Source of the DNA: an uncultured Verrucomicrobiales bacterium | Lineage (GTDB): Bacteria > Verrucomicrobiota > Verrucomicrobiia > Verrucomicrobiales > DEV007 | Length of the DNA: 39,454 nt | Reading direction: 5' to 3' | Assembly: GCA_937922595.1 (NCBI GenBank) | Contig: CALAIY010000118.1 | Coordinates: 1-39,454 of the forward strand | In this document: positions 1 through 39,454 of the stretch, one piece after another | Numbering within the stretch: position 1 is the stretch's first letter | Layout of the letters: each line of letters starts with the position of its first letter | Position numbers and translations under genes: made by a program | Notes under the pieces: model-generated | Seen by the model: the letters and a program-made list of their open reading frames with translations, nothing else | What the model was told of the DNA's origin: nothing | Database searches by the model: none

Positions 1-1
1 A

Positions 2-487
2 GCCAACCACCCCGTCTCCCTCGTCCACGACGCCCAATTCACCAACGGAGCCATCTCCCTCCGCTTCAAACTCGAAAACAAAAAAGACAGCCTCGGCCTC
101 AACTTCGCCGACCTCCAATTCAAGCAAGTCCACGCCGGCCACCTCTTCGCCGCCCGCATCCACCCCAACCGAGTACTCCTCCAAGACCTCAAAACCGGAC
201 GCATGGCCAAAGACACCCGCGCAGCCATCAAAGCCAAAACCATCACCCCCGAAGCAAAAGAAGCCCTCAAAGCAAAGCAAAAATCCTTCAAAAACAAACT
301 CGAACTCAACACCTGGCACCAACTCCTCCTCGAAATCACCGGAGAAACCCTCACCGCCACCATCAACGGCACCCCCATCGGCACCTTCACCTCCCCCGGC
401 ATCGCCCACCCCACCAAACGCACCCTACGCCTAGCCATCCCAAAACAAGCCATCATAGACGACCTAAAAATCTGGAGCCGCGACTAA
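2..487 (+). CDS. C-terminal part of a LamG/DUF1080-like (3-keto-disaccharide hydrolase-like) protein, 5' truncated by window edge
   Basis: The frame is open from base 2 to the TAA at 485-487, so the start lies outside the window. About 161 residues are visible. They alternate short beta-strand-like stretches (ISLRFKLEN, LLLEITGETLTATINGTPIGTF) and end in GIAHPTKRTLRLAI...IDDLKIW. That ending resembles the final strands of the concanavalin-like DUF1080/3-keto-disaccharide hydrolase domain common in secreted planctomycete and verrucomicrobial proteins. A lysine/alanine-rich insert (around KAKTITPEAKEALKAKQ) interrupts the fold. The role is probably carbohydrate binding or hydrolysis outside the cytoplasm, but no catalytic residue can be named. 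Family assignment is by pattern memory only. Confidence 0.6.
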   Translation, partial: ANHPVSLVHDAQFTNGAISLRFKLENKKDSLGLNFADLQFKQVHAGHLFAARIHPNRVLLQDLKTGRMAKDTRAAIKAKTITPEAKEALKAKQKSFKNKLELNTWHQLLLEITGETLTATINGTPIGTFTSPGIAHPTKRTLRLAIPKQAIIDDLKIWSRD

Positions 488-503
488 CCCCTCCCCCCAG
501 GGC

Positions 504-889
504 TTACGCATCTAAATTCGAGGTGAATAACTTCACCAGATAGCTTTCATCCCACCCCGCTAGTTTGCGCCTCGCTTTCACCGATTCTTTCCCGTACGCC
601 TTCTCGCTTTTGATCACGTTTATCGACCAGCGCCGCAGCGTCGATAGGTTCTCCGATGCGCCGTTTTTCAATTCGCCCGTGCGACTTTGTGGCATCCTCT
701 TCGGCGTAGTTCACCCACTCCCAGCCTTCGGCGGCTGCTGCCGGTCCAGGTAAGCTCACGACCTCGTCGTGGGCGGTTAGCGTGGTTTCCCTTGAGCGCG
801 AAGATGTAGTCGGCCTCCTCCTCGCGGATCTTCGCGGCGACCTCCTTCTGGCAGCCCATCCCGTCAAGGGTGACAATGCAGCCATACTG
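504..889 (-). pseudogene. Remnant of an ISAs1-family transposase (internally deleted and frameshifted)
   Basis: Read on the minus strand from about 889, the sequence encodes GCIVTLDGMGCQKEVAAKI and then EADYIFALKGNH, the DDE-region signature of ISAs1-type transposases. The frame then shifts (DEVVSL..., AEGWEWVNYAEEDATKSHGRIEKRR). After an apparent deletion it resumes in a third frame with ENLSTLRRWSINVIKSEKAYGKE and a terminal AGWDESYLVKL, the usual ISAs1 C-terminus. At least three frames are needed to follow one protein, and the N-terminal half is missing, so it is inactive. No terminal inverted repeats were found around it. It marks past IS activity beside the broken genes that follow. Confidence 0.8.
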
Positions 890-902
890 TCTTGACTAAA
901 AA

Positions 903-2011
903 ATGAAATTTGCATTGATCACCACTTTTCTATTCGTACTCACTTCCCCGATTTTGGAAGCGAATGTTGGCATATTCACTGGCCATGGCCATTCTATCGA
1001 GCTTACCTCGACTGAGCAAATACAAATGGTGCGAGAGGAGGTGACGATTATCCCCGGAAGAGGCCAATTTCATTTTTCTGGAAGTGTTTCCGGAATGGAT
1101 CAGGTCGCGTATGATTGCCGATTTGAGCTCAAAAATCTCAGTGAAGACTTAGCGAAGATCCAGGTCGGTTTCCCTCTAAACTCTCAGTTCCTCAGCGCCC
1201 CGTATGACCAAGACCAAAAGGTTGAGGACTTAGTCGCTCAATATCGATTTATCGTCCAGGAGGGGAAAAAGATCCACTCCTTACGCTACGCAGCGGGCGA
1301 CGAAGAGAAGAAGCTCAAGAACTTGTTCCTATGGGATCTCGAGTTCAAAGGAGGGGACTTCGGGTGAGCTACTCTATGCCTATTTCAATGACTCTGGCAT
1401 CTTCGAGGAAGGATCAATCAATGAAGGACGAGGCACCGCCGTGGCTCAAGACGATGGAAAGCTGTATGCTTGAAGTTTTCGGCTACGTTACGGAGACCGG
1501 GCAGAGTTGGTCTGGGGCGATTGCTGAGGCGACGTTCAGAATTTATACGAAGGGATTTGATGAATACATCACAGAACGCCCGGCCATCGAAGGCGTTAGC
1601 GAGAAAGAACGCGACAGGTACCTGAAGCAGACACCAATCTGGCGACCGGTGGCATGCCGCATCATGGAGCCCTCAGGCTGGAAAATGAAGGAACAGGGAC
1701 TCTGGGAACGAAAAATTACGAACTACCAAGCCGATGAAAATCTCGTGTTTCAGTATTTCATCCTTTCGATTCCCCAGACGCTTGAAGACGCCCGTCGATT
1801 TATTGACTTACACGGCCTGGATCAAAACGAACAAAAGGATCTCGCCGATATCATGAGGGAGTTCAATGGAACGAAAACAAACAATGAGAGAATCAAAAAA
1901 TTCCTCTCCCGGCAGATCTGGCACGGACACTCCCCTCTCAAAATGATCCCTGAGGAGGTAATCAACACTATCGAATCAGGTAGGCGGGAGGCAGCTACCG
2001 GCGCTCAGTAA
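903..2011 (+). pseudogene. Secreted hypothetical protein broken by two single-base frameshifts
   Basis: The first frame (903-1367) begins with a clear signal peptide (MKFALITTFLFVLTSPILEA) and stops at a TGA. Coherent coding continues in the next frame as SGELLYAYFNDSGIFEEGS to about 1470, and then in the third frame as EVFGYVTETGQSWSGAIAEA through to the TAA at 2009-2011. Removing one T near 1359 and one T near 1471 restores a single protein of about 368 residues. The ATG-initiated reading at 1331 is therefore not a separate gene in its first third. I do not recognise the family. It is predicted to be exported, rich in aromatic and charged residues, with no cysteine pattern or repeat. It could be a true pseudogene, or two sequencing errors in an otherwise intact gene. 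Confidence 0.7.
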
Positions 2012-2063
2012 TATTTCCTCAGATTTTAATTAATATAAAAAAGGAATCTCTATCACCATTATT

Positions 2064-2350
2064 ATGGTAGCCAATATTGGAATCGCTGTTTGCGGCTTTC
2101 TGCGGACTCCCCTTTTACTTTCGATACTCCTCGGTGCGCTCGCCCTGATGATCCTTAGGATGCTTAAGAGATTGGTGACGCCTAGAAAAAGGTGCATAAC
2201 GATGAGGAGACTGAGGACGTTACTCACGATGATGGGTGGCCTTGGTTTCTTCCTATGGTATCCATTTTTTTATTCATGATCCCAATTTCGGGATTGTGGT
2301 ATGGAATTGGTTATGGAGTGAAAGCGCTCTTTGGTTTAATCGATCAGTAA
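2064..2350 (+). pseudogene. Small two-helix membrane protein split by a frameshift in an A-run (tentative)
   Basis: The frame from ATG 2064 gives one hydrophobic helix (TPLLLSILLGALALMILRML) followed by basic residues. Downstream of the A5 run at 2186-2190 the convincing coding frame is another one. It reads KKVHNDEETEDVTHDDGWPW, then a second helix (FLPMVSIFLFMIPISGLWYG), and ends in a TAA at 2348-2350. Restoring one A would join them into about 95 residues: helix, acidic linker, helix. The original frame instead runs on to a TGA at 2277-2279. No ribosome-binding site is visible and the family is unknown. It lies directly after another frameshifted gene, which favours decay of a linked accessory pair. 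Confidence 0.45.
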
Positions 2351-2435
2351 CGGCAAGACGCTGTTCGCCATCTTCAGCGACGCCACCACCACCACTCGCG
2401 CCGACCAGCAGCCAGCTCGAAAGCGCTTCCAAAAA

Positions 2436-2501
2436 ATCCTGTCCATCTTGTAAATCCTGTCCAAAAAATTCATAAGACAGGATCAACATGATTTACAGGA
2501 T
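2436..2501. repeat. Imperfect inverted repeat built of ATCCTGT units
   Basis: The left arm 2436-2461 and right arm 2476-2501 are each 26 nt and are separated by a 14-nt A/T-rich loop. Each arm begins and ends with the same unit: ATCCTGT at both ends of the left arm, ACAGGAT at both ends of the right. The middle of each arm carries a diverged copy (ATCTTGT on the left; ATCATGT when the right arm is complemented). The arms pair well at the ends and less well in the centre. It sits in the gap between the broken membrane-protein gene and the 3' end of the truncated ATP-binding gene, where it could form a hairpin. It looks like a dispersed intergenic repeat rather than a simple terminator, since no T-run follows. 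Confidence 0.8.
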
Positions 2502-2534
2502 AAGAGCACCGCTTACTGGCACAAAACTCTTTTA

Positions 2535-3710
2535 CTAGGACTTAATCGCCGCATCAAAATAGGTTCTCCCTTTTTCTGTAAGCCGGTACTTTTGAAGCCG
2601 ACTTTTCGGCTTATCAGGGATAGTGAGTTCAATGAGTTCCAAGGCTAGCGCTGGGTCGATGTAGAGTTGCCGAAAAGATTTTCGGTCAGTGAGACCAAGC
2701 CCCTCCCGCAAAGCATTTGGGGAGTGTTCCTCCAATCCAATAATTTCAATCAAGCGACCAACTGATGCTGTGACTGGGGGGGTAAGCGTGACCTGCACGC
2801 CATCGAAAGAAGATTCAATCGTGGGAATCGGAAGGCCAGCTATGCGGCAAGCTTCGGTTATTTTTTTGATGCCGAGTCCCCACGAATCGATATACCCGGC
2901 TTTAAAACAGGCTTCGGCAATCAGGCGATTTCTTAGTACGGAAGGATGGATTTCGAAGAGAGCTTCCGGAGTGATGCTATCGGGAAGAGGGCCTTCGTTC
3001 CAGACCGTAAGGCGGTCGTCAAAAACACGTACAAGAACCGTCGTAGAATTATAGCGGCGGTGAACGAGTGCATTAAGAAAAATCTCTCGGAGAGCCGCCT
3101 TCGGGTATGGAGGTTCTTCGATGCGGTGGATACCATCGAAGCGGACGGCTTTGACGAAAAATTTACGATCCAGCTGCTGGAGAATCGCTGGGAGGGTTTC
3201 CACGAGATTTCCCTCAAGGACTTCCTGAAAGCGAAGATCAGCTTCCGTGCCGCCGAAGCGCCCGAGCTTCACGCTTAGCGAAGCACAAAACCTCTCTGGA
3301 TTTCGCCCGAAGAGAACCAGGGCGGCACGCGTGAGCTTACCTCCATCGAGGAGATGGAGTTTATCCAACAACTCTGTGAGCGGGAGTTCTTCCGAACCAT
3401 CGGGCAAACGCCCAGCTTTGCGGGCATCTTTTAGGAAACGCTGAACGCTGGCAGGGTCAATATCATCCAGCGTGGCGCGGGGCTCCACGACCGCGTCCCA
3501 GGTGAGACCCGATTTTTTGAGGAGGAACTCGGTGAGATTGGTTCCCGTAAGTTCCCTCTTCGTGCTGCCACTCCGAAAGTAATAGCGCCCCCGGAGCGAA
3601 ATCGCGACCGTGTAGGAAGGGACGATAATTTCAAGATAAGATTTTCCATCGCTCTCGTGCTGATTGACATCAATAGTGAGACCGAGTTGCTGCCTCGCAC
3701 TACACTTCGT
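2535..3710 (-). pseudogene. N-terminally truncated AlbA_2 / RecG-like ATP-binding protein
   Basis: The frame is open from just inside an in-frame TAA at 3711-3713 to the TAG at 2535. It starts in the middle of an AlbA_2 (Schlafen-like) domain (LTIDVN..., SYLEIIV, GRYYFRSGSTKREL, FLLKKSGLTWD). It continues into the RecG-like C-terminal HATPase_c_4 region (KAALREIFLNALVHRRY, VRVFDDRLTVWNEGPLP, GLGIKKI) and a winged-helix-like tail. The usual first 60-70 residues of the family (the LEFKxS motif and the first AlbA_2 strands) are absent. No ATG, GTG or TTG lies in frame upstream of GTG 3491, so the gene has been cut off by a junction at the end of the neighbouring gene. A shorter product from 3491 or 3488 is possible but would lack the DNA-binding domain. 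These proteins are often regulators or defence-associated. Confidence 0.75.
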
Positions 3711-4656
3711 TTACTGCGCGGTCGATGAGGCGGCTGGCCATGCTTTGGGTGCCGGTGTGCTCGAAGTAGTTGGTGGAGACGTCGAGGAAGGCTCCGAGGT
3801 AATCGAGTTTGCCATCGGCTCCTTCGATGTAATCTCCGATTTTTCCGGTGACTTTGCCTACCGAGAGGTCGTTATCGGAGACGAAGCCGGACATCCAGCC
3901 GGAGACGGAGTCGAAGCCGTTTTGGACGAAGTCTAGCTTATCGCCGAGGACGTTGCCGGGGACGAAGCGCTCGATGCGCTTGAAGGTGGTGTTTTCGGCG
4001 AGTTGGTCCGGGCTGAGGTTGCCTAGGCCGTTGCGGGCTTTTTCTACGAAGTCGGGGCCAAGGGGGACGAGGCCATCGAAGGCGATGAGTCCGGCCATGC
4101 GGATTTTGGCTTCGCCTTCGTATTCGGCGAGGGCTTTCACGAAGTCGCCGAAGCTATCTCCTGGGATGCCGTTTACCTTGGTGAAGGCGATGATCTCACA
4201 GACGAGCTTCATCGAGAGGTCGATTGTCTGGGTGGTGTCTGCCTTGGGAGTGAGCTTATCGAGGAAGGAGAGGAGCTTTACTTTCTCCCCGACTTTGCTG
4301 GCGAGGGCGGCGGTGCCGAGGGCTTTATCGGCTTTATCGACAAGTTGGTAGACGTTGAGTCCAGTCTGGTAGCCTTGGGCGGGATCGGCGTAGAGTTCGA
4401 GGGCTTTGGTGCGTATCTCGCTGAGGAAATCGGGGTCTTCTTCACCGGTCACTTTTTTGACCATGCTATCGAAGTTGGTGATGTTATCCCATTGGCCTGG
4501 AGCTACGAAATCGAGAGATTTCAAGGCGAGTACGGTGATGCCCGAGCCGGGGAGTTCGTCTACGTAGTTGGCAATGGTGCGGCCTTCTTCGTCGCGTTTG
4601 ATTTGTGGGTCTTCGACAGGTTTTTTGCTGCCGAATAGAAAATCGAAAAGTCCCAT
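3700..4656 (-). CDS. Hypothetical 318-residue soluble protein
   Basis: I do not recognise this family. The protein starts MGLFDFLFGSKKP and has no signal peptide or obvious transmembrane helix. It is acidic and mostly helical, with several paired helices (DKADKALGTAALASKVGEKV; the AKIRMAGLIAFDGL region) and a C-terminal stretch of short amphipathic helices ending in RLIDRAVNEV. The MGLFDFLFG start suggests either a short membrane-touching N-terminus or a small cytoplasmic protein. It lies 27 bp downstream of the lipoprotein gene at 4684 on the same strand and may be co-transcribed with it. Its last 11 bases overlap the open frame of the truncated ATP-binding gene, marking the deletion junction. 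A clean long frame with normal codon use supports it as real. Confidence 0.75.
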   Translation of the reverse strand: MGLFDFLFGSKKPVEDPQIKRDEEGRTIANYVDELPGSGITVLALKSLDFVAPGQWDNITNFDSMVKKVTGEEDPDFLSEIRTKALELYADPAQGYQTGLNVYQLVDKADKALGTAALASKVGEKVKLLSFLDKLTPKADTTQTIDLSMKLVCEIIAFTKVNGIPGDSFGDFVKALAEYEGEAKIRMAGLIAFDGLVPLGPDFVEKARNGLGNLSPDQLAENTTFKRIERFVPGNVLGDKLDFVQNGFDSVSGWMSGFVSDNDLSVGKVTGKIGDYIEGADGKLDYLGAFLDVSTNYFEHTGTQSMASRLIDRAVNEV

Positions 4657-4683
4657 AATAGTGTTGGTGTAAGGGGTTATGAA

Positions 4684-5202
4684 TTAGTTAGCGAGCGCCT
4701 GAAGCCCGGTGAGGTCGAATTTTTGGATCCATGCTTTGCGATCATCCTCGGTGAAGGAATTGTCCTTCGATCGGACGCTTACTTGGAAACGCCCGGCGAG
4801 TACTACGGTGCCTTTTTTTCCTCTGGCTTGTGCCGCGAGGCCTGCGATTTTCATGGTGCTGGCTTCAAACTTGGCTCGCCCTGCTGCGTTTTCCGAAAAA
4901 TCACTTACCGAGAGCGTGGCGACTTCAGCGCCATCTTTTTCTAGTTTAGCTTGGGAGAAGCCTTCTTTTTCCTGGGTATAGATCACGTCCCAGTCGCCTT
5001 CGTCTTTGGGGAAAAATGCGTTGAGCGATCCCCCGCTCACTTTGCCTTCGGCGGAAGCTTCTTCTACGAGTTCAATATTTGCGGGCTTTTCTTGAGGATC
5101 AGCGCGTCGGCAAGATGCGGAGCCAATCAGGAGAACCAATGAGATCGCACATACGGAGAATTGTGAAATCCAAGAAGACGAAGGAGCAGGATGAGGTTTC
5201 AT
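4684..5202 (-). CDS. Putative lipoprotein, 172 residues
   Basis: The N-terminus has a hydrophobic signal helix (ISLVLLIGSASC) ending in a lipobox-like GSAS-C, with the cysteine near residue 31, so it is probably lipidated and membrane anchored. The mature part is small and mixed alpha/beta: a Gly/Ser-rich link, FFPKDEGDWDVIYTQEKEGFSQAKLEKDG, a VATLSVSDF strand, and a long helix rich in Ala and Lys. It ends in a segment dominated by charged residues (KDNSFTEDDRKAWIQKFDL). No enzymatic motif is visible. It stands between the ftsZ terminator and the hypothetical gene at 3700, so these two probably form their own small transcript. Function unknown. Confidence 0.75.
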   Translation of the reverse strand: MKPHPAPSSSWISQFSVCAISLVLLIGSASCRRADPQEKPANIELVEEASAEGKVSGGSLNAFFPKDEGDWDVIYTQEKEGFSQAKLEKDGAEVATLSVSDFSENAAGRAKFEASTMKIAGLAAQARGKKGTVVLAGRFQVSVRSKDNSFTEDDRKAWIQKFDLTGLQALAN

Positions 5203-5264
5203 TGAATCTCATATTAGGTGCTATGGTGCTGGGCACAAACTTAATACGTGCATTACTAAGTCAC

Positions 5265-5296
5265 AAAAAAAGCGCCGCCATTGCTGGCGACGCTTT
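5265..5296 (-). terminator. Rho-independent terminator after ftsZ
   Basis: On the minus strand a 12-bp stem (5285-5296 with 5269-5280, one G-U pair, loop of four bases) is followed by a run of seven T. It starts about 23 bases beyond the ftsZ stop codon and closes the ddl-ftsQ-ftsA-ftsZ unit. Confidence 0.85.
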
Positions 5297-5319
5297 TTGA
5301 AACGGGTCTCGGATGGGCT

Positions 5320-7506
5320 TTAACCCTTGGCCATGCGCTTTCTGAGGAAGGTCGGGATATCCAGGTCGTCGCCTTCTTCGCTGATAGTCGGGTCTGCATT
5401 TTGGAAGCGTCCGGAGGAGGGAGCGTGACCAAATTCTAGCATGGATTGCCCGGCTCCTGTGGCGGCCACTTGGGGCTCGGGCTTCGGCTCTTCGTAGTAG
5501 CTGGGCTCGGATTCTTCGAGAGTGGCTGGAGCGGTGGCTTCTTCGAAGGCGGCGATGGCTTCTTCTACTTCTTCGGGCTCTTCGATGAAGGGTGCGGGCT
5601 CTTGCGCTTGCTCTTGCTGGGGCTCGATCGGATCTTCGGCGGTTACGGGCTCTTCGGTATTCGGCTCATTGGGTACGAACTCGTTTTCTGGCTCTTGGAG
5701 AAGGGCTTCGCCGAAGCCTGCATTGTTCTCTTCTTCCTCGGTCTCTTCGGCGAAGAAGGCTTCTCGGTTTTGAAGGAGGCGATCTACTAGGGAGAGCTTT
5801 TTGACGACGGGGGCGGCGACTTCGATGAAGGGCTCGGGCTCTTCGATTGGCTCGGGAGTTTCTTCGGAGAAAATTTCTTCTACTGCGATTGGTTCTTCGG
5901 GAGCTTCGGCGGTGATTGGCTCTACTTCCGGCTCGGGCTCTGTGAGGAAGTCTTCGATTGCTGCGGGCTCTTCGATTGCTTCGATTTCGTCTTCGTCTTC
6001 GATGATTGCTTCGATTTCGGCGACAGGCTCTTCTTCAACAATTGCTTCTATCTCTGGGGCTGGAGCTTCGATTTCTTCAGGCTCGTCCTCGATGATTGCT
6101 TCGATTTCGGAAGCGGCGGGGGTTTCTGAGACGTCTTTGGTAGGAATGCTGGCGGTGGCTATGGAAGGGGCTGCGTCTTCGATGACGAGGCTTTCGATCA
6201 CTACGGGTTCTTTTTGCTCGAGCTCGGGGAGTTCGGCCTTAGCGCTGTTTTCGTCTTCCTCGAGGAGGTCTTGAGCGGAGGGTGCTTCTTCAGGTTGCTC
6301 AGATTGCTCTTCTTCGGGCTCGAAGCCGAAGTCTAGGGCGAATTGATCGTCGGCAGTGGGTGCTGCGGCGACGGCGGCGGTGATTGCGGCAAGGGCTTTG
6401 GCTACGGATTCACCGTGCTCTACGGGTGTTTCTTCTTTGGCGGGTGCTTCTTCCTCAGGCTTGAGGGCTTTTGGCTGAGGCGTGGCTTTGGATTCGATAT
6501 CGAGGAGTTCTACTGGAGGCTCTACTTTGGCGGCAATGCCGATAGAGCTCACTAGCGTGACTACCATTTTCTCACCAAGCGCTTTGTCTGTGCCGGTGCC
6601 GAAGAGGAGATTGGCTTCGCTGCTGACGTGCTTGGCGAGTTCGGTCATGACGAGCTCGACTTCGTAGAGGGACATGGAATTTCCCCCGGCGACGTGGGCT
6701 AGGACGGTGCTGGCAGATTTGAGGTCGGTGCCATTGTCCAGAAGTGGGCTTTTGAGGGCTTTCTGTAGGGCATTGGTGGCGCGGGCATCGCCTTGGCCTT
6801 CGCCGTAGCCGAAGAGGCAGCGGGAGCCTTCATTACGCAGCGCGGAGGTGAGATCATCGAGGCCAACGCGAATGATGCCGGGACGGAGAACGATTCCGGC
6901 AACGGCGCGGATGGACTGGCCGAGGGTCTCATCGGCAGCGGCGAATGCGCCTTGGATGCCTTCTTTGGGGAGGGCGAGTTCTCCCATGCGGGCGTTTTCA
7001 AAGGTGACGAGGACATCGGCGGCGGTTTCGAGTTCGGCGAGGGTGGCTTCAGCTTGCTCGGTGCGGCGGCGGCCTTCGAAGGGGAATGGGAGCACGGCGA
7101 AGACGACGACAAATGCGCCGGCGGCTCGGGCTTGCTCTACGACAAACGGGGTGACGCCGGAGCCGGTGCCTCCACCAAGTCCGGCACAGACGAGGACGAT
7201 TGAGCGCTCCTCTACGGCGGAGCCGATTTCTTTTGCGGTGGCTTTGGCGAGCTGGCGGCCAAGCTCAGGATCGCCCCCGGCTCCAAGTCCGCGGGTGATT
7301 TCCGCGCCTAGCTGCACTTTGCGCTGTGCCATGGAATTATTCAGCACGCGAACATCGGCGGACATGCTTACGAGCTCCGCTTCGGGAAGGCGGCCGAGGG
7401 CGAGGCGATCGAGGACATTGCAGCCGGCTCCTCCGATGCCGATGGCGCAGACGCTCGGAGTGGATTCGCTGCCGGGCTGTGAGGGCTTGGGGTCGAAGTG
7501 GATCAT
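5320..7506 (-). CDS. ftsZ: Cell division protein FtsZ with altered T7 loop and long acidic linker
   Basis: This is the tubulin-like GTPase that forms the division ring. The GTP-binding G1 (GIGGAGCN, 23-30) and tubulin signature GGGTGSG (111-117) are intact, as is FPFEGRRR (141-148). The T7 synergy loop, normally NVDFAD, reads RVGLDD (213-218): the Asn and the first catalytic Asp are replaced and only the second Asp is kept. After the globular domain (about residue 327) comes a roughly 385-residue linker rich in Glu, Pro and Ala with repeated IEAI-type blocks. The protein then ends in the canonical C-terminal peptide DIPTFLRKR, which normally binds FtsA. At 728 residues it is nearly twice the usual length. 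It lies 36 bp after ftsA in the cluster. The product is certain; whether its GTPase is normal is not. Confidence 0.97.
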   Translation of the reverse strand: MIHFDPKPSQPGSESTPSVCAIGIGGAGCNVLDRLALGRLPEAELVSMSADVRVLNNSMAQRKVQLGAEITRGLGAGGDPELGRQLAKATAKEIGSAVEERSIVLVCAGLGGGTGSGVTPFVVEQARAAGAFVVVFAVLPFPFEGRRRTEQAEATLAELETAADVLVTFENARMGELALPKEGIQGAFAAADETLGQSIRAVAGIVLRPGIIRVGLDDLTSALRNEGSRCLFGYGEGQGDARATNALQKALKSPLLDNGTDLKSASTVLAHVAGGNSMSLYEVELVMTELAKHVSSEANLLFGTGTDKALGEKMVVTLVSSIGIAAKVEPPVELLDIESKATPQPKALKPEEEAPAKEETPVEHGESVAKALAAITAAVAAAPTADDQFALDFGFEPEEEQSEQPEEAPSAQDLLEEDENSAKAELPELEQKEPVVIESLVIEDAAPSIATASIPTKDVSETPAASEIEAIIEDEPEEIEAPAPEIEAIVEEEPVAEIEAIIEDEDEIEAIEEPAAIEDFLTEPEPEVEPITAEAPEEPIAVEEIFSEETPEPIEEPEPFIEVAAPVVKKLSLVDRLLQNREAFFAEETEEEENNAGFGEALLQEPENEFVPNEPNTEEPVTAEDPIEPQQEQAQEPAPFIEEPEEVEEAIAAFEEATAPATLEESEPSYYEEPKPEPQVAATGAGQSMLEFGHAPSSGRFQNADPTISEEGDDLDIPTFLRKRMAKG
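5950..6125 (-). repeat. In-frame repeat in the FtsZ linker
   Basis: The coding DNA for IEAIIEDE, EIEAIVEEE and EIEAIIEDE recurs with near-identical bases. For example, a tract of over 20 bases starting near 5998 recurs starting near 6092. Expansion and contraction by slippage or recombination could explain the linker length. Confidence 0.7.
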
Positions 7507-7542
7507 AGGACAGGTGAAGTGGTAGAAAGGTAAAGTGGAGTT

Positions 7543-8769
7543 TTAAACTCTGCGGGTAGAGCCGAGGAAACCGCCGACTTGATCGACGATCCAGCCGAAG
7601 GGGCCGCGTTTGGGACGCTCGCGCTCGACGAGTTGCGCGTAGCGGATGAGGCCGATGGGGACGGCGTATTGGGGGTTTTCGAAGGTGGAATTGAGGCCGC
7701 TAATGGGGGCGCTATTTCCCCGGCGCACTTGGAGGCCGAAGACGTCTTCGACGATGGTGGAGAGCCCATCGACGAGGGAGCCGCCGCCGCAGAGGAAGAT
7801 CCCGAAGCCTCCGCCGGGAAGGAAATTTTCGCTGGCGAGCTTCTTTTTCACTTCGTCGAGGGTCTCGCGAAGGCGCATCTCGATGATTTGATTGAGCATT
7901 TCGCGGTCGATCTCCATGCCGGTGAAACGCGCGTTGTCTTCGATGTGGACGGTTTCACCCGGCTCGACAGCTCCGGGGCGGACGGTGCCGTGCTTGAGCT
8001 TGAGCTTTTCGGCTTCGACCATGGGGAGCTTGAGGACGACGCCGATATCATTCGTAATGTGGTCTCCCCCGATGCCGACGGAGCCAGAGATACTAATCGA
8101 GCCTTCTTGGTAAACGACAAAATCGGTGGTGCCGGCACCTAGATCGATGACGAGGGCTCCATTTTCTTTATCTTCACGCGCGAGAAGCACTTGGGCGGCG
8201 GCGACTGGGGCGAAGACGACGTCTTCGACTTCGAGAGGGATTTCGCGAACACAGCGCATGGCGTTGTGGATGCGACCGCGAAGGCCGTGAATGATGTGGT
8301 AATCGGCTTCGAGGCGGCGCCCTTCCATTCCGACGGGATTGAGCACACGCTCGCCACCATCGACGTAGTAGTGACGGATGATGGAGTGAATAAAGACATT
8401 ATCCGATGGCACTTGGACGTTGCGCGCCATGTCTTTGGCTTCGGCAAGATCATCGTAGGAGATTTCATTTTGCTCTTCAGCAATGCTGATGCGTCCCCGA
8501 TTATTAAGACTTTGGATGTGAGGACCGGTGACGGCCATCATGACACTGCGGATCATGACATCGGAGCGCTCTTCGGCTCGAACGAGTGCATCGTGCAGAC
8601 AGGTCTGCGCGGTATTGAAATCTACGATTTCACCTTTGCGGACGCCTCGCGAGGGCGCTTGGCCGACGCCGAGTATCTTCATCGCGCCATCAGGCCGGAC
8701 TTCGGCGACGACGACGCAGATTTTGGCGGTGCCGATTTCAAGGCCGACGTGAATGTTGGTTTTCGCCAT
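7543..8769 (-). CDS. ftsA: Cell division protein FtsA
   Basis: This actin-fold protein tethers FtsZ to the membrane. The start chosen is MAKTNIHVGLEIGTAKI, giving 408 residues. A longer frame reaching 9081 runs into ftsQ in another frame and adds a low-complexity Pro/Ser tail that belongs to no FtsA. Visible are the phosphate-1 motif (GLEIGTAKICVVV), the SHS2 region, the phosphate-2 motif IDLGAGTTDFVVY, and the adenosine motif (IFLCGGGSLVDGL). A terminal helix with basic and hydrophobic residues (GWIVDQVGGFLG) fits the membrane-targeting sequence. It is 43 bp after ftsQ and 36 bp before ftsZ. No Shine-Dalgarno site precedes it. Confidence 0.96.
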   Translation of the reverse strand: MAKTNIHVGLEIGTAKICVVVAEVRPDGAMKILGVGQAPSRGVRKGEIVDFNTAQTCLHDALVRAEERSDVMIRSVMMAVTGPHIQSLNNRGRISIAEEQNEISYDDLAEAKDMARNVQVPSDNVFIHSIIRHYYVDGGERVLNPVGMEGRRLEADYHIIHGLRGRIHNAMRCVREIPLEVEDVVFAPVAAAQVLLAREDKENGALVIDLGAGTTDFVVYQEGSISISGSVGIGGDHITNDIGVVLKLPMVEAEKLKLKHGTVRPGAVEPGETVHIEDNARFTGMEIDREMLNQIIEMRLRETLDEVKKKLASENFLPGGGFGIFLCGGGSLVDGLSTIVEDVFGLQVRRGNSAPISGLNSTFENPQYAVPIGLIRYAQLVERERPKRGPFGWIVDQVGGFLGSTRRV

Positions 8770-8812
8770 TAGTAGGAGGGATATTGGAGAGGAAGTTGTG
8801 AACTCCTGCTCA

Positions 8813-10003
8813 TTAGTCGTCACCGAGGATGCCTCGGATTTGGCGTGAGCGTTCGGATTCTGATGCAGCTTGGGGGGAGGCGGCGGGGTGAGTGGTGATG
8901 ATTTCGGGAGCGGCCGTTTCCGGCTGAGCCGGTGCTGAAGGAGCCGGGGAAGCGGCGTGTGATTGCGAGTAGGGCGCGACAGGAATGGTGCCACGGCCAG
9001 CTTCGCGGAGGCGTGGAAGGTCGCCCCCTTTGAAGTCGAAGTAGGTGACGGGGATGTTGCGCTCGGGGATGAGGTTGGCACTCTCGATGTCTTTCTCGAT
9101 TTTCGAGGCGTGGTGGGCGATGCGAGCGAGGTCGCTTACCTGGCGATCAAGCTCGGCCATTCCGAAGGTGATGATGGCATCATTGTAGTAGTGGGCACGA
9201 AGCTTGAAACTACCGACGATCTCGACCTCTTTGGCGCGCCATTCTTGAGCAGGCAGTTTTTCTAAGTGGAGCTGTAGAAGGCTGATGGCGGAGCGGAGTT
9301 CTGCTCCTTCGGCTTTTGCTCCATCGCGGATGACGCCGGGCTCTTGAACGTGGATGACGGGAAGAGCGACGTAATCGTGAAGCACGGCTTCGCATCTAAA
9401 GATATTCCCTTCGGTATCGAGAAGATAGCCTCCACCGGCAGTGTGGGAGAGAACGCCGGCGAGTGGACAGGAAAGCCAGGCAAGGGGCTTGCGCTCTTCT
9501 AGATTGATGAGGAGTCGGCCGGGAATGCGACGCATGATGCTGGCACTCGCGACTTGCGGAAGCTCTTCAAGACGCTCTTGCATGCCATCGAGATCGAGAT
9601 CGAGGAGATTTTCACCTTCGGCGACTCGGGCGACCTGGAGAATTTTTTCACGGGTGAGTGATCCGTCGCTGTGGACATCGAGCACGCTGAGAATGACGCC
9701 ATCCCCCTGGCGCAGCGTGCGATCGAGGACGGAGCGGGCACCAGCGATGAGGGCGATAAAGAAAATGATGATGGCACCAGCCTTAAGAGCGAGCTTGGTA
9801 TTCGCCTCACGGCGGTGCTGGCGCTCGACACGGGAAGTCTTCGTATTGGCACTGAGCACATAGCGCTCGTCCCAATTACTGCGACGCCCGGAGCGGGCAT
9901 TGCCCTTGCTTTGCGCACGCGGCGACCGGGGCGACTTCCGCTTGGCGGGAGCTACCTTCTTTTTTGCCCGAGCTGGGGCAGGGGTCTGGACGCGTTTAGG
10001 CAT
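8813..10003 (-). CDS. ftsQ: Cell division protein FtsQ/DivIB
   Basis: This is a single-pass divisome protein of 396 residues. The first 70 residues are very basic, Lys/Arg/Pro/Ala-rich and cytoplasmic. One transmembrane helix follows (LKAGAIIIFFIALIAGA), then an FtsQ-type POTRA domain (GVILSVLDVHSDGSLTREKIL to the GENLLDLDLDGMQERLEELPQV block) and the FtsQ/DivIB core (ASIMRRIPGRLLINLEERKPLAW). The last 60 residues are a disordered Pro/Ala/Ser tail. It overlaps the 3' end of ddl by 8 bases, indicating translational coupling, and precedes ftsA. Its basic cytoplasmic tail is longer than in E. coli. Confidence 0.93.
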   Translation of the reverse strand: MPKRVQTPAPARAKKKVAPAKRKSPRSPRAQSKGNARSGRRSNWDERYVLSANTKTSRVERQHRREANTKLALKAGAIIIFFIALIAGARSVLDRTLRQGDGVILSVLDVHSDGSLTREKILQVARVAEGENLLDLDLDGMQERLEELPQVASASIMRRIPGRLLINLEERKPLAWLSCPLAGVLSHTAGGGYLLDTEGNIFRCEAVLHDYVALPVIHVQEPGVIRDGAKAEGAELRSAISLLQLHLEKLPAQEWRAKEVEIVGSFKLRAHYYNDAIITFGMAELDRQVSDLARIAHHASKIEKDIESANLIPERNIPVTYFDFKGGDLPRLREAGRGTIPVAPYSQSHAASPAPSAPAQPETAAPEIITTHPAASPQAASESERSRQIRGILGDD

Positions 10004-10949
10004 GAGTTTGCCTTGGAGATCGGAGGGATTTGGAGAGTTGAGCGATGCGGGCGCACAGTTCGCCGAATGGAATTCCAGCAGCGGCAGCGGATTTGGGAAG
10101 GAGGCTACTTTCAGTCATCCCGGGGATGGTGTTTGCCTCGAGAACCATGGGCTCACCCGATTCGGGAAGGAGGATATCCACACGGGAGTAGACTTCGCAG
10201 CCGAGCGCACGGTGTGCGGCAAGGGCGGCTTCTTGGACTTTCTTGGTCGCTTCTTCACCAATCTCAGCGGGGCAGGTGTATTCGGAGCTTCCACCACCGC
10301 CCATCCAAGGATACTTATTGGTCATGTCGTAAAACCCCTCTTGAGGCTGAATCTCGACCACTGGAAGCGCCACATCATCAAGAATTCCCACGGTGAGTTC
10401 GCGGCCTTCGACAAAGGCTTCCACTAGGAGTTTATCCGCGTATTTACCGGCATCTGCGATGGCTGTGGCAGCTTCATCCTGAGTCTTCACCACATGGACA
10501 CCTACGCTCGAACCTTCCTGGGGTGGCTTCACCACAAACGGCGCAGCGAAACTCGGCGCTTCACCCGAGGCGACGTCGATGATCTCGAATTCGGGCGTGG
10601 GCACTCCCGCCTCAGCAAAACGGATTTTGCTGGCGACCTTATCGAAGGCTAGTCGGCTCGATTCCACGCCTGCTCCAGTGAAGGGAATTCCGCGTTTTTC
10701 CAGAATCGACTGAAGCTGGCCATCTTCGCCGAACGTGCCGTGAATCATGATGTAGCCAAGAGTCGTTCCTTCTGGGAGCACGAAATTTTCATCCAAAACG
10801 TCCACCGGGATCACTTCGGCTCCAGCTTCCGCCAGCACTACAGCCACACTTTCAGCACTTTTCATAGAAACAGGGCGTTCTGATCCCGCCCCTCCCTGTA
10901 GGAGAGCGATTTTTTCGCCACTGAGAACTCTCGTATCCATTCGACTCAT
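9996..10949 (-). CDS. ddl: D-alanine--D-alanine ligase
   Basis: It makes the D-Ala-D-Ala dipeptide for peptidoglycan. The ATP-grasp fold is clear: N-terminal IALLQGGAGSERPVSMKS, IHGTFGEDGQLQ, FVVKPPQEGSSVGV (the ATP-binding loop), VEAFVEGRELTVGIL, YSRVDILL and the metal-binding LEANTIPGMTESSLLP. About 317 residues is normal for Ddl. The longest frame begins at 11015 with a hydrophobic stretch unlike the family. I place the start at MSR (10949); MDT at 10940 is equally possible. It heads the visible division cluster and is divergent from gatC across roughly 170 bp. Confidence 0.95.
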   Translation of the reverse strand: MSRMDTRVLSGEKIALLQGGAGSERPVSMKSAESVAVVLAEAGAEVIPVDVLDENFVLPEGTTLGYIMIHGTFGEDGQLQSILEKRGIPFTGAGVESSRLAFDKVASKIRFAEAGVPTPEFEIIDVASGEAPSFAAPFVVKPPQEGSSVGVHVVKTQDEAATAIADAGKYADKLLVEAFVEGRELTVGILDDVALPVVEIQPQEGFYDMTNKYPWMGGGGSSEYTCPAEIGEEATKKVQEAALAAHRALGCEVYSRVDILLPESGEPMVLEANTIPGMTESSLLPKSAAAAGIPFGELCARIAQLSKSLRSPRQTHA

Positions 10950-11122
10950 TATAAGACTAAGGATGAAATTAAAGAAACCAGAGATTTTAAGTTTTTTTAA
11001 CAAAATTCTGACCAAATGAGACGTTTCAGACGTCGCAGAGGATTTTCATAGCTTTCAGAGAGAGTTTCAGTCTCTGCTCACCGCTTGATTCTCCCCGCTG
11101 CACCGCCTAGCGATAACGCCCC

Positions 11123-11419
11123 ATGGCAGCTGCTCCCGAATCCGACCTCGACATCCGTTATGTCGCCGATCTCGCCCGAATCACTCTTACCGACGAGGAG
11201 GCAGACACTCTGGGCGGCCAGCTTGAGAAAATCATCAGCTACGTGAAGCAGCTTGAAGCACTCGATGTATCCGGTATCGAGCCCACGGCTCATGCCACGC
11301 CACTTTTTGATATTGTGCGCGAGGACACGGTAAAGCCAAGCATCGGGGTGGACGCCACGCTCGCCAATGCCCCCCAGAAAACCACCGACCAGTTCCTAGT
11401 GACGAAAGTCGTCGAGTAG
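11123..11419 (+). CDS. gatC: Asp-tRNA(Asn)/Glu-tRNA(Gln) amidotransferase subunit C
   Basis: This is the small stabilising subunit of the GatCAB amidotransferase. At 98 residues it matches the family length. It has the helical start IRYVADLARITLTDEEAD, the block LEKIISYVKQLEALDVSGIEP, and the terminal region with Pro/Thr/Ala followed by FLVTKVVE. It precedes gatA by 34 bp on the same strand, so the two are an operon. gatB is not in the window. Confidence 0.95.
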   Translation: MAAAPESDLDIRYVADLARITLTDEEADTLGGQLEKIISYVKQLEALDVSGIEPTAHATPLFDIVREDTVKPSIGVDATLANAPQKTTDQFLVTKVVE

Positions 11420-11453
11420 AGCCCGCTCCCCCCCTTCCCTTTTTCTCATCCCA

Positions 11454-12890
11454 ATGTCCTCGCTCACCCTCGCTGATGCCCAGGAGCAATTACGCTCTGG
11501 TTCTCTCACGCCACGCGCCCTTACCGAATCCATCATTGCCGCAATTGAAGCGGGCGATGGAAAAATCAGAGGCTACAACTCTTTTGATGCTGAGGCGGCG
11601 CTCGCCGCTGCCGATACTGCCGATGTGTCGCTCCCACTCGGAGGCCTCCCCATCGCGATCAAAGACATTATCAATGTGAAGGGTGAGGCCCTCACATGTA
11701 GCTCGAAGATACTCGAAGGGACATTTACCTCTCCCTACGACGCCACCGTGATTGCAAAGCTCCGCGCGGCCGGTGCAATCCCCCTCGGGCGCACCAACAT
11801 GGATGAATTCGCCATGGGCTCTTCCACGGAAAACTCCGCGCTGGGCACCACAAAAAACCCATGGGACACGAGTCGCATTCCCGGAGGCTCGAGCGGTGGA
11901 AGTGCGGCCGTAGTCTCAGCAGACCTGGCACTTGCCGCACTCGGCACCGACACCGGCGGCTCCATTCGCCAGCCAGCCGCCCTTTGCGGCTGCGTAGGCC
12001 TGAAGCCCACCTACGGACGCGTCTCCCGCTACGGAGCGGTAGCCTTCGCCTCATCACTCGATCAGATCGGACCGATGACGAAGACCGTGCGCGACTCTGC
12101 AATGCTACTCAATGCGATCTCTGGACACGATGCGATGGACTCCACCTCGCTCGATGAGGCCGTGCCCGATTTCACCGCCGCTCTCGGAAAAGAGATCAAG
12201 GGGATGAAAATCGGTTTACCCAAAGAATATTTTATCGATGGCATCGATCCCGAAGTGCGTGCAGCCACAGAGGCCGCAGTGAAACAGCTCGAGAGCCTCG
12301 GTGCCGAGCCTGTGGAAATCAGCCTACCGCACACCGAATACGCAACGGCTACCTACTACGTCATCGCTACCGCTGAAGCCTCATCAAACCTAGCGCGCTT
12401 CGAGGGAGTGCGATACGGACACCGCGCCGATGCCCCCAAAGATCTCTCAGATCATTACATGCGAACACGCGCAGAAGGATTCGGAGCAGAAGTAAAACGC
12501 CGGATTCTACTCGGCACCTACGTGCTAAGCTCGGGCTACTACGATGCTTATTACATCCGCGCCCAGAAAGTGCGGACACTCATTCGCCAGGATTTCTCAG
12601 AAGCCTTCCAGAAAGTAGATGCGATCTTATCCCCCACCAGCCCTGTCCCCGCTTTCGGCATTGGCGAACGCTGCGACGATCCATTACAGATGTATCTCGC
12701 CGATATCTTTACCATCGCCACCAACCTCGCAGGAATCTGCGGAATCAGCGTGCCGTGCGGATTTACAAAAGAGCCGAAGTTACCCATCGGCCTGCAAATC
12801 CTAGCGCCATCGATGCAGGAAGAGCGCTTGATCTCAATCGCCGATGCCTACGAGCAAAGCACGCCGTGGCATAAAGAGCGGCCTTGCTAA
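11454..12890 (+). CDS. gatA: Asp-tRNA(Asn)/Glu-tRNA(Gln) amidotransferase subunit A
   Basis: This is the amidase subunit that releases ammonia from glutamine to amidate mischarged Glu-tRNA(Gln) or Asp-tRNA(Asn). The amidase-signature triad is present: Lys70 (PIAIKDIINVKGE), Ser146 in GGSSGGSAAVV and Ser170 in GTDTGGSIRQPA. The C-terminal half shows YYDAYYIRAQKVRTLI and LSPTSPVPAFGIGE, typical of GatA. At 478 residues it is a normal length. The start ATG follows a pyrimidine-rich tract and has no Shine-Dalgarno site. It follows gatC by 34 bp. Confidence 0.97.
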   Translation: MSSLTLADAQEQLRSGSLTPRALTESIIAAIEAGDGKIRGYNSFDAEAALAAADTADVSLPLGGLPIAIKDIINVKGEALTCSSKILEGTFTSPYDATVIAKLRAAGAIPLGRTNMDEFAMGSSTENSALGTTKNPWDTSRIPGGSSGGSAAVVSADLALAALGTDTGGSIRQPAALCGCVGLKPTYGRVSRYGAVAFASSLDQIGPMTKTVRDSAMLLNAISGHDAMDSTSLDEAVPDFTAALGKEIKGMKIGLPKEYFIDGIDPEVRAATEAAVKQLESLGAEPVEISLPHTEYATATYYVIATAEASSNLARFEGVRYGHRADAPKDLSDHYMRTRAEGFGAEVKRRILLGTYVLSSGYYDAYYIRAQKVRTLIRQDFSEAFQKVDAILSPTSPVPAFGIGERCDDPLQMYLADIFTIATNLAGICGISVPCGFTKEPKLPIGLQILAPSMQEERLISIADAYEQSTPWHKERPC

Positions 12891-13038
12891 GCAAAGTGAG
12901 ATCTCTTCAGCTCTTTTACACAGAATTCCCATCCAAGTAGGAATTGCTCAAATAGACTCAGCCGCTCCGCCAATGGATGAGCGAAAGTTTCCATTACTAT
13001 CTCAATCAGCAGATAGGCGAAGCATATCGCCCCCACGC

Positions 13039-13383
13039 TTATCCCATCCACATCCGGAATCCATCGCTAAGCATTTGCCAGGGATCTCTCCCATCTCCTA
13101 CGACCAGCTTTCCGTAATCGAGCCAGCAGGGCAGCCAGAGCAGGGCGGTGGCGCCCGCTGTCCAGCGCAGGACTGGGTCGCCTTTCTTAAGTAATAGCTT
13201 CAGGGTAATCCAGCCGGAGAGCACGGCGATCACAGCGCCGATCGGAGACAGCACAGGCCAGACGAGGAGCATCCGCCCGTAGGCTGTGGGGACGAGGGAG
13301 GAGACGGCGAAGAAGAAGGCTGCGAGGAGGAGGATTTGCTTGGTGAGAGCTGCCCTTCTCTCACTAGGCGACGAGCTTTCCAT
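13039..13383 (-). CDS. Small membrane protein, unknown function
   Basis: About 114 residues with three likely membrane segments: ILLLAAFFFAVSSLVPTAYG, LLVWPVLSPIGAVIAVLSGW and WTAGATALLWLPCWL. The C-terminus is short and Trp/Met-rich (DGFRMWMG). I chose MESSSPSE as the start; the reading frame opens five codons earlier. It overlaps the 3' end of the KH-protein gene by 20 bp, suggesting translation coupling and co-transcription with rpsP and khpA. The family is not recognised. Convergent with gatA across about 150 bp that hold nothing identifiable. Confidence 0.6.
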   Translation of the reverse strand: MESSSPSERRAALTKQILLLAAFFFAVSSLVPTAYGRMLLVWPVLSPIGAVIAVLSGWITLKLLLKKGDPVLRWTAGATALLWLPCWLDYGKLVVGDGRDPWQMLSDGFRMWMG

Positions 13384-13648
13384 CGTCTTCACCTCCAACT
13401 TGGTAGATTTTGAGGCGGACGTTGATGCCGTTTTTCTCGCCGGTGGCTTTGAGAAGCGAGCGGATTGCGCTGGCGGTGCGGCCGTTTTTACCGATCACTT
13501 TGCCAATATCTTCTTCGGCGACGCGGGCGCGGTAGACGTGGGCTCCCCTCTCATCGAGCTCGTGAGAAACGCCAGCGAGGTCGCGGCGGGCGACGAGCTG
13601 GCTGAGTACGAATTCGAGGAATTCTTGTAGGGCGGCTCCCGAGTCCAT
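13364..13648 (-). CDS. khpA: KH-domain RNA-binding protein (KhpA/YlqC-like)
   Basis: A small KH-domain protein (94 residues) of the YlqC/KhpA type. The GxxG loop GKNG (53-56) lies within IGKVIGKNGRTASAIRSLL. The N-terminal helix LQEFLEFVLSQLV also fits the family. KhpA binds RNA and, in firmicutes, pairs with KhpB (Jag) to influence division and envelope synthesis. The partner-like Jag gene is present elsewhere in this window (31552). It lies downstream of rpsP, its usual neighbour, with a terminator in between that may reduce its expression relative to S16. Confidence 0.9.
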   Translation of the reverse strand: MDSGAALQEFLEFVLSQLVARRDLAGVSHELDERGAHVYRARVAEEDIGKVIGKNGRTASAIRSLLKATGEKNGINVRLKIYQVGGEDDGKLVA

Positions 13649-13683
13649 CTGTTTCTATGGCACTCTCCGAGGCTGGGCGCAAA

Positions 13684-13723
13684 AAAAACGGCCTGCTCCA
13701 CGGGGGAACAGGCCGTTTTAGAA
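13684..13723 (-). terminator. Hairpin terminator after rpsP
   Basis: An 11-bp arm AAAACGGCCTG pairs with CAGGCCGTTTT, with further G-C pairing toward the loop, and the minus strand ends in a run of T (A8 on the plus strand). It sits between rpsP and the KH gene, so it probably attenuates rather than fully separates them. Confidence 0.8.
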
Positions 13724-13734
13724 AAATTTGCGCG

Positions 13735-14001
13735 TTACGCTTCGACTGGTGTCGCGGCGGCGGTCTTGCGGGCTTTTTTGATCAAGCTGCGGACGGTGTC
13801 GCTAGGCTGAGCTCCATTGGAGATCCATTTATCGACTTTCTCGAGATCGATCTCGGAATTGTCCTTCTCTTTCATCGGATCGTAGGAACCTACAATTTCG
13901 ATATAACGTCCGTCGCGGCGGGCGCGGTTATCTGCGGCCACTACACGATAATAGGGACGATCTTTGGTGCCTTCGCGGCGGAGTCTGAGTGCTACGGCCA
14001 T
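13735..14001 (-). CDS. rpsP: 30S ribosomal protein S16
   Basis: 88 residues with the S16 signature [19 protein letters not shown] at the start, then [19 protein letters not shown] and [14 protein letters not shown]-terminal helix ends in an Ala/Pro tail. It belongs to the small ribosomal subunit body. It lies between ffh and the KH gene, the common bacterial ffh-rpsP-ylqC order; rimM and trmD, which often follow, are absent here. Confidence 0.98.
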
Positions 14002-14083
14002 CTTATTAAGAGGGAGAAAATTGGAAAAACTACCCCGGAGTGGGGGCGGGAATCAAGCCATCGTCTGGGGGAGTGTGCAAGTG

Positions 14084-15478
14084 CTATTTTCCAAGGAGTT
14101 TCCCCAGCCCACCGAGTCCGCCACCGAGGCCAGGAAGGCCACCGCCCATTCCGGGCATGCCTCCCATCTCTTTCATCATCTTGGCCATGCCGGATTTGTT
14201 TTTCATCATTTTACGCATCTGGGCGAATTGCTTGAGCAGCTGATTAACTTGCATGACAGAGCAGCCACTGCCGCGGGCGATGCGCTGGCGGCGAGATCCC
14301 TTGATGAGTTCGGGACGGGCGCGCTCTCGCGGGGTCATGGAGAGGATGATGGCTTCGGTGTATTTGAGCTTGCTCGTGTCGAGCGGCATGTCTTTCATCT
14401 TCTTCGACATGCCGGGGATCATTCCAAGGAGGCCTTCGAGGGGGCCGAGCTTTTGAATCATCTTGAGCTGATCGAGGAAGTCTTGGAGGTCGAACTGATT
14501 TTTCTTGAGCCGCTCGGCCATTTTGAGCATGCCCTCTTCGTCCATGGCTCCAGCGGCTTCGGCGGCTTTCTCAACGAGGCCGACGACGTCGCCCATGCCG
14601 AGGATGCGATTGGCCATGCGCTCGGGATCGAAGACTTCGAAGTTTTCGAGTTTTTCGCCGACGCCGCCAAATTTAATCGGTTTTCCCGTGACCTGACGCA
14701 TGGACAGGGCGGCACCGCCGCGGGCGTCGCCATCGAGCTTGGTGAGGACAAGGCCGGTGATGCCTACGGCTCCATCGAAGTGCTCAGCGACGCTTACGGC
14801 CTGCTGGCCGGTGGCGGAATCGGCGACGAGAAGGGTCTCGCCGGGCTCGATGAGGGCGTGGAGCTTTTTGAGCTCTTCTACGAGTGGCTCGTCGATCTCC
14901 TGGCGACCTGCGGTGTCGAAGATGTGGACGGTGGCGTCCTGCTCTTTGCCCCAGGCGAGAGCGCGTTTCGCGGCAGCGAGGACATCAGTTTCCCCGGGCT
15001 CGGGGCAGAAGACGGGCACGCCGACCTGGCCGGCAATAGTGCGGAGCTGCTCGATGGCGGCGGGGCGGTAGAGGTCGAGCGCGTAGAGAACGGGGCGGCG
15101 ACCTTGCTTGAGGAGAAGCTTGGCGAGCTTGCCGGCGGTGGTGGTCTTACCGGCGCCGTTGAGCCCGATCATCATGACGCGGGCGGGAGGATTGAGATTG
15201 ATCGGCGAGGGGTCGCCGCCGAGGACAGTGACAAGTTCGTCGTGAAAGATTTTTACGATCTGCTGCCCGGGCGTGACGCTCTTGAGCACTTCGTCGCCGA
15301 GGGCCTTGTCTTTTACCCCCGCGATGAATTTCTTGGCGACGGCGAATTCGACGTCGGCCTCGAGCAGAGCCATGCGTACCTCACGCAGGGCGTCGGTTAC
15401 GTTTTTCTCGGAGATTTTGCCGAGGCCGCGCAGTTTTTTAAACGTGCCCTCGAGTCGGTCGGATAGTTGGGAAAACAT
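14084..15478 (-). CDS. ffh: Signal recognition particle GTPase Ffh (SRP54)
   Basis: It targets nascent membrane proteins to the translocon. The N-domain begins MFSQLSDRLEGTFKKLRGLG. The G-domain shows GLNGAGKTTTAGKLAKLL (G1), DLYRPAAIEQL, DTAGRQEIDEPLV (G3) and TKLDGDARGGAALS (G4). The M-domain has the signature PRERARPELIKGSRRQRIARGSG and ends in a Met/Gly-rich tail (MKNKSGMAKMMKEMGGMPGM), the hydrophobic signal-sequence groove. 464 residues is typical. It is 82 bp upstream of rpsP. Confidence 0.98.
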   Translation of the reverse strand: MFSQLSDRLEGTFKKLRGLGKISEKNVTDALREVRMALLEADVEFAVAKKFIAGVKDKALGDEVLKSVTPGQQIVKIFHDELVTVLGGDPSPINLNPPARVMMIGLNGAGKTTTAGKLAKLLLKQGRRPVLYALDLYRPAAIEQLRTIAGQVGVPVFCPEPGETDVLAAAKRALAWGKEQDATVHIFDTAGRQEIDEPLVEELKKLHALIEPGETLLVADSATGQQAVSVAEHFDGAVGITGLVLTKLDGDARGGAALSMRQVTGKPIKFGGVGEKLENFEVFDPERMANRILGMGDVVGLVEKAAEAAGAMDEEGMLKMAERLKKNQFDLQDFLDQLKMIQKLGPLEGLLGMIPGMSKKMKDMPLDTSKLKYTEAIILSMTPRERARPELIKGSRRQRIARGSGCSVMQVNQLLKQFAQMRKMMKNKSGMAKMMKEMGGMPGMGGGLPGLGGGLGGLGKLLGK

Positions 15479-15516
15479 CTTGGTGGACTAAAGCGGTTTC
15501 CGCGGGAAGCGCGAGT

Positions 15517-16488
15517 CTAAGTTCCGCGTGGGTTGAAGCTGCTTCCTTCAGCGAGTGCTTCCCAGAGTGGGCGCTCTGCTTCGGAGATTTCCTCCGGGAT
15601 GGCCACGATGATTGCGATGTAGAGGTCGCCAGTATTTCCATTTCCATCGGGAAGCCCTTTGCCGCGAAGGCGAAGATTGGTCCCGCCAGAGGTGCCGGCG
15701 GGGATTTTCATTTTCACGGCGCTTTCGAGGGTGCGCACCTGGACTCCAGTGCCGAGGGCGGCTTCCCAGGGGGCGAGTTCGAGATCGTGGATGAGGTCGC
15801 GCCCATCGACGCGGAACCACGGGTGGCGCTCAAAGCGGACGCGGAGGAGGAGGTCGCCAGAGGCGGCGTTGCCGGTGCCGGAATTACCGAGACCAGCGCA
15901 TCGGATAAGCTGCCCGGCTTCGACACCGACCGGAATTTTGGTGCGTATAGTCTTGGTCGATCCGTCGGGGGAGCGCAGGCTGAGTTCGCGAGTGGCTCCG
16001 TTTACCACCTCATCGAGGGTGACGAGGATATCGGTCTGGAGATCGCTGCCTTTACGCGGGCGTGACCGCCCACCACCGCCGAAGGCACCGAACGGATCGC
16101 CCGAGCCTCCGCCCATGCCGCCAGCTCCACGGAACCCTCCGCTACGCCCAAAGTGCTGCTCGAAGAAATCCGAGAAACCAGTCCCCCCAAATTCATACTC
16201 GACGCCACCTCCCCTACCTCCACTCGGGAAACCCCCTCCCCCTCCGGGGAAACCACCACCCTGCTGATTCCAGTTTGCCCCAAGCCGATCATACTTCGAG
16301 CGCTTATCCGCCTCTCCCAGCACCTCGTATGCCTCGTTGATCTCTTTGAATTTTTCTTCGGCAGTCGTCTTGTCCTCAGCGGTATCCGGGTGGTATTTGC
16401 GAGCAAGCTTGCGAAAAGCTTTGCGAATATCATCCTGCGAAGCATCGCGTGCCACGCCGAGCACCTGGTAGTAGTCACGGTATTCCAT
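15517..16488 (-). CDS. cbpA: DnaJ-class co-chaperone (CbpA-type, no zinc finger)
   Basis: A J-domain with the HPD motif ([10 protein letters not shown], near residue 33) opens the protein ([17 protein letters not shown]). A Gly/Phe-rich linker follows ([19 protein letters not shown] and [19 protein letters not shown]), then two DnaJ C-terminal beta domains ([20 protein letters not shown] onward). The CxxCxGxG zinc-finger repeats of DnaJ are missing, so it is CbpA-like, 323 residues. The frame extends to 16749, but the added 87 residues are antisense to mtfA and unlike the family. It stimulates DnaK. Divergent from mtfA with only about 43 bp between start codons. Confidence 0.93.
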
Positions 16489-16531
16489 TGCGCGCATGGT
16501 GCGCCGCCCTCGCCTACGATCAAGCATCCAC

Positions 16532-17320
16532 ATGTTCTCTTTCTTTAAAAACCGCCGCCGCAGAAAACTCCGAGCCCTCCCCTTCCCTGCCGCCTGGGAT
16601 GAAATACTTGAGGTAACGATGCCACTCTTCGCCAAGCTACCCGCCGAAGATAAGCTCACCATGAGCGAACTCATCCAGGTGTTTCTCGAAGAGAAACACT
16701 TTGAAGGCTGCGGCGGACTCAAGATGACGGATGAGATCCGAGTCACCATCGCAGCACAAGCATGCCTGCTCCTGCTCCACCTCCCGAAAGCGGATTTCTA
16801 CCCGAAGCTGAAATCGATTCTCGTCTACCCAGCCAGCTACGTAGCAGATTCATTCTCGATGAGCGAAAGCGGCCACATCCATGAAAGCGAAAGCCACCGC
16901 CTCGGAGAATCCTGGAGCACCGGCTCTGTAGTGCTCTCCTGGAATGCTGTAGAGCAAGGCGCGCTAAATACCGAAGATGGACAAAACGTCGTCTTTCACG
17001 AATTCGCCCACCAGCTCGACCAGGCCAACCCCGCCTCCGATGGAGCACCCTACCTCGCCCCCGACCTCGGGATCCGCGCCCGCCGCAGCAAATACGTAAG
17101 CTGGGCACGCGTCATGCGCGAAGAATTCGAAGACCTTCAATTCCAAGAAAAACACGGAAAAAAGACCCTCCTCGACACCTACGGCGCGACAAACCCCGCC
17201 GAATTCTTCGCCGTAGCCACCGAGACATTTTTCGAGCGACCAGATGAGCTCTCCGAAGAGCACCCCGAACTCTACCTCGAACTAAAATCGTATTTCCGCC
17301 AGGATCCCGTGACCTGGTAG
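16532..17320 (+). CDS. mtfA: MtfA-like zinc peptidase (M90 family)
   Basis: The HExxH zinc motif lies at residues 156-160 ([12 protein letters not shown]), and the downstream Glu-rich [17 protein letters not shown] matches the MtfA third-ligand region. A basic start ([12 protein letters not shown]) is followed by a helical N-domain. The start at 16532 gives 262 residues, close to E. coli MtfA (265). An earlier ATG at 16496 is possible but falls against the cbpA start. In E. coli, MtfA binds the repressor Mlc and affects glucose uptake; no Mlc target is in view here. It ends 2 bp short of the convergent nif3 gene. Confidence 0.92.
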
Positions 17321-17322
17321 CA

Positions 17323-18084
17323 CTACAGCCCCGTCGGATGATCGATAAACGTCTCCTTCACTCCGTAATTTCTCGCCACATACTCCGCCACCGCTCGCAC
17401 CCCGAAAGTCTCCGTCGCATAGTGCCCCGCATAAATCACATTCATCCCTAGCTCCTCCGCTGAAGTATAGCTGTGATGCGGCCCTTCGCCCGTGATGAAA
17501 GTATCCACCCCCGCCTCTGCCGCCGCATACACCTCACTCCCCGCACCACCAGTCGCGACGCCCACCACCTTCGTCCTCGAAGGCCCACCCGCGCACACAT
17601 GCACCGAGCCCCCCACCGCCTTTTCCACGCGTTTCACCAGATTCTTCAGCGTCGCCGCGTGCGAAAATTTCCTTCCCACCGCAATCCCCTTCCACGGAAG
17701 AAAATCTGCACTCTTCCCTTTGATCCCACACGCCCGCGCCAGAAGCATATTATTCCCCAGCGTCTCATGCACATCGAGCGGTAGATGACACGAATAAATC
17801 GCCAGCCCAGCATCCATCGCACATTTCAGCTTCGCAAAAACAGCCCCATCAATCTTCTGCGCCCCCTGCCAAAACATCCCGTGATGCACCACCAGCAAAT
17901 CCGCTCCTGCGGAAACCGCCTTCTCCACCACCGGCAGCGAAGCATCCACCGCCGCAGCCACCATCGTCACCTTCCCCTTCGCACTCGTCAGCTGGAGACC
18001 ATTCACCGCGCCACCATAATCCGGCACCGAATCCACACGCAGCCGTTTTTGTAGGTCTTTTACAATCGTATCGAGCTTTGCCAT
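17323..18084 (-). CDS. NIF3-like dinuclear metal-centre protein
   Basis: A 253-residue member of the NIF3/YbgI family, formerly annotated as GTP cyclohydrolase I type 2. The conserved metal-ligand patches are visible: DLLVVHHGMFW (two His), SCHLPLDVHETLGNN, and a C-terminal ITGEGPHHSYTSAEELGMNVIYAGHYATETFGV. The start region (DLQKRLRVDSVPDYGGAVNGLQL) is typical. Members form toroidal hexamers with a two-metal site; the physiological reaction is unsettled. The coding strand is G-rich, unlike the minus-strand genes at 5-16 kb. Confidence 0.93.
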   Translation of the reverse strand: MAKLDTIVKDLQKRLRVDSVPDYGGAVNGLQLTSAKGKVTMVAAAVDASLPVVEKAVSAGADLLVVHHGMFWQGAQKIDGAVFAKLKCAMDAGLAIYSCHLPLDVHETLGNNMLLARACGIKGKSADFLPWKGIAVGRKFSHAATLKNLVKRVEKAVGGSVHVCAGGPSRTKVVGVATGGAGSEVYAAAEAGVDTFITGEGPHHSYTSAEELGMNVIYAGHYATETFGVRAVAEYVARNYGVKETFIDHPTGL

Positions 18085-18182
18085 CTCCCACGCTGGCCAG
18101 AAGAATTCCTCTAGTCAATTCCCTCGCCCCGCCTACGCTGGCGGCCAACTTTCTCACCCCCTTTCCCCACACCCTCTCCCCC

Positions 18183-19298
18183 ATGCTCCAAGCAGGAATC
18201 GTCGGACTTCCAAACGTAGGAAAATCCACCCTCTTCAACGCCCTCACCCGCTCACGCAAAGCCGAGGCCGCAAACTACCCGTTCTGCACCATCGAGCCGA
18301 ACCAAGGAATCGTCACCGTCCCCGACGACCGCCTTGAAGTACTCTCGAAAATATCTGGCTCCCAGAAGCTCATCCCCACCACCATCGAATTCGTCGACAT
18401 CGCCGGACTCGTCCAAGGCGCCGCAGAAGGAGCCGGGCTCGGCAACAAATTCCTCGCCAACATCCGCGAAGTCGATGCCAACGTCCAAGTCGTCCGCTGC
18501 TTTGAAGACGAAGATATCATCCACGAAATGGGATCCGTAGATCCCCTCCGCGACATCGAAGTCATCAATTCCGAGCTCATCCTCGCAGACATCGCCACCA
18601 TCGAAAAACGCAAGCAATCCCGCGTCAAAAAAGCCAAGGGCAACGACAAAGAAGCCCAAGCCGAAGTCGAGCTATGCGACAAGCTCATGCCCCACCTCGA
18701 CGAAGGGAAGCCAGCCATCACCGCCGATCTCAACGACATCGAGCGCAAGCTCATGAAAGACTTCTTCCTCCTCAGCGCAAAGCCCACCATCTTCGCCTGC
18801 AACGTCAGCGAAGATGAACTCGGCGAAGCCAAGAAAAATCCCGACGCCCACCCCATGGTCTCTTTGGTGAAAAAATACGCCGCAGACACCCACGGAGCCG
18901 AAATCGTCGTCATCTGCGCCCGCATCGAAGAAGAACTCGTCGATCTCGATGAAGCAGACGCCAAGGAATATCTCGACGCCCTGGGTGTCGAAGGCTCTGG
19001 CGTCTCCGAACTCATCCGCGCCACCTACCACCTTCTCGGTTTGCGCACCTACATCACCACCGGAGTCCAAGAGACCCGCGCCTGGACCATCACCGCCGGC
19101 GACAAAGCCCCCGCCGCCGCCGGCGTCATTCACGACGACTTCGAGCGCGGCTTCATCGCTGCCGAAATCGTAGCCTACGACGTCCTCTCCGAGCTCGGCT
19201 CCATGGCCAAAGCAAAAGAAGCAGGAAAGCTCCGCATCGAAGGCAAAGAATACGAAATGCAAGACGGCGATGTCGTAGAATTCCGCTTCAACGTATAA
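18183..19298 (+). CDS. ychF: Obg-family GTPase/ATPase YchF
   Basis: The G1 motif is GLPNVGKSTLFNALT (8-22), then ANYPFCTIEPNQGIV and DIAGLVQGAAEGAGLGN (G3). The G4-like site NVSEDE replaces NKxD, the feature behind YchF's ATP preference. A coiled-coil block (IEKRKQSRVKKAKGNDKEAQAE) and a C-terminal TGS domain (TWTI...FIAAEIVAYDVL, IEGKEYEMQDGDVVEFRFNV) complete it. 371 residues from ATG 18183; the open frame starts 35 codons earlier with an unrelated Pro-rich stretch. It is a universal ribosome-associated stress regulator. Confidence 0.97.
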   Translation: MLQAGIVGLPNVGKSTLFNALTRSRKAEAANYPFCTIEPNQGIVTVPDDRLEVLSKISGSQKLIPTTIEFVDIAGLVQGAAEGAGLGNKFLANIREVDANVQVVRCFEDEDIIHEMGSVDPLRDIEVINSELILADIATIEKRKQSRVKKAKGNDKEAQAEVELCDKLMPHLDEGKPAITADLNDIERKLMKDFFLLSAKPTIFACNVSEDELGEAKKNPDAHPMVSLVKKYAADTHGAEIVVICARIEEELVDLDEADAKEYLDALGVEGSGVSELIRATYHLLGLRTYITTGVQETRAWTITAGDKAPAAAGVIHDDFERGFIAAEIVAYDVLSELGSMAKAKEAGKLRIEGKEYEMQDGDVVEFRFNV

Positions 19299-19331
19299 AA
19301 AAACTCCCCTCCCCCTCACTTCATTCGTACC

Positions 19332-20792
19332 ATGTTTCGCACCCTTCTAATTCTCGCATTCGCGGCGACCTCAGCCTTCGCTGAAACGGCGAATAGCTTC
19401 GATAACATCGTCCGCATCGAAAACGCAGCCGCCGTTCCCGATTACTCATCCCCCTGGAATCCACCCCGCCCCTCTGGCGGCAGCGGCACCGGCTTCCTCA
19501 TTGGCGAAAACCAATTCCTCACCAACGCCCACGTCGTCTCCAACGCATCCCGCGTCCTCATCAAAAAGGTAAACGACCCACAACCCTACGCCGCACGCGT
19601 CAAATTCATCGCCCACGACTGCGATCTCGCGATGCTCGAACTCGTCGATTTCACCCCCTTCAAAGGCATCGAATACCTTGAAATTGGCGACCTCCCCCAG
19701 CTAGACACCTCCGTCACCGTCGTAGGATACCCCATCGGCGGCGAGCGTATCTCCGTCACCCGCGGCATCGTCTCCCGCATTGATTTCCGCCCCTACTCCC
19801 ACTCCGGCGTAGACAACCATCTCACCATCCAAATCGACGCCGCCATCAACCCCGGAAATTCCGGCGGCCCCGTCCTCCAAGATGGCCGCGTCGTCGGCGT
19901 CGCCTTCCAAGGCTACTCCGGCAATGTCGCACAAAACGTCGGCTACATGATTCCCACCCCCGTCATCGATCGATTCGTCAAAGACGTCGAAGACGGCAGA
20001 TACGACCTCTATGTAGACATCAACGCCGCCACCTTCGAACTCGTAAATCCAGCCGCCCGCGAAGCCCTCGCTATCCCCAAGGAATATGATGGCCTCGGCG
20101 TCATGGTCGGAAGCGTCGATTCCCAAGGCTCCGCCGGAGGCGTCCTTGAAATCGGAGACGTCCTCGTCTCAATCGACAGCAATCCCATCGCCTCCAATGG
20201 CTTCATCAGCCTCAACGGAGAACAGGTAAACATGAACGAAATCGTCGAACGCAAATTCGCCGGCGATAGCGTCTCCCTCGACCTCCTCCGCGCCGGAGAA
20301 AAGCAGACCGTCTCCCTCCCCCTCAAGCCCTTCGCCCCCTATCTCATTGCCGCAAACCAATACGGAAAACGCCCCCAATACATCGTATACGCCGGCCTCA
20401 CCTTCCAGCCACTCGACCGCAATCTCCTCGCCGCGCAAAGCCTCGGCAATCAGACCGTCCGCTACTGGTTCAATTACTTCGTAATCGAAGAGCTCTACCA
20501 AAAACGCCCCGAACCCGTCATCTTCACCCGAGCCCTCGCCGATGAAATCAATACCTACATCGCAGGCTACTCCGGAGGACTAGTCGATTCTGTAAACGGC
20601 CAAAAAATCGGCTCAATGAAAGACATGCGAGACGCCCTCGCTGCCGCAGAAACCGCAGAAGGCGAATTCATCACCATCCGCCTCGTAAACGAAGGCCGCC
20701 CCCTCGTAATCGCCAAATCCAAAGTAGCGGAAGCCAACGCCCGCATCGCACGCAACTACGGAATCCGCGAGCCCTACTACATCGCCGAGTAA
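19332..20792 (+). CDS. HtrA/Deg-like serine protease with two PDZ-like domains, exported
   Basis: A signal peptide (TLLILAFAATSAFA, cleavage about residue 17) leads into a chymotrypsin-fold protease. The triad is intact: His67 (FLTNAHVVSN), Asp98 (HDCDLAMLEL), Ser177 (INPGNSGGPVLQDG). A PDZ domain follows (GLGVMVGSVDSQGSAGGVLEIGD, about 240-330). A second, weaker PDZ-like unit lies near the end (GYSGGLVDSVNGQKIGSMKDM). 486 residues fits a periplasmic quality-control protease. It is 34 bp after ychF and 41 bp before its paralogue at 20833, so the pair is probably co-transcribed. Confidence 0.9.
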   Translation: MFRTLLILAFAATSAFAETANSFDNIVRIENAAAVPDYSSPWNPPRPSGGSGTGFLIGENQFLTNAHVVSNASRVLIKKVNDPQPYAARVKFIAHDCDLAMLELVDFTPFKGIEYLEIGDLPQLDTSVTVVGYPIGGERISVTRGIVSRIDFRPYSHSGVDNHLTIQIDAAINPGNSGGPVLQDGRVVGVAFQGYSGNVAQNVGYMIPTPVIDRFVKDVEDGRYDLYVDINAATFELVNPAAREALAIPKEYDGLGVMVGSVDSQGSAGGVLEIGDVLVSIDSNPIASNGFISLNGEQVNMNEIVERKFAGDSVSLDLLRAGEKQTVSLPLKPFAPYLIAANQYGKRPQYIVYAGLTFQPLDRNLLAAQSLGNQTVRYWFNYFVIEELYQKRPEPVIFTRALADEINTYIAGYSGGLVDSVNGQKIGSMKDMRDALAAAETAEGEFITIRLVNEGRPLVIAKSKVAEANARIARNYGIREPYYIAE

Positions 20793-20832
20793 ATTCGCCA
20801 CCATTTTTCCCAAGAGCCCAAAGCCACCCGCC

Positions 20833-22380
20833 ATGCGCCCCCTCATTCTCCTAGCCGCAATCTCCTTCCTCACCGGAATCTCCACCGCAGAAGACCTTCC
20901 CAAGAAAAACCCTGAGATCGCCCCCATCACCGCCAAGATCGAAACCTCCAAAAAAGCTGCGGAAACTTCCCCAAAAAACTCCGTCCTCCGGGTAAACGTC
21001 ACCTCACAACGCTATAACTTCCGCCTCCCCTGGCAGAAAACCTCCCCCAATTCCAAACGCACCTTCGGTGCTCTCGTCGCAGGAAATCGCGTCCTCGTCA
21101 CCGCAGATGTCGTCGCCGATGCCACCTACCTCGAAATCGAAAAACCTACCTCTGGCGAAAAAATCACCGCCAAAGTAGAAGGAGTCGATTACGAAGCAAA
21201 CCTCGCACTCGTCGCCCCCGCCGTTCCCGCCGAAGACTTCTTCGATGGCCTCACCCCCATGTCCCTCGACACCGAAGCCGCCATCGGTGCCCCACTCGAA
21301 GTCTGGCACTTCGAATCAAACGGCAACCCACTCACCACCAAGCTCACGCTTGATAACTACGACATGGGCACCTACTTCCTCAGCGGCTCCTACTTCCTCA
21401 CCTACGAAGCCTCCGGTACTATCTCCTATCGCGACGGCTCCTACACCTTCCCTGTCGCAAAAAACGGCAAGCTCGCAGGCATCCTCATCGATTACTCCTC
21501 CTCGAATGAGCTCTCTACCATCATGCCGGCATCCATCATCGAGCACTTCCTCACCGACCTCGCCTCCCCACCCTACCGCGGATTCCCCAATTTCGGCATC
21601 CGCTACTCCAACACCCTCGATAGCCAACTAAGAAGCTTCGTTGAAATGGGCGACACCACCGGCGGCATCTTCATCTCCGGCGTCATCCCCGGAGCCTCAG
21701 CCGCGAAAGCAGGCATCGAAGAGGGAGACGTCATCACCAACATCGCAGGACACGATATCGATTCCCGCGGAAATTACGAAGACCCCACCTACGGCACCCT
21801 CTCGATCTCCCACCTCGTGAAAGGCAGCGTCTTTGCCGGTGATACCATCCCCGTCTCACTCCTTCGCAAAGGCAAAGAAATGGAATTCGAAGTAAACCTC
21901 ATCCGCAAAGAACCCAGCGATTATCTCGTACGCCCCTACAGCTTCGACCGCGCCCCACGCTACTACCTCCTCGGAGGAATGCTCTTCCAAGAACTCTCCC
22001 AAGATTATCTCGAATCCTATGGCGATAAATGGCGCTCCCGCGCCCCCTTCAAGCTCGTCTACGCCGCCGCCAATCAAGAGCAATTTGAAAAAGAAGGTCG
22101 CAAAAAACTCGTTTTCGTATCCGGCACACTCCCCACCCAAAGCACCCTTGGCTACGAAACCCTCTCCGGCACCATCGTGGATAAAGTGAATGGCAAATCC
22201 ATCGGCTCCCTCGATGACCTCGACGCAGCCGTAGCAGCCCCCCCAGAAAATGGAATCCACCGCATCGAATTCTCCGAATTTCCCCATCAGCTCTTCATCA
22301 GCGAAGACGCTGCAAACAAAGACGAAGCCGAAGTCCTCACCCAGCGCTTCCGCATCGAGAAGTTGAAGCAGCTCAATTGA
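20833..22380 (+). CDS. HtrA-like pseudoprotease (catalytic triad lost), exported paralogue of the preceding gene
   Basis: It has the same architecture as the upstream protease: signal peptide (LILLAAISFLTGISTAE), protease fold, PDZ-like domain (GGIFISGVIPGASAAKAGIEEGDVI) and a C-terminal unit like the neighbour's (GTIVDKVNGKSIGSLDDLDA). Every triad position is changed: TNAHVV has become TADVVAD (His to Asp92), CDLAML has become ANLALV (Asp to Asn123), and the GNSGGPV block is replaced by GSYTFPV (Ser to Tyr204, by alignment on the shared Pro-Val). The frame is clean over 515 residues, so this is a maintained non-catalytic protein, perhaps a scaffold or regulator of the active partner. That role is inference. 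Confidence 0.85.
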   Translation: MRPLILLAAISFLTGISTAEDLPKKNPEIAPITAKIETSKKAAETSPKNSVLRVNVTSQRYNFRLPWQKTSPNSKRTFGALVAGNRVLVTADVVADATYLEIEKPTSGEKITAKVEGVDYEANLALVAPAVPAEDFFDGLTPMSLDTEAAIGAPLEVWHFESNGNPLTTKLTLDNYDMGTYFLSGSYFLTYEASGTISYRDGSYTFPVAKNGKLAGILIDYSSSNELSTIMPASIIEHFLTDLASPPYRGFPNFGIRYSNTLDSQLRSFVEMGDTTGGIFISGVIPGASAAKAGIEEGDVITNIAGHDIDSRGNYEDPTYGTLSISHLVKGSVFAGDTIPVSLLRKGKEMEFEVNLIRKEPSDYLVRPYSFDRAPRYYLLGGMLFQELSQDYLESYGDKWRSRAPFKLVYAAANQEQFEKEGRKKLVFVSGTLPTQSTLGYETLSGTIVDKVNGKSIGSLDDLDAAVAAPPENGIHRIEFSEFPHQLFISEDAANKDEAEVLTQRFRIEKLKQLN

Positions 22381-22436
22381 TTTTCCCTGACAATCTGCGA
22401 TCAATTACCCGTCCCTACCGCCATCCCTATTTCCTT

Positions 22437-23150
22437 GTGAGTCCCGAAAACCCAACCACCTCCGTCCCGACCCAAAACAAAAAGCGCCAGCTAGAAGGCG
22501 TCATCTTTGACTGGGACGGCGTCATTATCGACTCACACGACCAGCACGAAAGAAGCTGGTTCATGGTCGCCAAAGATCAGGGAAAAACCCTCACCTCAAA
22601 GCAATTTCGCGCCACCTTCGGCCAGCGCAATGAGACCATCATCCCCCTCCTCGGCTGGGCAGATCCTCAAGACGAAGCCGGCATCAAAAAACTCGCGGAT
22701 AGAAAAGAAGAATACTACCGCCAGCTCATCAAGGAAGACGGCATTGAGCCTCTCCGCGGAGCAATCGGCCTTCTCTGCGCCCTCAAAGACGCAGGCATCC
22801 CACGCGCCGTAGGCTCCTCCACGCCCTACGAAAACATCAAGGTCGTCATGGAAATCACCGGCCTCGAAGACCTCTTCGATGATGTCGTCGCCAGCGAAGA
22901 CGTCGTCCTCGGAAAACCCGATCCAGACGTCTTCCTCCAAGCCGCCCTTCGCCTGGCAGTAGAGCCTGAAGCCTGCGCCGTAATCGAAGACGCCCCCGCA
23001 GGACTCCGCGCCGCAAAACTCGCCGGCATGAAATCCGTAGCTATCACCACCACACACAGCGCAGAATCTCTCGCCGCCGAAGCTCCCGACCACACCGTAG
23101 GAGACCTTCCCGAGGTCACCCTAGACGTCCTAAAAGACCTCTTTAAATAA
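22437..23150 (+). CDS. HAD-superfamily phosphatase/phosphomutase (beta-phosphoglucomutase-like)
   Basis: Motif I is VIFDWDGVIIDS, with Asp25 nucleophile and Asp27; motif II is GSSTP; the Lys of motif III is in VLGKPDPDVF; motif IV is VIEDAPAGLRAAK. A helical cap lies between motifs I and II. 237 residues is normal for subfamily IA. The GTG at 22437 gives a compact N-terminus. The frame also opens at TTG 22377, which overlaps the previous stop codon (TTGA); that start would add 20 unlikely residues. The substrate is not predictable. It follows the pseudoprotease closely and may be co-transcribed. Confidence 0.85.
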   Translation: MSPENPTTSVPTQNKKRQLEGVIFDWDGVIIDSHDQHERSWFMVAKDQGKTLTSKQFRATFGQRNETIIPLLGWADPQDEAGIKKLADRKEEYYRQLIKEDGIEPLRGAIGLLCALKDAGIPRAVGSSTPYENIKVVMEITGLEDLFDDVVASEDVVLGKPDPDVFLQAALRLAVEPEACAVIEDAPAGLRAAKLAGMKSVAITTTHSAESLAAEAPDHTVGDLPEVTLDVLKDLFK

Positions 23151-23192
23151 GCCACGCTTCATCTTCGGGACGCGAAATCCACCCCCCGAAGT

Positions 23193-23945
23193 ATGCGCAC
23201 ACTCCTTCTCTTCCTTCTCACTGCCGCCATAGCCTGCGGTGCCCCCACCGATTACCAAAGCAGAGGAATCGAGCACTTCTTCAAGGCAGAGATCGACGCC
23301 GCCATTTCGGATTTCGATACCTACCTCTCTCACAATCCACGAGCAGCCCCCCACCACTGGCAGCGCGGAATTGCACTCTACTACGCCGGGCGTTTCGATG
23401 AAGGAGCCGTCCAATTTGAAAAACACCGGGAGGTAAACCCTCACGACGTCGAAAACGCTGTTTGGCTTTTTCTGTGCAACGCCCATGCGATCTCACTCGC
23501 CACAGCCCGCGCATCGATCATTCCCTACACCCACGATCCACGCATCCCCATGCGCCAGATCCACGCCCTCTTCGCCGGCACCGGAACCAAGCAAGCCGTC
23601 CTCAAAGCCACTAAAAGCGGCAGCCCCTCCCCTTCCGAACTCCGCAGCCGCCTCTGCTACGCCCATCTCTACCTCGGCCTCCACGCCGAAGCCCATAGTG
23701 ATCGCAAGCTCGCCCTCGAGCACATCAAAAAAGCCGCCAATATCTACGCAATGCCCCACTACATGGGCAAAACGGCCAAAGTTCACCTCAAGCTCGGCGG
23801 CCCACGAAAGCCAATCCCCAGCCCCGATACCATCCCCGTCGCAACTCCGGCACTCCCCAGCCGCGATCCCCTAGCCCCATCGGCCGAGCTATTCCCCACA
23901 ACGCCACTTGAAGAGCCCAAGCCTTCCCCAAAAGAAGACCGGTAA
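23193..23945 (+). CDS. Exported TPR-type protein
   Basis: A signal peptide (TLLLFLLTAAIACGAP) is followed by at least one TPR-like pair of helices (YQSRGIEHFFKAEIDAAISDFDTYLSHNPRAA..., then HWQRGIALYYAGRFDEGAVQFEKHREVNP). A further helical stretch holds LRSRLCYAHLYLGLHAEAHSD and ALEHIKKAANIYAMPHYMGK. The last 45 residues are Pro-rich and probably disordered. 250 residues. It likely acts as a periplasmic protein-protein adaptor; no enzyme motif is present. It is 42 bp after the HAD gene and convergent with the CPBP protease gene. Confidence 0.8.
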   Translation: MRTLLLFLLTAAIACGAPTDYQSRGIEHFFKAEIDAAISDFDTYLSHNPRAAPHHWQRGIALYYAGRFDEGAVQFEKHREVNPHDVENAVWLFLCNAHAISLATARASIIPYTHDPRIPMRQIHALFAGTGTKQAVLKATKSGSPSPSELRSRLCYAHLYLGLHAEAHSDRKLALEHIKKAANIYAMPHYMGKTAKVHLKLGGPRKPIPSPDTIPVATPALPSRDPLAPSAELFPTTPLEEPKPSPKEDR

Positions 23946-23976
23946 TATCCGCAGCAGCCAACCTTCGCAAAATCGG

Positions 23977-24729
23977 CTACCAAAAACCGTATTGCCCAGT
24001 CACCAGCACGTAGATTCCGAGCGCGAGATTCGCCACCGCATGCATCACCACGCACGCCCCCAGAGACTTCGTCCGAATCGCCAGCCACGCCATAGCAGAG
24101 CCAAAAATGATCGCGCCAAGCCAATCTACTGGGCTATGCGCCATCGTGACCATCAGCGTCGTAATTGCCACCGCCTTCAGCTGCCAAGTACCAAACGGAG
24201 TTTTTCGAAAATCACGATCCGTATCCACTAGCCAACGCATCAAAAAACCGCGCCAAAAAAGCTCCTCCACAAAAGGCACCAGGCAAGCCATCCGAACAAA
24301 TCGCATCGCAATCGCCGAAATCTGAGCCGAGCGGCTCTCCGAAAATACCGAAGGATCAAACCCATCCAGCCGCGGAGTCAGCCCGAGAAATCGATACCAC
24401 TTCTCACCATCAGGATCATCCAATCCAAGCCAGAGATAAAGATTCGCAGGAAGCACCCAGATAGCGATCGTCAAAATCCCCAAGATCACCGCCAAGCCAA
24501 AGCCACGAAAAGGGCGGAACGCATAATGCTTCCAAAAAAACGCGAGCACCCCCGCCACCACTAAAGTCTGGATCGGATACACCCACTGCTCGGGCGCACG
24601 GATATACCACGGCTGATCGGGATGGTCGATCAGCACCAATCCCGGCACCATGAGGAACGCCATAAAAACGCCCAGCGGCGCCGCGTGCGCCCAAACCGGG
24701 TTTTCCCGAATATTTGCTAGAGATGCCAA
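23977..24729 (-). CDS. CPBP/CAAX-type intramembrane metalloprotease (exosortase-associated type)
   Basis: A polytopic membrane protein of about 250 residues. The conserved motif EExxxR is VEELFWRGFLMR (Glu155, Glu156, Arg160). The two catalytic His lie in TMAHSPVDWLGA and CVVMHAVANLALG. The pattern and the spacing DFRKTPFGTWQ resemble the CAAX-protease-related proteins found with exosortase/PEP-CTERM sorting systems. No exosortase or PEP-CTERM protein is in this window. The frame opens with TTG at 24729; the first ATG is at residue 23. It probably processes membrane peptides. Convergent with the TPR gene. Confidence 0.88.
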   Translation of the reverse strand: MASLANIRENPVWAHAAPLGVFMAFLMVPGLVLIDHPDQPWYIRAPEQWVYPIQTLVVAGVLAFFWKHYAFRPFRGFGLAVILGILTIAIWVLPANLYLWLGLDDPDGEKWYRFLGLTPRLDGFDPSVFSESRSAQISAIAMRFVRMACLVPFVEELFWRGFLMRWLVDTDRDFRKTPFGTWQLKAVAITTLMVTMAHSPVDWLGAIIFGSAMAWLAIRTKSLGACVVMHAVANLALGIYVLVTGQYGFW

Positions 24730-24752
24730 TACTTCAAAATTAGAGATTCACA

Positions 24753-25958
24753 CTACCCAGCGACCTTCATATCGCCCACATCACGAAGGCGTCCCACGAA
24801 ATTCCCAAGCCGCTCCATCGCGGTGCGAAGATCATCGACCCCAGTCGCATAACACGCCCGGACATGCCCTTCCCCCGCAGCCCCAAAGGCATCACCCGGC
24901 ACCACTGCCACAGACTCCTCTTCAAGAAATCTCATCGCAAATTCCTTACTGGTGAGCCCGAATTCACAAATCTTTGGAAAGACATAAAAAGCGCCACCCG
25001 GAGGAAAGCACTCAAGCCCCATCTCATCGAACGCACCCAGAAGAAGATTGCGCCGCATCGCATAAGAGCGATGCATCTCCTCCACCGCAGGCGCCCCATT
25101 TTCCAGTGCCTCAATCGCCGCCATCTGGCTCATAATCGGAGCACATAGCATCGAATATTGATGAATCTTCATCATCGCATCAGTCAGCACCGCTGGCGCA
25201 CACGCATAGCCCAAGCGCCACCCCGTCATCGCGAATGCCTTGGAAAACCCATGCATCAAAATCGTCCGCTCCCGCATTCCTGGCATCGTCGCAATGCTCA
25301 CATGATCTTCAGTGGTATAAAGAAGCTCCGAGTAAATCTCGTCCGTAATGCAGATCAAATCGTGCTTCACACAAAGTGCCGCAATCTTTTCGAGTTCCCC
25401 CAAAGGCTCCACAGCCCCCGTCGGATTCGTCGGAAAATTCAGCATCAGCACCCGAGTGCGCGGCGTGATCGCCTCCTCCACATCCTTCGCCATCAAGGCA
25501 AAATGATCCTCCGCCCGCGTCTGAATAGGAACCGGCTTCCCCCCAGCCAGCACAATACCCGGATTATACGAGACGTAGCACGGCTCGTGATAAAGCACCT
25601 CATCCCCCTCATTGAGCAGCGCACGAAAGGCCAAATCTAGCGCCTCGGAGACCCCCACCGTCACGATCACCTCCGATGCAGGGTCGTAAGCCACATCAAA
25701 CTGTTTCAGGACATAGTCCGTAATACACTGGCGGAGCTTAGGCATCCCCAGATTCGAAGTGTAGCTCGTTTCCCCACGCTCAAGCGAATAAATCGCCGCC
25801 TCACGGATATGCCACGGAGTCGCAAAATCCGGCTCGCCCACTCCCAGAGAAATCACATCATCACGCCCCTGGACGAGTTCAAAGAAATCCCGAATACCTG
25901 ACTTCGGAATGCTCCGCACCCGGTCGGAAATTTTGTCGTCGAGGCTCATAGCCGCCAA
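24753..25958 (-). CDS. Class I/II PLP-dependent aminotransferase
   Basis: 401 residues with the PLP-lysine motif GFSKAFAMTGWRLGY (Lys240), NFPTNPTGAV (175-184), the Asp in CITDEIYSELLY, and the pyridoxal-phosphate ring stacking region VSYNPG. The N-terminus (SGIRDFFELVQGRDDVISLGVGEPDF) is like the PatA/aspartate aminotransferase subgroup. A second ATG (MSLDDK, three codons in) is an alternative start. Substrate is probably aspartate, alanine or an aromatic amino acid. It is 23 bp upstream of the CPBP gene on the same strand, likely without functional linkage. Confidence 0.93.
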   Translation of the reverse strand: MAAMSLDDKISDRVRSIPKSGIRDFFELVQGRDDVISLGVGEPDFATPWHIREAAIYSLERGETSYTSNLGMPKLRQCITDYVLKQFDVAYDPASEVIVTVGVSEALDLAFRALLNEGDEVLYHEPCYVSYNPGIVLAGGKPVPIQTRAEDHFALMAKDVEEAITPRTRVLMLNFPTNPTGAVEPLGELEKIAALCVKHDLICITDEIYSELLYTTEDHVSIATMPGMRERTILMHGFSKAFAMTGWRLGYACAPAVLTDAMMKIHQYSMLCAPIMSQMAAIEALENGAPAVEEMHRSYAMRRNLLLGAFDEMGLECFPPGGAFYVFPKICEFGLTSKEFAMRFLEEESVAVVPGDAFGAAGEGHVRACYATGVDDLRTAMERLGNFVGRLRDVGDMKVAG

Positions 25959-26264
25959 TTGTCGCCGAAGCTAGCCAGAGGGCAATGAGCTTTTGGTGCA
26001 GGGAATGTCAAAAAATACTCAATCAGCCAAAATTTGCGCTCCGAGCATTACTGGACAATAGTATATACTCATATTGTCACAAACCCCCATGTCGCAAAAA
26101 AAGAATGGCTAATGGCCTCGCTAGCGTTTGCCTGCGCCCCCCTATTCTCCTTTCCACAGAGTGCTTAAGGGTGGGCAATACACTAAATTACTTGAGATTG
26201 TAGGAAGTATAAAAATCGCAATCCAATCCAAAAACAAGCCCCATCCCCCTTACGATTCGCTACG
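25959..26264. other. A/T-rich intergenic region between divergent genes, with a dyad
   Basis: No gene is convincing here. The 72-codon frame from 25985 is rich in Cys and Arg without a recognisable pattern. At 26054-26078 lies a symmetric element: GACAATA (26054-26060) and TATTGTC (26072-26078) flank GTATATAC, itself a palindrome. It could be an operator or part of a divergent promoter for the aminotransferase or the secreted repeat protein. No good -35/-10 pair is paired with it. Confidence 0.4.
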
Positions 26265-28733
26265 ATGAAACACCTATTCTACACCGCCATTTCTTGCGGC
26301 CTCCTCACCACCCCCAGCCAAGGGGAGCTCCTGTTCGAAGAAATTTTTGACTATCCTGAAGGCCCCCTTGCTGGAAATACAAATTCTTTTGCTAATGCCT
26401 CATGGGTCGCTGTATCAGGAAGCGCTAACAGTGTCATTGCCGCTTCGAGCCTCGCCTACTCAGCCATCGAGAATGGAGGAAAAAGTGTCAATCTAACGTC
26501 TAGCACACGCTTAGCCATCGACCTAAGCAGTATCGCCGCAATTGATACCCCCACGGAGGGGAGCACCCTTTACATCTCCTTTCTTCAGCAACTCGGCGAG
26601 GCTAGCTCAACAAATTCGAATATCCTCGAATTTTGGAACCGCTCCACAGCGAATAGCGACATCACTTTCAGCTACGGAACAGACACCCGTATCGGCACCG
26701 CCGATCTTGGCCTCACCCTCCGCAAGACGAATCCCCGCTTCATTACGCTTCCTGCACCTGAGGCCGAGCTCAACACCAACACCAACCTTGTCGTTATCCG
26801 TGTTGATTACGGGATGGAAGACGAGGTAGATAACATTAGATATTACATCAATCCTGGGGCTTCCGAACCAAATTCCACTACGACAGTTGCCGACAACTCC
26901 GGCACCAACTTCAATCTTACCTTCGATCGAATCGGCTTTGGCTCCTTCCAACAGGGCGCGATGTCTGTAGACGCCATACGTATCGCCACTACCTACGAAG
27001 AAGCTGTAGCAGCCGCTTCCGACACTGACGACGATGGTATTCCCGACACCTACGAAATGGAAAACGGGCTCGATTTCATGGTGAATGACGCCGCCATAGA
27101 CAACGATAGTGACGGGGGGCCAGATGGCCTCACCAATCTCGAAGAATTTCAAAACCGAACCAACCCACAGGACTCCGATTCCGACGATGATGGAATCAAT
27201 GACGGCGACGAAGTGAAGGGCAACCAAAACCCGTATACTTCCGCTGACCCCCTAACCCCGGCAACTTCCCCCCCCGGCGTGCCGACAAATCCAAACAATG
27301 AAGACTCCGACGGCGATGGAATCCTCGATCTAGAAGAAATTACAATGGGGAATGACACTTACGTCACCAACCCAAATCAGGCAGACACAGACGGCGACTC
27401 CCTCCCTGATGCATTCGAAAGTAACGGAGGAATCGACCCTACCGACCCGAATGGTAATAACGGCCCCGACGGAGATCCTGACGAGGATGAGTTGTTCACA
27501 GATGAAGAATTCGAAGCTGGAACCAGTCCCACCAACCCAGATACCGATGGCGATGGTTACAGCGATTTTGTAGAAAATGGAGATGGAATGTTCTCTGACT
27601 CACGCACCACCGGCACTGATCCGCTCGACGAAGATACCGACGGCGATGGCCTACTCGACGGAATGGAAAACCCAAACGACGGAATCCTCGGGGGACCGAT
27701 TCACCGCTCCGACCCCAATAAAGCGGATACTGATCTCGATGGTGTAAACGATTTAATGGAAATTACTGACGGTACCGATCCTCAAGACCCAAACTCCGTA
27801 AATCGACCCGACCTTGAACTCCTTTCAATCGAACCATTCGAAAATAGCGATTTTGAAAGCCCTGATATTAACTCTGGAGAAAGCACCCAGCTCCCTGGAT
27901 GGATCCAGGACGGCACCCGCACGATAGAAACTACAGAATTCCTTAACGGCAGATTTACTGCCTCCGCCGGTGAAGCCAGCCAAGTTAGCAATCTATTTTT
28001 CCGAGGCAATCAGCCTCGCTCATTCCTAGCCCAAGACATTCGAGGAACAACAAATCTCAACTCCGAGATCCATTCACTCAGTGGACTTGAACTGCTCGGA
28101 GAAACGCTCTCTCTCCAATTACGAATCGGTATTGAGGCATTCACCACTGATTCCTTCGCCAATGCTCACGGTATCGTAGAGATTGGCCTACGAAACAAAG
28201 CTAGCGGATCAGATGAAGCCAGCTGGATTCAATCTGAAACTTTCTATACAGGGAGCCAAGGTGAAGCCACAGCAGCTAACGTCACCGCACAAATAGACCG
28301 CTATCTTGATCTCGATGAGACCAACCAAAATGGCGCGGCTCTCAACTATCAGAGGTCTTACATCATCCCTGAGATCCTACCAATAGTCGGCCTATCGGTC
28401 GAATTCGCGATCGTCGTTGATCGTGTCAACGACGCCGACCAGGGAAGAGCGCTGTTCGACGACATCGATATAACACTTGGTAACGGCGGATCTACCATTT
28501 CCTCGCTAGCACTGAGTCAAGTAGCTCTCACCGAAACCGGATTCTCCGCCATGGCCAGTAACCTTGACCCCACGCTTACCTACGAACTCCGCCGCACGAC
28601 CGATTTGAACACTGGATTCGGAGAAACAATCGGCGACGCATTCAGCCCAAATGCTGATGGCACATTCCAGGTGAGCGATCCCGCCCCGCCAGCAGGCACC
28701 CGTGCGTTTTACAGAGTGCAAGAAGTTCAGTAG
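26265..28733 (+). CDS. Large secreted protein with thrombospondin type-3-like calcium-binding repeats
   Basis: 822 residues: a signal peptide (LFYTAISCGLLTTPSQG), then a beta-sandwich-like N-domain (about 20-245). About nine Asp-rich TSP3-type repeats follow between 253 and 505 (DTDDDGIPDTYE, DSDGDGILDLEE, DTDGDGLLDGME). A second beta-rich domain (about 520-740) comes next, and the C-terminal domain ends YELRRTTDLNTGF...RAFYRVQEVQ, a C-terminus often seen on verrucomicrobial secreted proteins. The repeats bind calcium in this family. It is probably a surface or adhesion protein. No sorting signal was identified. A strong hairpin follows it. Confidence 0.85.
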   Translation: MKHLFYTAISCGLLTTPSQGELLFEEIFDYPEGPLAGNTNSFANASWVAVSGSANSVIAASSLAYSAIENGGKSVNLTSSTRLAIDLSSIAAIDTPTEGSTLYISFLQQLGEASSTNSNILEFWNRSTANSDITFSYGTDTRIGTADLGLTLRKTNPRFITLPAPEAELNTNTNLVVIRVDYGMEDEVDNIRYYINPGASEPNSTTTVADNSGTNFNLTFDRIGFGSFQQGAMSVDAIRIATTYEEAVAAASDTDDDGIPDTYEMENGLDFMVNDAAIDNDSDGGPDGLTNLEEFQNRTNPQDSDSDDDGINDGDEVKGNQNPYTSADPLTPATSPPGVPTNPNNEDSDGDGILDLEEITMGNDTYVTNPNQADTDGDSLPDAFESNGGIDPTDPNGNNGPDGDPDEDELFTDEEFEAGTSPTNPDTDGDGYSDFVENGDGMFSDSRTTGTDPLDEDTDGDGLLDGMENPNDGILGGPIHRSDPNKADTDLDGVNDLMEITDGTDPQDPNSVNRPDLELLSIEPFENSDFESPDINSGESTQLPGWIQDGTRTIETTEFLNGRFTASAGEASQVSNLFFRGNQPRSFLAQDIRGTTNLNSEIHSLSGLELLGETLSLQLRIGIEAFTTDSFANAHGIVEIGLRNKASGSDEASWIQSETFYTGSQGEATAANVTAQIDRYLDLDETNQNGAALNYQRSYIIPEILPIVGLSVEFAIVVDRVNDADQGRALFDDIDITLGNGGSTISSLALSQVALTETGFSAMASNLDPTLTYELRRTTDLNTGFGETIGDAFSPNADGTFQVSDPAPPAGTRAFYRVQEVQ

Positions 28734-28770
28734 CGGAGAACTGAGCTTCAAATAAAACTCTAAACTTCAA

Positions 28771-28810
28771 TTTGAGCCACCCGCAGTCGAGAGACTGTGG
28801 GTGGCTCAAA
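28771..28810. terminator. Strong bidirectional hairpin terminator
   Basis: An 18-bp stem (28771-28788 with 28793-28810, one G-U pair) closes a 4-base GAGA loop. The arms begin TTT and end AAA, so both strands carry T beyond the stem. It separates the secreted protein from the convergent sulfite reductase gene. Confidence 0.85.
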
Positions 28811-28841
28811 CTCTTTAAACGCTACTGAAAAAGACACCCAC

Positions 28842-30590
28842 CTACACTTCTCCGAGACCTTCGTGAAAATCCCTGCCGTGCTCGGTGGGCTTTACGTAGT
28901 TTTTACGAACCACGAAATCGCCAAAGCGTTCGCCTTCAGTGCGGCTTTTTGCGTAGGCTTCAATAATCGGGCGGAGAATATCGGGAATGTCTTCCGCTAG
29001 AGCCTTCTCCTTGTAGAGCTTATTGAGGCGATCTCCGGAAAATCCGGCTCCAAGATAGAGATTGTATTTCCCTGGGCTCCTTCCCACGAAACCTATTTCG
29101 GCAAGATAAGGGCGGGCACAGCCATTGGGGCAGCCGGTCATGCGAATGGTGATGGCATCATCCCGCAGACCATTCTCAGCAAGAATCTCTTCAATTTCCC
29201 CAACGAGTTCGGGGAGATAGCGCTCGCTTTCAGCAAGAGAGAGGCCGCAAGTGGGAAGCGCTACGCAAGCCATGGAGTGCAGGCGAATACCGCTCGCTTC
29301 GTAAGTTCGGTTGATGCCGTATTCTTTGAGCACGGCCTCGATTTTTGGTCGCATCTCGGGAGTGATGCTGCCGATGGTGAGGTTTTGGTTTGCCGTAAGG
29401 CGGAAATCACCCGTGTGAATTTTCGCGATCTCACGAAGCCCCGTCATAAGCTTAAATTTCTCTGTGTCTTTTACGCGGCCATTTTGAATAAAGAGGGTGA
29501 GGTGATGATTGCCATCGGTGCCATCGACCCATCCATAGCGGTCTCCGTTGCCCTCGAATTTGTAGGGGCGCTCGTCGCCGAGCTTGTAGCCAAGGCGCTG
29601 CTCGACTTCCGCACGAAACCAATCAAGACCACGATCATCGATCGTGTATTTGAGGCGGGCGTGGGCTCGATTCGTGCGATCACCGTAATCACGCTGCACG
29701 AGCATTACTTTTTCCGCGACGTCTACCGCCTGCTCAGGCGTGCAAAATCCCATGACCTGCGCCAATACCGGATAGGTCGATTTATCCCCATGCTTCATGC
29801 CCATGCCCCCACCAACAGTAACATTGTAACCAACCACTTTACCGCCCTCAATGATCGCGATGAAGCCTAGGCAGTGAGCAAAGATATCGACATCATTGCT
29901 CGGAGGAACGGCAACAACGATTTTAAATTTCCGTGGGAGATAGTGCTTCCCATATAGCGGCTCAATCTCCTCGGGATCGGGGGTGATTTTCTCTTTAAAA
30001 CCGTCCTCTCCTTTGAGCCAGATCTCATGATACGCACCAGTCTGCGGAGTAAGGTGATCACTAATGTCCTGAGAGAGCTTGAGCGTGGCAGCGTGAGCTT
30101 CGGAGACGTGCGGGGTGGGATTGCACATGACGTTGCGGTTCACGTCTCCACAGGCGGCGATCGTGTCGAGGCAAGAGCGATTGATCTCGATCATGCTCTG
30201 CTTGAGCACGCCTTTTACAATGCCGTGAAACTGGAAAGCCTGGCGGGTGGTGAGCTTGAGGGTGTGATTCGCATGGGTGTTCGCGATGCGATCCATCTCA
30301 AGCCATTGCTTTGGGGTGGCAACGCCGCCTGGGACGCGGACTCGGATCATGAAAGAGAATGCTTTTTCTAGCTTCGCTTTGCGGCGTTCGCGGCGGAGAT
30401 CGCGATCGTCTTGCTGGTAGATGCCGTGAAACTTGGTGAGTTGTGTGTCTTCGTCGGAGAGAGCCCCAGTGGAGGTATCGACAAGGCCTTCGGCGATGGT
30501 ACCGCGAAGGTAGTTTGAAACGTCCTTGATCGTTTCGTTTTTGCTCTTCTCATCGAGCGGGAGGACGGGAGGTTCTGTATTCTTGACCAT
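28842..30590 (-). CDS. cysI: Assimilatory sulfite reductase, hemoprotein subunit (or sulfite/nitrite reductase family)
   Basis: The protein reduces sulfite to sulfide with a siroheme and a [4Fe-4S] cluster. The cluster cysteines are in [18 protein letters not shown] (C-x5-C, about residue 440) and [18 protein letters not shown] (C-x3-C, about 483). Siroheme-binding Arg/Lys-rich patches include [11 protein letters not shown] and [13 protein letters not shown]. 582 residues matches CysI. The ending [19 protein letters not shown] is characteristic of CysI rather than NirA. The flavoprotein partner CysJ is not in the window. It supplies sulfide for cysteine synthesis. Confidence 0.93.
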
Positions 30591-30669
30591 TTTAATCGGG
30601 ATTGGGGTATTTTAAGACACCCTACGCTTTTGGCAATCTGCTTTTCGATTGCCGTTCCCGAATGTGAGG

Positions 30670-31158
30670 TCAGTGCCCTTTGTTAAACCGAGCCATTTCG
30701 CGCTGAGCTTCGCGTTTGTCCGTCTGCTCACGAAGCGCCTGGCGCTTATCTGACTGGACTTTGCCTCTGGCGACGCCGAGGGCTATTTTCACGAGGTGCC
30801 CCTTCCAGTAGGCGCGGAGGGCGACGAGGGTGCAGCCGCGCTCGGCGGTGAGGCCGATCAGAGTGGCGATCTCCTTCTTTTTAAGAAGGAGCTTTCGCGG
30901 GCGACGGGGAGGGTGCTGCTCAAAGCTGGCTTTTTCGTAAACGGCAACGTCCATGCCGTAGAGCCATACCTCTTCGTTTTCAATTCGCCCGAACGCGTCG
31001 CGAAGGTTTACGTGCCCCTCGCGAATCGATTTCACCTCGGTTCCTTTGAGCGCGATTCCACACTCGAACTCCTGGAGGATCGTGTAGTCGTGCCGAGCCT
31101 TGCGGTTATCGGAGATGTCGCCCGGCGCTTTCGGCTTATTTTTTTTATTTCGCGCCAT
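30670..31158 (-). CDS. smpB: SsrA-binding protein SmpB
   Basis: It binds tmRNA for rescue of stalled ribosomes. The OB-fold signature is clear: NRKARHDYTILQEFECGIALKGTEVKSIREGHVNLRD-type start, then VWLYGMDVAVYEKASFEQHPPRRPRKLLLKK. The basic C-terminal tail (KREAQREMARFNKGH) inserts into the mRNA channel. 162 residues. The start ATG has no Shine-Dalgarno. It lies 24 bp after rpoZ and is probably co-transcribed. The tmRNA gene itself was not found in this window. Confidence 0.96.
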   Translation of the reverse strand: MARNKKNKPKAPGDISDNRKARHDYTILQEFECGIALKGTEVKSIREGHVNLRDAFGRIENEEVWLYGMDVAVYEKASFEQHPPRRPRKLLLKKKEIATLIGLTAERGCTLVALRAYWKGHLVKIALGVARGKVQSDKRQALREQTDKREAQREMARFNKGH

Positions 31159-31182
31159 GGGCGATGGGAGAAGAAGCCTACT

Positions 31183-31398
31183 TTAGACTTCTTCGATTTC
31201 CTCGTCGGGTTCGGCGACGATCACTTTGCCTTCGATGATTTCGAGAAGCGCGACATCAGCCATTCCCATGCCTGGAGTACGATCCACAAGTGGGTGACGA
31301 CCGCTATTAAGCTGCCGCACGCGCTTGGATACCATGTTGATGAGAAGCGGACGATGCAGGATGACGGTGGCTGCTTTATCGACGAGGTCGGCGTTCAT
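31183..31398 (-). CDS. rpoZ: RNA polymerase omega subunit
   Basis: 71 residues with the RpoZ pattern NMVSKRVRQLNSGRHPLVDR and ADVALLEIIEGKVIV. It aids assembly of the beta-prime subunit. A promoter-like -35/-10 pair lies upstream at 31458-31485. Followed closely by smpB. The family is short and divergent, which keeps the score below the longer housekeeping genes. Confidence 0.9.
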   Translation of the reverse strand: MNADLVDKAATVILHRPLLINMVSKRVRQLNSGRHPLVDRTPGMGMADVALLEIIEGKVIVAEPDEEIEEV

Positions 31399-31457
31399 GG
31401 GGAAAAATGATTAAGGGGACAGATTAAAGGGAGGCTCCAGGGGCGCAGGGGGAAGCG

Positions 31458-31485
31458 GTTATAGCATACAGGGCGATTGTTGCAA
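31458..31485 (-). promoter_or_regulatory. Sigma70-like promoter of rpoZ-smpB
   Basis: On the minus strand, TTGCAA (31480-31485) and TATAAC (31458-31463) are 16 bp apart. Both differ from consensus at two and one positions respectively. The leader would be about 50-55 nt. Confidence 0.5.
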
Positions 31486-31551
31486 GTGGGGCTGAGGCTC
31501 TTGGGGCTGATTTCGAGGAGGACATTCTCTGAGAGCCAACGGAATGCCCGC

Positions 31552-32040
31552 TCAATCGGCTTTGGAAACTTTCTCTTTTTTTAGGGTGATTGGCTTTACC
31601 CTGGCCTTCCCTGGTGGGGACCAGCTTTGAATCGTGGGGTCGTCCTTAAACGCCTGATGCACTAGGCGGCGAAAATAGGCGTTCATGGGGGCGAGACGAG
31701 CCGGCCGCCCGGTGATGCGAACGGATTCAGCCTGCTGGCGAACGTCCGCGAGGAAGTTGTCTTCGCGCATAGCTCGGAAGTGCCCAATGTCTACCCGGAC
31801 GCGGGGGGCGTTGCTGTCCTGCTCTTGGAGGAGACGATTCAGGAGATACTGGATGTCGTTTAGCCGAGTCCCCCCTTTTCCAGTGAGGATAGCAGCGTCT
31901 CCGGTGATGACCTGGAGACCAGGGTCGGCACCATCTTCTCCGATTTCCTCTACAATTTCGCAGGGAAAGCCTAAATACCCGAGAAGAGTATCAAGAAGAG
32001 GCGTAGCAGCAGCGGGCGGGGCGATGGCTCCAGTGGACAT
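31552..32040 (-). CDS. jag: KH-R3H RNA-binding protein Jag/KhpB (short form)
   Basis: A KH domain (LQVITGDAAILTGKGGTRLNDIQYLLNRLL, with a GKGG loop) is followed by an R3H domain (NAYFRRLVHQAFKDDPTIQSWS, with R-x3-H in RRLVH). The N-terminal Jag_N domain found in firmicute Jag is absent; the protein starts almost at the KH part (162 residues). It binds RNA and in firmicutes partners KhpA. It follows yidC by 28 bp in the standard rpmH-rnpA-yidD-yidC-jag order, so its expression is tied to that operon. Confidence 0.92.
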   Translation of the reverse strand: MSTGAIAPPAAATPLLDTLLGYLGFPCEIVEEIGEDGADPGLQVITGDAAILTGKGGTRLNDIQYLLNRLLQEQDSNAPRVRVDIGHFRAMREDNFLADVRQQAESVRITGRPARLAPMNAYFRRLVHQAFKDDPTIQSWSPPGKARVKPITLKKEKVSKAD

Positions 32041-32068
32041 ACCTAGAGTTTACCCCGGAGAGGACCAT

Positions 32069-33904
32069 TTATGAACCGCCTTTTTTGCGAGCAGATTTGC
32101 CTGCTCCGCCAGTGCGGGGACCCTGAGGCTTTTTAGGCTTTTCGGGGGCTCCGGTAAGGCTGCGCTTCGATTTTGCTGGGCGTTCTTTTTTCTGTAATTC
32201 CACATCAGGACCACGCTTGGTGAGCCACGTCTGGAAAATTCCGATGATGTTCTGCGCAGTCCAGTAGAGAGCAAGCGCGGAGGCAAAGCTGTAACAGATG
32301 AAGAGGAAGAAGACCGGCATGATCATGAACATGCGCTGCTGGGTTTTATCGCCTGTATTTGGCGTCATCATCATTTGCAGAAGCATGGTGCCGGCCATGA
32401 GAAGCGGAAGCGGATTGATGGGAAGGCCGGCAATGTGGCCAACGGTGTCTGGGGCAGAGAGGTCTTGAACCCAGAGAAAATTAGCACCTCGAAGCTCAAC
32501 TGCGCTCTGGAGCATGGTGTAAAATCCAAAGAAAATCGGCATCTGGAGAATCATCGGAAGACAGCCTCCAATGGGATTGACGCCGTAATCCTTGTACAGC
32601 TCCATGACCTTCTGCTGCTGTTTTTGAGGCTCGTCTTTATACTTGGCCTGGATCGCCTTCATCTTGGGCGAAAGTGCCGCCATGCGCTTCATGGACTTCT
32701 GGCTCTTGGCGTAGAGTGGCCAGATGATGATACGAATCGTGAGCGTGACGAGGAGAATGGCGACGCCGAAATTGCCAACTTTGCTGTAGAACCACAGCAT
32801 GAGCTTCATGAGCGCTACGCAGATGATATTAAAAATGCCGTAGAAGAGCATATCCTCTCGCTGATCGCCGAGGTCTTTGAGACCAGCGTAGGAACGCGGC
32901 CCCGCGTAAATTTCGAAATTTTGGGTGAGTGGGACACCTGATTCAAGAGCCGCAGGTGGAAGTGAGAAGGCGGTCTCACAAGCATAATGCTGCTTATCAT
33001 CCTGCTCACCAGGAGGCAGCGGCGCTGGGATACGGCGCCCCCAGACGGTGCCAGCTCCATGAACCTCAGGGGTAATTAGGGTGCAGAAAAACTGGTTGAA
33101 GGTACCGGCCCAGAGGAGGCCGTCGCTGGTGATATCAATAGTGCGGCGGTCTTCGCCGAATTTCATGAAGAGGAAACCACTTTTACCGAAATCATTCGCG
33201 GACTTAGAATCAGCTTCACCACCCGTATTCCAACCGAAGGAAGGCGGGACACGCTCACGCTTGAGAAGAGGATTGATCGCACCCGAGTAGAGGTAAAGGG
33301 CTCCGGTGCTCGCTGGCGTGGCCGCAGTATTAGTAAGCGTTAGCTCAAGATCGATGAGGTAGCCTTCGGATTGAGTGACAGGAATCCCTTCTTCCTGAGG
33401 CTCACGAAGGGTGAATTTTTTACGAATGGTGAGACCTGCCGGAGTGGAGGCCTCGTAAATGACGGAAGAATCAGTCGATTCTATGACGGCGAAGACGATG
33501 TCATTGCCGAGCGAATCAGCGCCCGAGCCGAGGGAGCCGATGGGCGCACGACCAACGCTATTGAGGATGACGTTGCCTCCACGTTTGCTCTCTTCCTGAG
33601 TAAGAAGACGGACGAAGCGAACTCCTCCACCGAGGTTGGTAAAGGTCGCCTCGACGAGGGAATTTTTAAGAGTGGTCTCTTCTACACCTGCGGGTGGGGC
33701 ACTGAGAGTGGCGGCACCAGAGGTAATGACTGCAGGAACAGTGGATCCCGCAGCATTCGTGCTGCCCGTTTCCGGCGCTGCCGGGATTGTCTCAGTGGCT
33801 ACTTGCTCTGCCGGCGCCGGCGCAGGCGGCTTCGGCATGAAGAAGGAAGTGTAAACAAGACCGAGCACACAGAGTGTGACGATGATATAAGCTTTGCGGT
33901 CCAT
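32069..33904 (-). CDS. yidC: Membrane protein insertase YidC
   Basis: 611 residues. A first transmembrane helix (YIIVTLCVLGLVYTSFFM) is followed by a large periplasmic domain (about 60-350), typical of Gram-negative-type YidC. Then comes the conserved core: MLWFYSKVGNFGVAILLVTL, PLYAKSQKSMKRMAALSPKMKAIQAKY, YKDYGVNPIGGCLPMILQMPIFFGFY and MFMIMPVFFLFICYSFASALALYW. The C-terminal tail is basic (SKRSLTGAPEKPKKPQGPRT), a likely ribosome contact. It inserts membrane proteins alone or with Sec. Part of the rpmH operon. Confidence 0.97.
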   Translation of the reverse strand: MDRKAYIIVTLCVLGLVYTSFFMPKPPAPAPAEQVATETIPAAPETGSTNAAGSTVPAVITSGAATLSAPPAGVEETTLKNSLVEATFTNLGGGVRFVRLLTQEESKRGGNVILNSVGRAPIGSLGSGADSLGNDIVFAVIESTDSSVIYEASTPAGLTIRKKFTLREPQEEGIPVTQSEGYLIDLELTLTNTAATPASTGALYLYSGAINPLLKRERVPPSFGWNTGGEADSKSANDFGKSGFLFMKFGEDRRTIDITSDGLLWAGTFNQFFCTLITPEVHGAGTVWGRRIPAPLPPGEQDDKQHYACETAFSLPPAALESGVPLTQNFEIYAGPRSYAGLKDLGDQREDMLFYGIFNIICVALMKLMLWFYSKVGNFGVAILLVTLTIRIIIWPLYAKSQKSMKRMAALSPKMKAIQAKYKDEPQKQQQKVMELYKDYGVNPIGGCLPMILQMPIFFGFYTMLQSAVELRGANFLWVQDLSAPDTVGHIAGLPINPLPLLMAGTMLLQMMMTPNTGDKTQQRMFMIMPVFFLFICYSFASALALYWTAQNIIGIFQTWLTKRGPDVELQKKERPAKSKRSLTGAPEKPKKPQGPRTGGAGKSARKKGGS

Positions 33905-33964
33905 GGTAGGAAAATCAGAAGATGCGGGGGACGAAAGTGTGGAGAATTTGAGGGCTGTCCAGGG

Positions 33965-34192
33965 CTAGCGAACCGGATCGTAGCCCGAACCGCCCCAGGG
34001 CTGACAGCGGCAAATACGGCAAAAGCCAAGCCAACCTCCTTTGATAAACCCGTGACGCTCGATTGCCTCAAGAGTGTAAGCGGAACAGGATGGCGTAAAA
34101 CGGCAACCACTGCCCGGACCACCGAAAAGGTGCATCGCAGGCGAGAGCGCCAGCTGGTAAAAGCGGATAAGAAGACGACTAAGGATCTTCAT
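33965..34192 (-). CDS. yidD: Membrane protein insertion efficiency factor YidD
   Basis: 75 residues from ATG 34192. The frame is open to 34240, but the family starts at [13 protein letters not shown]. Signature: [33 protein letters not shown] and [17 protein letters not shown], with the conserved Cys residues. The start overlaps the rnpA stop as ATGA (34189-34192), indicating translational coupling. It assists YidC. Confidence 0.95.
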
Positions 34193-34545
34193 CGAGCGGA
34201 TTCGGTCGAGTCCAGAAGCTTCCGCGTAAGCCACAGCCATTCAGACCGAAGCTTAGCATAGGGAGCAGTGGCCGCGCGATGGCGGGCGATAGTGACAATC
34301 CGCGTACCTGGCGGAATTTTCTCTCCGCTCTCCTGAATGACCGCACGAATACGGCGGCGGGCACGATTGCGGGCGACAGCGTTGCCTATTCTTTTCGTCG
34401 TGATAATACCAAAACGAGCAGGAGCATCACCGTGGCCGGTGGAGACTCCCATCACAAGGCTCGATCCTGCCTTTGAGTGCCCATCAGAGCGCACCTGGCG
34501 AAATTCGCCAGATTCGGTGAGTCGGCGCTCCCGGGGAAACTGCAT
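34189..34545 (-). CDS. rnpA: Ribonuclease P protein component
   Basis: 118 residues from [18 protein letters not shown]; the frame opens six codons further upstream. The RnpA signature [28 protein letters not shown] is present, followed by [23 protein letters not shown]. It is the protein subunit of RNase P, which matures tRNA 5' ends. It lies downstream of rpmH as usual and couples to yidD. Confidence 0.95.
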
Positions 34546-34580
34546 CTCGGGAGCCGGCGGCAAGACCGGAGCGACGAGCG

Positions 34581-34766
34581 TTAGATGCTCTGGCCAGCGC
34601 CAGCGTGGCGGGCGTATCTGATCTCGGCACCCTTCGGTACGAGGCGCTTACGGCCTTTGGCTCGACGGCGCTTAATGAGATCGCGACCGGCTTTAGTGGC
34701 CATGCGGGCACGGAATCCATGCTGGCGGCGGCGGGTGCGCTTGGAGGGCTGGTAGGTACGTTTCAT
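34581..34766 (-). CDS. rpmH: 50S ribosomal protein L34 (C-terminally extended)
   Basis: [20 protein letters not shown] and [21 protein letters not shown] are diagnostic of L34. Typical L34 stops about 46 residues in; this one has about 15 further residues ([17 protein letters not shown]). It heads the rpmH-rnpA-yidD-yidC-jag operon, with a good promoter about 90-115 bp upstream. dnaA, often divergent from rpmH, is not here; a GNAT gene is. Confidence 0.96.
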
Positions 34767-34852
34767 CGTCTCTTAGAAAACTTGCAGTATTGAACCCTTC
34801 CGACGAGTATTTCGCGGCTTCCAGGCGTGGAGCCAGGTCGAGAGGGGCGCGC

Positions 34853-34880
34853 AGAATACGGGGTTTCGAAGGCTTGTCAA
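34853..34880 (-). promoter_or_regulatory. Sigma70-like promoter of the rpmH operon
   Basis: On the minus strand, a perfect TTGACA (34875-34880) and TATTCT (34853-34858) are separated by 16 bp. This is the best promoter in the window and gives a leader of about 80 nt. Confidence 0.75.
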
Positions 34881-34972
34881 CGCATCTGCCATTGCTCAAC
34901 CTGAGAATTTTTATTTAGCGGGATTATCTTTCCGATCTGCATGGATTCTGCTACTGGATAGCACTCCAAAAG

Positions 34973-35440
34973 ATGAACCAACCTCCATCAGAGATCGTCC
35001 GGATCGAACCCGCCACCATCGAAGACCTCAGCGGGCTCACCGATTTACTCATGGCACTTTTTGAAGTGGAAGAAGACTTCGAGCCCAACCGCGACAATCA
35101 GGAACACGGACTCCGCCTCATCCTAGAGCAGCCACGGCATGGGCGCATCTTCGCACTGCGGAACGATCACACGATCATCGGGATGATAAACATCCTTTTC
35201 ACCGTCTCCACCGCTGTCGGCGGAATGGCAATTTTGCTAGACGACGTCATCGTGCACCCAGATCACCGCGGACAAGGCTACGGCGCGCAGCTTTTGGAAT
35301 ACGTCTCCGAATTCGCCCGAGTGAAAAAATTTCGTCGAATCACGCTGCTCACTGACCGGACTAGCGAAAACAGCCAGCGATTTTTCGAGCAAAACGGCTT
35401 TGTGATGTCAGGGATGGTTCCCATGAGAAAAATGCTCTAA
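34973..35440 (+). CDS. GNAT-family N-acetyltransferase
   Basis: 155 residues with the acetyl-CoA loop VHPDHRGQGYGAQLLEYVSEFA (R/QxxGxG) and the strand ITLLTDRTSENSQRFFEQNGF near the end. The N-terminal IEDLSGLTDLLMALFEVEEDF is like many small-molecule or amino acid acetyltransferases. The substrate cannot be assigned. It is divergent from rpmH across about 200 bp and 41 bp upstream of glnII on the same strand. Confidence 0.88.
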   Translation: MNQPPSEIVRIEPATIEDLSGLTDLLMALFEVEEDFEPNRDNQEHGLRLILEQPRHGRIFALRNDHTIIGMINILFTVSTAVGGMAILLDDVIVHPDHRGQGYGAQLLEYVSEFARVKKFRRITLLTDRTSENSQRFFEQNGFVMSGMVPMRKML

Positions 35441-35481
35441 ATTTGCGTTCGTCGATGGGCTGCGGCATATCGGTCGCAATC

Positions 35482-36483
35482 ATGGAAAACGTGAAATTAG
35501 AATACATCTGGCTCGATGGCTATCAGCCCGAGCCAAACATGCGCGGAAAAACGACGATCATCACCGTCGAGGATGCCCTCAATGTGAAACTCGAAGACTG
35601 CTCGGAATGGTCTTTCGATGGCTCCTCCACCCAACAAGCCGAGGGAGACACCTCCGATTGCATCTTAAAACCCGTTTCCATCTACTCCGATTCAGCTCGC
35701 CACAATGGCTACGTCGTCCTCTGTGAAGTCCTCGATTCCGAGGGCAATATCCACCCCTCAAACACCCGCAGCACATGGGACGACGATGAGGACATGTGGA
35801 TCGCTTTCGAGCAGGAATTTTTCCTCATGAAATTTGGGAAGCCCCTCGGATTTCCCAAAAAAGGTGAGCCGGCACCTCAGGGTCCCTATTATTGCTCGGT
35901 CGGAGCGGATATCGCCCAAGGCCGTGAAATCATCGAGGAACACCTCGACATCTGCCTCGACGCTGGAATTGGAATCACAGGAGTGAATGCAGAAGTCGCC
36001 ATCGGACAGTGGGAATTTCAATGCTTCGCAAAAGGTGCCAAGCAAGCCTGCGACGACCTCTGGGCGGCCCGCTACTTCCTATGCCGCACAGCCGAGGCAC
36101 ATGGACTCAGTATCGAATTCCACCCCAAACCAGTAAAAGGCGACTGGAATGGCTCCGGCATGCACGCTAATTTTTCAAATTCCGAAATCCGCGAGGCTGG
36201 CGACCAAGAAATAATCGAAGCCATCTGCGAAAAATTCCGCCCCGTGCACGACGAACATATTGCAGTCTACGGATCACACAATAATCAACGGCTCACAGGC
36301 AAGCACGAGACCCAGAGCATCGATACCTTCAGCTACGGTGTCTCCGATCGAGGCGCATCCATTCGCATTCCACTCGCGACCGTAATAAACGGATGGAAAG
36401 GCTACCTCGAAGATAGACGCCCAGCGTCGAACGCCGATCCTTACAAAATCGGCGGACGCATCCTGGAGACCCTTCGAAGTTAG
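35482..36483 (+). CDS. glnII: Type II glutamine synthetase
   Basis: It makes glutamine from glutamate, ammonia and ATP. The protein is 333 residues, the length of the eukaryote-like GSII rather than the roughly 470 of GlnA. It has the GSII blocks LEYIWLDGYQPEPNMRGKT, EWSFDGSSTQQAEGDTSDC, WIAFEQEFFLM, GVNAEVAIGQWEFQ, FHPKPVKGDWNGSGMHANFS and DRGASIRIPL. The frame opens with TTG at 35443, but ATG 35482 gives the family start. GSII is not adenylylated. Its stop overlaps the stop of the convergent SufU-like gene by three bases. Confidence 0.94.
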   Translation: MENVKLEYIWLDGYQPEPNMRGKTTIITVEDALNVKLEDCSEWSFDGSSTQQAEGDTSDCILKPVSIYSDSARHNGYVVLCEVLDSEGNIHPSNTRSTWDDDEDMWIAFEQEFFLMKFGKPLGFPKKGEPAPQGPYYCSVGADIAQGREIIEEHLDICLDAGIGITGVNAEVAIGQWEFQCFAKGAKQACDDLWAARYFLCRTAEAHGLSIEFHPKPVKGDWNGSGMHANFSNSEIREAGDQEIIEAICEKFRPVHDEHIAVYGSHNNQRLTGKHETQSIDTFSYGVSDRGASIRIPLATVINGWKGYLEDRRPASNADPYKIGGRILETLRS

Positions 36484-36893
36484 ACCGCTTCCGCGAAACA
36501 ATCGGCAACGAGAAGCGCCGACTGCAGACGATCCGGTGCACCACGCACCATCTTCAATGCTTCGAGATTCCCTAGGCCACTCGCCTCGGATTCTCCAAGC
36601 ATCATCGCGCGGTAATTTGCGACCAACCCTCTTGCCTCAGCAAGAGCCTTCCCCTCGATTAAAGCAACCATCAAATCCGCGCTCGCCGTACTCACCGCAC
36701 AGCCCCCGCCATCAAATCTCGCGCACGTAATCACGCCCTCGGCGGAAACTGCCAACGAAAGCGCAAGCTCTACACCGGAAAGCGGATTCTCAATCACGTG
36801 CCCGTGCGTTTCTCCCGAGCATTTCCCCTCATGCTGCGGCCGGCGGAAATGATCCAGAATCACAGCCTGGCAAATCTCGAGGTCATCAAACAC
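36480..36893 (-). CDS. SufU/IscU-like protein lacking most metal-ligand residues
   Basis: The family fold is recognisable: ICQAVILDHFRRPQHEG, GHVIENPLSGVELALSLAV, CARFDGGGCAVSTASADLM, LGNLEALKMVRGAPDRLQSALL. Against SufU, however, the NPTCGD site reads NPLSGV (Cys to Ser39, Asp to Val41) and the last cysteine is Ser125. Only Cys65 (GGGC) remains. It therefore cannot build the usual three-cysteine, Asp zinc or Fe-S site. The likely start is GTG 36893, overlapping the mnmA stop by 8 bp; the frame is open to 37004. 137 residues. Coupling to mnmA hints at a role in sulfur transfer or regulation, by inference only. Confidence 0.8.
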   Translation of the reverse strand: MFDDLEICQAVILDHFRRPQHEGKCSGETHGHVIENPLSGVELALSLAVSAEGVITCARFDGGGCAVSTASADLMVALIEGKALAEARGLVANYRAMMLGESEASGLGNLEALKMVRGAPDRLQSALLVADCFAEAV

Positions 36894-37980
36894 TGGCAAG
36901 CTCGGCAATAGTTTCGAAAACACCACCTCCGAGAAGCACGTCTCCCTGATAAAACCCACAAATCTGCCCCGGAGTAAGTGCCCGTTGTGGCTCATCGAAA
37001 TCAAGACGGAAGATCCCCTCCCCCGCTTCAGCTACCGTCACCGGCACCGCAGCCGTACGATACCTAGGTTGTGCCGCAATTCGATCACCAGGCCTCACTA
37101 CTCGATTGGTAAACGAAAGACTCCCGACGGTACAACTCCCCGCATAAAGCCCCGGCGTATCCACCTTATCAAAACCAACCACGAGCACATTATCTTCCGC
37201 GCGTTTCGCCACCACCACATAAGGCTCTTTATACACCGGCGACGCCACCCCTAATCCTTTGCGCTGCCCCAGCGTGTATAAGTGAAGCCCCGAATGCTCG
37301 CCGATCGTCTCTCCATTCACCATCTTAATCGGCCCCGGACTATCATCGACAAAATTTTGTAGGAAATCCTTCATCTTCACCTCCCCAATAAAGCAAATCC
37401 CCTGGCTATCTTTCTTCGCCGCATTCGGCAGCCCCGCCTTTTCTGCAATCCCCCGCACATCAGGCTTAAGCATCCCTCCAATCGGAAAAATCGCCTTCGC
37501 CACCTGATGCTGTTCCAGCAACGCGAGAAAATAGCTCTGATCCTTATTCGGGTCGAGACCACGGAGCAAATCGTAGCACCCATCCTCACGCTGCACCGAT
37601 TGAGCATAATGCCCAGTCGCCACCCCCTCAAACCCCTGCGCCAACGCATAATCTAAAAACACGCCAAATTTCATCTCCCGATTACACATCACGTCCGGAT
37701 TTGGCGTCACCCCACCCTCGTAGCCCGCCAGAAGGTATTTCACCACACGCTCCCGATACTCCTTAATCAAATTCACTACACGAAATTCGATCCCCAGCGC
37801 ATCACACACAGCCTCCGCATCCACGATATCCTGCTCCCAAGGACAATCACCGAGGATATTTTCCTCGTTGATCCAATTCTTCATATACGCACCCACCACC
37901 TCATGCCCCTCCTGTAAAAGGAGAGCCGCTGCGGCGCTGCTATCGACACCGCCCGACATCGCTGCGAGCACTCTTGCCAT
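36886..37980 (-). CDS. mnmA: tRNA 2-thiouridine synthetase MnmA
   Basis: It thiolates U34 of Lys, Glu and Gln tRNAs. The PP-loop SGGVDSS (9-15) activates ATP. Catalytic cysteines are Cys99 (PDVMCNREMKFG) and Cys196 (DSQGICFIG). TGHYAQSV and GLHLYTLGQRKGLGV are family blocks. 364 residues from MARVLAAMSGGVDSS; the frame opens at 38016. The 3' end overlaps the SufU-like gene. A cysteine desulfurase partner is not in the window. Confidence 0.96.
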   Translation of the reverse strand: MARVLAAMSGGVDSSAAAALLLQEGHEVVGAYMKNWINEENILGDCPWEQDIVDAEAVCDALGIEFRVVNLIKEYRERVVKYLLAGYEGGVTPNPDVMCNREMKFGVFLDYALAQGFEGVATGHYAQSVQREDGCYDLLRGLDPNKDQSYFLALLEQHQVAKAIFPIGGMLKPDVRGIAEKAGLPNAAKKDSQGICFIGEVKMKDFLQNFVDDSPGPIKMVNGETIGEHSGLHLYTLGQRKGLGVASPVYKEPYVVVAKRAEDNVLVVGFDKVDTPGLYAGSCTVGSLSFTNRVVRPGDRIAAQPRYRTAAVPVTVAEAGEGIFRLDFDEPQRALTPGQICGFYQGDVLLGGGVFETIAELASV

Positions 37981-38047
37981 CGTAAGCCAATCCACTACCG
38001 TGCGCGCCCGCCGCAATCAAGTGGCCGTAATGCATCTCTCCCTTCCC

Positions 38048-38734
38048 ATGGAATTCCGCGAGTCCACCGAAATTGAAAAACCCAGCTCCGGCATCGCCGG
38101 CTGCCTCATCCCCATCACAATTGTCACGGTTCTCATCGCCATGGTCAGCTGGGCTATCTACACACTGCTCCAGCAGGATAAAAAGATTGATGCCTTCACC
38201 ACCTCGCTCCCCGCCCCCATCACCATCGCCACCCCCTCGCCCGCCGATCTCGAAGTGCTCCACGCGAAGCTAGGCAGTTTCGCCACCGGAGAAACACTCA
38301 CCACCACGCTCTCCACAGCAGACCTCAATACACTCATCGCCACCCACCCAGCGCTAGTCGATCTCGCGCCCATGCTCACCATCACCGCAATCACCCCCGA
38401 GCACATCTCCGCGCAATCCGCATTCCCCATGCGCAAACTCCGCTCGCAAGACCCACGCTACCTCAACGCTGAAATCACCACAATCCCTCGCGTAGCCAAC
38501 GACGGCCAACTCTTCTTCGACCTCCTCTCCCTCGAAGTCCCCGGAAAAACCATCGACGAAGGATTTGTCGGCAACTACCGCCAGCAACGCATCATCGACT
38601 CCATGGTGCTACGCCCCTTCGACGCCGCACCAGGCATCAAAGCCATCATCACCTCCATCACAGCAATCGAGCTCAGCCCCGACACCCTCACCATCACGCG
38701 CTCAGCCCCCGCGCCCCCAGAGAATCTCCAGTAA
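38048..38734 (+). CDS. Hypothetical single-pass membrane protein
   Basis: A short cytoplasmic start (MEFRESTEIEKPSSG) precedes one transmembrane helix (LIPITIVTVLIAMVSWAIYTLL) and a soluble extracytoplasmic domain. That domain resembles lipid-binding or two-strand repeats (LHAKLGSFATGETLTTTLSTADLNTLIATHPAL, LFFDLLSLEVPGKTIDEGFVGNY). An ATG at 38030 adds six residues. 228 residues. The family is not recognised; the C-terminus is Pro-rich. It starts about 70 bp from mnmA on the opposite strand. Confidence 0.7.
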   Translation: MEFRESTEIEKPSSGIAGCLIPITIVTVLIAMVSWAIYTLLQQDKKIDAFTTSLPAPITIATPSPADLEVLHAKLGSFATGETLTTTLSTADLNTLIATHPALVDLAPMLTITAITPEHISAQSAFPMRKLRSQDPRYLNAEITTIPRVANDGQLFFDLLSLEVPGKTIDEGFVGNYRQQRIIDSMVLRPFDAAPGIKAIITSITAIELSPDTLTITRSAPAPPENLQ

Positions 38735-38774
38735 AGCATCTCAATTCTCACCACTCCTATCTCACTCAGCAAAA

Positions 38775-39454
<680 letters not shown>

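Follow-up and report, generated by a model that had tools for sequence, protein, structure and literature searches.

The P1 and P2 genes and their surroundings

Two adjacent genes of the HtrA type, here called P1 and P2, were located on contig C118, part of a draft genome of 3.27 Mb that belongs to the Verrucomicrobiota. The whole stretch of DNA that was analysed, 39,454 nucleotides, is referred to as the window. A first-pass annotation of the window had described the genes as a tandem at 19332-22380, and these coordinates proved to be exact, with both genes on the same strand and 40 bp apart. The features of the pair are listed below.

19332-20792, + strand: P1, predicted exported and active HtrA serine protease of 486 aa with the triad kept in orthologues; signal peptide, trypsin-like domain, PDZ and PDZ_3 (Deg2/Deg9 type)
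19530-19532, + strand: codon of the catalytic His67 of P1, in a TNAHV setting
19623-19625, + strand: codon of the catalytic Asp98 of P1, in a DCDLA setting
19860-19862, + strand: codon of the catalytic Ser177 of P1, in a GNSGGP setting
20793-20832, + strand: spacer of 40 bp between the P1 stop and the P2 start
20833-22380, + strand: P2, predicted exported HtrA pseudoprotease of 515 aa with the full Deg2/Deg9 fold and intact PDZ and PDZ_3
21106-21108, + strand: Asp92 of P2, at the position of the P1 His according to sequence and profile alignment
21199-21201, + strand: Asn123 of P2, at the position of the P1 Asp; Asn in 125 of 130 orthologues
21442-21444, + strand: Tyr204 of P2, at the position of the P1 Ser; aromatic in 117 of 130 orthologues

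The conserved same-strand adjacency of P1 and P2 implies co-transcription, and no sigma-70-like site was found in the P1/P2 region. The closest named relatives of P2 were in records titled Verrucomicrobiales, Verrucomicrobiaceae, Akkermansiaceae, Prosthecobacter and Verrucomicrobium. Two further HtrA proteins with ordinary intact motifs are encoded in the same genome, so the pair adds to the standard HtrA complement and does not replace it.

Genes for protein handling were observed around the pair, between 15517 and 24729 of the window. A DnaJ-type protein (15517-16749, - strand), an M90/MtfA-like metallopeptidase (16496-17320, + strand) and a CPBP/Rce1-like membrane peptidase (23977-24729, - strand) share this neighbourhood, and the cluster was not conserved in other genomes. 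Downstream of P2, at 23193-23945, a 250-aa exported-looking protein with no Pfam match is encoded. Further neighbours included YchF, a HAD hydrolase and others, none of them magnetosome-related.

Domains, fold and catalytic positions

Pfam matches for P1 were Trypsin_2 (1.5e-26), PDZ_2 and PDZ_3 (1.8e-21), and for P2 PDZ_2/PDZ_6 and PDZ_3 (2e-24) with no further domain. A Trypsin_2 match in Pfam was absent for the window's P2, leaving the N-terminal half unrecognised, and was detected in 17 of 51 P2 orthologues. Caution is advisable in annotation, as two thirds of the P2-type genes receive PDZ-only Pfam calls and can easily be taken for generic PDZ proteins. P1 and P2 are 23-24% identical, with 23% (E 3e-24) in full-length BLASTP, and profile-profile alignment of the two families matched end to end over 464 columns (probability 100%, E 3.8e-83). 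The motifs VNGQKIGS and VNGKSIGS were both present at the C-termini, and a signal-peptide-like stretch was seen in both N-termini, as judged by eye. The common signal peptide, protease domain, PDZ and VNGxxIGS unit claimed in the first-pass annotation were in this way borne out by the profiles, the fold match described below and the motifs.

The best PDB relative by sequence was Deg2 for P1 (6e-80) and Deg9 for P2 (2e-31). Arabidopsis Deg2/Deg9 (PDB 4fln, 5il9, 5ilb) have the same domain order and fold and are the closest solved relatives of both proteins. AlphaFold models, for which fetched sequences were aligned with those of the window, reached a pLDDT of 91.8 for P1 and 92.6 for P2. The P1 model matched Deg2 with a Z of 39.5 over 453 residues, and the P2 model matched Deg2/Deg9 over residues 44-515 (Z about 39, rmsd 2.3) and Deg9 in Foldseek (E 1.8e-38). 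P2 is thus predicted to keep the HtrA fold over its whole length. A Pro-Trp pair is invariant and common to P1 and P2, and is also found in Deg2 and Deg9. Together with Gly, Asp and Arg residues in the PDZ parts, this pair makes up the most conserved positions of P2. The protease domain was less conserved in P2 than in P1 (mean modal frequency 0.57 vs 0.74), and the PDZ parts of P2 were conserved about as well as those of P1.

H67, D98 and S177 of P1 align with D92, N123 and Y204 of P2. The P1 triad was intact in 128 of 128 distinct sequences where the residue was present, one sequence being without the His stretch. Among 130 distinct P2 sequences, the nucleophile position held Phe in 98, Tyr in 11, Trp in 8 and other residues in 13, and Ser in none; the Asp position held Asn in 125 and Asp in 3. 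Glu, Gln or Asp occupied the His position in 117 sequences and His in 2, and the full triad was found in 0 of 130. Both the intact triad of the first gene and the Asp, Asn and Tyr reported for the second were therefore recovered, and the catalytic positions of P2 did not vary back and forth between the active and the inactive state among orthologues. The Gly-Asn-Ser-Gly-Gly oxyanion motif is gone from P2. Most P2 sequences carry a two-residue insertion in the Ser loop, on account of which the registration of S203/Y204 could shift by one; the residue directly preceding the nucleophile position was a Ser in 101 of 130 sequences, and this Ser was missing from deep lineages. Since the His and Asp positions align gap-free, the catalytic loss is regarded as settled, and P2 is, judged from its sequence, a catalytically dead pseudoprotease.

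Distribution, linkage and history of the pair

The PDZ_3 domain (PF17815) was used as the marker in the search for the pair. All 14 control genomes lacked it. Across the phylum, 112 of the 289 sampled genomes had it, and so did 137 of 236 in the class, 124 of these 137 with two copies or more. For the window's family the figure was 56 of 59, nearly all with two copies. Within the order, 51 of 52 genomes (the window's own included) carried two PDZ_3 proteins, and in the single exception P2 was cut off at a contig end. The second gene, whose sporadic occurrence would have spoken against the first-pass reading, is not sporadic: nearly all genomes of the order have it, and it is spread widely through the phylum. 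Every lone PDZ_3 copy that was typed turned out to be an active protease belonging to one of two other subfamilies, a P1 or P2 truncated where its contig ended, or a fragment. P2 without P1 was not found in any well-covered genome, and lone P2 was seen only at contig ends. A collection scan with a shallower P2 alignment kept 80 loci, all in records titled Verrucomicrobiota, so that P2 is known within the phylum. Many Verrucomicrobiota are without both genes, and the module is evidently dispensable in some lineages.

Wherever both genes were present (153 of 153 loci), P1 preceded P2 on one strand, a conserved adjacency of active and inactive paralogue of the kind that the first-pass annotation had proposed to look for. 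The 153 loci include some genomes fetched by two routes; the distinct sequences number 128 for P1 and 130 for P2. The estimated gap had a median of 34 bp and was 60 bp or less in 145 of the 153 loci. In four genomes (G002, G313, G273 and G316) the genes were on different contigs or far apart, and adjacency is thus inessential. No other conserved gene was found around the pair in the 46 loci compared, nor was a wider operon. A sequencing or frameshift artefact was ruled out as the origin of P2, because the same arrangement occurs in independent genomes. The two longest P2 open frames, 1100 aa in G369 and 1033 aa in G429, were considered as P1-P2 fusions and rejected, since P1 and P2 do not share a reading frame there.

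A tree of 83 proteins placed the P1 sequences in one clade (support 96) and the P2 sequences in another (support 100), both separate from the single-copy subfamilies. The same main sub-clades were seen in both, in mirrored branching. Separate clades with matching sub-clades suggest that catalysis was lost in P2 probably once, before several classes of the Verrucomicrobiota diverged. A grouping of P1 and P2 as sisters, with the single-copy subfamilies outside, received a support of 30, and P2 likely arose from P1 in a simple tandem duplication. Median dN/dS between closely related pairs was 0.07 for P2 and 0.056 for P1, and P2 evolves faster than P1. P2 has been retained under strong purifying selection since the ancient duplication. 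The clean frame of 515 codons, taken earlier as a sign that the gene is being kept, is in agreement with both the dN/dS and the distribution. A dead copy kept under such selection very probably functions as a partner of P1 and is not debris.

Single-copy PDZ_3 proteases were encountered outside the pair. A long-branched active subfamily of the same class (L239-L244, L338-L340, L342 and L343) was never found with a dead partner adjoining. Deeper families of the phylum (L041-L070) have a single active PDZ_3 protease, which scores much more strongly for PDZ_3 and is mostly partnerless; this is possibly the ancestral state. One further PDZ_3 protein, L344 (G487), with NCHVV as His motif and GSSGGAL as Ser motif, stood apart from all other groups.

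Probable functional coupling and relation to known systems

Branch rates were compared on a fixed RpoB and GyrB tree of 29 genomes. The partial rho between P1 and P2 was 0.81 given RpoB and GyrB (p 9e-14), and the partial rho of P1 with GyrB and of P2 with GyrB was about 0 given RpoB. With LptD as envelope control (17 genomes), rho was 0.87 for P1 and P2 against 0.61 and 0.66 with LptD, and 0.75 remained for P1 and P2 after LptD was removed as well. This covariation supports a functional coupling of P1 and P2. Shared expression, linkage or joint transfer can also produce covarying rates in neighbouring genes without contact.

HtrA proteases are textbook homo-oligomers under the control of PDZ-bound peptides; they form trimers and larger cages, and PDZ ligands set their activity. 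It appears fairly probable that P1 and P2 constitute an obligate two-gene HtrA module of the envelope, in which P2 is the non-catalytic partner of P1, either as a subunit or as an allosteric or PDZ-based regulator; the scaffold or allosteric controller suggested in the first-pass annotation is compatible with this. P1 would carry out the proteolysis. P2 would derive from the same Deg2/Deg9-like ancestor, and the loss of its three catalytic residues would have been a single, early event. P2 would most likely enter mixed P1/P2 trimers or hexamers, or a P2 trimer would stack on a P1 trimer. The two PDZ domains of P2 and its protease-fold scaffold may recognise substrates or stress peptides, and P2 would set or tune the activity of P1. 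We infer physical contact between the two proteins and a role of the module in envelope protein quality control, with a mixed P1/P2 oligomer as the most economical mechanism. By analogy with the action of MamO on MamE, the effect of P2 on P1 is more likely to be activation.

A different explanation could be that P2 works independently as an exported chaperone or PDZ adaptor, acting in the same stress pathway with no contact to P1, adjacency serving to secure joint expression. The PDZ and PDZ_3 domains of P2 are well conserved, separation of the genes is tolerated in four genomes, and co-transcription alone would yield shared rates, LptD covarying too (rho 0.61-0.66). The weaker conservation of the P2 protease domain, next to PDZ parts conserved as in P1, likewise fits an adaptor as well as it fits a mixed oligomer. 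However, P2 without P1 was not found in well-covered genomes, the covariation persisted after LptD was removed, and the predicted P2 model retains the full fold of the oligomer-forming Deg2/Deg9, and an adaptor without contact to P1 was judged rather unlikely. It is improbable, to a higher degree, that the dead site was repurposed as a ligand or metal sensor that signals to P1 in the manner of MamO (PMC4794232). Such a sensor would fit dead-site residues that are conserved in kind (Asn in 125, Glu, Gln or Asp in 117 and an aromatic residue in 117 of 130), a constraint above that expected from neutral decay, but neither a conserved His pair nor a metal-ligand cluster was identified among the conserved P2 sites, and the top sites lie elsewhere.

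Very little weight was given to the idea that P2 has retained protease activity through a rearranged, non-canonical active site. The upstream Ser in 101 of 130 sequences could be cited for it, as the loop insertion leaves the registration uncertain, but that Ser is missing in deep lineages, the oxyanion motif is gone, and His is lacking in 128 and Asp in 127 of the 130 sequences. Decay into a pseudogene, which the loss of three catalytic residues and the faster evolution of P2 might suggest, is refuted by selection and distribution and hardly deserves consideration: a long frame was open in every complete locus examined, dN/dS is about 0.07, and P2 has been retained since before several classes diverged.

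The pairing of a live and a dead HtrA-like protein is already known from magnetotactic bacteria and, in fused form, from plants. MamO activates MamE-dependent proteolysis, and MamE and MamO resemble P1 and P2 in being an active HtrA and a dead trypsin-like partner (PMC4794232). MamO differs in several respects: it is trypsin-like but distantly related, carries a transporter (TauE) domain as well as a di-histidine metal site, and is restricted to the magnetosome island, whereas P2 is a true paralogue of P1 with the whole protease-PDZ-PDZ_3 architecture and occurs phylum-wide. Neither a TauE domain in Pfam nor a magnetosome island context among the neighbouring genes was found for P2, and no His pair was seen among its conserved sites. 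In plants, Deg7 likewise has an active unit followed by an inactive one, and its inactive protease domain reportedly participates in trimerisation (PMC3473262). Deg7 is one fused chain with four PDZ domains, unlike P1 and P2, which are two Deg2/Deg9-type exported proteins encoded in separate reading frames. MamO and Deg7 were absent among the structural matches listed, which excludes nothing. P1 and P2 are regarded as a lineage separate from MamE/MamO and Deg7, the inactive half of Deg7 being compared by arrangement.

Deg2 and Deg9 are active proteases, whereas P2 is without the triad, and neither of them is known to have a dead partner gene. CspB, CspA and CspC of Clostridioides difficile are subtilisin-like and not HtrA proteins. 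This bacterial system is similar in having pseudoproteases that serve as non-catalytic signalling subunits, and differs in acting in spore germination and in that the two dead members pair together, in a complex without CspB (PMC12880746).

The phylum-wide, ancestral P1/P2 paralogous pair in the Verrucomicrobiota would be the new element here. The absence of a described two-gene system of this kind in the phylum, noted with reservation in the first-pass annotation, agrees with the open-licence literature, in which no description of the pair, or of any HtrA pseudoprotease in Verrucomicrobia or Akkermansia, was found. A dead paralogue beside a live one through much of the phylum suggests that the regulated unit is a hetero-oligomer; if true, this would be a bacterial counterpart of pseudokinase control. 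It is proposed tentatively, with slightly less than even confidence, that the Verrucomicrobiales throughout, and probably Akkermansia, possess a phylum-wide ancestral hetero-oligomeric HtrA, undescribed before, in which the activity of the live subunit depends on a dedicated pseudoprotease subunit rather than solely on a peptide signal. The phylum has cultured members, in which a pseudoprotease as built-in HtrA regulator is directly testable. The pair was also present in the compact genomes (2.2-3.5 Mb) of genus g19 (L111, L112 and L117), which is probably Akkermansia, and there P2 was evolving unusually fast.
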